Assembly: GCA_951812925.1 (NCBI GenBank)
Contig: OX638371.1
Coordinates: 1,426,001 to 1,490,000 of the forward strand
Reading direction: 5' to 3'
Source: Calliopum simillimum
Taxonomy: Eukaryota > Arthropoda > Insecta > Diptera > Lauxaniidae
Length of the DNA stretch: 64,000 nt
Position numbers and translations under genes: made by a program. Below, one piece after another: positions 1-64,000 of this stretch. Under the pieces are notes generated by a model. It did not search any database. It had not been told where the DNA came from and saw only the letters and a program-made list of their open reading frames with translations. How positions within the stretch are numbered: the stretch's first letter is position 1; each line of letters opens with the position of its first letter.

Positions 1-1130
1 ATGCAGCGCGACACGCAAACGGCAACAACAGCAGCAGCAACAACAGCGACCAGGGCAGCAATTGGACACAGCAGTAGGCCAGGCCAGCCTTAGATTTATG
101 GTTGCGCCACTGTTGTGTATTAAAATGATAAAGAAAAACAACAACAACAACAATAACAAAAAACATGAAAAAGCAACAATTGTTGCTGTGGTTTTGGTTT
201 TTTTTCTTTTTGGTTTTCTTATCGTGTTTTTTAATTTCTCCAAAAAAAACAACAAAAAAAACACCAATTTTTAAATAAAAAATAATATGTTGAATCAAAT
301 GAAAAATAAAAAAAAAACGCTATGCAACTGCGGCAACGACAACAACAACAACAATGAAAAAAAAAAACAAAACCAGAAACAACAAAATTGTGAAGAAAAT
401 CTGTTGAGGCCTCGTTGCCGCCGTATCGAGGTAGCAGCAGCAGCATTGTAAAATGCTAGCGAACTTGTTGGGTCTTGCTGCTGGTTGGTTTCTAAATTCG
501 CTGCTTCTTTGCGTAGCGTAGAAAACCTTGTTTCTTTTAACTTGAATTTACATGAAAAGAACATTTTGACTTGGTAGGAGAAGGATAGAGGCGAAGGGCG
601 AATTGAAACCCAAATACACTGGTTTACGAATTTCATTACTAAAATCGTAGAACCTAAACAAAACCACTGTAATCATTTTGATCGCTGGTTCGTTCGGATT
701 TTTGTCATATCAGCTCTATCCCTCATCATGTTTTTCGCTTACCTCCCTGCGAGCCTTTTCTAATCGTACTGCCATTGGCAGCGTCTTTCTATAATCTCAA
801 TGACTGGGCCGCCATTTCTTGTTATAACATTGATTAACATCGATTAACATCATCAAACCGATCGTAATGATCCTTTGACATCCTTGTTTTTTTAGATCAT
901 TCGAACAATCGAATTTAAAATAACTTTTACTGGCGTCTGGAACCATATACATTAGACCAGGTCGATTTGGTATAAAGCAAAATGAAATCATCCCGAAACT
1001 GACTCAAAAGGTAGAGGGACTCTTAAAAACGATATTTACATAATTTTTTTATCATTCCGAAAAAACCAATGGAGTACTTTTGATTTTACTGATGGCCCAT
1101 TTTGTAATGGGTAATAACTTTTTTTCATTA
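1..1130. other. AT-rich non-coding DNA with CAA/CAG triplet tracts
   Basis: No gene is recognised. Imperfect CAA/CAG (opa-type) tracts lie at about 22-56, 138-165 and 335-360, and poly-A runs are common. Short open frames here are low-complexity (poly-N, poly-F, poly-L) and are explained by the tracts. Confidence 0.6.
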
Positions 1131-1675
1131 CAAAATGGATACCCAAAGGTGTTTTAGAAATAAAGCGTTTAAAAATTATAAATTTTTTGGGGTATAGATA
1201 ATATTCGCATCCCAAAATAATTTTTTTTGTTTTTCAACAACGTAGTAAAAAAAATTATTTCTTACTCATAAGCATCTAACGAAAAAAGTGTAAAAAATGC
1301 CTAGAATTGCCCAAATTGAGTTTTCAGCTGTTAAGCCCACGTTTGTCAGCAAAATGCTAGGTTAACTTAAAACACAGGCATCTACGAAAAAATTTCATAG
1401 AACCTAAAATTCCTGGAATCCTTCAAAGAATTGGTGTGCATTTTTTCAGAATTATTGGATTTTTTTTTTTTTTGACCAAGTTTTGAAAACCTATGAAATA
1501 TTCCAAAATATTCTGAAAAATTCACACGTATTTTATGGACAATTCTAAGTATTTTTTTTCCGTATACACTTTTTTCGTAAGATGCCTTGCTTCTTTGTAA
1601 AAAATCTTTTTTCCGACCTCGTTATTGAAAAACGTAAAAAAATCGATTTTTGGAACCGAATATTATCTACAGTGA
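1131..1675. repeat. Inverted-repeat element, copy A
   Basis: The segment at about 1185-1315 reads as the imperfect reverse complement of about 1545-1675. Both arms carry GATAATATTCG near the outer end and a form of AAAAAAGTGTA about 100 bases further in. The spacer at about 1316-1544 is AT-rich and non-coding. A related piece lies at 31480-31710 in the orientation of the right arm, and the similarity includes the outer flank at about 1131-1184. The superfamily is unknown; no clear target duplication was found. Confidence 0.55.
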
Positions 1676-2525
1676 GTAACTGAAGTATTTCATACTTAGA
1701 AAAGTATTATTTTTTTTATAAACTTCGAGTCAATGGAACGTTAGCTATGATACCACTTCGGAACAAAATTAAAATAAAATTTTCTAGTCACTTAAAAGCA
1801 AAGAAATGATTTATTCATCTGTTTTTATAAGGTCACAAAAGTATTTTGCTTTATAGTAATATTTTACTTTGATATTATTTATCAAGTAAAAGAGACGTTT
1901 TTAATAACAACTTTGGTAGCCATTATTTGAGGAGACATAATCTTAACAGCTTTGCGTGGACTCCATCCCTTTACGACATTTTCGGGAGCTGTTTTGTCCC
2001 ATTTTTCTTGCAGTACTCCTTTGAGCACATTTTTTTTATGAAATATGGTATTTTCTGACCTTTACACTAGATAAGACCAAAAAATTTCTATTGGGTTCGA
2101 AACAGAATATTGCGGTGGTGTCTTAATGGCTTAGTGGTATACAAAAGTGTCAAAGGATGTGTGTTTAGGGTCATTGTCTTAAGGGAACAAGAAATCATCT
2201 TGTGGTAAACCCATTTTTTTAGTACTGGGTCCAAATTTTTTTTATAGAATTGGACTGATATTCATGTCCATCCATATTGCCACCGATAAGTTTAAGTTTC
2301 CCCATTCCCTGAGCCGTGCCCCATTGGAAAATTTTCATTAGTTCACGGTTGAGATTTCTCACTTGAGAAATTTTAGGACACAAGAAATTTTTCAACAAAT
2401 TTTTAAATTCGACTATATGTTAAACTTGACGTAACATGCGAGATTTTCAGCATGTCTATAATCTCTTTCGAACTATTATCCTTACTAATGTGGTCAGAAA
2501 CTCACATGACTTTGTGATGAAGTTG
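1671..2525 (-). pseudogene. Decayed Tc1/mariner-like transposase
   Basis: Read on the minus strand, the catalytic-domain landmarks of Tc1-like DDE transposases are visible with stops and frameshifts. A GGNMDGHEYQ stretch (about 2245-2300) is followed by DNDPKHTS (about 2150-2190), which holds the second catalytic Asp. PPQYSVSNPIEIFW (about 2080-2125) matches the family motif around the third catalytic residue. A C-terminal helix region runs down to about 1885. Upstream, at about 2400-2520, a helix-turn-helix-like SKEIIDMLKISHVT remains, but the middle of the protein is missing. A possible terminal CAGTGAGTAACTG begins at about 1671; the opposite end was not found. The copy is dead. The family call rests on the motifs and their order. 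Confidence 0.72.
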
Positions 2526-3904
2526 TGTTAGTTGGATAACCATGCTTAGACTGACATATTGATTTTTTCTAAAGCTCCATTCGAAAATTTCACACATAAA
2601 GCTTCAATATAAAGGGTGTAATCGATAAGCTAACGAAGCTTCTGGAACGTGATAAAGAAGCCCCAGACTAACAAAATATTGCACCTGCGTTTTATAGAAA
2701 ACTTTTTTAAAATAAACTTTTAGCTAATTGTAAGACATTTCTTAGAGTGTATTTGGTTTATAGGAATTAAGAAGAATTTTGCATAGTTCTGGACCCTTAA
2801 AGTTGATATTTGAATTTTTTGACTTTGGCTGTCATTTTAGTATGAAAAAAGTCCTACCCTTTTATAGTTTTTTTTTGGAATCCTCGTTAAATTTCCTTTA
2901 ATTCGGTAGTCACACCAGTTTTTTAATTTGAAGTCAAAAAAAAAAAAATATTTTGCATGGATTTTTCCTGCTGATTTTTTAGGTTAAACTATCTAATTTT
3001 TTTAAAACTAGCTTATATTTTTCATACAAATCGAGAAGCTTTTTTTTGTGGAAAACTATCCTGATTAGTGTGTTATCAGCTCGCATCTGGTTTACCAGGC
3101 AAGTGAGAATGGGTATTAGAATTCCTTAAAGAATACGTGTGATTCTTCAGAACTTTTTAGACATTTTAGAATTAAGAATTTTAGAAAATTTGACAAAGCC
3201 GTAACTTCAGATTCTGAAGTAGTTAAATTTTATCGGTTTTTTTCTTTTTTGACCCTGACGACTTTGATAAAGATTATCTAAAGCTAAGGCATTATATCTT
3301 TTTCGCAAAAGCCAAAAGCATTTGATATACGCCATGTTATTGCATTATTCAAAATCGGAGTTAAGGCTTAGGGGAAATTGATTTATCAAAAACATAAAGA
3401 TCATTGTGGTAAACGAATTTTCGGGTAAATAGGCAAATTTATGTTATTGCTGCTGCTGCTGTTATATACATATAAAATTCGATTAAAACAGAAAAAAAAA
3501 CGATAGCAACAACAACAAAAACACCAACAATCAACTAAACAAGTTAGCTGGCAAACCAATAACAGCAGCAAAAGCAACAAAAATACTCAAAGAAAAAAGT
3601 GAAATGCAATCTGAATGTTAAAGTAGCTTTACAGGGTGAGACCATATTTTGAGGTTGCATTTTCGATTTTTTTTTTGCCTAAGTGGAAATTGAGTCAAAA
3701 TTTTTGTAACATCCAAAAAAGAATTGAAAAATAAAATGGAATAATGACTTGAATATGCTAGATCAAAACAGCCATTTCAAGATTTTTACTCTTTCTTGTT
3801 TGAAAAAAAAAAAAAAAAAAAAAAAAAAGATATCTTTTTATTGTATTGTATCGCTCAAACGGCGTTCTTCAGCCAAAAGTTTGAAATATAAATCGCTTCC
3901 TAAG
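2526..3904. other. AT-rich non-coding DNA
   Basis: No gene is seen. A CAA-rich tract lies at about 3500-3580 and a pure A run of about 28 at 3800-3828. Nothing else is recognisable. Confidence 0.5.
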
Positions 3905-3912
3905 GTATGTGT

Positions 3913-4061
3913 CAGTGGCGGATCCAGCATTGCCAAGAGGGGGGGCCGATTGACTACATTTCTAGATAATAACAGAATGTTTTCAAAATCTTTACATATA
4001 ATTTAGGTTTGAGAGAGGAGGCGACCGCCCCATCGCCCCCTCCCCCCTGGATCCGCCACTG
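3913..4061. mobile_element. hAT-type MITE, 149 bp, with 8-bp target duplication
   Basis: The element has perfect 15-bp terminal inverted repeats, CAGTGGCGGATCCAG at the left and its reverse complement at the right. The direct repeat GTATGTGT flanks it at 3905-3912 and 4062-4069. A perfect 8-bp duplication with CAG...CTG ends is the signature of the hAT superfamily. The subterminal zones are G-rich on the left and C-rich on the right, and there is no coding capacity. The intact duplication suggests a fairly recent insertion. Confidence 0.9.
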
Positions 4062-5264
4062 GTATGTGTTGCTTAGACTAACCTTAGACTTAGACTATAA
4101 ATCTGGCCTTATCCAACCTATTACTTCTGCTCGAACGAATATTTTGATTCCATATCTTTATAAATGAGCAATTTCCATAGATTGTATCCAACTACTTAGC
4201 ATCACCATGTATTTATGACCACCACCATGCAACCGCTAGTTTTGCACATTGCAGCGATTGCAATGCACAATGCACCTCAACGATGTTATATCTCTCGCTT
4301 GCTGCTTACCTTCTCTCTCCGCGCTACGCTGCACAAAACGACCTCGCACATCATCGCGCACTTCACTTCATCATCATAGCAACAGCAACAACTCTTGCCT
4401 ACGAATGCAACTTGCGAGCGCCCTCTGCACCTCATCATCACCTTACCGCAACATCACCCCCCGTTGTACCCCTCTTTAAACTTCGCTAGTGTAGTGTTTT
4501 TCATAGCGCGAGTTCGCTGCCCGTTCATGAACTACAATTGGCAGCCGTTGCACAGCGCTCGCTGCACATATAGATAAAATGAGCGAAAAATAGCTGCAAC
4601 AGAACAGAAAAAAAAATAAAAAATAAAAAAAAGTGTAAAAAAATACAACATTTGCATTTGAAAGATAAAAAAAAAGAAACATTGGAACGACGACAAATCC
4701 ATAGGAAAGAGAAAACAAAAAGCCCTCATTTATAGTCGATGGTGCGAGGTGTAGTGCTGTCAGTGCCTGATGGAAACAATAGGTCGATTGGTCGGGTGAC
4801 GCTGGTGGTGCTGTTGGGCATCTAAGTGGGAGAATAAGCTGCCACTTTTGGAATTCTTTATCCTATTAAGGGAGAAATTAATTGCTCGATGGAAATAAAA
4901 ATGTCATGGGGGATTAGGTGAACGAAAGTGTAACAACCTATTGTGGGGAAAAGGGACAGACTGCTCAACTTTTGATGAATTTTTGTTTCGTTTTATTTCT
5001 GGTTTGCTTTTTAATTAAATTATACTGCGACGTGTCAAGATATCAACGCATTTGCAGTTATCATTTGAAGTTTTGAGTCATGATGAATAATTACTCATAC
5101 GTTGTGTGCTAGTCGAGTCTTGATGGCAAACAAAATTCAAGTAAACTAAGTGATCATAATCATTTTTACGATTTAGCTCTGGTTCGCGAGATATTCAAGT
5201 TTAAAAATGCATGGTGATGGTGAACGTCCCGTATGTAAAATATGCATGTCTCTAAAAAAGTTAT

Positions 5265-5345
5265 CGTTATATTTGCAAGAATTATAGTCATTTCAAAATT
5301 ATTTCTTATTTCAACATGTCGTATGAGTAACATTTAATTAATATG
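5265..5345 (+). repeat. Short dispersed repeat fragment, partner of 48645-48738
   Basis: About 80-90 bases are shared at roughly 75 percent by eye with 48645-48738. Both end in GAGTAACATTTAATTAATAT. The family is unknown. Confidence 0.45.
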
Positions 5346-7118
5346 GAAAAATAAATACTACTGCTTTCCTAATATGAGTCACCAACACATTTATGGGTAT
5401 ATTGTCTTTTAAAAAATATGTTTGGAGTACAGTTTGACTCCAATTGCTGAGGTTTGGCCAACGTTGAAATAAAAAGCGAAAATTTATATGTAAAAGTAAA
5501 CGTTCTGACATGTTCTTGCTTACTCTCATTGCGGCAAATGTGAAAGTCTCTACGGTGAGTTCATATCTCAAACATTTGTTATTCCCGAAATTTTCCGCTA
5601 CCAATCAATTAAAAATAAAATAATTAAAAAATTAAATTATATTTAATATAATTAACGTAGCACGATTAGAATACCTCCACATGGCATGGCGTTGTTATTA
5701 TCCCCCCGTTGTTGTTCTTGTTATTGTTGGTTGGTGCCTTGTCTGGTGCTGATGCTGATGATGATGGTGATAACTTTTTTGGTCTGACTAACGGCAAGCG
5801 CGCGTCGATTTATTTTTTATGAAAAAAAAAAAAAAACATTACAAACAACAACCAACGATGATTGGATTCGCGAAAACTTCTTTAAGAGATCGAAGCTGAA
5901 TTGATGTTGATAGCAACAACGGAGATGATGACGGTGCTCGATGCCGATGCCGATGATGATGTTGATGATAATGATGGTAAAACCATTGCTGACCACTCAA
6001 CGATATTTAATTGATTTCGACAGATAATAATGAATAACATTAGCAGCCAGGGAGCGAGCTAAACCAAACCAAGCTAAGCTAAGCATAGGCGACTTAAAAA
6101 ACAGAAACAGACATAGCAAGCAAGTAAAAAATACAAGTTCGTATAGACAACATGAACATATTAAAAAAAGATGCTCCATACCCACTGTGCATAGTGTGGA
6201 GTGTGCGGGAGTTGGTGGAGTGGAAGCTGTAAGTCCGTCAGTCATCGAAGCTCGCCGCACGACTGTTTGTCAGGTCAACTTATTCAACAACACAACCAAA
6301 AGACAAACGAAAAAAAATGAGATTTTATTATTTTCCTCCTTCATTTGCTATGTTTTATTCAAAAAGAACAACAGAACCGAAAAAAAAAATCAAAAAAAAA
6401 AAAAAAAAACCCATCTACGCGAGAGGCATAAGAAAAAAAAAGTCTTCTTACATCGATCATAAGTCATGACTTTGCACTAATCGCTCCATACACAATTACA
6501 ATACTTGTGGTTTGGAGACTTTCAAAAGCGAATAAAAGAAGAGGCCTTATTTGAAAAGAAACAAGAGATCTCGCTGTCATTTAAGAAAATAAATCATTTG
6601 GTCGCATAGAAAAAAATCGATACAAATCGACTTGATGGTGCCTCAACAAAAAAAAGCACCAACAAACACTTCATTCTGTCACAAAAATTTTTATGGTTGA
6701 TCAGAATTCAAAACATATGGGATGCTCTTCTACAAATTGGGTTTTTGGTAGTAGCATAGAATAACGATTTCTTTTCATATACAAATCAAAATTTGGAGAC
6801 ACTTGTAGTTAGTGAACAGTTAATACGAGTATATCTCTGTTTTAATAAATGTCTTTGAACCAGATCATCTCTGAATTAGAAAAATTATGAAAAAAGAATT
6901 TTCGATTTATTTATGAAATTTGAGTTGATATCAAATAAACTAAATAGTTAACCAGATAAATTTCAGCATAACAATGTCCTTAGAGCAGAATGACCAACCG
7001 TCCCGAATTTTGCAGGACAGTCCTGCATTTTGCCTTCTCGTCCCGGATTTTCAAGTATATTCCAGAATTGTGTTTCGTAATTTATTTTTTTTTTATTCAG
7101 ACTATCATACACCAAAGA

Positions 7119-7240
7119 TTATGAACCATAGACCATATACTATGTTATTGACCATAGACTATAAGGAATAGATCATAGACCATAGCTTATGAAACATAGT
7201 CCATAAAAGACAGTTCATAGACCACATATTGTGGACTACT
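7119..7240 (+). repeat. Degenerate ACCATAGACTAT tandem repeat
   Basis: Roughly eight imperfect copies of a 12-16-base word related to ACCATAGACTAT are arranged in tandem. The variants suggest an old minisatellite. Confidence 0.55.
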
Positions 7241-7361
7241 ACTTTTGCGACACCTCTATTAAATAATTTTTTTCTTGTCCCTGGAGCATCAAGAAATTGG
7301 TCAGCCTAACTTAGAGCTAACTCTGAATATGAAAAGGGACAATATGAAAAAAAAAATAAAA

Positions 7362-9392
7362 TAAAATTGTGTACACATTAGACATATCGTTAAAATCAAA
7401 AATGTAAAAAACCTTGCTCCCAGGGGCTAAAAAGTTTCCTATTGATGTAAGTATCAAGCATAAAAATTTTGGTCCTGATCGGAAAATATTTGACCGTGCC
7501 GCAAGGCCGTTGATGGTCGCAAAAACGCTATTTATATGGAAAAACGGGACTTTAATCGTAAGAATCGGTCCTATCTTTGAAACTATTTAATTTAAATGAA
7601 TGAAATTTGGCATGTGTATGAACAATCCTTGAGTTAATTGCATCCAACAAAAAAATGGGCGAAGCCACGCCCCCACGACCCGAAATTCTTGTAACTCTGG
7701 AAATACTGGACTCAGGGGAATGAGGTTCGCGGTACATATGTAATTGGCACTGGGAAAAAAATTTTTAATAAAAAATGGGCGGGGCCACGCCCCCTCCCTC
7801 TAAAAAAATCAAATTTGTCATATCTTTGAAACTATTCGACACATATTAATAAGATTTGATTTCAGGTAAAGTGAAGCAGACATCATATGGCACTGTAAAA
7901 ATATTAAACCAATTTAAGGTACTTAGTTGATATAAAAGCAGTATCTTTTTCTGTTCTTATTTTGGTCTCCTAGGAACAGACACCAAGCAAAAAAATTTGG
8001 TCCGAGTCGGAACATATTTGACCGTTACTGCAGGCCGTTAAAGGTCGAAAAAACGCTATTTGTATGAAAATAAGGAAGCAATCATTCCTATCTTTGAAAA
8101 TATTAAACGTAGGAAGATGAGATTTAGTACATATATGAACAATACTTGAGTTAATAGTATCCAATAAAAAAATGGGGAGCGCCACGCCCCTCCACCCGAA
8201 ATTTGTCGTATCTCTGAAAATATTGACGCAGGTAAATGAGGTTTGGTATATATCTAATTGGTACCGGGAAAATTTTTTTATAAAATGGGCGGGGTCACGC
8301 CCCCTCATTCTGAAAAAAGCAAATTTGTCATATCTGTGAAACTATTTGACACAAGTGTTCGCATCACTTTATCCGGAATCAAATCTTATCCACCTGTGCC
8401 AAATAGTTTCAGAGATATAACAAATTTGTTTTTTTTAACATGCGGTGGCGTTTGCCCGCCCATTTTTATATAAAAGTTTTTCCCAGTGCCAATTAGATAT
8501 GTATCAAACCTCATTTACCTGAGTCAAATATTTTCGGAGATACGACAAGTTTCGGGTGGAGAGGGCGTGTTGCTGCCCATTTTTTTATTGGATACTATTT
8601 ACTGAAGTATTTTTCATGCATGTACTAAATCTCATCCTCCTATGTTAAATATTTTCAAAGATAGGAATGATTGCTTCCTTATTTTCATTTAAATAGCGTT
8701 TTTCCGACCTTTAACGGCCTGCGGGCACGGTCAAGTATGTTCCGATTCGATCCAAATTTTTTTGCTTGGTGCCTATACCTAGGAGACCAAAATAGAAACA
8801 GAAAAAGATACTGCTTTTATATCAACTAAGTACCTTAAATTGGTTTAACATTTTTACAGTGCCATATCCTGTTTGCTTCACTTTACCTGAAATCAAATTT
8901 TATTCATATGTGTCAAACAGTTTCAAAGATATGACAAATTTGATTTTTTTAGAGGGAGGGGGTATGGCCCCGCCCATTTTTTACAAACAAATTTTTTCCC
9001 AGTGCCAATTTCATATGTACCGATTCTCATTCCCCTGAGTCCAATATTTCCAGAGATACAAGAATTTCGGGTCGAGGGGGCGTGGCATCGCCCATTTTTT
9101 ATTGGATGCAATGTACTTTAGCATTGGTCATACATATGAAATCTCATTCACTAATGTCAAATAATTTCAAAGATAGGTTGATTCTTTCGATTACAGCCCC
9201 ATTTTTCCGTATAAATAGCATTTTTTCGACCTTCAACGGCCTTGCGGCACGGTCAAATATTTTCCGATCAGGACCAAAATTTTTATGCTTGATACTTACA
9301 ATAAAAGGAAAATTTTTAGCCCCTGGGAGCAAGGTTTTTTTAATTTTTAATTTTTCCCATATAACTAATGATAGGTCTAGTACACATCTATG
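7362..9392. mobile_element. 2.0-kb foldback (palindromic) element with duplicated units in each arm
   Basis: The left arm (7362-8375) and right arm (8378-9392) are reverse complements along nearly their whole length. The outer arms share GCTCCCAGGGGCTAAAAA (left) and its complement at about 9327-9344. Each arm holds two tandem units: a block with GACCGTG-C-GCAGGCCGTT, then a CTATCTTTGAAA block, then two short GC-rich hairpins of the type GGGCGGGGCCACGCCCC. The centre is at about 8376. There is no transposase and no clear target duplication. Open frames inside are by-products of the repeat. A relative with one shortened arm is at 37086-38557. Confidence 0.8.
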
Positions 9393-9410
9393 CCAAAATA
9401 ATACAAATTT

Positions 9411-9550
9411 GTCGTTAAATATTTAAACTGCCTAAGTCGCTCTCTGATATGAAGGCAACATAAAATAAATTAAAATCAATTTATTGAAATTTATTTTTTT
9501 TCCTATACACCGGAGAGGGACCTAGGCAGTTTTGATATTAAACGACACAA
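9411..9550. repeat. 140-bp inverted repeat (MITE-like)
   Basis: The ends pair over about 35 bases. TTTGTCGTTAAATATTTAAA at the left matches the complement of the right end, including ACTGCCTA-GTC and the following CTCTC. The element sits just outside the right end of the 7362-9392 foldback. No coding sequence or clear target duplication is seen. Confidence 0.65.
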
Positions 9551-10309
9551 ATATACAAATTGTTTTTATATAGTTCACGGTGTTCAAATAATATATTTTA
9601 ATGGGACGACGTAAGATGGTACCCTTTTTTTTCTGAAATCAATAGTCCTTCGTCTCCTGAGTAAAACGACATGTTTCTTAAAATCTAAAAGTGTTTTTGG
9701 GAAAAATAGAAATAGTTAGGTAGTTTTCATAGATTTTCTTAGAAAAGTAAAAAAATTTTTAAATCAAACAGAAACTTAAACTGCCATGTTCGATGTATTT
9801 GTCGAAGCTGGTTCTTAATCCGGTCTTAAAATTGCTCTATCTATATTTGGTTTTCGAGATATCCTTACTTAAAAGCGCAAAAAACGCAGTTTCTTTTAGT
9901 TTTGAGGGAATGTAACAAAATAAAGTAACTTTTAGCTATGAAAAGTGGAATGGTAGTTGAAAAATCAGAATCAGAACCCTAGTGCGGTCAATTGGTGTTT
10001 TGTTTCTTTTTTTTTTTTTTTCTTTTTTAAACTTTACAGTAAATTAACATCACTTTAATTTCTTCAATAAAATTACTGGATTCGAAAGTTCTAAATTGAC
10101 TAAAATAGTAAGGTAAAATTAAATCATTGAAGAGTTATCACTATTATGACTTGAAATTCTGGTAAAATTTATAAGAAATAAAGTAGCAAGTACTATCTTT
10201 TTTCTTCGTACGCTCTAGAATTTTTCATGTAAAAGACGCACCTAAATCTGGTCGACCATGAATCTTTTCTGAAACGAAATGATCTCGAATCATTTTTGCG
10301 CAGTTTGGT
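9551..10309. other. AT-rich non-coding DNA
   Basis: No gene or family is recognised. There is a T run at 10005-10025. Confidence 0.5.
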
Positions 10310-10311
10310 TA

Positions 10312-11996
10312 CACTAGTTTAAAGCCAAAATTCCCAGCGAATGCCGTTACTCATTTTATATCGCATTTTTTTTTTTTATTTCGTGTCGTTTTCGAGATAT
10401 CGGTCATTTTCGGTTTTTGGACCAAAAAAAAAAGATAGTTCCATTAAAATAGAAATATCTCAAGAACCAATGTTTGTATTTAAACAAGTAATATGTCATA
10501 TTAAAGGTAATTAAATTACCTACAAATGATATCCACATCACTTTTTGGTTGGTTCGTTAGTTTCGGTGAAATAAATTGATTTCTAAAAAAAAAATTTTTT
10601 TTTTTCCAAAAAATTAAGAAAAAATCAAATTCAACTTCAAATTTATACAAGAAGACATAACTTTTTTATAATATTTTTTTTTGTATCATAGACTATATAT
10701 TTGTGAAGAAAATAAGATATCATTTAAGAAAATCGATGGAAAAATGCAAAAGTTGTATACAATTCATTGATAAGTTACCAAAATGCGTTTTTCCCTATTT
10801 TTCCGTTTTTTTGTAATAAACTGTTCGAAAATTTGAAACTTTTTGTAAAAGAAATTAGAAAATCCAAAAAATTCTGAAAGAAGGCATTAAAAGGAAATAC
10901 CCGTGCCTCGCCGTTTTTCTCTAGCACGTCAGATTTTTTTTTTAATCGATTTTTGAAGTTTTTTAATCCACTGTACATGAAAAAAACAGAGATAACGCAT
11001 TCTTGTGTTAAATCGATGCAAATAACTATATGATCCTTACATCTGAGGTGTATCATGTCTTCAGCAAACTTATGCAGGATACTACGCGGAATATTTTTGT
11101 AGACAATTTTAACCCTCTCAAACCCCCACATGTAGGTCAAAATGACCTTCATGTGGGGGTCAAAATGACCCACATGTGAGGGTTTTAGAGGGTTAAAATT
11201 TTCTACAAAAATATTAATAATACACCTCAGATGTAAGGATCATATAGTTAAATTCATCGATTTAACACAAGAATGCGTTATTTCTGTTTTTTCATGTACA
11301 GTGGATTAAAAAACTTCAAAAATCGATTAAAAAAAAATCTGACGTGCTAGAGAAAAACGGCGAGGCACGGGTATTTCCTTTTAATGCCTTCTTTAAGAAT
11401 TTTTTGGATTTTCTAATTTCTTTTACAAAAAGTTTCAAATTTTCGAACAGTTTATTACAAAAAAACGGAAAAATAGGGAAAAACGCATTTTGGTAACTTA
11501 TCAATGAATTGTATACAACTTTTGCATTTTTCCATCGATTTTCTTAAATAGTATTTTATTTGCTTAACAAATTTATAGACTATGATATAAAAATACAAAA
11601 TGATTTTTAAAATTTTTTTTTCTTGTAAAAATCTGCAGTTGATTTAGACATTTTTGTAATTTTTTCGGAAAAATATACTCTTTTTTTCAGAAATCAATTT
11701 ATTTCATCGAAACTAACAAACCAGCCAAAAAGTGACGTGAGTATCATTTGTAGGTAATTTAATTACCTTTAATATGACACATTATTTGTTTGAATACAAA
11801 CATTGGTTCTTGAGATATTTGTATTTAAGTGGAACTATCTTTTTTTTGGTTCAAAAACCGAAAATGACCGATATCTCAAAAACGACACGAAATAAAAAAA
11901 AAAAATGCGATTTTCGGAATCAGCAGCCCATTTTCCATATAATATGAGTAACGGCATTCGCTGGGAAAAAAAATTTTAATCATTTGTAAACTAGTG
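10312..11996. mobile_element. Palindromic element, first of a tandem pair
   Basis: This 1.69-kb inverted repeat is centred near 11150. The ends are CACTAGTTTA at the left (preceded by TA) and TAAACTAGTG at the right (11987-11996). At the centre sits a strong hairpin with CCCCCACATG/CATGTGGGGG and repeated GGTCAAAATGACC-type words. The left arm lacks about 30 bases that the other arms retain near the end. The short lysine- and phenylalanine-rich frames inside recur in every arm and are not genes. Confidence 0.8.
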
Positions 11997-12123
11997 TTAC
12001 TAGTGAGGAAAAATCGAAAAGATCTTGTTCTAGTTTTTTGAACAGAAACCTCAGGAATTCTTTAAGGACGGTATTATGGTTTTGCCCCAAAGATGACGAG
12101 GGGTGTTGATGTATGAAAAATAA
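11997..12123. other. 127-bp spacer between the two palindromes
   Basis: A short single-copy stretch lies between the two CACTAGTTTA-ended palindromes. Nothing is recognised in it. Confidence 0.6.
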
Positions 12124-13870
12124 CACTAGTTTACAAATGATTAAAATTTTTTTTCCCAGCGAATGCCGTTAATCATTTTATATGGAAAATGGGCTGCTGA
12201 TTCCGAAAATCGCATTTTTTTTTTTTATTTCGTGTCGTTTTCGAGATATCGGTCATTTTCGGTTTTTGGACCAAAAAAAAAAGATAGTTCCACTTAAATA
12301 CAAATATCTCAAGAACCAATGTCTGTATTCAAACAAATAATATGTCATATTAAAGGTAATTAAATTACCTACAAATGATACTCACGTCACTTTTTGGCTG
12401 GTTTGTTAGTTTCGATGAAATAAATTGATTTCTGAAAAAAAGAGTATATTTTTCCGAAAAAATTACAAAAATGTCTAAATCAACTGCAGATTTTTACAAG
12501 AAACAAAAATTTTAAAAATCATTTTGTATTTTTATATCATAGTCTATAAATTTGTTAGGCAAATAAAATACTATTTAAGAAAATCGATGGAAAAATGCAA
12601 AAGTTGTATACAATTCATTGATATGTTACCAAAATGCGTTTTTCCCTATTTTTCCGTTTTTTTGTAATAAACTGTTCGAAAATTTGAAACTTTTTGTAAA
12701 AGAAATAAGAAAATCCAAAAAATTCTTAAAGAAGGCATTAAAAGGAAATACCCGCGCCTCGCCGTTTTTCTCTAGCACGTCAGATTTTTTTTTAATCGAT
12801 TTTTGAAGTTTTTTAATCCACTGTACATGAAAAAACAGAAATAACGCATTCTTGTGTTAAATCGATGAATTTAACTATATGATCCTTACATCTGAGGTGT
12901 ATCATGTCTTCAGCAAACTTATGCAGGATACTATGCGGAATATTTTTGTAGACAATTTTAACCCTCTCAAACCCCCACATGTAGGTCAAAATGACTTTCA
13001 TGTGGGGGGGTCAAAATGACCCACATGTAAGGGTCTTAGAGGGTTAAAATTTTCTACAAAAATATTCCTCGTAATATCCTGCATAAGTTTGCTCAAGACA
13101 TGATACACCTCAGATGTAAGGATCATATAGTTAAATTCATCGATTTAACACAAGAATGCGTTATTTCTGTTTTTTCATGTACAGTGGATTAAAAAACTTC
13201 AAAAATCGATTAAAAAAAAATCTGACGTGCTAGAGAAAAACGGCGAGGCACGGGTATTTCCTTTTAATGCCTTCTTTAAGAATTTTTTGGATTTTCTAAT
13301 TTCTTTTACAAAAAGTTTCAAATTTTCGAACAGTTTATTACAAAAAAACGCAAAAATAGGGAAAAACGCATTTTGGTAACTTATCAATGAATTGTATACA
13401 ACTTTTGCATTTTTCCATCGATTTTCTTAAGTGATATCTTATTTTCTTCACAAATATATATTCTATGATACAAAAGAAAAATATTGTAAAAAAGTTATGT
13501 CTTCTTGTATAAATTAGAAGTTGAATTTGATTTTTTCTTAATTTTTTCGAAAAAAAAAAATTTTTTTCTTAGAAATCAATTTATTTCACCGAAACTAACG
13601 AACCAACCAAAAAGTGATGTGGATATCATTTGTAGGTAATTTAATTACCTTTAATATGACATATTATTTGTTTAAATACAAACATTGGTTCTTGAGATAT
13701 TTGTATTTTAATGGAACTATCTTTTTTTTTTGGTCCAAAAACCGAAAATGACCGATATCTCGAAAACGACACGAAATAAAAAAAAAAAATCCGATTTTCG
13801 GAATCAGCAGCCCATTTTCCATATAAAATGAGTAACGGCATTCGCTGGGAATTTTGGCTGTAAACTAGTG
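12124..13870. mobile_element. Palindromic element, second of a tandem pair
   Basis: This 1.75-kb inverted repeat starts CACTAGTTTA (12124) and ends TAAACTAGTG (13861-13870), followed by TA. The centre is near 13000 and has the same CCCCCACATG hairpin as the first copy. Together with 10312-11996 it gives four near-identical arms in alternating orientation. Confidence 0.8.
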
Positions 13871-14095
13871 TAATTGATTAAACTTAGCTCACTTGTCTGA
13901 ACTTTCTTTTTAATCAACCTTATATCTTTTCTGAACACCGTAAGTTATTTCAGTGGATTCTGAAAGTATTGAAACAACACATCATTTAAAAATATAATTG
14001 ACTGAAGTTCTAATAGTGTTCTGATTTTTTTGTCTGTCAACGAAACCAACTGACAGAAAATAAACCAAGCGACTCTGTGGGAATGCTATGGTTTT

Positions 14096-14872
14096 TATAC
14101 TCTACTCCCATAGTATATTCACTTTGTCCTTCCGTTTATAACGCAGAGAAGGAGGCGTGGCAGATATAGAAAAGTATATATATTCTTGATCACGGTCACC
14201 TCCTCAGTCGATATAGCCATGTCCGTCTGTCTGACTGGCTGGGTGGATGGCTGGGTGGATGTGAAAATTCCTTTTTTTTTTGGAAAACTGAGCAAGATAA
14301 TTCAATGCCTTCGTCGTCAAAGTTAGCTCGAGAGATTGAAAATGAGCAAAATCGGTCAACAGACATGCCTACCGCCCATACAAAAAATATATTCAAAATG
14401 CAACTATAGGGGTATTTATCACGACAATGCAACCAAAATACACATAAATACTGCAAATTTGTAAGCGCCAGTTCTGAGAAAAACTGGGCAAATTTGGACA
14501 AGAGGGCGTGGCACCTCCCATATAAGCAAAAGCTTCAAAATGCTATACTGACAGAGTATTTTGAGATAATTCAACAAAATTTCACTCAAATACTAAAGAC
14601 TATAAATGCACACTCTAAGCTAAAACCAGATGAACTCGGACAAGAGGGCGTGGCACCTTCCATATAAGCAAAAGCTTCAAAACGCTATACTGAAAACGTT
14701 TTTTGAGATAATCCAACCAAATTTTGCTCAGACACTAAGAATGCAAGCTCTGAGCAAAAACTGGGTGGACTCGGACAAGAGGGCGTGAAACCTTCCATAG
14801 AAGCAAAATTTTCAAAATACTGCAGTGTAGGGTATTTGTTTTTTGTCCTGGCCAAAGGCTGCACCCTTACTG
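14096..14872. mobile_element. Interspersed repeat with three internal 140-bp units, full copy
   Basis: The left end carries the small palindrome TATACTC...AGTATA (about 14098-14117), followed by CGATATAGCCATGTCCGTCT (about 14206), wording that is typical of dispersed repeats in flies. The body contains GGACAAGAGGGCGTG starts at 14496, 14638 and 14773, giving units of 142 and 135 bases. The end is near the ACCCTTACTGGTT word (about 14862-14874). A second copy lacking the left 170 bases is at 58467-59085. It is non-coding and the superfamily is undetermined. Confidence 0.7.
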
Positions 14873-17630
14873 GTTCTTTTTTTCTGATTTGGTTAACAAG
14901 ATAGTGAAAACGGCATAAAATTTACTTCAGGCTGGCACTAAGAGGTGAGCATAGGATTCGATTCAGAAGAACAACTTGAAAATGTACATACCTATGACAT
15001 GAGAACTCGATTTTTGGTTTTTTTTAAAAATAGGTACCCATTAAAGAAAAGTAGAGATGTGCTTTAAAGGTTCAACGCTGCTTTGGCTCGCCTTAGATAA
15101 AGCGACTACATATTGAATTTTTAGCTTAAGACGGCAACTTGTTAGATCTAGTCCCACGCTATTAATATCTGTCATAGAACAACAGCTCATGTTTTATTTC
15201 ATTTGCTTTATTGTAAATCTACGTATTTGCATTTAACTTTTAATTCATCATAAAAGTGCGACACTGGGATGGGACGGGACTGTGCTTGGCTGTTGCTATT
15301 GTGATGAGAGTGTACCAGGTTTTGCTAAACCGATAATTGCATTTAAATTTGTTCCACTTGTGTAACTTTCCAAATTACACATTTGTTCTCCGCTGCCTGC
15401 TTCTCATATTTTTTTTTTTTTGTTGCCAACCAGCCAGGCAAGTCAGTCAGCCAGGTTTACATGCAAAGCATTTGACGTTGACTCTGTGCTACCTTTGCTA
15501 CTTTGCTCTGCTGTTGTTTTGTTTTTGTCAGTCACCATCACCACATCCTCCATTGTGTGCCGAATTCTCATCATTATGCATAATTATTTGTATGGAGTAC
15601 CCCTTAATTCGTTGGATGTTGTTGCTATGTGGTGCTAACGGTGGCTTAAATTTCAATCGTTTGAATATTAAGCGCGTGGTAATGGTAGTGGCGAGTAGCG
15701 CGATTGGCGTGTGACATTAAAAAAAAAAATAAAAATAAAAAAACATGAAAACTGAAAATGTTGCATTTTTCGGGTCTGTTCCGCCACTTTTGTTTGGTCA
15801 GAGTGCGCTGTTCATAGAGATCATGTTCAAAAGTGTAAAAATCAGTTTTTCGCAATGAGTTGCCTTTGTTTGTTTTAAATTATACGGGTTTCAAATTAAA
15901 AAAAATAAAAAAAAAACATTTTTGTTGTTTTTTTTTTTTGTTTACTTGTTCTGGCTTTTGCAACTTTTCACATACAATTGCTGTTGTTGTTGTTGTTTTA
16001 TTCTATTCAACCTAGTTAAGTAGCCCCAACATGTTGTTTTTTTTTTATTTCGTAGATAGTAAGGTATATGTGTTTGTATATATATGTAGCTTAGGTTGAT
16101 ATATTAATTTATGATTTTGTTGTTTTGTGTTGCTCACTTTTCACTAACTAACTAACAGACTGATGGCCCTCTCGAACTGAATATTTAATCGTTAATGAGT
16201 CATATTCACACACATCTAATATTAGTGGTTTTTGAATTTTAAACTCTATTTTTATGCTAATTTCTTGAGGTTTTGTTTTTGTATTCAAACTGATTGTGTG
16301 TTTTATTTGAAGTTTGAGCTGGGTTGTGCCAATGGCTATTAATTTCTACAGCCCTCTTTTTTATTGTTTCTATTTTTTTTTTTTTTTTTTGTTTAGGCGA
16401 ACTGTGATTTTTTATTGATGTTCCAAACTGCTGACTTTTTTATTTCATATATGGGCATGACGAAAGTAGCCAGTACAAAGTGCCCAAGTCCATATAAGAC
16501 CACCAGGAGAAAAAAATATATATAATAAAAATAATTTGTTTTAAGAAAGACTGAAAAACCCCATAAAATTATAATTTTTTGTCTGATTTTTTTTTTTGTA
16601 AATTAAAAAGTTGCTTCTTTCGACCAACACGACGCCGACTCCTTTTAATGACATGCGGCACTCTATCTGGGATCGGTTTTTAATTTTTCTCTTTTTCTTT
16701 CTTTTTTGTTCATTTCACCAAAAAGATATTAACGTTCTCTGAAAGCTACTATATGTGTATGTATGTATGTATATAAGTATATTATTATTTTGTTTTTTTG
16801 ATTTGCCCGCTGGCTTGCTTTGCTTGGCGATTAGGTCATTTCTAATTTGTCAGCTGCATATTAGCACCCCTCCAACAACAACTTGGTTGAACTACAAACG
16901 CAAAAAGCGTCACAATCACTTTGAAAAAGATTTATTTAATGAAATCAAAATGCGATAGAAAAACAAAATTTGTTGGGGAACAGTATAAATGAATACTAAA
17001 TAAGCGCAATTGTAATTAGACAAAAACAAAAAACAATACTACACGTGCCAGTTTAACCCTTTAATTACCTAAAAATGTTCTCTAATTAAATATGTTTATT
17101 TTCATTTTAATTGGAAATTTAAATTTACACAATAACATTGCACTGTGCAGTTGAGACGCTGATAGATACAAATGAAAAGTCGTCAGATAGATCTTAATAA
17201 AACTTAAAAATAAATTATTCATTATTAGCTGCAGCTACCCACTATTCGAAACAAATTAGTTAATTAAAGATTTACGAGAAGGAAAAAAGCTATGATACTT
17301 GCATCACTAGATAGATTTGTACACATGCCGTAATGAGTTTAATGCAATTATTATTAAGTGTGATCTGTCTCCATAGTAAGCTATTAAAGTTCGTACTGAA
17401 AGTACGTCAAAGATGTAAGAATACATACATATGTCAAGTCACAAACTTAATATCACGTACGCCAGTATTCTGTACAGTTTTGCGACTGCAAATTTTCTAC
17501 ATTGACGTGATTCCTTATGGATATTTTACATAACAAATCTATCGTCAACGAATTTTCAAAGAATTCTAAAAATTATAACCAAAAAGACTTTTAATAGGTT
17601 ACTGTTAAATATTACCTTATATTATAATTC
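14873..17630. other. Non-coding DNA with poly-T and triplet tracts
   Basis: No gene is recognised. Long T runs (15410-15421, 16372-16391), a GTT tract (about 15980-15998) and a TATG tract (16752-16775) are the only features. Open frames are hydrophobic low-complexity translations of T-rich DNA. Confidence 0.5.
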
Positions 17631-17631
17631 A

Positions 17632-17720
17632 CTAGCTATTTTACCCGGTATTGCGCGGGCTTTGTTAAATTTTTCACCGGAGGGTTGTTCTTAGAAAAAA
17701 CATGACACCAAATTGCAGTA
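17632..17720 (-). mobile_element. Possible Helitron-like 3' terminus
   Basis: On the minus strand the sequence runs through a hairpin (CCCG, 8-nt loop, CGGG), then about 9 nt, then CTAG followed by T. That is the layout of a Helitron 3' end (hairpin, CTRR, insertion before T). The plus-strand word ACTAGCTATTTTACCCGG recurs at 42091, also followed by a hairpin and a CCGGAG word, so it is a family boundary rather than chance. The 5' end (TC) could not be located. Confidence 0.4.
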
Positions 17721-17929
17721 ACGATATAGAATAAAAATGCATAATTTTTATCATAACGAAATAACTTTCTTATTCACATTAATTCTTTTGCAGGGGGCGT
17801 AGGTGATCCTTAATCTTTTCATTATAAAATCTTAGTTCAGTATTAAATTTTTATGCTTGCGTGAAAATTTTTTTTGAATCCGTAACGATTTCATTTTTTT
17901 TATTTTTTGTCCGTTACTGACCCGTTTGT

Positions 17930-18664
17930 GGGTGAAATTCCTCTAAAAAAGCGAATCCGTTTTGATTTCGAGTTTACGAGTTCAAAACGTACTTGTTTTT
18001 AATAATGTTAATGCTGCTTATAAAAAACAAACGTTGAAGCGCTTATTTTTAAATAAAAAAAAAGTGCATCCCAAAGCCAGTATTAGGAGGCGGACCCGGG
18101 ATCCCGGGGTATTTATTAATACACAAACATTATACAACTAGGCTATTGACCTATATCTTATCTTGACTTATCAGATGTTGAGATGTAAAATTTGTCTGTT
18201 AAACAAATTTTTGTTGTTTTTTCTGTGTTCTTTCTCTTCCCAACTTTTGATAAAAAATATTACTCAAATTTGGAATCAAAAGTGTCTCTTTACGGGTTCG
18301 AAACGGATTTACCCAGGTTCGAATCCTACCACTGGCGGATTTTTATCCATTTTTTTTTTTTTTAATTGTTAACGTTTTTTTTTTTTTTTATATATGTATA
18401 TATACATCATTAACATAATTAAAAGCGAATCGGTTTTGAATTCATTTTTTCTTACGTTTCGGATTCGAAACGGTTCCGTCACTGCGGGCTTACCCGGTTT
18501 TTTTTTTTAACATTTTTTGTTATTTGCTAAAAAGCGCTTCAAAATGTTTTTTTATGTCTTTAAACACAGCATTAACATTATTACAAGCAAATTCAAAACG
18601 GGTTCGTTTTTGATGTACGTTACGGATTCGAAACGGATCCGAATCCGTTCTTGTGCACATTGGG
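17930..18664 (+). repeat. Rearranged copy of the CCCAATGT...ACATTGGG inverted-repeat family
   Basis: The stretch at 18405-18664 matches 27330-27597 closely, including TTCGGATTCGAAACGG, CACTGCGG and the terminal TTGTGCACATTGGG. Upstream (17930-18070), further GAATCCGTTTTGA words occur, but the left terminus is not recognisable and a TATATG tract interrupts the copy near 18390. Confidence 0.6.
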
Positions 18665-20233
18665 CTATTTCGATACAAAAAAAAAAAAATTGATTTTTTA
18701 GAATTCAAATACATATATCAAAACTTAAAAAATTGGCTAAGTGCTGTTTTTCAACAATATCCAGTAAAAACTTAACTTCTAAATTTGAATGAAATTTAAT
18801 GTCAAAGTGTCAGTTAATCAGTTAAAGTTCCAGTTCATTGAAGTTTTACAGAAACTGTTTGAATTTTGATGAAAACGCTTTAGAAATGTTCAGTTTTTAT
18901 GTTCTGTTTCGTAAATTTTATACAAAACTCAAAGACAAGCTACACTCGCTGATACAGTACTTAAAATTATTAGATATGGCAAAAAATTTGCAAGCCTGGT
19001 ATATTAGCGATCCAGAACCAAACAAAAAATAACTTTTCGCCGTTTTCTTAATAATCCGACATTTACAAACGTATCCTACAAAATTTTGAGAAGTGTGAGT
19101 AAAAAATAACTTTCGTCAACCATACCAAAATAAACCAAACAAATGCTTTAAGCTCAGTGATCTCAATAGCTCGCTTAGTTTATTTCTTATATGCAGTTGG
19201 TTTGGTTACCAAACAAATCAGAATTTTCCACTTTTTCATTTAAATTTCTGTATGATTAAATATTTTGGTTTTTTTAGAAGTCACTGAAATTAATACTTTT
19301 AAGCAACTTGCGTGTTTTGTTTTATTTTTTTGTGCATATGTACATACTGCTGCAAATGCAAAATTATATGGTGTGACGGTGTGTAGAACTGCTTATCCGA
19401 TTGCTTAACCAGATCTTGTTCCCGTGCATTTTGTTTGAAGTTAATTCTTGCTGCGAGCAGTTCCGCTATAACTTTCTCGAATTATTTAGTCATTGATTTA
19501 CTCCAAAAAAATAATTGGGCATAGTTTCTAAAACAACGAAAACAAAGAACAACATCAAAAAAGTGAGAAAATTAGGCCTAGGCCTATATTATTTTTTTTT
19601 ACTTTCGTGTCTAAAATGAACGTCGATGCCAAATTTATTTCAAAATGTTTATTTTAAATTTTAACTAATTGTACGATATATTTTCTTTAAAAAGAATAAG
19701 AACAGTTGATATCTCAATATAATAAACCCATAAACTATAAATATTTACTTTTGCAGACAATGGGTCTCATTTTCTAAAATTATTGGCGTAGGTATACAAA
19801 AACAAAATAAGCGATAATATAATTTCGCTGAGTATTTTCGCTCGTTTTAAATTTTCGCTTGAATTATCAGTTTCAAGGCCAGCAATGGCAGGCAGCTAAA
19901 CGTCAGCAGCAATAGCACGACAGCGCGACAGCAACAACAGCAATTGTAAGCGATTACCGACGCCAATCTGTCTGACCAAACCGCAAGCCGCTTGCTGTAT
20001 GTACATATGTACGTGCCGTCATCACAAATCAGTTGCTGCTGCTGTTGAGCTGAGCGACAAAAGGTTGCAGTGCAATTTTTTGATGCAACGCGATACATAG
20101 ATGCATATATACATAGATACTCACTATATAGATGCATATATAGCTTACGCAACAAAAACAACGGCAACAACAAAAACATTGAAATTACATATACTTATTC
20201 CTTACATATACAAAACCATTATACCCGTAACAT
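18665..20233. other. AT-rich non-coding DNA
   Basis: No gene or repeat family is recognised. Some CAG/CAA triplet density occurs at 19900-20060, giving poly-Q/poly-C frames that are not credible genes. Confidence 0.5.
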
Positions 20234-20235
20234 TA

Positions 20236-20608
20236 GCCGTGTTTCTTTTAACGCGTATATACAATTGTGGTAATTTTCAAATTGCGATAACTTATGAACG
20301 GTGAGTCGTACGATAGAAAGTCCAAGAACTACATGCTCTACAAATAATTTTAATCTTTTGTAAAAAAAAAATAATAATTTAGAAATTATTTAGAAAAAAC
20401 TGATTTTTTGCCGATTATCGGCGCCTAACCAGAATAGAATAACTCCTAAAAGATAAATTTTTAAAAAAATAAAATGAAAAGTTTTTGTGGAGAACTTGAT
20501 TCTCCATAAAAAATTTCCTCAGAGTTTTATTGTGCGACTCACTGTTCATGAGTTATCGCAATTTAAAAATTTCCACAATTGTATATACGCGTCAAAAAAA
20601 AACACGGC
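20236..20608. mobile_element. 373-bp palindromic MITE flanked by TA
   Basis: The arms of about 75 bases are inverted copies with few differences. Both begin GCCGTGTTT and share ACGCGTATATACAATTGTGG and GCGATAACT-ATGAAC, then diverge towards an AT-rich centre. TA stands at 20234-20235 and 20609-20610. It is non-coding. Mariner-type mobilisation is an inference from the TA. Confidence 0.75.
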
Positions 20609-20917
20609 TATTATCGTCTTCTACCCGACGCCCGCCCACCCTCATGAGAAAACGAACGCTCATCATTGTAATGAAATGAAACTTAAAGTAACACAGACAG
20701 ACAGACAGATAGGAGCAGCATTTATTAATACCTGGCAACAACAATAAGAATGATAACAACAACAATAACCTTTTTATACGACTATACCCAAGGGGAAAAG
20801 AATTGCTTCAGAAACCCTTCTGAACTACATCTTTTTCACTAATAAGCGCTTCTGCTCCTTAAGGACTATTATTTCTTTTTAACATTGCATATCATAGGAT
20901 GTAAGCGCGCTTAAGCT

Positions 20918-20971
20918 TACCGCAGCCTTCCTTCAAAAGGCCTTTTGAAGCGCTTATTTGTAATGCTGCGG
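20918..20971. repeat. Imperfect hairpin with CTTACCGCAGC arms
   Basis: CTTACCGCAGC and its complement GCTGCGGTAAG lie about 40 bases apart, with AAAAGGCCTTTT between them. It sits at the left edge of a tRNA-like repeat zone. Confidence 0.5.
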
Positions 20972-21009
20972 TAAGTGTTTTTTCAATAAAATGAAAAAAA
21001 AAAAAACTG

Positions 21010-21105
21010 ACAGCTTCAGGATTTGAATCCACGACCGTCCTTGTGATAGTTAGAAACCTTTTTTTTACTTAAATTTAACAACTTGTTAGACCGCTACTAC
21101 ACCCT
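21010..21105 (-). repeat. tRNA-like (SINE-type) fragment
   Basis: On the minus strand, TAGCGGTCTAACA resembles a Pol III box A and GGATTCAAATCC resembles box B. The internal poly-A insertion between them rules out an intact tRNA. It is read as tRNA-derived repeat debris. Confidence 0.35.
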
Positions 21106-21191
21106 CACCCGATATGATGGAGAGGTATTAAATTTGTATTTATATTAAGCAAATGTTGTCCCAACAGAATTTGATATTCGAATGATCCCTA

Positions 21192-21590
21192 CAGCCTTAC
21201 ATAAGTAGAATCATTGTGTAATCAGTTTCAATTTAATTAAACAAAAGTAAATAAATAAGAGAAAGGAAAATAGAAAGTGAAAGAAAAAAATGTTGAATGA
21301 AAAATATTTTAATAAAAAAAACAAAGCAAAAAAAAAATAAATAAAAAAAAATCACCCTGGCTGGGCTCGATCCCATGTTGTTCTTACTGCAGCTTTACAT
21401 GGAATCATTGTGTAATCAGTTTCAATTCAATGAAACAAAAGTAAATAAATAAGAGAAAGGAAAATAGAAAAGTGCAATAAAAAATGTTGAATAAAAAATA
21501 TTTAATAAAAATAAAAAAAAAGTTAAGAAAAAAATCAATCAAAAAATCGAACCCGTGTTGTTCTTACTGCAGGCTTACGTAAACAAGCGC
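21192..21590 (-). repeat. Tandem pair of about 190-bp repeats with tRNA T-arm-like ends
   Basis: Two units (about 21192-21395 and 21396-21590) share AATCATTGTGTAATCAGTTT, then the GTAAATAAATAAGAGAAAGG word, an A-rich body and an end with TTGTTCTTACTGCAG. On the minus strand each has a T-arm-like word beside that end (GGGATCGAGCCC and GGGTTCGA). This suggests a tandemly duplicated tRNA-derived element. Confidence 0.5.
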
Positions 21591-21685
21591 TTTTAAAGTA
21601 CTTGGATTTCTGATCTCGCTAGAAATTTTTCCTCTTGGGTATGTACATACATATGTATGCATGTAGTTTGTCTAAAGAAGAGATA

Positions 21686-22375
21686 GGTGAGGTTAGGGTG
21701 GCGGCAATACTGCCACACATAAACCACAAGGGTCCATAGTGATACCACAAACTCTCTTATTAAAATCTATTCATAAACTCTGGTCCTTTCAGTATGATGT
21801 TTATCCAAACTGAAGGATCCTGTCAGTACAGCGAATCTTTTAATGTCACTTAGGTGAATTTTAGTGAGTTCCTTTAAGGAGTTGAAGAACGGCTGTCCAA
21901 AGCATTTTAGCCTAGTTCTTGCCAAAGCAGGGCAGAGACATAAAAGATGTTCAATTGCTTCCTCTTCTTCAGGCTCGTGACAGTTTCTGCACCAGGTGTT
22001 CGCGACTATGCCCAATCTAAATTATGTCCAATTAGACAATGACCAGTCACAATTCTGGTCAGCAAACTACACTCACACCGCGTCAAGGATAGCATATATT
22101 TTGAATATTCTGCTTTGTGCAAACGAGGCCAAAAGTGCTTTGTTATAGCGCTAGTAGGGGATTGTTCCCAGCGTCTGTTTGCCACTGTTAACAATTGCGA
22201 GTTCTTCAAAGAGAAGAAATGTTGAAGCGGGGCTGGAATTTTAATGAGATGAGCTTCTAGAAGAGCTCCATTTTTTGCTACTAGATCTGCCTTTTCATTT
22301 CCTAAAACTTTGCGATGCGATGGCACCCACTTAAGAGATACCTGATTTTTTTCGCTGAGGTAAGTTAAAGGGATA
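21686..22375 (-). pseudogene. 5'-truncated LOA/I-type non-LTR retrotransposon, RNase H and C-terminal region
   Basis: On the minus strand the coding remnant begins with WVPSH and GNEKADLVAKNGA (about 22290-22350). This is the end of an RNase H domain, with the last catalytic Asp in the GNEKAD motif. It continues through LTRIVTGHCLIGHNLD and, after a frameshift near 22010, a CRNCHEPEEEEAIEHLLCLC motif (about 21940-21990) typical of the C-terminus of LOA/I-group elements. The 3' untranslated part has TATCACTATGGACCCTTGTG and ends near CACCCTAACCTCACC (21686), in the style of LOA 3' ends. Nothing upstream of RNase H remains, as expected of 5' truncation during reverse transcription. The clade is likely but not certain. 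Confidence 0.75.
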
Positions 22376-22906
22376 CAAAATGTGATTAAGTCCAATCTTT
22401 GCACGAATACGAACGTTGTTACATATAAATAATTGAGAAAATGAAAAGTAAAGTAAAATAGCAATAACAGCAACAACAACGACAGCCTTAATAGCAACAA
22501 TAAGAATAACTACAGAGACAAGAGCAAATATTGTTACAAATAAAAGTAAACAATATAACAATTTAGTTGAGAAAAAAAAAAGAATAATCACTTTAAAATG
22601 TGTAGTGCGCACAATACGAAATTTCGCACATTTGACAGGACATCTGTGAATTATCGAAAAGAAACATTTCCATTTTGTGTAAATTTTTCTTCTGAAGGTG
22701 AAACAAAATTCATATCATAATGCCATTTTCCAAAAAAATTAATAAAATTAAGATCTAATTTCACGAAAAGTTTAATTGAAGATGCAAAACTGATGTCATT
22801 AAGTTGATAAAACTCCATCGGTTAAATGACAACCAATGCAACAACACAATATATGCACATTTTTACACCAAAGCAGAACCTAAGAAGAATCTCTGGAAAT
22901 TAGTCG
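22376..22906. other. AT-rich non-coding DNA
   Basis: There is a CAA/TAA-rich tract at 22460-22515. Nothing else is recognised. Confidence 0.5.
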
Positions 22907-25645
22907 TGAATAAATGAATAAATGAATAAATGAATAAATGAATAAATGAATAAATGAATAAATGAATAAATGAATAAATGAATAAATGAATAAATGAATA
23001 AATGAATAAATGAATAAATGAATAAATGAATAAATGAATAAATGAATAAATAAATAAATGAATAAATGAATAAATGAATAAATGAATAAATGAATAAATG
23101 AATGAATGAATAGATGAATAAATGAATAAATGAATAAATGAATAAATGAATAAATGAATAAATGAATAAATGAATAAATGAATAAATGAATAAATGAATA
23201 AATGAATAAATGAATAAATGAATAAATGAATAAATGAATAAATGAATAAATGAATAAATGAATAAATGAATAAATGAATAAATGAATAAATGAATAAATG
23301 AATAAATGAATAAATGAATAAATGAATAAATGAATAAATGAATAAATGAATAAATGAATAAATGAATAAATGAATAAATGAATAAATGAATAAATGAATA
23401 AATGAATAAATGAATAAATGAATAAATGAATAAATGAATAAATGAATAAATGAATAAATGAATAAATGAATAAATGAATAAATGAATAAATGAATAAATG
23501 AATAAATGAATAAATGAATAAATGAATAAATGAATAAATGAATAAATGAATAAATGAATAAATGAATAAATGAATAAATGAATAAATGAATAAATGAATA
23601 AATGAATAAATGAATAAATGAATAAATGAATAAATGAATAAATGAATAAATGAATAAATGAATAAATGAATAAATGAATAAATGAATAAATGAATAAATG
23701 AATAAATGAATAAATGAATAAATGAATAAATGAATAAATGAATAAATGAATAAATGAATAAATGAATAAATGAATAAATGAATAAATGAATTGATGAATA
23801 AATGAATAAATGAATAAATGAATAAATGATTAAATTAATAAATTAATAATTTAATAAATTAATAAATGATTAAAAGCATAAATGAATAAATGAATAAATG
23901 AATAAATGAATAAATGAATAAATGAATAAATGAATAAATGAATAAATGAATAAATGAATAAATGAATAAATGAATAAATGAATAAATGAATAAATGAATA
24001 AATGAATAAATGAATAAATGAATAAATGAATAAATGAATAAATGAATAAATGAATAAATGAATAAATGAATAAATGAATAAATGAATAAATGAATAAATG
24101 AATAAATGAATAAATGAATAAATGAATAAATGAATAAATGAATAAATGAATAAATGAATAAATGAATAAATGAATAAATGAATAAATGAATAAATGAATA
24201 AATGAATAAATGAATAAATGAATAAATGAATAAATGAATAAATGAATAAATGAATAAATGAATAAATGAATAAATGAATAAATGAATAAATGAATAAATG
24301 AATAAATGAATAAATGAATAAATGAATAAATGAATAAATGAATAAATGAATAAATGAATAAATGAATAAATGAATAAATGAATAAATGAATAAATGAATA
24401 AATGAATAAATGAATAAATGAATAAATGAATAATTGAATAAATGAATAAATGAATAAATGAATAAATGAATAAATGAATAAATGAATAAATGAATAAATG
24501 AATAAATGAATAAATGAATAAATGAATAAATGAATAAATGAATAAATGAATAAATAAATAAATGAATAAATGAATAAATGAATAAATGAATAAATGAATA
24601 AATGAATGAATGAATAGATGAATAAATGAATAAATGAATAAATGAATAAATGAATAAATGAATAAATGAATAAATGAATAAATGAATAAATGAATAAATG
24701 AATAAATGAATAAATGAATAAATGAATAAATGAATAAATGAATAAATGAATAAATGAATAAATGAATAAATGAATAAATGAATAAATGAATAAATGAATA
24801 AATGAATAAATGAATAAATGAATAAATGAATAAATGAATAAATGAATAAATGAATAAATGAATAAATGAATAAATGAATAAATGAATAAATGAATAAATG
24901 AATAAATGAATAAATGAATAAATGAATAAATGAATAAATGAATAAATGAATAAATGAATAAATGAATAAATGAATAAATGAATAAATGAATAAATGAATA
25001 AATGAATAAATGAATAAATGAATAAATGAATAAATGAATAAATGAATAAATGAATAAATGAATAAATGAATAAATGAATAAATGAATAAATGAATAAATG
25101 AATAAATGAATAAATGAATAAATGAATAAATGAATAAATGAATAAATGAATAAATGAATAAATGAATAAATGAATAAATGAATAAATGAATAAATGAATA
25201 AATGAATAAATGAATAAATGAATAAATGAATAAATGAATAAATAAATAAATGAATCAATGAATAAATGAATAAATGAATAAAGGAATAAATGAATAAATG
25301 AATAAATGAATAAATGAATAAATGAATGAATGAATAGATGAATAAATAAATAAATGAATAAATGAATAAATGAATAAATGAATAAATGAATAAATGAATA
25401 AATGAATAAATGAATAAATGAATAAATGAATAAATGAATAAATGAATAAATGAATAAATGAATAAATGAATAAATGAAAAAATGAATAAATGAATAAATG
25501 AATAAATGAATAAATGAATAAATGAATTGATGAATAAATGAATAAATGAATAAATGATTAAATTAATAAATTAGTAATTTAATATATTAATAAATGATTA
25601 AAAGCATAAATGAATAAATGAATTAATTAATAAATGAAAAAATAA
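22907..25645. repeat. 2.74-kb TGAATAAA octamer array
   Basis: There are about 340 tandem copies of an 8-base unit, nearly all identical. Rare variants mark internal duplication: TAGATG at 23111, 24615 and 25335; TTGATG at 23791 and 25527; and a 56-base AT-rich interruption at about 23829 and again at 25556 with few differences. Because 8 is not a multiple of 3 and TTTATTCA contains no stop, all three minus-strand frames read as the same 8-residue cycle. The long Phe/Ile/His-rich frame is therefore an artefact. Confidence 0.95.
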
Positions 25646-27002
25646 ACATTGGCTTATGTTTTTTTATTTATATTGTTTTTTTTTTACACATCTCAATACC
25701 TTAAGACTTAACAAAAAGCTTATAAATTGGCACTGATCATTTATAATTTCAATAGATTTTTTAAATTAAGTATTGTAATAATGCACATAGAAATATGGAA
25801 TAAGCTTAAGGTTTAAAATAATTTTTTTTTTATTTTTTATTTTTTTATTAATTTCGTATTAACAATTGTATATGTTTCAATGATTGTTCTCTTTAAGGTG
25901 TTTCCCAAGTTCATTCCTAAATCGACCCGCATTATTGGCTTGCTGTCAACTAATTCTCTATTTGTCTGACACATGATGCTATTTGCAGAAATTACGGAAC
26001 ATGCACAATATCACATTACTTTTGCCATTAAATTGGCTGTATTAATTAGTTTCAGTCATTTATTTTAACTTTGTGCATCAGCTATTCTGCCTGTGGCATT
26101 TGTTGTCCATTTAGATCCATGAAATTTCTCTTTGTATATATACCTATCAGTTAGAAAACATTATTTAGAATAGTTATAAATATGTATCTCATAAACATGT
26201 ATAGGTGAGATAGTGACTGTGGCTGCAAATACGATGAAACGATTTAATACAATTAGATTTTCTAATTTTTTGTTGTTAGTGTTACTGTCGAAGTTGCTGG
26301 TTGTATTATTGTTGTATCGCAAAGAGTATATTTTTGGCTGGATGGTTGAAATCTACATACATACATATGTGTATATGAAGATGTATGGCGATGGCTGGCG
26401 AAGGAGCAACGAATTTTTGTTGACTTTGCTTGTTATCAGCACAACAATTACAACAAATACAATGAGAGTGGCAAATTAAAAAATAAATAAGTAAACAAGC
26501 GCAGATAAAAAGAAAAAAACATCGAGCAACAAAAGCATATAAGTAATTACTCGAGTACACATATAGAAATAATAATAATAATAGCAACAACAATAGCAGC
26601 AACAACAAGAAAGCCAAGGTGAAACAGCAACAACAACAACAATAACTAAATAAATACGAGTACCCAAGATATGAACGAGGTACCCGTAGACAAACTGTCA
26701 GATACAATCCATTTGCGGGTGCCGCATTCTTCACGTCCCACGTCCCTTTTAAGCCAAGCGAAGCAATTTAAAGCAAAAAATTAAACCTCAACGAACACAC
26801 ACACACACATACACTCGCACATAGATACCACCGATCGTACCGCACCTCAAGTCTCTGTGCTTTGCACAAACAGCGCAGCACAGCACAGAAGAAGAAGACA
26901 ACGACGACGACGGCTGTGACTTGTTTGCTGGGATGAACATTGTAAGCGAAGCAAAGCAAATCAACACTGGTCAACAAAAAAACTACTTTTTCCTCATGTA
27001 AT
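25646..27002. other. Non-coding DNA with CAA/CAG and AC tracts
   Basis: No gene is recognised. The triplet tract at 26570-26645, an AC tract at 26796-26812 and GAAGAAGACAACGACGACGA at 26888 produce low-complexity frames only. Confidence 0.5.
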
Positions 27003-27870
27003 GGAATTATTGGTTCTTGGTCGAAATCGGCATAAGCACGTATTTATGTGTCTTTTTGACCCCTTTTTCCAAAAACTTGGCTATAATGGGCTAAAATGTT
27101 CTACAAAAATTTTCTATGAAAAATTTCACTAGAGGCTACCGATACCGTCCGGACGGTGGCAACCCTATTTGGTAGCGCCCCAATGTACACAAAAACGGAT
27201 GAGGATCCGTTTCGAATCCGTAACGAGTTCATAAAGGTATAAAAAACGTAATACGCGGTAACGGATCCATTTCGAACCCTTAACGTACATCAAAAACGAA
27301 TTCAAAACGCTTTGTTAAGATAAAAAAAACATATTTAAAAGCAAATCCGTTTTGAATTCGTTTTTACATAAGTTTCGGATTCGAAACGGGCCCGCACTGC
27401 GGAATTTAATTTTTTTTTATTCGCTAATAAACGGTTCAAAATGTTTTTTTTTTTATCTAAACAAAGCGTTTTGAATTCGTTTTTGATGTACGTTACGGCT
27501 TCGAAATGGATCCGTTACCGCGGATTACGTTTTTTAAACCTTTATGAACTCGTAATGGATTCGAAACGGATCCTCATCCGTTTTTGTGCACATTGGGTAA
27601 CTATGAAAATTTCATCAAACCCGATAAAATGCCGAGGAGCTATGAATTTTCAAATATGTGAGTATTTAAAAGTTTCATCGAACTTCCTTTGGACGCCGTC
27701 TTGGAAATTTTCGGAATTTCGGAAAATACTAACTTTTCACCAGTTTTCAGAAAAATCGGAGGTGTCAACTCAAATCTTGATCGATTACGCAAAAACTGAC
27801 CCAACTATGAAATAATGCTGCGTTGTTTCCTGTTTCGTTATAGATAGATACAACCCAAAATATATAAGTA
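27003..27870 (+). repeat. Repeat of the TTTTTGACCCCTTTTT family, copy with nested insertion
   Basis: It matches 42208-42745 on both sides of an internal insertion. The shared left part has GTCTTTTTGACCCCTTTTTC, then TACCGTCCGGAC. The shared right part has GCCGAGGAGCTATGAATTTT and CGAACTTCCT. The insertion (27179-27597) is a separate inverted-repeat element. It is non-coding. Confidence 0.65.
27179..27597. mobile_element. 419-bp inverted-repeat element (CCCAATGT...ACATTGGG)
   Basis: The arms of about 60 bases are inverted copies: CCCAATGTACACAAAAACGG at the left and its near-complement at the right. The arms also share GGATCCGTTTCGAATCCG and further TTCGAAACGG words inside. It is inserted in the repeat at 27003-27870. 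No clear target duplication is seen. A partial relative lies at 18405-18664. Confidence 0.75.
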
Positions 27871-30800
27871 GTTACTGAGCAAACAATTTTTAATTCAAAT
27901 TTTCAAATTTTTTCGAAAAATCGGATAAGAAAATTCTCTACCTTAAAGTTCAAAGTCTAAAGGAAGGATATTTTGAGAAATACTTTGTTAAAACGTAGGT
28001 GTAACGGCTAATGTTTAGGCCGGGGCTAACCAAAATGTCGATAGTTATTATTTTTTTATGTTTACTAGTGCGATTGAAGTTCTTTTTCACTTATTTATTT
28101 TTTACCTTTCGATTTTCATTAATTTTTTCTTACTCGTGTTTGTTTATTTCAGCAGTTTTATTTACTCGTATATTTATTTTTTTTTTCTCTAAAAAGAAAA
28201 AAATAAAATAAAAAATAAACAAAGGAAATAAATAAATTAAAAATACAAAGTATGATGTAAATTTATTTTGTTTTTATATTTTTTCCTTTGTATTTTGCAT
28301 TAGCGATTAGCTGGGTCCGTGTTTAGGGCGCGGTGTAACCGATAGATGACATGCAATTAAATTAATCGCAACATGAAATGCGAATTGCAGTTGTGCAATC
28401 GGGCGCTGCTGCACGTTGACGAGTCAGCAAAAAGATTGCAACTTTAGAACAAACAGCCAGCAATTGCAATCGTGATGGAGAGCGTGAAACTCCATTGGGT
28501 GTGCAATTGGAGTGTCTTTCTTAACTTATACATTGCACTCGAAGAATCTCGCATTGCATTTCAAGTCATTTGACTTTGGTGACAATCTATTAAATTTTAG
28601 TGTTTTTATTTCTTTAGTTTTTCCAAGTATCTACGAATATTTAAAGTTTTATGCTGAAATCAACTGAATGATGGTTTCTCATATTTTTCCACTGTTTTAG
28701 GAAATAATTTGATATGCCTGATAATAGGAGTTCCATTGGTGTTTAAATCTTATTTCAAAATTTACTTTATGCATTCTCTCAGCTCGTTGATTACAAGGAC
28801 TGTTCTGACAAAGATAGCTGGAAAATATTTCTAAAGAAAAAAAAAAATTACTTGTTGATCGTTATTCTTAATTTTTAGGTGTTTCTTGTCTTTGGCGATC
28901 TCTAGTAAAGTTCTATGAAGAATATTTTTGTAGAATAGTTTAAGCCATTAAATACAGTTTTAGAAAAAAGGAGTCAAAAAGACCAATAAAAACAGCAGCT
29001 AATAGACTAAGATGTTCTAAAAAAATGTTTCTTGCGTGATTGCGTTATGACTGTATGATGATGATGATAAGATTTTTCCAAAATTTAATGTAATTTAGAC
29101 AAAAAAAAAAACAGTATATTGTTGGTGTTAAGTTTTGGGATGTTATTTTGTGTATTTTTTCGGCGAATTCCATCTTTTCGGTAACGGTGCGCTTTTGAAG
29201 CAAAAAATAAGGTAAGCCAAGTAAATTCAATTTATATGATTTTCAGCTTTGACGGCAATATTCGATTATTCCCAGTCGCATAAGTATAGCAAGAACAAAT
29301 GAGGTTGAACTTGGCTATTTGAAACCAAAATGCAATTGTAAGGCCTTGCCATTAAGTCTTTAATGCTAAAGCATACAGAATTATTATTTTTATTATACTT
29401 CTTGATTTCTTCCTTACAGGAAACTAACAATAAAATCATAAAACCATAAAATTTATTTATTAGCAAAAAAAGACCAATGAATATCCCTTTGGAGCACGTG
29501 CTCTTATCTTCAAATAGATTGCTAATTTTAATATTTTCAAGTTTTTAAGAAAAACAAAATGTTTTTTGCAGCTTTACAGTTTGTTGGCATTGAACTAAAT
29601 ACATAAACTCTTAATAATAGCTTATTTTTTGTGTTCGCATTTTGATAAAAAATACCGAAAAATAAAATTTTATGAAAACAAAATATACGTTATCAGTTAT
29701 TTACGCCTAATGCGAGATATAATATTTGTTTTTTTAGATCATTTATGAATTCTACTTTTTTTTGTTGTTTTTTTATTATTTTCTAGAATTTAAAACGTTG
29801 TTTACGTTAATGGGTGTTGACGACACCTTTAAAAATCGGACCACTTCACCACTCATACTCGCCTTAAGTTGTTGTTTGTTGTTTTGTGCTTCCGTATCTA
29901 TCGCTATAAATTTCATCAGATCTCTTAAACTTTTCCCTTGAATGAGTAACGGAAACGATAGATACGTGTTGCCAGGTAGGTCACAGGCAAGTCAGTCACT
30001 CTGTATTAATACATACGTGCTAATCTGGCTTACGTGGACTCATGCTAAGTGCTCATACTGATGTGACGTCCCAAAAGTGCATAAACGTTTTGATAAAGTT
30101 GAATGAATGAATCAAACTAAACCACAATTCTTATCAAAATTCCAGCACATCGAACTTGAAAGAATTAATAAGTACAATATTCAATAAATTAATAAACCAA
30201 AATAATAATTGATATGATATGATATGATGTTGATGATGATGATGATGTCACATTATTAATTTTATATTTAGAGTACTTAGTTACCAAAATGATTTTTTCA
30301 CTGCACAAGTGTTTTTTTTTTCACTAAGTAAGGCTCTTTTTGTTAAGTACATACGTACATATGATAAATTGAACAAATACATTTGTCCTTACAGAAAAGA
30401 ACAAGCCTGATGCAATATCTTATGAAAATCTAGTGAGACACACAAAATGCATTTCGTATTCACTACTTTAAGTCATTTTTGTACTCTGGCATACTCTACA
30501 CATGTGACAATCGTTCATTGCATCCTATGGATATGGATATGAGTCCGTTTATCTTCCTTTGTTTCTGATTTAATGTACGAGGAAAAAATGGAAAGATTTT
30601 AATTAAATAAATTTTAATAGGCCTGGTTGAGGCAGTGAATAAGTATTTATTGCCGCAGATGTTTGTCTCGTTTAAAAGAGCGTTCGAATGCTTTTTTCTT
30701 CTTCTCTTTATTATATTAATTTTTCTGAAATTTAAAAGCATTTTAATAATAAATTCAAGATGTCTGTTGATCAAGGGCTATAATTCTCAGTCATTTTATT

Positions 30801-31194
30801 GAGAAATTTTATTAAGAAAATTAATGAGAAAAAAATATCAACTTGAATTCCGTCAAAAAAAAAAAAAAACTTCATAAAAATAAAAGAAAAAACTGTGTAT
30901 ACAGAGAGATTTTATGTTTGTTAGAACTGACAAGTGCTATATCAGGCTTTACAACTTGAAAATATGTTATATACTTAATATCGAAATAGCGAAAAAATGG
31001 TATTCTCTAAACTATTTAGAATAGGTAATTTCGAAATCCAGATGTTTTAGAGCAATTCTGCGACCAAATTTGGATTCAGCATCTATAAACACATAAATAA
31101 TGTATTAAAATGCAATAAATGAGTCACAAAAATTTGTTCCTTCTATTATATTTATTGTGTTACATTTCTTTTTACTAATTTTTCTGAAGTTTTA
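27871..31194. other. AT-rich non-coding DNA
   Basis: No gene is recognised. A fragment related (inverted) to the TTTTTGACCCC repeat family lies at about 28920-29045, with GGAGTCAAAAAGACC. GATGATG tracts occur at 29055-29070 and 30225-30248. Confidence 0.5.
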
Positions 31195-31325
31195 GGCATT
31201 TAAGAATATTTTTGAAAAAAACTATAACCCATTTTTTGAAAAGGGGTCAAAAAGACCCATAACAGCAGGATATAATGGGGTAAGATGCTCTTAGAAATTG
31301 ATTCTTGCGTGATTTCATGATGATC
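31195..31325 (-). repeat. Fragment of the TTTTTGACCCC repeat family
   Basis: GGGGTCAAAAAGACCCATAA and the following TATAATGGGGTAAGATGCTC read as the reverse complement of the left part of 42208-42745. Confidence 0.6.
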
Positions 31326-31469
31326 TTGAAACAATAAGTCTTATCCAAATTGAAAATTTAGAGTTTTACAGTAGGGTGAAATAAAAAAACAATATTTGAT
31401 TGATTTTCGGTTCTAATTATTAAAATTTTTATATACCTTGATTCAAGGCGAAAAATTTTATATACAACT

Positions 31470-31710
31470 TTTTGGACAGTTCCAATCGTTTTTTGCCTTA
31501 TACACTTTTTTCGAAAGATGCCTTGCTTTTGAGTAAAAATAGTTTTTCCAACCGCGTAATTTAAAACATAGAAAAATCGATTTTGGGACGTGATTATTAC
31601 CTATTTATACTCCAAAAAAAAAAATAAAAAATAAAATTTTTCAACGCCAAAATTTTTGTCTTTATTTCAAAAGTACCCTATCTAATACACATTTTGACTT
31701 GACACTTGAA
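31470..31710. repeat. Partial copy of the 1131-1675 inverted-repeat element
   Basis: It shares TACACTTTTTTCG-AAGATGC, TTGCTTTT, AAAAATCGATTTTGG and the outer flank (AAAATG ... GAAATAAAG in complement) with the right arm at 1545-1675 and the flank at 1131-1184. Only one arm is recognisable. Confidence 0.55.
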
Positions 31711-33795
31711 AAAAAAATTAAAAGTTTAAAATTATCCACTTTGCATAGGCAGATAATATTGACTACGAGTACGAGTACATCTAGGCCTTGCTCTTGAGTA
31801 TGATTTTATCATGTCAAAAAACTCACATTTGCTATCATATCATGAGTAGATAGAGTTAAAACAAATATGCTGGCACCGCAAATTGTAGGGTATGACAAGG
31901 TTAAAAGACTCGTTAGCAACTAAATTGAAATAAACAACGACAAGAAAAGAAATAACAACAATAACAATACAGGAAAATATGCATTGCTGACGTATTTTTT
32001 TATTTTTTTTTTGCTTTTGTTTTTCTGTGTTCCTCTTCGCTGGTACGATTTTTTCTTAAAAAAAAAAAAAAAAAAATCGAAAAAAAAAGAGGAAAAAATA
32101 ATCCGAAAATAGAATTCAATTTTGCCTCCTCGGAAGCTTTCCTTCCAATACCCATCACCCATCTTTTTAGACAGTGTTGTTGTTGTTGCTTCTGTCGTTT
32201 TTGTGCCAGCGTTGCAATCATCGTCAATTATAAAAGCAACAACAACAACAACAAAAAAGGACCAAATACAAAAGTACGTATGTATGTCTGTATGTACATA
32301 TATTTAAAATTCTTGTTTATTTTGAATTTTGAATTTGGCGAAAACAACTGAAATTTTCTTTTGCTTTTTTTGCTGTATTTTCTAAAACACCCCATCCCCT
32401 GACCCTGCGACGGCGGAAAAATTGGCGGCGATTCTTCTTATCTCTGCGGGAGTGCAAAAAACAAGAAAAAAACAACAATTTTGTTATTTTTCTTGAATTT
32501 GAACATCTACAGACGTCAATGCTGATGACGAACGCTGTACCGCCGTGCGCCGGTAGTGTTGTGAACCAATGACCTGTTTATAGAGAGATCTTTTGAAATG
32601 GCGAACTAAACATAATGATAACGCTGATAACATGGGTTAATAATTAACCCATCAACGCGCATCGAAAAAGAGGATGAAAGCCGAGTACCCAACGAGTACC
32701 GAAAACAAAAACCAGAGCTCAAGAGAAAAGCAGCTGTATAAAGTTTTTTCAATTTAAATTCATATTCACATAATTTCGATATTATGACTTAAGAAAAAGT
32801 GCTAAATTTTAACACCCCCCTCTTTGCGATGATGTCGTGCTATCAATTTTGTATTCCCGTATCAATGTAATTTCTGTTGTTGTTGCGGATGTGAAATATT
32901 TATTATTGCCAAATCGTGCCATCCCCAATCCTGGATTTTTTTTCTCTCTCTCTTACATTTTTTTTTTTATTTGTTTGCTTTACACCCACCCTCTCCTGAG
33001 AGTAATTCTTATCGAAAGCCAAAAGCTGAGGTGTTCATATTGATAAGTGCTTGCCGAACCGTATTTTTATATGGTCGATTGGCCCCACTGTTTCGGTTTG
33101 GGTATTTGGAACATTTCGTTCAAGTCTCTTATCTCTCTCTACGACTGAATGAATACGCATAGAGATGAATCCTGTGGGTTTTTGCCTTCTTTACTTTAGC
33201 GTTTAATCAATAAATAAAATGATTGGAAGCTTTAACAACAACACAACACGTAGTTCGATGATGCCGCATTTTGACTTTGGCATTTAACGAGCAGCAGCAG
33301 AAGCAACAGCAGCTCAACGTGGTATCAGAGTCAGAGTATCTATCTATCTGTAACAGCAACAATCCCGAAATTCTCTCGGCTTCAATTTGTTCGAGCGTAT
33401 TGTGCGTAGTTTATTTTTTGGGGCTTTGTGTTGCTATTGCAACACGTTTTCAATTTTATGCTGAAAAGGGTATACGTAGTCTGGAACACATTAGTTGTTA
33501 TCGGCATTTTAGAGTTTAAGAATGCGAGCAATTTATGCGTTTGGAAAACATTACTTTTGTCAACATTATTGTAGAAAAAACATACATAGAAGGTACCAAC
33601 TTTTTATTAAAGTTTTATGTAAAATTTAACAAGTTCATGAGTCGCTAAAAATCTTTAAAGTCAAATAGTTTGTTCTTGAAATGTCAAATGATTTTATGTC
33701 CTTCATTTAGTGGTTTTAAAAAATCAAAAGCTTCAACAATTTCTGACTAAATAGTACTCCTTTTTTTACTGTTATTTTCCTGTAATATATACATA
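31711..33795. other. Non-coding DNA
   Basis: No gene is recognised. A and T runs occur at 31995-32090, a CAA tract at 32237-32254 and CAG-rich DNA at 33290-33320. GGGTTAATAATTAACCC at 32634-32650 is a near-palindrome of unknown meaning. Confidence 0.5.
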
Positions 33796-34041
33796 CAGTG
33801 CTGTGCATAACATTTGCAACCAAAAACACTTGAAACTGAATCACCAATTTTCGGCCACTAAAACAGATGCAAAAAAAATACTTGGTATGAGGTCTTATGT
33901 CATTTATATTGTTGTTTATAAAACAAAAATAAAAAGTCCATACATCACTAATACAAAGCTAAAACTTAAGTGCAATATAAAAACGTATCGATATTGGCTG
34001 TGCAAAACATTTGCAACTACTAATCTAAATAAAAAATTTAT

Positions 34042-34525
34042 AACTAAAACAATCAATATTTAATGGAATAACTCCTGTTTTTTATAACAGCAGTACATAT
34101 TTATGGCATGGATGCGATAAAACTATTTTCAAATGAGTGCGGAACGTCCTGTTACCGTTTTTAAACTTCATTTAAGAACTCATCCTGTTTTCTAAATTTT
34201 AGATTGCATAATAAGCAATGCATTTTCGTGACTTGACGATTTCATTGGGTTTAGATCTGGCGACTCCGCGGGGCATTGATGCACATCAATATTTTGTCAT
34301 TTTATCCAATCTTTTACCACTTTCGACGTGTGCTTAGGGTTGTTATCATGCAGGAATATCCAGTTTAGTGTCATTTTCCAAATTGCATATGGCATCATAG
34401 TATTTTTTAGTATGTCTTTATAATCATTAGACTCCATTATGCCTTCAACACTTTCAACCTCAACCTCTATGCTAGACAGTTCCTCTTGTATTTTTCGGGC
34501 TTAGCCATTCCCTCCTTGGTCTTTT
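34042..34525 (-). pseudogene. Tc1-like transposase, C-terminal half, inverted copy
   Basis: The minus-strand reading contains LHDNNPKHTSKVVKDWIK (second catalytic Asp), HQCPAESPDLNPM (third-residue motif, broken by a one-base loss just after it) and a C-terminus ending TAVIKNRSYSIKY and a stop. It lacks about 60 bases around VWGCFS that the other copy keeps. It is frameshifted and cannot encode an enzyme. Confidence 0.8.
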
Positions 34526-34526
34526 C

Positions 34527-34912
34527 ACAAGACTTTTTCCATCTTTTCTGACGAGCCCAAGTTTAATTTATGCGGATCGAGTGGTAACAGTCTAATGAGA
34601 AGACAAAGGAGAGAAAGGCTATGCCCGAAATATACAAGAGCAACTGTCTACCATAGAGGTTGTAGAATCATGGTCTGGGGATGCTTCTCTGTGCAAGGAA
34701 TCGGTCCAATTCAAAGTGTTGAAGGCATAATGGAGTCTAATGATTATAAAGACATACTAAAAAATACTATGATGCCATATGCAATTTGGAAAATGACACT
34801 AAACTGGATATTCCTGCATGATAACAACCCTAAGCACACGTCGAAAGTGGTAAAAGATTGGATAAAATGGCAAAATATTGATGTTCATCAATGCCCCGCA
34901 AATGTTTTGCAC
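34527..34912 (+). pseudogene. Tc1-like transposase, middle part, direct copy
   Basis: The plus-strand frame shows FSDEPKFNL (first catalytic Asp, 34550-34552), VWGCFSVQGIGPI, and LHDNNPKHTSKVVKDWIK (second catalytic Asp, about 34830). It breaks off at HQCPA, where it runs straight into the right terminal repeat, so the third catalytic residue is missing. Open from 34595 to the terminal repeat without a stop. It is a relic of DDE integrase-fold transposase. Confidence 0.82.
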
Positions 34913-35118
34913 AGCCAATATCGATACGTTTTTATATTGCACTTAAGTTTTAGCTTTGTATTAGTGATGTATGGACTTTATATTTTTGTTTTATAAACAA
35001 CAATATAAATGACATAAGACCACATACCAAGTATTTTTTTTGCATCTGTTTTAGTGGCCGAAAATTGGTGATTCAGTTTCAAGTGTTTTTGGTTGCAAAT
35101 GTTATGCACAGCACTGTA

Positions 35119-35724
35119 TGTCTAGGGTGAAATGGGGTATCTTCATCGAATGTGATCTTTTTCTCTTTTCTTTTCTTTGGATGCAATCGAAGAAATTCTT
35201 CGAGGTTCGTAATTTCATAACTACTCTTATAGTAAAGATAAAGATAATTTAAAACAAACGCATTTGAAGCTCTATGTCTTTTCACTAAGCCCGTCTCAAC
35301 TTATCAGAGAAACAATTTAATTTTATTGTGAAATCTGATTTTAAAACCATCCATCGCAGTATGACGAAATCATCAGAATATTGCTCAAGAACTTCTCTAC
35401 GTGTCAGCAATTGTTAGCGAATTTTGAATCCACAGACAAACGATTAAATCATACGACTTATAAAAATGGAAAAAATACCATGCATTCAATATGAGCTTGT
35501 TACTATGGATTTCATGAAATACGAGTATGTATTTATGACGCATTCCATGTCAAATCGACAACACTTTGCTTTTAAATTTTCTGATTTTTTGAAACTTAAA
35601 CTGTGATAGCTTATAACGCATGAATGATGAGTCATAAACGATTATTCGAATGAAGAATGTAAACCAGGTTTTTATAGAAAATTACATATCTGCATTATGC
35701 AAACCACTTTTTCTCGTAGAACTA
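35119..35724. other. AT-rich non-coding DNA
   Basis: Nothing is recognised. Confidence 0.5.
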
Positions 35725-36125
35725 AAGAGAAGAATACTAAACATAACTTTACTAAAGTAAAATAAACTAAACTTAACTGAACTTAATTGAAGAAAATTTA
35801 AGTAAACTAACCCAAAACCAAACTAAACTGAAGTAAAATGATCTAAACTAAACCAAATCAAAGTAAAATAAACTTTACTACAGTAAACTAAACTGTAGTA
35901 AAATCACCTAAGATAAACTAAACTAAACTGAAGTAAAAATAACTAAACTAAACTGAATCAAACTGAGCTAACCCAAACCAAAGAAGAGTAAAATAAACTC
36001 ATCTAAACTAAAATAAAGTAAAATGATCTAAACTAAACCAAACCAAACTAAACTAAAACAATGTTAAATAAACTAAACTAAAGTGAAATGAACTAAACTA
36101 AATTGAACCAAACTAAACTGAACGG
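35725..36125 (+). repeat. Degenerate AACTAAACT tandem repeat
   Basis: About 400 bases are built of AACTAAACT, AAGTAAAATAAACT and AACCAAACT words in irregular order. It is an old, diverged simple repeat. Confidence 0.8.
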
Positions 36126-37085
36126 GTAAATTTCCAAAAAATTTACCCAATCATGCCTGGTCTTGTCCCCACTTATTTTTTTTTTATTATTTTTTTATTA
36201 CTTGAAGGCACAGAATAACATCAACTTACAAGGATACCATATGTTTTTTTTTAAGTTTCGTTTAAACAGTAGGTATATTTAAAAAATTAAAATAAAATTT
36301 TAGTCTCAAAACTCTTAAATAAACTTTAGAAAAATAAATCATATATTTTTAAGGTCGCCAGATGGTCGTTTTTGAAAATTTATTTTAAATCTTACTTTTT
36401 TTACGTTCGCCATTATAATTACACACTAAAAAATAATAGTTAAGATGGTTAAAAATTTATCGACGCCTTTATTTGGTTTAAACAAAACCAACAATAAAAA
36501 AACCGGGTGGCAACACTGAAAGTTTTTGTACAATTTCAGAAAAGTTTATCTGAGCGGTTCTGAAACCAAAAATCATATATGATTTTCGAAAATAGCTAGG
36601 TTGCAACCCTAAAAATTTATGCTCGATTTTTGAAAAGTTTATTTAAGTGTTTTACGACTGAATTTAAATTTTTTATGTTTTAAGCAAATGGTTTAAGCAA
36701 AACTAACAAAACAATCCAGATGGAGAATTACTAAACGGAGAATGACAAAATATTGCGAAAAACCGGGCGGAGAATGATTAAATAGAGAATGACAAAATGT
36801 TACAAAAACAGTAATATCACAATGAAAATAGAAATTATTTTTAAAAAAAGTTGAAACTTTATGTTTAGCAATATAAAAAAAACTTAAGCGAAGAATGATA
36901 CACATGCGTTCTTTACAAAATTTTTAAACCTAACTGACTGAGCTGAAAATGCACTGAATCTCCTCTTTCTCTTCACTTTCAGTTTTCTTTTCACTCAATA
37001 TTTGAAAATATACAGTTAGAATAAAAAAAACTGAGCGGATAAAAAAAAAATTTTCGAAGAAAAACGCTGTAACTGAAATAATTAC
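36126..37085. other. AT-rich non-coding DNA
   Basis: A small hairpin, GGGTAAATTT...AAATTTACCC, lies at 36124-36148. GGTGGCAACACTG at about 36495 resembles one hAT-type end but has no visible partner. No gene is recognised. Confidence 0.5.
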
Positions 37086-38557
37086 ACACGGGCCCCCTCA
37101 AGGAACGGCAGGTTTTGCTGACTTGAACCTCAGAAAACTCTATGTAGAGTTGTTCTTAATTGTCCCCAGATTGTAAATCATTAAACCGGAAAATCGTGCC
37201 TGCTTCTCTTCTCGAGATATATATGTATATATATGTCTGGCTATATATATATGTGGCTTTAATCGAAACAATTAATCCCATCTTTGAAAATATTTGACAT
37301 AGGTTAATAAAATTTGGTGCATATACGTAGAATACTTGTGTTAATAGCATTCAATAAAAATATGGGTGGTGTCACGCCCCCTCAACCCTATATTCGCCGT
37401 ATCTCTGGAACTCAGGTGAATGAGATTTGGTACATATGTAATTGGCACTGGAGAAAAAATGTTCAACTAAAAATGGGCAGAGCCACGCCCCCTCCATCTT
37501 AAAGAACCAAATTTGTCATATCTCTGAAACTATTTGACATATGTGTATAAGATTTGATTTCAGGTAAAGTGAAGCGAACAGGATATGGCACTGTAAAAAT
37601 GTTAAACCAATTTTAGGTACTTAGTTGACAAAAAGCAGTACTTTTTTCTGCTGTTATTTTAGTCTCCTAACTATAGATACCAAGCAAAAAAAATTTGATC
37701 TGGATCGGAACATATTTGACCGTGCCCGCAGGCCTTTAAAGGTCGGAAAAACGCTATTTATATGAAAATAAGGAAACAATCAATCCTTTCTTTGAAACTA
37801 TTTCACGTAGAAGAATAAGATCTAGTACATATATAAATAATACTAGAGTAAATAGTATCCAATAAAAAAATTGGCAGCGCCACGCCCCCTTCACCCAAAA
37901 TTTGTCATATCTCTTAAAATATTTGACTTAGGTAAATGAGATTTGGTACATATCTAATCGGCTCTGGGAAAAACATTTTCAACTAAAATGGGCGAGGCCA
38001 CGCCCCCTCATTCCAAAAATAAAAAAATTTGTCATATCTTTGAGACTATTTGACACAGGTGTTCGCATCACTTTATCTGAAATCAAATCTTATTCACCTG
38101 TGCCAAATAGTTTCAAAGATATGACAAATTTGACTTTTTGAGAATGAGAAGGCGTGGCCCTGCCCATTATTATTGAAAATTGTTTTCCCAGCGCCAATTA
38201 GATATGTACCAAATCTCATTTACCTGAGTCAAATAGTTCCAGAGATACGACGAATATAGAGTTGAGGGGGCGTGGCACCGCCCATATTTTTATTGAATGC
38301 TATTAATTCAAGTATTCTACGTATATACACCAAATTTTATTTACCTATGTCAAATATTTTCAAAGATGGGATAAATTGTTTCGATTAAAGCCACATATAT
38401 ATATAGCCAGACATATATATACATATCTCGAGAAGAGAAGCAGGCACGATTTTCCGGTTTAATGATTTACAATCTGGGGACAATTAAGATCAACTCTACA
38501 TAGAGTTTTCTGAGGTTCAAGTCAGCAAAACCTGCCGTTCCTTGAGGAGGCCCGTGT
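37086..38557. mobile_element. Asymmetric foldback element related to 7362-9392
   Basis: Outer arms of about 455 bases (37086-37540 and 38100-38557) are inverted copies. They start ACACGGGCC and share AAGGAACGGCAGGTTTTGCT and CTCGAGATATATATGTATAT. The axis of symmetry lies at about 38070, so the left arm holds an extra 530-base unit (37540-38070) that the right arm lacks. That unit matches the inner unit of the 7362-9392 arms. GC-rich hairpins of GGGCGGGGCCACGCCCC type recur. It is non-coding. Confidence 0.75.
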
Positions 38558-38902
38558 ACAAATAATGTCGTATAGGTTTTTTTTTTTTTTTTTTGAATAA
38601 CGTCATATGCTAAACGGGGAAATTAAATGTTCTAAAAAGAGGTTGGAGAATGACTTTAGCACTATGTGTTATAATTTTATAGCAAAATATTAAGTATTGT
38701 ATTGACTAAAATATGAACTTTTAAATTTGACATGCTTTTTGGAGAATTTTTTATATTTGAAAATCTTGTAAGCATGTTAAATTTTTAATTTATTTTTGAA
38801 AAGTTATTTTAAAAACGAAAATTTAAAAAAAATGCGGACTTTGATCGATTACTCGTGAAAGTATTTATTATATTTCTTGAAGAAATTTCTGAAATGATAT
38901 AA
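38558..38902. other. AT-rich non-coding DNA
   Basis: There is a T run at 38579-38594. Nothing else is recognised. Confidence 0.5.
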
Positions 38903-38904
38903 TA

Positions 38905-40254
38905 GCCCAGGAAAATAAGACGAAAAAAGAGCTTCTGTGCGAAAAAATTCCCAGTGGAAATTTTTCACCGGAATTGTCTTTATTTATGCATGATACACAA
39001 ACTGTGAAAAGTCCATTGCAAAGTCGTGTGCGCATAAAAAGTTATTCGGGCTCAAAGGTCGCTAAAATCAGTTTATTGCAAATATCTCGCTAATGCTAAC
39101 TTTTACAGAAAAATGTTGGTCTCCAATTTTGTAGCACAGGAAATTTCCTACAAAAATACTTTAAAAGTATTTGCGTAAGACTTCTAGTTTAGGAGATCAC
39201 CCAATTTAAAAAGTTGTTAACAGTTATGATATGAAATACTACCTATGAGTTCATATTAAAATATCTTACTTTTTAAATTGCAGTAACTCTTCAATGAGAA
39301 GTTGTACAAACAAAATTAAAATGCCGTTTGAAAGATAATTTAATTTTCTATATACCGTACAAAATTTTTTTTTCGAACGGCTCATGACCTTAAAAATATT
39401 CTTGAGTAACCGTTAAGGCTTCGAAATTACTGGTTTTTTAAGGATATCTGCGAATTGGTAAGTACTACGATAAAAAGTAATGGGACCAAATTTGTAGAGA
39501 ATTACTAGATCTACAAAAAATAAACTATATGTGTACACATAGAAGTAACCGTATAGAAGATATTCAATAGAAACCGGTTTTTGGCATTTTAAGGGTTTTT
39601 TTAGAATATCTTCCAAACGGTTACTTCTATGTGTACACATATTGCTTATTTTTGTAGATCTTGTAATTCTCTACAAATTTGGTCCAATTACTTTTTATCG
39701 TAGTACTTACCAATTCGCAGATATCCTTAAAAAACCAGTAATTTCGAAGCCTTAACGGTTTTTCAAGAATATTTTTAAGGTCATGAGCCGTTCGAAAAAA
39801 AAAATTTTGTACGGTATATAGAAAATTAAATTATCTTTCAAACGGAATTTTAAATTTGTTTGTACAACTTCTCATTGAAGAGTTATTGCAATTTAAAAAG
39901 TAAGATATTTTAATATGAACTCATAGGTAGTATTTCATATCATAACTGTTAACAACTTTTTAAATTGGGTGATCTCCTAAACTAGAAGTCTTACGCAAAT
40001 ACTTTTAAAGTATTTTTGTAGGAAATTTCCTGTGCTACAAAATTGGAGACCAACATTTTTCTGTAAAAGTTAGCATTAGCGAGATATTTGCAATAAACTG
40101 ATTTTAGCGACCTTTGAGCCCGAATAACTTTTTATGCGCACACGACTTTGCAATGGACTTTTCACAGTTTGTGTATCATGCATAAATAAAGACAATTCCG
40201 GTGAAAAATTTCCACTGGGAATTTTTTCGCAGAAAATGTCTTATTTTCCTGGGC
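38905..40254. mobile_element. 1.35-kb near-perfect palindrome flanked by TA
   Basis: Arms of about 660 bases (38905-39570 and 39595-40254) are almost exact inverted copies. The ends read GCCCAGGAAAATAAGAC and its complement, with TA at 38903-38904 and 40255-40256. The centre, near 39580, has ATGTGTACACATAGAAGTAA and its complement around a short spacer. There is no coding capacity. High arm identity implies recent formation or ongoing gene conversion. Confidence 0.85.
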
Positions 40255-40256
40255 TA

Positions 40257-42090
40257 TAAAAAATTGACTAAAATCTTAAAGTTTAATCGCTATCAGGACT
40301 TAAAAAAGTAAAAAAAGAAACTTGAATTCAGAAATGTCAAAAAATGTGGCGTCTCATTTAGCATGGAATGCCGCATGCTCATACTTTTTTCCACCAGCTG
40401 ATCGATGAATATTCTTTAATTTCAATTACATAATAATTTTAAATGCAATTTTTCCTGTGCATTAACAAGAAATGTGTCATATTGCAATTTGGGTGTTGGG
40501 GTTTTTTCCAATTCGTTTGCTTATTTTCTGCACACCCAAGAAGCTGTAATTGGGTTGTAAAAGTTGAGGGCATTGCAAGTTCTACTTAATGTGTCAGTGA
40601 TCATGAAAAACTCTTATGTTTTCTGTCTTTCTTTCTTTCTATAGTTTGTCTCTAGATTGTTGCTAGATGTTGTTGTTAAATTTCTTTTCGTGAACTTTCA
40701 GTTTTTTGAACTGAGTCGACTAGGTATCAGCTGTTGTTGCGTTGCCGTGAATCATTTTGACTGCATAGCAACAACCAGCCAGCTAACAACTTGGGAGCAA
40801 TGCGCCGTTTTAATTACTTTGCGGCGTATGACTAATCATCGCAACGATCATTGAGTTGTTTGTTGTTGATGATATGCGGCGCGGCGGCAGCAAGCGCTTC
40901 AAACGCTCCAAATTGACGCTGATTTGCAGCTTTCAAACTTGAAATCGACGATTTTCAGTGCAGGAAGCAAAAAACAATAAAATCCAACAACAAATGTTAC
41001 TTGCCGCTGAAAAAGAAAACGACAACGGCGGGACGGGTCGTTGCGAAATAACCGCAAGTAGCCGCTGTTGCTGCCGCCACCGCTGTCGTCGCACCAAATC
41101 ACCGTTTGTATGTCTGTCCGTCCAACAGTCCGTCCATCGACGTAGAGCGAACCCAGTTTTAACAACACGCAGAGTTGAATCGCTCGTCATATTTTTGAAC
41201 TGCTGCTGCTGGTGTTTTGTTGCCAAGCGAATATTGCGTTGCGTTAACGATTGCGAACGATTGTTAGTTGCTCAAAAAAAAAAAAAAAATAAAAAAAAAA
41301 AATCATGTTATTACTGTTGCCATGTAAGATAGAAAAAAAATTGCAAATTGTAACGTTGCTAGTTGCTCCATGACGTTCATGAGCACATGAAATGACATGA
41401 CGACGACACGACGTCTATTAGTCACGTTCTACGTCACTGACTCTCAACCGACAACACGTCAAGAATATATGTAAATATAGTATATATGTATATTTATGAA
41501 TAAACACGTATGCATGTATGTATCTATGACTCGTAATCCCAGAAGTTAAACCTCGACAATATGCGAGTAGCAAAATTGATTTGACGTTGCTGTTGCATGT
41601 TGCTGCCCGCAGCAATGGAAAATTTTTGCACCAAACGTAGCAACAACTGTTGCCGCCGCTTGTTTCATCGCTAAAGCCCGTTCCCCAAGAAATGATCATT
41701 ACAATCTCAATAAGTGGGTTGGCCATAGAGCAGCAGCATTAATGGTTTATTGGGATTTATGTTGCGATCTCTTTGAAGTTTCAACACAAATCTCTGCACG
41801 TAATGTTCATTGTAGCTCTTGCTACCTCGCGATCAACTTTTTTGGAACAGCCTATATTTCTACTTTGTTGAGTTGACTTGGTTTATTCCGCTTGATTTTG
41901 TCAAGATCAGCAGCTATGATCGATTAGCTTCAGTGGAATCGATTTGGATTTCATTTCTTGTAATTAATTTTGTTGCTGCTGCTGTTTTAGCTTTCGTATT
42001 AATCTCGCTGTTGTTGCTGTGGCTTCTATTGAGCTCAAACGATATGCGGGGCTAACTTTGTCGGATTCGTTACAAAAAATTGTGATGATG
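40257..42090. other. Non-coding DNA with GC-richer, triplet-rich island
   Basis: The part at 40650-41250 is less AT-rich, with GCAAC/GCCGC triplet density and several overlapping short frames on both strands. None carries a recognisable domain. It could hold regulatory DNA, but nothing specific supports that. Confidence 0.4.
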
Positions 42091-42091
42091 A

Positions 42092-42207
42092 CTAGCTATT
42101 TTACCCGGTGTTGTCGGGTTGCATTTATTTCCGGAGATTATTTACAAAAACAAAAAACTAAAACAAAGTCTAACATGAAATCAATCAAAGTACAATTTTC
42201 TAGAACA
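42092..42207 (-). mobile_element. Possible Helitron-like 3' terminus, second copy
   Basis: The plus strand reads ACTAGCTATTTTACCCGG at 42091, then a TGTTGT loop and CGGGT. On the minus strand this is a 5-bp-stem hairpin, about 9 nt, then CTAG before T, the Helitron 3' layout. It shares its first 18 bases and a following CCGGAG word with 17631-17720. Confidence 0.4.
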
Positions 42208-42745
42208 TATTAACCCATTATATCCCGTTTTTATGGGTCTTTTTGACCCCTTTTTCCAAAAATGAATTAAAATATTCTACGAAAAACCTCACTAGCAGTC
42301 ACCGAAAAAAATACCGTCCGGACCATGGCAGCCTTATATCGTAGCGTACGTGCACCAACAACTCATGATGAACACAGCACTGAACAATTTCAAAAATTCA
42401 TAACTTGATAACTGTAAAAGATACTACAATTTTGAGGGTCGGAAAGTAATTATAATAAAATTTACTTTTAAACAAAAATATCTGAAAATAAATAGGGTGC
42501 TCTAAGCCCCAAAATGGCTTTAAAAAAAAGCTTTTTTCCCACGTAAAATAAAAAGTTTTTTTTCAGTGTAATTTTTTTTAAAGCTCATACTTTTCTGCAT
42601 TTACACTGAAAATGTCATTAAGATCGGATAAGAAGCCGAGGAGCTATGAATTTTCAAATATGTGAGTATCCAAAAAATGGATCGAACTTCCTATGGCCGC
42701 CACCTTGGAAATCTTTATCGATTACGCAATTTGATTGGCTCAGCT
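42208..42745 (+). repeat. Repeat of the TTTTTGACCCCTTTTT family, uninterrupted copy
   Basis: It begins with TTAACCCATTATATCCCG and contains GGGTCTTTTTGACCCCTTTT, ATACCGTCCGGACCATGGCA and, towards the right, GCCGAGGAGCTATGAATTTT and CGAACTTCCTATGG. These blocks match 27003-27870 (left and right parts) and fragments at 28920-29045 and 31195-31325. It is non-coding. Confidence 0.65.
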
Positions 42746-43036
42746 ACGATTTTTTTTCATAATGAAACCAAAGTATGATTATGAGAGACTCAAGATGATT
42801 TGGTGCACCATGCCAAATCATGCAAGTCAAAAAAGTAACGAAAAAAAATTAATGTGTTTTTTAGTTTACATAGAATGTCACTATCAAAAAAGTCATACAA
42901 CGATGAAGCTCTTTCTTATCTTTACTTTTGCCTCAACTGTTTTCACTCTCAAGATTCGATTCACGTCGTGACACTTTAAGTCAATTTATAAATTGATACA
43001 ACCGATAAAAGTTATTTTATGCAAAATGAGTCTAAC

Positions 43037-43609
43037 CAGCGTTGCCAGTTAGTTACATTTTATACATTTTGCGTAACTTTTTGGCCTCTCACGTAACTTA
43101 AGTAAAATTTGTATTTTGGCAATTTTTCGTAACTTTTAAGGTTTTCAACATTACTCTACTTTATATTTCCGATTTTTTCTTAACAGTATTAAAAAACCTT
43201 GTACCAGACACCAAATCGTGTGAACTTTATATGATGTTTCCATGGGAGATTTAGCTGTGGCGGGATTAATAAATCTAGTCGTTAAATCTTACATGTTTCC
43301 AGCTGCCAAAAGATATTTATTTTTCACAGTAAATGTCATAAGCGGGAAAATGAAAGTTGTTATTGCTTTTCTTCTGAATATTTATCTTCCATTTACCTTT
43401 TTTTAGTAACATTTGATGCCAATTGTCGAAGTTGAGGGGTCGAAAATAGTCAAAATCGGTAGCCCTGTTGAGGTTTGTATTTTTTCTTTTTTTTTTGAAA
43501 CAAAAATTTATTTTTTGCAATAAATTAAAGATCTTGTTTCCGGAAAAAATGCAACTTTTTAGCAACAAATAACTTTCTGTAATTTTCTCAAAAAGCTCTG
43601 GCAACACTG
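43037..43609. mobile_element. 573-bp non-autonomous hAT-like element
   Basis: The left end is CAGCGTTGCCAG and the right end is the complement of CAGTGTTGCCAG, an 11/12 match. Flanking 8-mers are AGTCTAAC (43029-43036) and AGTCTTAC (43610-43617), 7/8 identical. Short CAG-type termini and an 8-bp duplication are hAT features. The interior is AT-rich with no transposase. Confidence 0.7.
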
Positions 43610-43617
43610 AGTCTTAC

Positions 43618-44466
43618 ACACTTTTTTCATTACTTTTGCTCTACTTCAATGATCTGCCAAGGGAGAATGCCAAATACGTCTCAACTGCAACTGATGATCA
43701 TTTCGAAGCTTGGCGAAATCCTCTTTTTGATACGAAGCTACCCTAGGGTTGCGATTTGCCCAGCACCGATCATTTTGCATTTGCTTGCCCTTTGCCGACT
43801 ATTGCTGTACTGTTCTGACTCTATGCCTTGGCATTAGAGCTCGGCATTGGCCGTGCTTTCTTCTCGTGGCCCGCGGGCCTTTACTCTTCGACGACGGGCT
43901 CGAGCCTTGAATTACTTATTGCTCTTACTTTCAATTTAAAATTTTACATTTGAAACAACACCAACAACACGAATTTCTTGCATGCTTGTGTGAAAATTTC
44001 TTTGCAAGTACTTAATCACATAAAAAGGATATGAAGCCTTAAAAAATCAAAAAAAAAAAAAAAAAAATAAGCATTCCAGTTTTCTTTCTTTGAGCATAAA
44101 TATGTTATTTTTTAAAAAATGACTTAAATCCATTTAGTATATTTTGCGACAAAGCGTTACATACGATGGAAGTAAAAATCGCGAAACTTTATTTTTTTTT
44201 TTTTTATTTTGAGGATAAAGAACGTGTTACTCGCATATGAATAACTTCAACAGTTGTTAAAATCCATTTAAAATACAGTGAAATTGTAATTTTTGTAATA
44301 CAAAAAGTTGTTAAATTGAAGCCGTAAGAAAACTTTCTGAGTTATTGAAATTTTAGTACATTTTCCATGACATAACAACAATAAAGAAAATCCTAGGCTA
44401 CTCATATAACCTGCAAGCATTTAAATGAAAACTATCTATTAAATGTTTATTTGGCACAGCACTATC
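43618..44466. other. Non-coding DNA
   Basis: No gene is recognised. GGGCTCGAGCC at about 43900 looks like an isolated tRNA T-arm word, with no box A nearby. Confidence 0.45.
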
Positions 44467-44468
44467 TA

Positions 44469-46398
44469 CATATGAATGGGTTTATTTGAAAGTGGAATAA
44501 GTCCAATTCCGGAAAAATTGAGTTTATGGTAGTTATAGCTAGCTATATATGTCCTCTTTTTAAATTGAAAATTACAGACTCGTTAGACCACGATTTCATC
44601 AAAAATTACTCAAAAGAATTTTTCATGAAAAACATTTTTACAAAAATGATTTTTTTGAAAGTGGAATAAGTCCATTTTTTCATCTACTACTATGCAGAAG
44701 GTTTTGCTTTTAAATCAATTTAAAAATATTGGCAAGCGTTATTAAACCGGTGTTAAGTGTTTACCACTGTAAATTAATCAAAGTTTGTTATGCTGTAAAA
44801 ATTTTTACAAGTGTAATAGAAAATAGTTGAGTTTTTGTGGTCTGAATGGACTTATTCCACTTTCATTTATAATAATTTTAAAAATTTGTTATACTTTTGT
44901 ATGACTTATTCCATTTTTACTCACAAAATATTTTGTAAATTAAAGCAAAGGAAAATTAAAACTTAGAAAAATTTTACTTTAAAAATTGTTGTTGTTTCTT
45001 TTCTTTTCTTTTTGCTCAAGTGGGGCTTTGAAAATTAGTTACAACAACAATAAAAACAAAAAGTTCTTGTCGGACCTACTTTCGGAGATATAGCCATCGG
45101 AAGATTGAGATATATCTTTTTTAAAAATTATTATAAGTTGGGAACCCCTGAAAGGATTTTAATAATATTAGTGTCATACGAAAGATATGTTAATTTGCTA
45201 CAAAATTGGTTTGCTAAAAATTTTAATCCGAGTCGTGGTTTTAGAGATATTGCAAATTTTCAGAAATTTTGACCATTTTTTTTTTTTTTAAAGCACTATT
45301 GTTCCAAAAATTGTATCATTAATGCATAGTTTTAGTAACATATTATAAAAGCTCAATTTATTACCTTTCATTTGACATGTAATTTGAACTTGATTTCTTG
45401 CATTACGTATTTTTTTTATAGGAAAACAAAAAAGTAGGTTATTGGAAAACATCGGAAGAGTCTACAGGTATCGGAATTAATCGAAAACTATCTTAAAACA
45501 TCGTTATTGTTGTTTTTATCGCTGTAATTGTTATTTTTGTAGTTGGTATTATTGTTGTTCTTGTAATGTTTTCCTAAATTTCATAAAAATTTCTTTGGTT
45601 CACTTTTTTGTTTTCCTTTAAAAAAATATGATAATACAAAAATTCAGGTACAAATTACATGGCAAATGAAAGCAAATAAATTGGGCTTTTATAATATGTT
45701 ACTAAAACTATGCATTAATGATACAATTTTTGGAAAAATAGTGCTTTTAAAAAAAAAAAATTTTCAAAATTTCTGAAAATTTGCAATATCTCTAAAACCC
45801 CGACTCGGATTAAAATTTTTAGCAAACCAATTTTGTAGCAAATTAACATATCTTTCGTATGACACTAATATTATTAAAATCCTTTCAGGGGTTCCCAACT
45901 TATAATAATTTTTAAAAAAGATATATCTCAATCTTCCGATGGCTATATCTCCGAAAGTAGGTCCGACAAGAACTTTTTGTTTTTATTGTTGTTGTAACTA
46001 ATTTTCAAAGCCCCACTTGAGCAAAAAGAAAAGAAAAGAAACAACAACAATTTTTAAAGTAAAATTTTTCTAAGTTTTAATTTTCCTTTGCTTTAATTTA
46101 CAAAATATTTTGTGAGTAAAAATGGAATAAGTCATACAAAAGTATAACAAATTTTTAAAATTATTATAAATGAAAGTGGAATAAGTCCATTCAGACCACA
46201 AAAACTCAACTATTTTCTATTACACTTGTAAAAATTTTTACAGCATAACAAACTTTGATTAATTTACAGTGGTAAACACTTAACACCGGTTTAATAACGC
46301 TTGCCAATATTTTTAAATTGAGTCGTACGCAAACCCTTTAATATCTCAGTTTATGAAAAAGTGGACTTATTCCACTTTCAAAAAAACCCATTCATATG
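44469..46398. mobile_element. 1.93-kb palindrome flanked by TA, with recurring GGAATAAGTCC motif
   Basis: Inverted arms meet near 45500; the ends read CATATGAATGGGTTT and its complement, with TA outside both. The word GAAAGTGGAATAAGTCC, or a close variant, occurs at about 44488, 44655, 44850 (inverted), 44906 (inverted), 46120, 46170 and 46363 (inverted). The left arm has an extra segment of about 165 bases between its first two copies. No coding sequence is present. Confidence 0.8.
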
Positions 46399-46400
46399 TA

Positions 46401-47600
46401 TGTGTATATGTTTATTTTGGTATTGATATAACAATTTATATTATTGTATTTCACATTAAACACATAGCAAACGATATACAATATAAATTGATACTTTACG
46501 GCAACATTACATATCCTTATGTTGTCGCTATTGTTGCTGTTGCTGCTGCTGGCTGCATGTTCCCATGATTGGAGTCAATTAATTAAATTAATGGCTGCGT
46601 TTCAATTGGCGTTGAATTGCTTAATTGTTTTGTGCTCCGCTCCAACCACAGCTTGTCTTGAACTTCGATACTCAATTCGACCCTAAACGGCGACCCATTG
46701 CTTTCATTTTTATGACTTCTGTAAAAATGTTATTTTTTTTTTTGTATTTTGATGTCGCGTTTGCTACTTTGTTACCGCTGACTGCATTTGTATGTTTGTA
46801 CAATTTGATGGTGTACAAACAAACAAACGAACAAACGAATGTCTTGGCAACTTGGTATCTTCCAAATGCTGCTGATACTGTTGCTGTTGTTGCTGGTTGG
46901 TACACATAAATTGTGTATCTATCGAATACGAGTACCGTTGTCTAAATTCGCATTCACATTCGCATTTGCCCTGATTCGAGAAAGCGAACAATGCACAAGC
47001 CATGTCAGGCCAACACGGGCCAATTCTAAGGTAACAACCATAGTGACCAGGATGTAATGCCAATGCCTCAAGTTGCTGCCGTTTACATATGCAATTGATG
47101 CGGGCGCGTCCTAATGCGGCAACCAGAGTTGGTGTCGTCGTCGTCGTTGTTGACTGGAGTCGAGTAACAACAACAGCTAATGTGCTGAAATGGCTTTTGT
47201 TTCTATTGTTGTTGCTGTTGCCGTTGTTGTTGTTGCTGCTGCTGATGATGATGCTGATGTTTTTTTGTTGCTATTGTTGTATATTTTATGTTGTTTTTGT
47301 ATCAATTAAATACAAGTTAGTAACGTGCCTTAGCAACAACAAACGAACGCATGGTAAAAGCGAGTTAGCTAGCGAGCGAAGAACAAAAGCGTTTGTCAGC
47401 GTCTGACGCTCACAATGACGGATTGAATGCTTTGCTGTTAGTCGCGTTACATGTATTATGTTGTTGTTGTTGTTTTGTTGTTGTTCCCAATGGGGAATGG
47501 AGCGCATCAATAGCGCTTCTGAAGCGCTCTAAAGCAGCAGTGAAGTGCATCTCTCTCGTTCCCAAAAGCGCTGAAATTAACATTGGCATGCCATTGGAAC
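46401..47600. other. Non-coding DNA with GTT/GCT and GTC triplet tracts
   Basis: Triplet-rich stretches at 46510-46555, 47135-47150 and 47200-47275 dominate. No gene is recognised. Confidence 0.5.
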
Positions 47601-47760
47601 GAAGCGCTTCGCTCTCGCTACCAGAAATGCTCTTTGGATGCGCATCGCTCTCGCATCCAGAAATGCTGTTTGGATGCGCATCGCTCTCGCATCCAGAAAT
47701 GCTGTTTGGATGCGCATCGCACTCGCATTCAGAAATGCTCTTTGGATGCTTTTTGGATGA
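47601..47760 (+). repeat. 36-bp minisatellite, block 1
   Basis: There are about four and a half tandem copies of a 36-base unit containing GAAATGCTCTTTGGATGCGC and ATCGCTCTCGCATCCA. The period is divisible by three, so one frame reads as a 12-residue repeat. That frame is bounded by non-coding DNA and is not considered a gene. Confidence 0.9.
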
Positions 47761-47920
47761 TAATAAAAATATTTAAAAAATTAATTTTTAATTGAAATTT
47801 TACGTCTTTCGTCACAAAGACACATCAGACTATTATTTTTTTTTTGATGAAATTATAATTATTTTTATTTTACTAAATTAATTCTAATTGAAAAAATGCA
47901 AGTTGAAAACTTTTTTGTTA

Positions 47921-48012
47921 GGTCTGGGGCGGAGTTGAACCGAGGACCTCACGGTTGCTACAACTCTCAATCGCAGTGTCAGTCGCTAGACCACTGCTCT
48001 ATCATCGCGCTC
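47921..48012 (-). repeat. Class II tRNA-like sequence (SINE-type or tRNA pseudogene)
   Basis: The minus strand contains TAGAGCAGTGGTCTAGCG (box A-like), a small GTTG-TAG-CAAC hairpin where a long variable arm would sit, and a good box B, GGTTCAACTCC. The acceptor and T stems pair poorly, so it is not a functional tRNA. It lies between the two blocks of the 36-bp minisatellite. Confidence 0.5.
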
Positions 48013-48061
48013 TAACGAAGACGACTTATTGATTTATTTTGGTTTGTACGTTAATACGTGA

Positions 48062-48165
48062 CCGAAAGCGCTTCGTTCTCGCTACCAGAAATGCTCTTTG
48101 GATGCGCATCGCTCTCGCATTCAGAAATGCTCTTTGGATGCGCTTCGCTCTCGCTTCCAATAGCG
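48062..48165 (+). repeat. 36-bp minisatellite, block 2
   Basis: There are about two and a half units of the same 36-base repeat as 47601-47760, starting with the same AGCGCTTCG-TCTCGCTACC lead-in. The shared lead-in suggests the two blocks arose by duplication. Confidence 0.85.
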
Positions 48166-48169
48166 CAGA

Positions 48170-49589
48170 AAATATGCGCATACAAATCAGCTCTTTAGAT
48201 GCGAGAAGGACGCGCATCGCTATTGCATCTTGGGGATGCGCATCGAAATTATCTGTTGGGTTGTTATTCAACAAATACAATAGCAGTGACAACAAAAACA
48301 ACAAACAGAGTTGTGCCAAATTTTTTTGATTGTACGTTTGCTCATAACATGATCTGAGCTTGAACGCCAAAATGATTTACTTTACTCCTTGAATAATTGA
48401 CTACTTTGACGGCAATATGTTCGTTATTTCAACTTGAGAAACTTTGTCCAACTGTGTATAGGCTTATCGCAACTGTCCTTTGGCAGATAGACCTTTTATC
48501 AAAATCAACTTACAGTGTAGATCTTTTAACTATGTTCAGTGTAGGTATGAGTTATGATATCTTATGAGTTTTGACCCATTACGTGAAGGAAGAAAAAATG
48601 TCAGTTTGTAACATTTTGGCTTTAAAATGTTGAGAAGCTAACAATTTATCATAATATTTGCAAAAGTTATAACCATTTTAAAATTATTTCCCATTTAATC
48701 ACAATGGCCTGTCTTCTGAGTAACATTTAATTAATATGGGAAACAATATTTTCTTAAGTAATTTCATGAGCACTGAATAAATCAGAAAAAGTGAATAATA
48801 TTATTGAAACTTATATACCGCATGTATTGCTCATACCAGTGTGCTGAGACCCCTCAATGTCATTGATATGGTTAAGTGTCATATTCTAAATTTATAATTT
48901 AAAATAGAAATACTTTTAGCGTGAGCAAAACCCAGAAATTTCTTCTTTTTTTTAGGAAAGCGAGAAATAATTAACTATCTCAGTCCTTAGTCATTCTCTT
49001 ATCGCAATCTAAATTGTAAATGGAATTTTTTTTTATATCTTTCCATTTCAGAAAAAGAAAGACATTTCATCACTTTGTACATTCATATCAGTGCCTTCAT
49101 TTGTTTTGATAATAAATTTTCTACATGCTGCTACACGTAGAAAATAAAATGTTTTTTTGTTTTTAAAAGACTATTCCTTTCCAACTCTTTTTTTTTTTAA
49201 GAAAAACAACTAAACCAGGCATTAAAGCCAAACCAACCAGCAAACCATACATCCAGCCGAGCAGAAACTCAACAAAAGATACTTGTCATAGAGAGAGAGG
49301 AAAAGAAATAAAACAAAAACGCTAAAGCAACAATAGCCAAAAAAAAACAACAACGACAACAACAACATTGTTGCTACAAATGAACTTTTGTTGGCACATT
49401 TCACAAGCCATCAACCAAAAAACTCATCCATCCAACCATCAGATACGTGGATCAGTCAGTCATTCAGTCAGTCCGTCAGACCGTTTGACGTTGCCACTAG
49501 AGCAGTCGTGAGACCGTCAGAATGTCAGCAAAACGCTTTGCAATTTGGACGATTCGTCATTTGTTTGTTGTTCATCGTCGTCGTCGTTT

Positions 49590-49620
<31 letters not shown>

Positions 49621-49859
49621 ATTGTTGTCTTTTTGTGATGCTGTTGCCAAGCGCATCGCATTGGGCTTGGTAACAACAGCGATCGAAGTGAGCCATCCAG
49701 CCAGCCATTCGCCGCTGCTGGCTTCGTAACTTTTGGATGTTGTTGTTACTTCGTGGTGGCTGCGTTTTTATTTTTTTCTTTCGGTTTGGCTTTTGATGCG
49801 TTGTCGATCGTAGTGGTGTTTCCAGAAATTGTTTGCAACTTTTTCTAAGTTCGTACCTA
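48170..49859. other. AT-rich non-coding DNA with GTT/GCT tract
   Basis: A fragment at 48645-48738 is related to 5265-5345. A GTCGTCGTCGTCGTT tract followed by repeated GTTGCT lies at 49573-49625. No gene is recognised. Confidence 0.5.
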
Positions 49860-50045
49860 CTTATGTATGAATGTAACGCATAGTGAAAGCATAGTGCCAA
49901 AATGCAACGTAAATATCTCCATGACTTTTCCGACTCTTTGATTCCTTACTCCAAAGAACTTTTCCAGTTGACTTTTGGTCTACAACGTTCTCTGTTGTCT
50001 TGTGGATTTTAAATGGACCGTCCTTATGCCTGAGATCAAACACGC
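49860..50045 (-). pseudogene. RTE-like non-LTR retrotransposon, decayed 3' end
   Basis: About 180 bases align by eye with the 3' end of the better-preserved relic at 61284-61640. On the minus strand both share ATCCACAA, an AACTGGAAAA word, and the order of short words leading to a CATTCATACATAAG-type tail. The coding frame is broken. The match reaches the CGGCG duplication of the Transib-like element, so that element may have landed in or beside this relic. Confidence 0.5.
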
Positions 50046-50050
50046 CGGCG

Positions 50051-50078
50051 CACAGTGTCGCGAGTGCTGCCAAAAGGG
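50051..50078 (+). promoter_or_regulatory. Left terminus, 12-RSS-like transposase recognition site
   Basis: Heptamer CACAGTG (50051-50057), then exactly 12 nt, then the A-rich nonamer-like CCAAAAGGG (50070-50078). The nonamer match to ACAAAAACC is partial (5 of 9). Recognition by a Transib transposase is inferred. Confidence 0.55.
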
Positions 50079-51262
50079 TCAAAGTTAAAGTCGAAATATG
50101 TATAAACTCATCAAGGATGGAATATTCTTAAGTATACTTAATCTAATAGCAATTTAAAAAAAAAAAAAATAATATATCTTAATAGCATAGTTATACGAGC
50201 CACGCAAACTTAGAATTTTGGATAGATAGAATAAATGCCACAAAATAATAAAATTTCGTTCCATGATTCTTAAATCTAAAGCAGGCCTATTTTACTAAAT
50301 ACCTTAGTTAAAACTAACTTTTAGGAATAAATAACATTTTTCCTATGTAGTAGAGCAATTTTTGAGCAGATTTTTGTATTAACCTTTTGTTTACAGTTAT
50401 TTTATTGGACATATGTTTTTTTGTTTATTTGTGAATTTTAAAGAAAACTTTGGGAGACCATAAAAAAAGAATGACGCAAAAGACCCTGTTGCCTTAGTTA
50501 GAAACAAAAGAAAAAAATGACAAAAAAACAAGTCCCGAAAAGAAGGTAAAAATTTGCTTAATTTTTATTGTATCAATGCAATTTTGATTTGCGCAGAAAG
50601 AAAATGTTTGAAATTAAAGATTAACATTGATATTTTGAAGGAAAACCAGTTGCTTATGCATATTTGTTGGCGATGAATTCTACCGCAATAAAAAACATAA
50701 CGTTCCCAACGAAATATTTTAAGAAGTTTCTTGTAGCGGAAGTTAGTGGGTAAAATATTAAAATGCAATCACCCTTTTCGAGTATTTTCTGTCTTATTTC
50801 TGAATCCATTTTAAAATTACTTAAATAAAGTATCTACCATGGTGAACATAGCCACTAAATATGTGTAACGTTCCCAACATTTTTTAATCAAAAATCATAA
50901 GTTATATTTTTCTACTAAAATTTCTTCTGAATCCACGCGATGAGCTGTGTTGAAAGGGATAGAAATTCCTTACAATAATTTAAATCAACCAATAAGAACT
51001 GGATTGAAGAGGAAGTTATGGACATAAATCACGTTAATTGCTATTTTGAGATCTATCCAAGTGCATAGGATATCACAAATATTTCGTTCTTTACAGGCTT
51101 TTTGAAGCTTCCGAAACAACCTAGTAACATTCTTGTAACATGTACCAAATGCATCTAGCTTAAGCCGTTCGGCTACCTGTCAGGGCTCAACATAAAAATC
51201 TGAAAAAACAGAAAAAAATTTATTTTCGATTTCATTTTTTTTTGTTGAATCCAGACTGGTGG

Positions 51263-51501
51263 CCATACGAATTTAGCTAGATGCATGAAATTTGGTACAG
51301 ATAACGTCAATATTACTAAGCTGCCTGAGACTAAAATTGGACGTGATCGGTTAATCTCCACGCCTACTTCCCATACAACGTTTTAACTAGCATATATGGG
51401 AGGTAGGCGTGAACATTAACCGATCACGCTCAATTTTAATCCTGATCAGAAAATGGCTCTCAGTATTATCTGTACCAAGTTTCATGTAGATAGCTTTATC
51501 C
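51263..51501. repeat. Inverted repeat inside the Transib-like element
   Basis: The arms pair over AGCTAGATGCATGAAATTTG (left) and its near-complement at the right end, and around TGATCGGTTAAT...GCCTACTTCCCATA near the centre (about 51385). It could be an older inserted foldback element or an original part of the transposon. Confidence 0.65.
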
Positions 51502-52883
51502 TTTTGGGAGAAATCGTAATTTCAAAAAAAAAATATGTATCGAAGTCTTGGAGCAAAAAATTTGTAATGTAGGAATGAATTATTCACATATTTTCATCTT
51601 TATGGATGTTTGGACTGTTTGGCTGTATTTGCCCTCAATTTATTTATGGAAATTCGTACGCATAACGTTCCCAACGCTTTTGCGTGACGTAACCAACGTT
51701 GCTTTAATGTCTGTAAGTCCACCAATAATATTTTTTTCACCACAATTACCATTCCAATCTTAGCTTTGATCCTTTATCTTGATATTATAGAAGATGTTCG
51801 GGAAAATACATTACTAGATTCGCAGACTTTTTAGAAAATGTGCACTGACCTCAAAAGTTGTTGGAAAAAAAAAAACAACGTTCCCAACGGCACTTAAACT
51901 CTTATAACTTCTAAGCCATAAGCGATAGACAAAAATTTTGTTCCTACGAAATATTGGCCTTAGGGAGCCTTATTACATGCACTTAAGATATCATGATGTT
52001 TGATTATTTTTCAAAGAGATATGGGCAAAAATGTGCGTGCGAACGTAACGTTCCCAACGGTGGCCGTGCCCATATGAAAAAAAAGTGCCCCAATGTGCCC
52101 CAATTTTTTTTTCCTTAATTTTCTAAAGTGACCTCGATTAAAATTATATAAAAAATTAATATTCTTAGGAGTGTAAAATTAAATATCTTAAAGAAAAAAA
52201 TTGCTGCGGGCTTGAAACTTGACACAGTTGTTTATTGGACCAGAGTCACCTTACAAAAAAAAGTTCCTTAGCTCAACAGGGGAATCAACCCCCTTTTTTG
52301 GAGGCTTAAAAATCAAAAAAGTAATTTTTTGACAAATAACTTAAAAAATGTTAGTCGAAAAAAAATTTTTATCAAAAAAATTAAAGCTGATGCAATTTTC
52401 CACATTTTTTAAGAGTCCTTTTTTATCAAAATTGTAAATATGTATATCATATTAACTTTGAACTCTAACGTCCATTATTTTTTTGTTTCTTAACCGATCA
52501 GAATAGATCAAAAAGTATTTTAAAGCTTGAAATTTCATCTTTTTAATTAGCTTTTAAATCCAATATTTTAAGTAAAAGTTTTTTTTTTACTTTCTAAAAT
52601 GAGTGAATTTCCTAAATTGAAATATTTCACTTTAATTTTAAATTATATCTGCTATAACTTTTTTGCTTCTTATCCGATCGTAAAAAACCAAAAAGCATTT
52701 AAAAGGTTAATATTTTAAATTTTTAATTGTATAAAAAACGTTTAAAAAAATCACCCGATACTTATACTTTTGTACTTGGAGTCGGTTTAAAAAGGGGCGG
52801 ACCACGCTCATTGTTTAAAATTTTCATAATCTTTACAAAAAGCATCACTGTGCAAAATTTTATCAAAATCGGATAACGTTTAC

Positions 52884-52922
52884 TAGTTTTGGCCGCTCTA
52901 TATATGGGCTCGCGACACTGTG
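52884..52922 (-). promoter_or_regulatory. Right terminus, 23-RSS-like transposase recognition site
   Basis: Read inward on the minus strand: CACAGTG (52922-52916), exactly 23 nt, then CCAAAACTA (52892-52884). The block shares CCAAAA with the left terminus but stands 11 nt deeper. Confidence 0.55.
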
Positions 52923-52977
52923 CGGCGTCGAGGTTCTTGCAAATAAAAACACAACTGTTTCAGTTTTACTTCGTTGC

Positions 52978-52983
52978 TTTATT
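52978..52983 (-). promoter_or_regulatory. Possible polyadenylation signal AATAAA
   Basis: AATAAA on the minus strand lies about 115 bases beyond the stop of the possible gene 53098-53882. Such hexamers are frequent in AT-rich DNA, so this is only supportive. Confidence 0.25.
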
Positions 52984-53097
52984 AATTTTTCTCCTGGTGC
53001 TTTACAAGATATTTGTTTCAAGTTCCTAGCATACTCTTTATATCTAGCTAATTCTGTTTCCCTAACTATACCTCGACGTCCCTAAGAAAAATACTAG

Positions 53098-53882
53098 CTA
53101 TAACCGTTGTTTAACCCTGATTACTCCGTTTGACAAGGTCTTTACAGGCTCGGAACAACTTTTTAGGATAACGAATTCCTGTGAAGCTTCGTCCAGTGGT
53201 TCTACTGCCTATATAGTACATAGTAAGCAAAATTAGTCTTAGTAAAAAAAATAAGGTTTGAAATTTTAAAAACTCAACAATCTTTAGAAGTTTTTTCAAG
53301 ACCAAGACTGCTATGGTCTTGGTCTTGGTATGCTCATAATCCGTCCTAGCAAGATCAGAAAGACTTTTTAAAGTCATGAAGCTTAGCCCAACTGTTCTCA
53401 GTTTGATAAGGTCCCTGCAATTGATGCTGCCGGGAACATAAAGCTGGTTTATGGCTCGATAGTTTTGGTACTCTCTAAGGTCCCTGTTTCTCTTTGCCAA
53501 CTTGACTAGCGTAGCACTCTTCGCTCCAGATTCAGATGAAAAGCAGAGCATGAGGAAATTTGGTTGCATATTTTCAGCAGTTCAGCTATAAAAGTTTCAG
53601 ACAAGGAAACTCATTTTCCGGTAATTATCCCACAATTTGAATTATTACGATTATAACTGCAAAAACACATTTCTCCCGAAATGGAAACATTCATTCGCTG
53701 TTGAAGTCGGGCTTACCAACTTTAAAGCAGTGCCACGTGCGCTTAGCAACATTAACAATTTTCCAACTCCATTTCCATTTTCTTCCATTATCGTGTAGTC
53801 TTACTGGTTTCATATTCATGTCACAAGCGGCACACAACAGTGAGGCACAAGTGACAACCAGACCTAAAATTAACCAGAACAT
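53098..53882 (-). CDS. Possible three-exon gene for a small secreted protein (hypothetical)
   Basis: This is a model built by eye; no family is recognised. Exon 1, 53882-53717, starts at an ATG with CACC before it and ends at donor GTAAGC. Exon 2, 53523-53279, follows a weak acceptor (TCTGGAG). A 70-nt intron (GTTGAG donor, CTAAT branch-like word, ACTATATAG acceptor) leads to exon 3, 53208-53098, which ends in TAG. The three exons join in frame to 173 residues. Residues 1-19 look like a signal peptide (hydrophobic LILGLVVTCASLLCAA), followed by a lysine/tryptophan-rich stretch. After cleavage at about 19 there would be four cysteines (20, 52, 91, 155), and the middle is rich in leucine and lysine, possibly helical. 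An alternative acceptor, TTTTATAG, gives a truncated product of about 81 residues. AATAAA follows about 115 bases downstream. The weak splice sites keep confidence low. Confidence 0.3.
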
Positions 53883-53899
53883 GGTGAAAACATTCACCC

Positions 53900-56699
53900 G
53901 CTAGCTGGGTAACAATAGCGAGCAACAGCAGTGGAAAATCATCTCGCAACAACAGTTTGGCTCTGCATTTGGCTTTGGCCTGCTTAACGGATAGTGGTTC
54001 AGTGCGCCGAATATCAAAAGTAGCTGCTTCTCTGTTCTACGATATATTTCCCAACAGCTTGACGCTGCTTCTTTGCTTTTGTTGCCATACAAGATGTAGC
54101 ACTAAAGTTTAGCACAATGTCAAGTCATTAACTTGCGCTCTCTCTGTCTATCTTTCTACTTAACGTTGTTGTTGCTGCCGCCTGTCAACTTTGTGGCCAG
54201 CTATTCACTCACAGCGCACGAGCACCTTTGGCATGTGTTTTGCTCTGTCCATGCGCCTATTTGGCATAATTTCCCAAAATTTCCCAACAGACAGCAACAG
54301 TTGGAGAACACACAGCGCTAATTCTTTAATACCCGTGTGCTTACTTTTGATTAGATCATGTGGAATTCCCAGTGTCTCAGTCCTGGTAAATTCCAACAAA
54401 ATTAACAAAATCAGCTGTGCAAATATTTATGTCCTGATACCAATGACTTTGAGTTGAGAAAAAAAACGAAAATTTCCAATGTCTGCCAAATATTTGCTAT
54501 GACTGTTTTCCTGCTGCTCAGAACCATATTTCTTCTTTGTTGGCTGTTTGTTAATTGTCGTTTGTCGCTGTTGTCTTTGTTCTTTTCGCTGTATTTGACT
54601 TCCAAATTAAAAGATCTTGAAGAAAAAACTTTCTAAAAAATGTGATCGTACGACCCCTATGATCGCACCTTCTAAAATTTTAATGAGTGGCTTTCCAAAT
54701 TTAGTGTTTTTTTTTACTTTTGAATGTGTGTGGTGTGTTGTGATATACTGATACACCTACAGTCGAACTGTTTGATTTGATTTTCATAACCTTCGGGGCA
54801 TAGAACTGATTGGGCGCTGATTAGTAAACCATTTTGATGACTAATCAATCATTCGGCAATCGGCGATGTATCGTTCGATCGATCGATCGATCATGCAGTT
54901 TGTCAGTCTGTTAGACAGTCAGTCAGACGCTAAGGTTCTGCCGTCAGTTTGTCTGTGGTTCTACAAAATACATTCGTTTGTATTGCAGAACAAAGGTTGC
55001 CCCTTCGCGATCACTTTCTTAATCGAACGATCGAACGGAACGCTCGTGCCTTCAGTCACATAAATAATGCATGAAAGTAGTCGAGCAATTAAACCCAAGC
55101 TAAGGTAAAATCGTATCGCATCGTATGGGTTGGGTTGGGCGAAACGGTCATGAACATCAAATGAAAACGTAAGATGGAAGGAAAAAAAGTAAGAAGCTGG
55201 AAAGATCATTGCGAGTATTGGCTTTTTCGTTGTATTCTCCTCAACGCAATTAAGTGCGCTGCCACTTTTTTACAGCTGTTTTGTCATTAATTATGGAAAA
55301 TACAATTTATAGCCGCTCCCGTTTTTATTCGCATGCACACTGTTCAGATACATAGTTTATGGTAAATAGAAGTACGCTGCTTAGTTCGTTGCAGCAACAT
55401 GTATAATGTGGTGGTGCAGCGTTCGGGAGGGGAGCATGGCTGGTAGTTTCACAATTTTGTATAGGTAACAATATGACCTCTTCATTTGTATGAGTGTCCT
55501 ATGCCAATGCAATATATATTGTATGGGATGGATGGCGTAGTGTTGCTTCTACTAAGTTGTTGTTGAAGCAGGCGTATTGGATGAGTGGGGGGAGAGGGTG
55601 CTCAGCAGTCATATCACAAAAACAAGTTTCGCAAAACGTTTGCAAACTACATATGACACTTTCGTCGTGGAGTGCAGAGAAATTCGGTGTCTTTCTCATT
55701 TATACGCGACAATCATAGGCAAGCTCATTTGGCAAAAAACTGAGAAAGTTTCTCTCGTTTTTTCTGGTTTGGTTTAAAAGATCTTTTTTGCTCTTTAACT
55801 GCACTTGTATTTGTAGCTCTTTTTTGTTCTTGCTTTTCTGTGAGAGCCATACGATTTTTGTTCAGTTGTTTTTTCTGTTTTGGTATCAATTTAAAAACGT
55901 GAACGTGACCGATCGTGCCTGTTCGTGCTCATAAAGTTTTGTTGTGTTTACTAAGCTCCAATCTGTACGCGCTCTTCACATCTTCGCTCTCTCTCTCTCT
56001 GTATGTGTTCTCTGGTAAACAACAATATCGCTCCTCAGTGCATTCGTTTAATTGATCGTAGTCACTGTACATCTGGTTTGACTGGTTTATATTGCTCGGT
56101 GTGCCATAGTATCTACGACTATATCTTCTCTACAGCATAAATATATATATGTATGTATCCATGTATATACGTAGATGTACGTGTGCCAAGAGTAGTATGT
56201 ATAGTATATAGAAGATACTTGGAAACAAAGGCTTTCCTTAACTCATCTGTTGGCTGTACGTACGATCATCGATCGTCGAGCACTACAGCTACTGTGTTAC
56301 ACTCCTACTCTTAAGATTTTTTTTATTTTTTTTTATTTTTTAGCTCTTTTCTTTGTTGCCTAGTTTTCTTTGTTTATTTATTTTATTTTCGCTTGATTTT
56401 GGTTTATTCAGATACATACAGACAGACATACATACAATTTTTTTTTTAAATTTTATAATTTTTTTTTATTTATTTTTTATTTTTATTTTTTGTTTATTTC
56501 ATTTATCACAACTTTTCCCATTTTCGTTGTTTGTTTTGAAACAGCGAGCGGCCAACAACAAAAAAACTGGCTCCTCTACCATGCAAAGTCGTCGTATCGT
56601 GGGGATTGGGAAGTGCAGGTCGGGGCTTTAATGGGTTTTCATAAGATTGCTGCCGTTCTTGTTTTTAAATTGTTATATATGCATACATACGTACATACA

Positions 56700-56752
<53 letters not shown>

Positions 56753-58466
56753 GGGCATTAAAATATTGTTGAAGGGATGTAAGGATAGTTGATTTTTTTT
56801 GTTCGTTTTTTGGTTGTCTCTCTGGTAAACATGTCCCAACGCGTTGCGTTAGTTTCATTTATGGGTTTTAATCGGGACCATGCAATACTATACTCTGCAC
56901 CAGCATATGATCTTACCTAAGGGGTTGGGAGCTAAGATTTGTTATTGTAGAGTGGTATACCAGTAACAAACAGTTTTGTGTCTTGAGCCTGTGTATCTGA
57001 ATTCGCTTAAATTTTCTTTTATTTATTTGGACATTCGTTGTCAGTCCTTATGTCGTTTGGTTTAGTTGGTCGTTCAGTCAGACGGTTAAGTCGAGTATTC
57101 AATTTATTAGCACATTAAATTGTATACTCGCTGTATTTATTTGTTGTTGTTGTTGTTTCTGTTTTTTTGTTATACACGGATTGGAGTATCTGCTTGGTAA
57201 GCAGTTATATGATACTCTCCGGTATTGTATCTATGCATTTTATATATAAATTTATTTTTTTCACTGTTTTTTCCGTATCTACTACTATTCGTATGTGTTT
57301 GATTTTATCTCCTTATGGTTATGCTTAATCATTATTATTATTATTATTATTTCCAGCTGATTCAGCTGAACGTATTGTTTTTCGTGTTTCTTGTTACTTT
57401 ACTCTGTTGTTATTAAGGATTTCGCTTTGTTGTGATTGTATTGTGCCTGTGTTCCCTTTATTCTTGACATTAAGTTTTAGGTTTAGGTTAAAATGGTTAT
57501 TATCTATTCAGTTTATACGAAAATATATATCAAATATATGTGTCTTTTAACATACGTATTACATGCCACAGAAAAACATTAAATAGGTAGGTGTACCAAA
57601 TATAAGCTAAATAAATAAAATAGATTTTTATGAAAAACATTGCCATGAGTTTGAGAATATCACTAAAAGCTCAAACTAAATTATAAGAACCCAACAAAAC
57701 GCCTTAAATGAATAAAATAACGTACTTCAATTGCGAGCTGTCGTTAGAGCTAAAAGAAAAACGGGTGCTCCGGGAGTCCGTTTATATAAGGAGACGTTTT
57801 TGAAAAACATTTTTCATGGAAACAGGTATTTATAACTATTATAATTAAAACAGTACCATTCTATTCATAATCAGCATCTGCACCATTTATCATAGGGTCT
57901 CAGTTAAGAAACGTTACTCATACTCTCTTCCATGAGAAAAATTTATATGTACCAATGTAAAATATTAACGTATTTTTGTTATGTTTTCGAAAATTTTTTC
58001 ACTTTTTTCTCATCGTTCCACTTTAATGTCTGAGATCTTAATCAATAGTTTAGTTTTTATTATACAAAAGTCAAATTTTTTCATAAATTTTTAATATTTA
58101 CAGGTTCCAGGAAACGGCTTGAACATTTTGGTTAGTTCAAATATCACTACTTACATAAATACATATGTAATTTTTTTTCGAATTTTTCATACTTTTCTAA
58201 AACTACCTTAAAAAGTTATTTTCATAAAAATGGCAAAAAATTAATACTTTTCTAAAACGGATCGGTCAAAAAAATGTGATGCATGAATTTTATGGCCGTT
58301 TAAAAAAGAATGATCTTAGAACCCAAGGAAATAATTTTCTTAAGCGTTGTTTGTCCCAATTAGTTTTACTGCTTAAAAACAGAAGTTAGATCTTTGAGTA
58401 TTGGCTCGAATACAACATCAAGAATATTTCAATATTTTGCAAATTTGGCTGTGTGTTGAAATACAC
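53900..58466. other. Non-coding DNA with simple repeats
   Basis: No gene or known repeat family is recognised in 4.5 kb. Simple tracts are GATC repeats at 54876-54892, a CTCTCT tract at 55985-56000, T-rich DNA at 56300-56500, a TA dinucleotide array at 56698-56749 and ATT repeats at 57330-57352. Apparent signal-peptide-like frames near 54130-54320 lack an ATG start. Confidence 0.5.
56698..56749. repeat. TA dinucleotide microsatellite
   Basis: About 25 TA units preceded by ACATACATATATG. Likely length-variable. Confidence 0.9.
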
Positions 58467-59085
58467 TTTTTGGGAAAACTGAGCAAGATAATTCAATGAA
58501 ATTTGGTACGCTGCCTCCGTCGTCAAAGTTAGCTCGGGGGATTGAAAATGAGCAAAATCGGTCAACGGACACGCCTACCGCCCATACAAAAATTATATTC
58601 AAAATGCAATTTTAGGAGTATTTTTCACGACAATGCAACCACAATACATATAAGTACTACGAATTGTAAGCGCAAGCTCTGATAAAAATTTGAGCGAATT
58701 CGGACAAGAGGGCGTGGCACCTCCCATATAAGCAAAAGCTTCAAAACGCTATACTGAAAGCGTTTTTTGAGATATTCGAACCAAATTTGACTCAGACACT
58801 AAGAATTATAAATGAAAGCACTCAGCAAAAATTGGGTGAAATCAGACAAGGGGGCGTGGCACCTCCCATATAAGCAAAAGATTCAAAATGCTATACTGAA
58901 AGAGTTTTTTGAGATAATCCAACTAAATTTCATTTTGACACTAAAAACTATAAATGCAAGCTCTGAACAAAAACTGGGTGTACTCGGACAAGAGGGCGTG
59001 GCACCTCCTATATAAGCAAACTTTTCAAAATACTGCAGTGTAGGGTATTTATTTTTTGGCCAGGCCAAAATTTACACCCTTACTA
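58467..59085. mobile_element. Interspersed repeat with three internal 140-bp units, left-truncated copy
   Basis: It matches 14270-14872 from GGAAAACTGAGCAAGATAAT onward, including AAAGTTAGCTCG and GGTCAAC-GACA-GCCTACCG. Unit starts (GGACAAGAGGGCGTG or variant) are at 58702, 58844 and 58986, spaced exactly 142. The ACCCTTACTAGTT end is kept. The left end of the full copy is missing. Confidence 0.75.
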
Positions 59086-61283
59086 GTTGTTGTTTCTCAT
59101 AGAAAAAACAACAAATATTTTTTCGTGTGTGTTGTAGTTCTCAGAAATTTTAGAAATTATTGAAATATTGTTGTTGTTGTAAGCGAACCACCAAAAAAGC
59201 AACAAAAAATTGTTTTTCTAATTGTTGTCCTCCGGGGAATTCGAACTTGTTATAAAAACGAAAATTTTGCGCTGACTGCGCTTGGCTCAGTGATTTTAAA
59301 ACGCTGACACCCTTGTTTTAAAGAAATTTTCCGACTGTCTATTAAAAAATATAAAATTCAAAAAAAGTTTAAAATTAAAACAGCGGAGAGCTATTATAAA
59401 CAGTGCAGCTACATGATGAATTTCGGTGACTATAAAACTGAACTTTTCCTTAGTTAAACATTTCTCAAGACTATTACTTTGTTTATCTCAAATCGAAGGC
59501 CACGCTTTGTGGCACATGTGTCCCGTCCCATCCATCCATTATTATTTTGGATACACACACTTATTCAGACTGTTTTCGTAGTTAGGACACCCTGTTTGTT
59601 TTTTTTCTTCTCTGTTTTATTTTTGCTGTTTTTTAATTCCATTCCATCGTTATATCGTCGATGTTGCTTCAATTTGCTTCGTTCGTTTCGTTTGGTAAGC
59701 ATTTCAATCCTCAACTTAAAAAACAGAACGAATCCATATGTTTTATTATCATTTGTTTGGATAGACCAGAAACGGCCGGCGCAGGCATGGAAAAAAACTG
59801 AGCAGAACCGAACTAAAATTAAATGAAATGAAATGGTTTTCTGCTCGACGAGTATCGCGTCGTATGGCGGCGGCGACGGACGGCGGCGGCAGAAAAAGAA
59901 GATGAAGAAGCACAGTAAAAAAGTGTTAGGGACTGACGACTTGACTATTTGTTGGTCGTACGGCCGTTTGTTCGTTCAATCTCACTGCCTATCTATGGGT
60001 CGGTCGGTCGGTTGGTTTGTCTGTCTGTCTGTCTGTTTGTTGTATCGCTCGCTGTATCTTTTATAAGTTGCGTACTAATGACAATTTGTTTATTTATTTC
60101 AATTGCCTTCGAGTTGTTCTTTATTTCGCTTTGTTGTTGTATGTTTTTTTCTACTTTTTTTTCGTTGTTTTAAATGTATCTATGCTTTGTACCGCTGTGC
60201 GTATTTATATACATATATATCTATGTATATATATATACAACTACAATTTGTACAATTGTTGTTTGTTACTAATTTTGTTGTTGCTGTTCTGCGCTGCTGG
60301 ATGGCAAATATAATTTTGTATTTCTCCATTATTTGCATTACAATTTTGAATGGTTCGGTTTTACTCTCGCGCATACATATGGTATATCTATATGTTTGTA
60401 TGCATGTATGTCAAAATGTACCAATGTATATCTACTTTATATTAAGCACTCAACATACATATCTAGCAGCAAAGTTAAAAACAACAAATGTTCCTCTAAT
60501 GTTTGCGATAATGAAAATAGGTCTTAATTTTTGTTTCGTTTGGTTCTTTTTTTCATTCTCATTTAAATGGCTTTTTTATTACTTTTATTATCTATTTTTG
60601 GTTTATTTTATTTCGTTATCATTTTATATTTTTATTTTTTAATAACTATATTATACCAATATGAATGCCATGTTTACAGAGTAAAAAGGGTGCAATGTAG
60701 ATTGAACATTTTCATTCGAAAACTGCAAATTTGACCGATATCTCAAGACTGTTTTGTATAAATCAGTTTAACTTGGCTCTCGAGAACAAAATCTATGTAC
60801 TCTATACAAATTCTGAACAAAAAAAAAAAAACACTCTTTTTCTCTACACGTGCTAATTAACTATCTTCTCTCGAACCATAGGTCTCACCAGCAAAATCCT
60901 TCATCGTGCACTGCGCTTAGCTAGTGCCTGACCATTTAACCTTCACGCATTGGTTCTCCAAAACGGTGTTTGATTCAAAATGTGCGGAACCCTACTTTTC
61001 TTTTACATTATAATACCTTATGGTGTTAGCAGCAAAATTCAAGAACTTTTGAAATCGAAAATAGCTACCTCGACCTCAAAATGGTATTTTTGAAAAAAAA
61101 AAAAAAATAAAACACGACAAGCTAAAATATTTTCGATTTTAAATGGCCCGACAAGCCATTTTGTTCAAAATCACAAATTAAACGTTACTTATACGTATTT
61201 TTGCAAGGTCGTTATAAAATTTCAGGAGGTTAAATAACCGTGAGTGCATTCTTCTTCCCAAACTTGAGTGTGGATCGTTTGAA
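59086..61283. other. Non-coding DNA with triplet and GTCT tracts
   Basis: Holds a GTCGGTCGGTCGG/TCTGTCTG tract at 59998-60037, GCGGCGG-rich DNA at 59862-59890 and TATA-rich DNA at 60205-60240. The hydrophobic 179-codon frame at 60103-60642 is a translation of T-rich DNA and shows no domain. No gene is recognised. Confidence 0.5.
59225..59315 (-). repeat. tRNA-like fragment
   Basis: The minus strand carries AGTTCGAATTCC (box B-like) and, about 45 bases before it, CTGAGCCAAGCGC (weak box A-like). The stems do not pair convincingly. A tRNA-derived repeat is the best guess. Confidence 0.3.
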
Positions 61284-61640
61284 TTTATGTATGTATGTAT
61301 TCTCCTTTAACTCCTAGGAGGAGCATAGGGCCAATATGAAATCTCTCCATTTGTCACGATCCCTTGCGATGACTTTGATCTCTTGCCACGATTTTCCCGA
61401 TTCTTGGATTTCCTTTTCCAACGACCTTTTCCAGTTGGTTTTGGGTCTACCGCGTCCTCTACTGCATTGTGGATTCCACTCAAGGGCCTGGCGACAAACA
61501 TCGCTGTGTGGTTTCCGGAGAGTGTGACCAATCCATCCCCATTTGCGCAGCTTGATCTCGTTTGCTAAAATAACTACTTTACTAATTTCGGCACCATTTT
61601 TTTTTTTGGCGCTCTCTGCATGTAATAAAGGCGTGAGGCA
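61284..61640 (-). pseudogene. 5'-truncated RTE-like retrotransposon, C-terminus of the polyprotein
   Basis: The minus-strand frame reads through KWGWIGHTLRKP, RQALEWNPQ, RGRGRPKTNWKRSLEKE, SWQEIKVIARDRDKWRDF and ALCSS before a stop. This is the conserved tail of the reverse transcriptase polyprotein in RTE-type (and similar) non-LTR retrotransposons. The stop is followed by only about 30 bases and an ATAC-type tail (TACATACATACAT at 61288-61300). A very short 3' UTR with a short tandem-repeat tail is an RTE trait. The rest of the element, including the catalytic reverse transcriptase and endonuclease, is absent. Confidence 0.75.
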
Positions 61641-61987
61641 TGTGAAGTCTTTTCTGGTTAACAACATCTAGTTGAGATGAATAGCTGATGGCAGAGCTTA
61701 AATAATCTTTTTAAATACTGTTTTTAAAGTTTCGAGTAACTCAGACTTTAAACAATTCACTCCCTAAAATAAATTTTTTTTTTTTTAAACTGGAGGTATA
61801 AAAGTTGACTCAAAATTTTTTCTTTACAAAATAAATGTTTTAAGTTTTTCTTGATTTATATTTCACAAAGTTTAATAAAACGAAAAATTACAATTTTTTT
61901 TTTTGATTTTATTCTCTAAAGTTAAAAGTTCTCTAAAAAAGTTTTTGATAAAAAAGAGAAGAGTCTGAAAGATTTTCAATACAGCTC
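61641..61987. other. AT-rich non-coding DNA
   Basis: Nothing is recognised. No matching left terminus for the pogo-like relic to the right was found here. Confidence 0.5.
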
Positions 61988-62671
61988 AATAAAGATTTTA
62001 ATCCTACTCCGAACTGGCTATGGCAAAGGCAAAACCGTTAAGGTGTCGTCTTTCGTAAAGTCCATGGAGGTAAATCTTCAGATAACGCAAAAGGTGCAAA
62101 TGATTTCAAAAACTTAGTTTACCTGGATTATTAACGGGTTTTGATCAAACTGATATTTTTAACGCCGACGAAAGTCCAGAAAATGTGACGGCCTTAGGGG
62201 TTTTAAATAGTCAAAAGCACGTCTGCTGCTTTTTTTATTTCTAATGCCACTGAAAATTATAAAAAATTTAAAAATTTGACGCTGAATAATTCTTTATACG
62301 CACACAATTACAAAATTGTTCCAACATTTTTCTATACCCGTAATTTGTATTAAATTTCTTTATTTTATTTTAAGGTGAGTTAAAATTCCGTTTATGTACC
62401 TAGTGCATTTTTTAATGTACAATACACATACATACATATGTTTGTATTCGTTATCTCCTTATGGAGCTTATGACTTTGAACACATAAAAAAACCATTAAA
62501 TTAAAACTAAAATCGCCGAATGCTAATTTTTTCTATGCTTAATTGACTCGATCAATTATCCGGGATTCTTTTAATTGATGAGTCGGATCAATTAACCGTT
62601 TAATTGATTCCCCGGTTAATTGAACCAAAATGTTAGCATTTTTCATCAAGTTAATTAAGCGGGGTCTACTG
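61988..62671 (+). pseudogene. Pogo/Tigger-like transposase relic with right terminus
   Basis: From 61988 the plus strand reads DFNPTPNWLWQRQNR, a stop, then GVVFRKVHGGKSSDNAKGAND. After a frameshift it reads GFDQTDIFNADES, whose NADE holds the first catalytic Asp (62167-62169). This order is typical of the end of the CENP-B-type DNA-binding domain plus the start of the DDE domain in pogo/Tigger transposases. Coding similarity fades by about 62275. The segment at 62500-62660 has repeated TTAATTGA words and ends with the complement of CAGTAGACCCCGCTTAATTA at 62671, followed by TA, which fits a pogo-type terminus and TA target. Stops and frameshifts make it dead. Confidence 0.62.
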
Positions 62672-62673
62672 TA

Positions 62674-64000
62674 CTTAGATATTTATAAAGTTGGCACTTA
62701 TCTGGCTTAGTAGTTATTTTGACCAGTGTATGGTGCTCATGTACGGCACGACATATTTTTGCTTTATTGGCTTATGATGAATCTTTTCAATGTTCAAATT
62801 TCAGATTTTCAGCTTTTATCCATATTCCCCGCCTGAAAAACCCTTTTTTGACAAACTTTCATATAGTCTACAACTGTTGTTCGATAAATCCCCCATGTGC
62901 ATCCAGATTAAGACTGAAATATTAAATATTGAATTACTCGTATTTCTGGAAAAAATGCAACTCTGAACATAAATAATTTAGCATCAGGCGAAAGGCGCTT
63001 TATCAGAAATGTTTTCCCCTCAGTGAACCTACTGCTATACAAGAAACTCCTCACAATTGACTTCCGTAACAAAGTGAATGGATTAACAAAATAAACAACT
63101 AATTCCTTGGCACACAGGACCCTAGATTCTCTGCCCATTTCGAAAATTGTTCTTCCATACAATAAACGTAGCCCGCAGCAAGGATATAATCACATTGTAT
63201 GCTAGAATTACGCATTTAATTAATGCGTCATTTCTCGATTACAGGCACAGTCACAGAGTGAGCCCTTCTTAAAGAAATGCCGAAAATCCTTGCGCTGGCA
63301 ACACCACCAGTTACAACATAATAGTATTTCAAAGCAGCAACACAATCAACTTGATTGCTCCCTGTTGACGGGGATGATTTCTAAAATCATCATCGTCATA
63401 ATTGCTAAAGTCGTCATTTCTGACAGAAGCAGCAGCACCATAATCGGTAACAAAATCAGACTCGAAATCAGCAACAACATCTCAACATCAGTGCTACGGG
63501 TACCACGATCTGAGTGACACATAAAAAAGAGTGTTGCCACAAATTGATTGCTTACGTGGATGGATGCTGAAGTGAAAAACCTGAGTTGGCCAGAGCCAAC
63601 CCTTATGACAATCAACCAAGTCAAATCGCAACCCTTGTGAAATCTGCGTACCCAAGCAATGGCAATCTGTTAATCAAAAGGTGCCACATAGTGGTGGTGC
63701 TGCTTGTGGAGGCTTCGTTCCGTTCGTCGTTGCCAAGTGAACAGAACTCTGCAAATTTGATGTTGTTGAGTTGGTGCCATTGATGCGATGCGTCAGCACC
63801 TCCGTATAGCGACGCAACCTTTGTTGTTTTGGTGGGCCTAGAAGTGAAAAGACAAAATATCAACCTCATCGTCATAATCATCAATGCCGTCGGTCGCTTT
63901 GCCATAATGACTGACGACTGCATGCAGTATGGCAACAGCGACGACGACGGCGCGTTGATGACGACATTGACGACAACGAGTACAAATGTCAGCTGCATCC
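62674..64000. other. Non-coding DNA, triplet-rich at the end
   Basis: No gene is recognised. The last 750 bases are less AT-rich with many GACGAC/CAAC words, giving overlapping frames on both strands with no domain. A gene edge beyond the window cannot be excluded. Confidence 0.4.

Follow-up and report, generated by a model that had tools for sequence, protein, structure and literature searches.

Transib elements are the transposon relatives of RAG1, the enzyme that cuts antibody genes. In the parts of PMC8289069 drawn upon here, most Transibs are described as having symmetric ends, and a GC bias of the target sites is given as a feature common to Transib and RAG. HzTransib from Helicoverpa zea (PDB 6pqn and five more entries) displays heptamer-like ends, as does the element that we describe here; according to the same portions of that account, however, its ends are symmetric and show little or no nonamer similarity, whereas the present element is asymmetric and devoid of a transposase. 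The vertebrate 12RSS and 23RSS, as presented in those portions of the source, have a CACAGTG heptamer consensus identical to the heptamer found here and are alike in having spacers of 12 and 23 bp. They differ in their nonamer, which is ACAAAAACC as against CCAAAAGGG and CCAAAACTA here, and in that both signals of the present element lie on one transposon and not on antibody gene segments.

A 12/23 asymmetry of the ends is on record for Transib5 of Drosophila melanogaster and for Transib2, N1, N2 and N3 of Anopheles gambiae (PMC8355894, citing Kapitonov and Jurka 2005). In the excerpt of that work, these families have, like the one described here, a heptamer and a nonamer-like site separated by 12 and 23 bp (within 1 bp), and the 5-bp duplications of Transib are common to them and the present family. 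To judge from their names, N1-N3 are presumably also non-autonomous. These families are likened to ours by the description of their layout, whereas here the layout was counted copy by copy. In the same excerpt it is argued that V(D)J recombination may owe its origin to a Transib with 12/23 ends, and such Transibs are described as the only case of 12/23 transposition known apart from V(D)J.

Two further groups of elements bear comparison with respect to target sites and size. In the excerpted results of PMC3276498, Drosophila hopper and transib2 generate 5-bp duplications (532 of 533 and 7 of 7 insertions, respectively), as is the case here, but their target is the palindromic CCANTGG, in contrast to the CGNCG-like sites of the present family. 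The Transib MITEs of insects (iMITEdb, PMC5199201; Helicoverpa, PMC9033116; both as excerpted) are gene-less and classed by their ends and duplications, as is ours. In the same excerpt of PMC5199201, Transib contributes fewer bases to insect MITEs than any other superfamily, and its members average about 482 bp with those above 800 bp excluded, as against a consensus of 1405 bp here. Since 12/23 Transibs have been reported before while most Transibs are symmetric, the family described below is a member of a rare known variant that is already in print. What is added here is a copy-by-copy count of the kept layout, in a genome that also contains transposases of this superfamily.

The element and its nested insertion

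The window, i.e., the whole 64,000-nucleotide stretch of Calliopum simillimum DNA analysed here, contains at 50051-52922 what we read, with a probability of about 0.93, as one copy of an approximately 1.4-kb non-autonomous cut-and-paste Transib family that was interrupted by the later insertion of another repeat. The features of this locus are:

50046..50050, no strand: left target site duplication CGGCG, seen in the sequence; 20 of the 23 other two-ended copies likewise have identical 5-mers
50051..50064, plus strand: left inverted end (TIR) CACAGTGTCGCGAG with the heptamer at 50051-50057, seen in the sequence and repeated genome-wide
50051..50505, plus strand: left part of the outer non-autonomous Transib element; 39 other copies listed, at 89-93% identity
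50058..50069, plus strand: 12-bp spacer of the left end, 12 bp long in 23 of 23 two-ended copies
50070..50078, plus strand: left nonamer-like site CCAAAAGGG, the CCAAAA of which belongs to the conserved 10-bp block GCNGCCAAAA (50066-50075)
50506..52075, plus strand: nested, unrelated dispersed repeat, cut short on its 5′ side, with genome copies at 90-95% identity
52076..52922, plus strand: right part of the outer non-autonomous Transib element, with copies in the genome
52884..52892, minus strand: right nonamer-like site CCAAAACTA, the CCAAAA of which belongs to the conserved block GCGGCCAAAA (52887-52896)
52893..52915, minus strand: 23-bp spacer of the right end, 23 bp long in 21 of the 23 two-ended copies, the other 2 having 27 bp
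52909..52922, minus strand: right TIR CACAGTGTCGCGAG with the heptamer at 52916-52922, seen in the sequence and in other copies
52923..52927, no strand: right target site duplication CGGCG, seen in the sequence

The 14-bp inverted ends CACAGTGTCGCGAG are perfect (50051-50064 on the plus and 52909-52922 on the minus strand), and a search of the rest of the window at up to 3 mismatches returned two further matches, both with 3 mismatches. When direct repeats of 1-12 bp were tried, the CGGCG on either side of the element fit at length 5 and trivially at length 2, with no fit for duplications of 3 or 4 bp. The chance of such a configuration was gauged by order-2 Markov simulation of the window with the satellite left out, counting pairs that carry as much information: an equally informative inverted repeat plus 5-bp direct repeat 0.1-10 kb apart occurred in 0 of 60 simulations, from which a chance probability of about 9e-5 was extrapolated for the pair of TIR and duplication. 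The inverted ends and flanking CGGCG of the original prediction, 2.87 kb apart, were found where it had placed them, and its view that chance is an unlikely origin is supported by these simulations. Its argument from the AT-rich interior is weak, because the GC content of the element (30.7%) is close to that of the whole window (33.2%), though below that of the 1-kb flanks (39.7% and 38.7%). In the real window, one other pair outscores that of the element and corresponds to a fold-back element (39367-39801). This fold-back element (~39340-39830) has inverted arms whose outer positions match at 98 of 100 (39367-39801) and which run outward, by eye, to TTAATTTTCTATATACCGTAC and GTACGGTATATAGAAAATTAA.

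The 2.87-kb length of the element is due to the nested repeat; the earlier reading of the whole as a single 2.87-kb element, correct as to the ends and 5-mers, had overlooked this insertion. As a query in the own 690-Mb assembly, the full-length element matches only itself along its whole length. The 1.57-kb repeat at 50506-52075 has 35 other near-full-length places, at the identity given above, among the best 40 of 2292 candidates. Its sharp 3′ end is CGTGCCCATAT in 27 of the 29 fetched copies (L002-L030), with L009 and L028 differing, and all 29 extend 5′ past the point at which the window copy stops. Two of these copies, L023 and L024, have flanks in common and are probably one copy duplicated. 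The stretch 50506-52075 is a 5′-shortened insertion of a repeat unrelated to the outer Transib element. It includes a fold-back (51117-51510) and holds five AACGTTCCCAACG motifs, one of them with a mismatch. We rejected these motifs as transposase sites of the Transib element, as they belong to the nested repeat, and in the segment-pair comparison considered below we set aside the high-scoring pairs of neighbouring AACGTTCCCAACG sites, since their segments overlap. The outer element in the window is about 1.3 kb long (50051-50505 plus 52076-52922, totalling 1302 bp), which is about 100 bp short of the family consensus. A second CACAGTG in the same orientation is seen 70 bp inside the right end (52846-52852, minus strand) and is kept in that consensus.

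Elsewhere in the window there is a 2.7-kb array of 342 copies of the 8-bp unit TGAATAAA with 97% matches (22907-25643), and two tandem arrays (14496-14818 and 58672-59031) have 142-bp units that resemble each other. One copy of the Transib family, L043, is inserted in a relative of this 142-bp-unit repeat, with related matches in the window and at other loci. Of the 114 open frames scanned in the window, one has a match to Pfam DDE_3 (E 1.1e-06), and from its sequence we take it to be a Tc1/mariner-like frame (34505-34993). For an RNase H remnant, 97 candidates yielded no homologue at E<=0.001.

Family copies and target sites

With window positions 50031-50500 as the query in the own 690-Mb assembly, 40 left ends including that of the window were scored as the best 40 of 306 candidates. 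The 39 others, among the matches listed, show 89-93% identity and start at the first base of the TIR or up to 13 bases outside it. Thirty loci were fetched, one of which is the window itself, and among the 29 others that were analysed both ends are present in 23 while 6 have no right end in reach; these family counts are lower bounds, since scoring was confined to the best 40 of 306 candidates and fetching to 30 loci. The consensus of the 23 two-ended copies and the window copy is 1405 bp long, its longest frame being 65 aa. Divergence from it is 2.3-5.8% in all but one of the 24 rows (4.6% for the window copy), the exception being L057 at 10.4%. The 14-bp TIR is perfect at the left end in 19 and at the right end in 18 of the 23 two-ended copies. 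The idea that the six left-only copies are longer, autonomous ones finds no support: transposase similarity is absent from L031-L060, which extend some 1.5 kb past the left part. Inside the window element there are only two Pfam matches, with E 0.17 and 0.25. The exact end pattern has 0 matches in collections of viral and prokaryote contigs; literature text matching the end sequence included no transposon title among the matches listed, and none paired Transib with CGGCG.

The 5-mers flanking the element are identical in 20 of the 23 two-ended copies, varied in sequence and mostly GC-rich; in the other three they are one base apart (L047 and L051) or wholly different (L050). The profile of the identical ones lies near CGNCG (n=20; C in 15 at position 1, G in 17 at position 2, C in 17 at position 4 and G in 14 at position 5), with exact CGNCG in 7 of the 20. 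Two of the copies, L032 and L041, have flanks about 92% similar and may be one insertion copied.

To find unoccupied sites, we took the window copy and the 20 copies whose 5-mers are identical, joined the two flanks of each and compared them with all of the fetched sequence; the sites so recovered are paralogous and lie within repeats, and are not alleles. The joined flanks of L055 align to L058 over 237 bp at 91% with no gap and a single CGACG, and those of L053 to L071 over 190 bp at 83% with a single TGCCG. Those of L034 cross the junction against eight loci with a single CAGCG (L006, L012, L019, L026, L028, L039, L043 and L055), the left side of these alignments spanning only about 15-20 bp, and also align to one place in the window carrying CACGG instead of CAGCG. 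The joined flanks of L043 cross the junction against several related repeats, mostly with CGCCC in place of CGCTC, and L042 aligned to L083 with CGTCG in place of CGCCG. L045 and L039 show gaps or mismatches at the junction and were left out of the count. In the fetched sequence there is no spanning match for the window's own site or for most of the other copies.

Several elements of the original prediction can be assessed from these data. Further copies with the same ends do exist in the genome: 39 left ends besides that of the window were listed, and both ends are present in 23 of the 29 copies fetched. The proposal that the 5-bp repeats are target duplications agrees with the 20 of 23 identical but varied 5-mers and with the paralogous sites that have one 5-mer. 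The proposed non-autonomous nature is borne out by the lack of a transposase: the best Pfam match within the element has E 0.17, and no frame of the consensus exceeds 65 aa. The assignment to Transib draws support from the multicopy family, its CACAGTG ends and its 5-bp, mostly GC-rich duplications.

Layout and conservation of the ends

Reading inward, the left end consists of CACAGTG, 12 bp and CCAAAAGGG, and the right end of CACAGTG, 23 bp and CCAAAACTA. This layout was overlooked in the earlier Transib reading, which had recognized the heptamer ends correctly. Each nonamer-like site matches the nonamer ACAAAAACC at 5 of 9 positions. The CCAAAA cores lie within the blocks GCTGCCAAAA (left) and GCGGCCAAAA (right), offset by 11 bp between the ends, and in the consensus the identical block GCGGCCAAAA is present at both. 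The spacers are 12/23 in 21 of the 23 two-ended copies and 12/27 in the two others, L047 and L054, the latter of which has a 27-bp right spacer yet identical target duplications.

The copies were selected through their left end and required to keep their right end, which biases the conservation counts at the ends. With this caveat, the interior has 4.44% substitutions per cell, whereas the two TIRs have 1.79% and 1.49%, the two 10-bp blocks 1.67% and 1.25%, and the 12 bp of the right spacer that were counted 3.47%. Both blocks together have 7 substitutions in 480 cells as compared to 21.3 expected at the interior rate (Poisson 3e-4), and both TIRs have 11 in 672 cells as compared to 29.8 expected at that rate (Poisson 7e-5). 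In the 12 bp of the right spacer there is no depletion, with 10 in 288 against 12.8 expected. Conservation extends to the 24 bp inward of the right block (9/550), so that the constrained part at the right may exceed the block, but not to the 35 bp inward of the left block (37/833). The depleted blocks and TIRs fit a role as sites that would need to stay intact for copies to move.

Transib transposases and alternative readings

The Pfam profile PF12940 (RAG1 family) matches 68 places in the genome at E<=1 as against none in any of 14 control genomes; all matches fall within profile positions 530-640 of 653, and one of the 68 passes the curated cut-off. Open frames of 670 and 692 aa match HzTransib (PDB 6pqn) over about 475 residues with E 8.6e-88 and 5.6e-114, respectively, and 20 further transposase loci, fetched on the 3′ side, all resemble these two long frames. 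The ends CACAGTGTCGCGAG were not found at the 23 transposase loci, covered over 3.5-4.5 kb in three cases and over about 1.7 kb on the 3′ side in 20. Autonomous Transibs typically occur in one or a few copies according to the excerpted text of PMC4411706, and a sample of 23 places may therefore easily miss the partner. The idea that a Transib transposase elsewhere drives the element fits the presence of Transib frames in the genome, though none with CACAGTGTCGCGAG turned up among the 23 loci.

Several further Transib families with CACAGTG ends are seen at L061-L083. The element L063, 2476 bp long, has the ends CACAGTGGCGACAT and CACACTGGCGACAT and the duplication CGCCG. Other Transib 3′ ends are CACAGTGATGCGATTAGTAC, CACAGTGGTAAAAACGATCA and a few more, mostly adjoining CGNCG-like 5-mers. 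By eye, 7 of 9 loci of the CACAGTGATGCGATTAGTAC family have an A-rich block (GAAAAAACT or similar) at a distance of 23 bp from the heptamer, the two others having it at 24 bp (L075) and 27 bp (L071), and L068 has GACAAAATT at 23 bp. On the same inspection, neither L063 nor the family of L069, L080 and L082 has a clear A-rich block at 23 bp. One end related to the 23-bp family, that of L078, is shortened, with an A-rich block at about 10 bp by eye. The 27-bp spacers of L047, L054 and L071 apparently arose by 4-bp insertions and belong to two different Transib families. Element ends were not found around L061 and L062, nor was a clear 5′ end of another Transib family found in the stretch L084.

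The 12/23 spacing might be an accident of one founder copy, namely an 11-bp difference between its ends that has no role and was inherited by all copies, and we consider this possible but doubtful. As the copies stem from few sources, the 21 of 23 with a common layout count as few events, and two copies are 12/27. Moreover, the gapped similarity of the ends inward of the 14-bp TIR is no better than background, being equalled by 1501 of 20000 pairs drawn at random from the window and by 2628 of 20000 from the interior of the element, so that one copy is unable to settle the 12/23 layout. Such an accident does not readily account for the identity of GCGGCCAAAA at both ends of the consensus, at 12 and 23 bp, or for its conservation above that of the interior and the right spacer; a GC-rich 9-of-10 match occurred in only 35 of 6001 random pairs of window segments, with position not required. 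The other families of this genome point both ways: two lack a clear A-rich block at 23 bp, whereas another has one at 23 bp in 7 of its 9 3′ ends, with 24 and 27 bp in the others, by eye.

The superfamily assignment has two competitors. The ends of CACTA/EnSpm and Chapaev elements also begin with CAC, and their target duplications are 2-3 bp or 4 bp long. That the element belongs with these is scarcely credible: the CAC start and the CG beside each end of the window copy, which fits a 2-bp duplication, have to be set against the misfit of 3-bp and 4-bp duplications at that copy, the exact 5-bp duplications in 20 of 23 copies and the paralogous sites with one 5-mer, and we rejected both on account of the 5-bp duplication length. 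A relative of the RAG-like (RAG1L-RAG2L, RAGL) transposons is likewise very improbable, even though 5-bp duplications and CAC ends are common to RAGL and Transib in the excerpt of PMC7204232. The protostome RAGL end consensus in that excerpt, CACTWMCAAACKTYKBB, has AAA at positions 8-10 whereas the element has TCG, and this misfit led us to reject the RAGL reading; the two transposases compared also match HzTransib far better than the RAG1 or RAG1L chains.

For the non-autonomous Transib element preferred here, we infer that a Transib transposase made elsewhere would bind the nonamer-like block and the heptamer, and would pair a 12-end with a 23-end, a preference that the conserved geometry alone suggests. 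It would then cut beside CAC and insert the element at CGNCG-like sites with a 5-bp stagger. We think it rather unlikely, but worth stating, that the 12/23 rule is enforced here by the Transib transposase alone, without RAG2. On that proposal the partner would accept no pairing other than that of a 12-end with a 23-end, 23-bp 3′ ends would occur in more than one Transib family, and the family would be a living model of the arrangement from which antibody gene assembly later arose. With its dozens of copies, mostly intact duplications, low divergence and transposase frames, the family offers natural statistics and testable substrates for the origin of the spacing rule.
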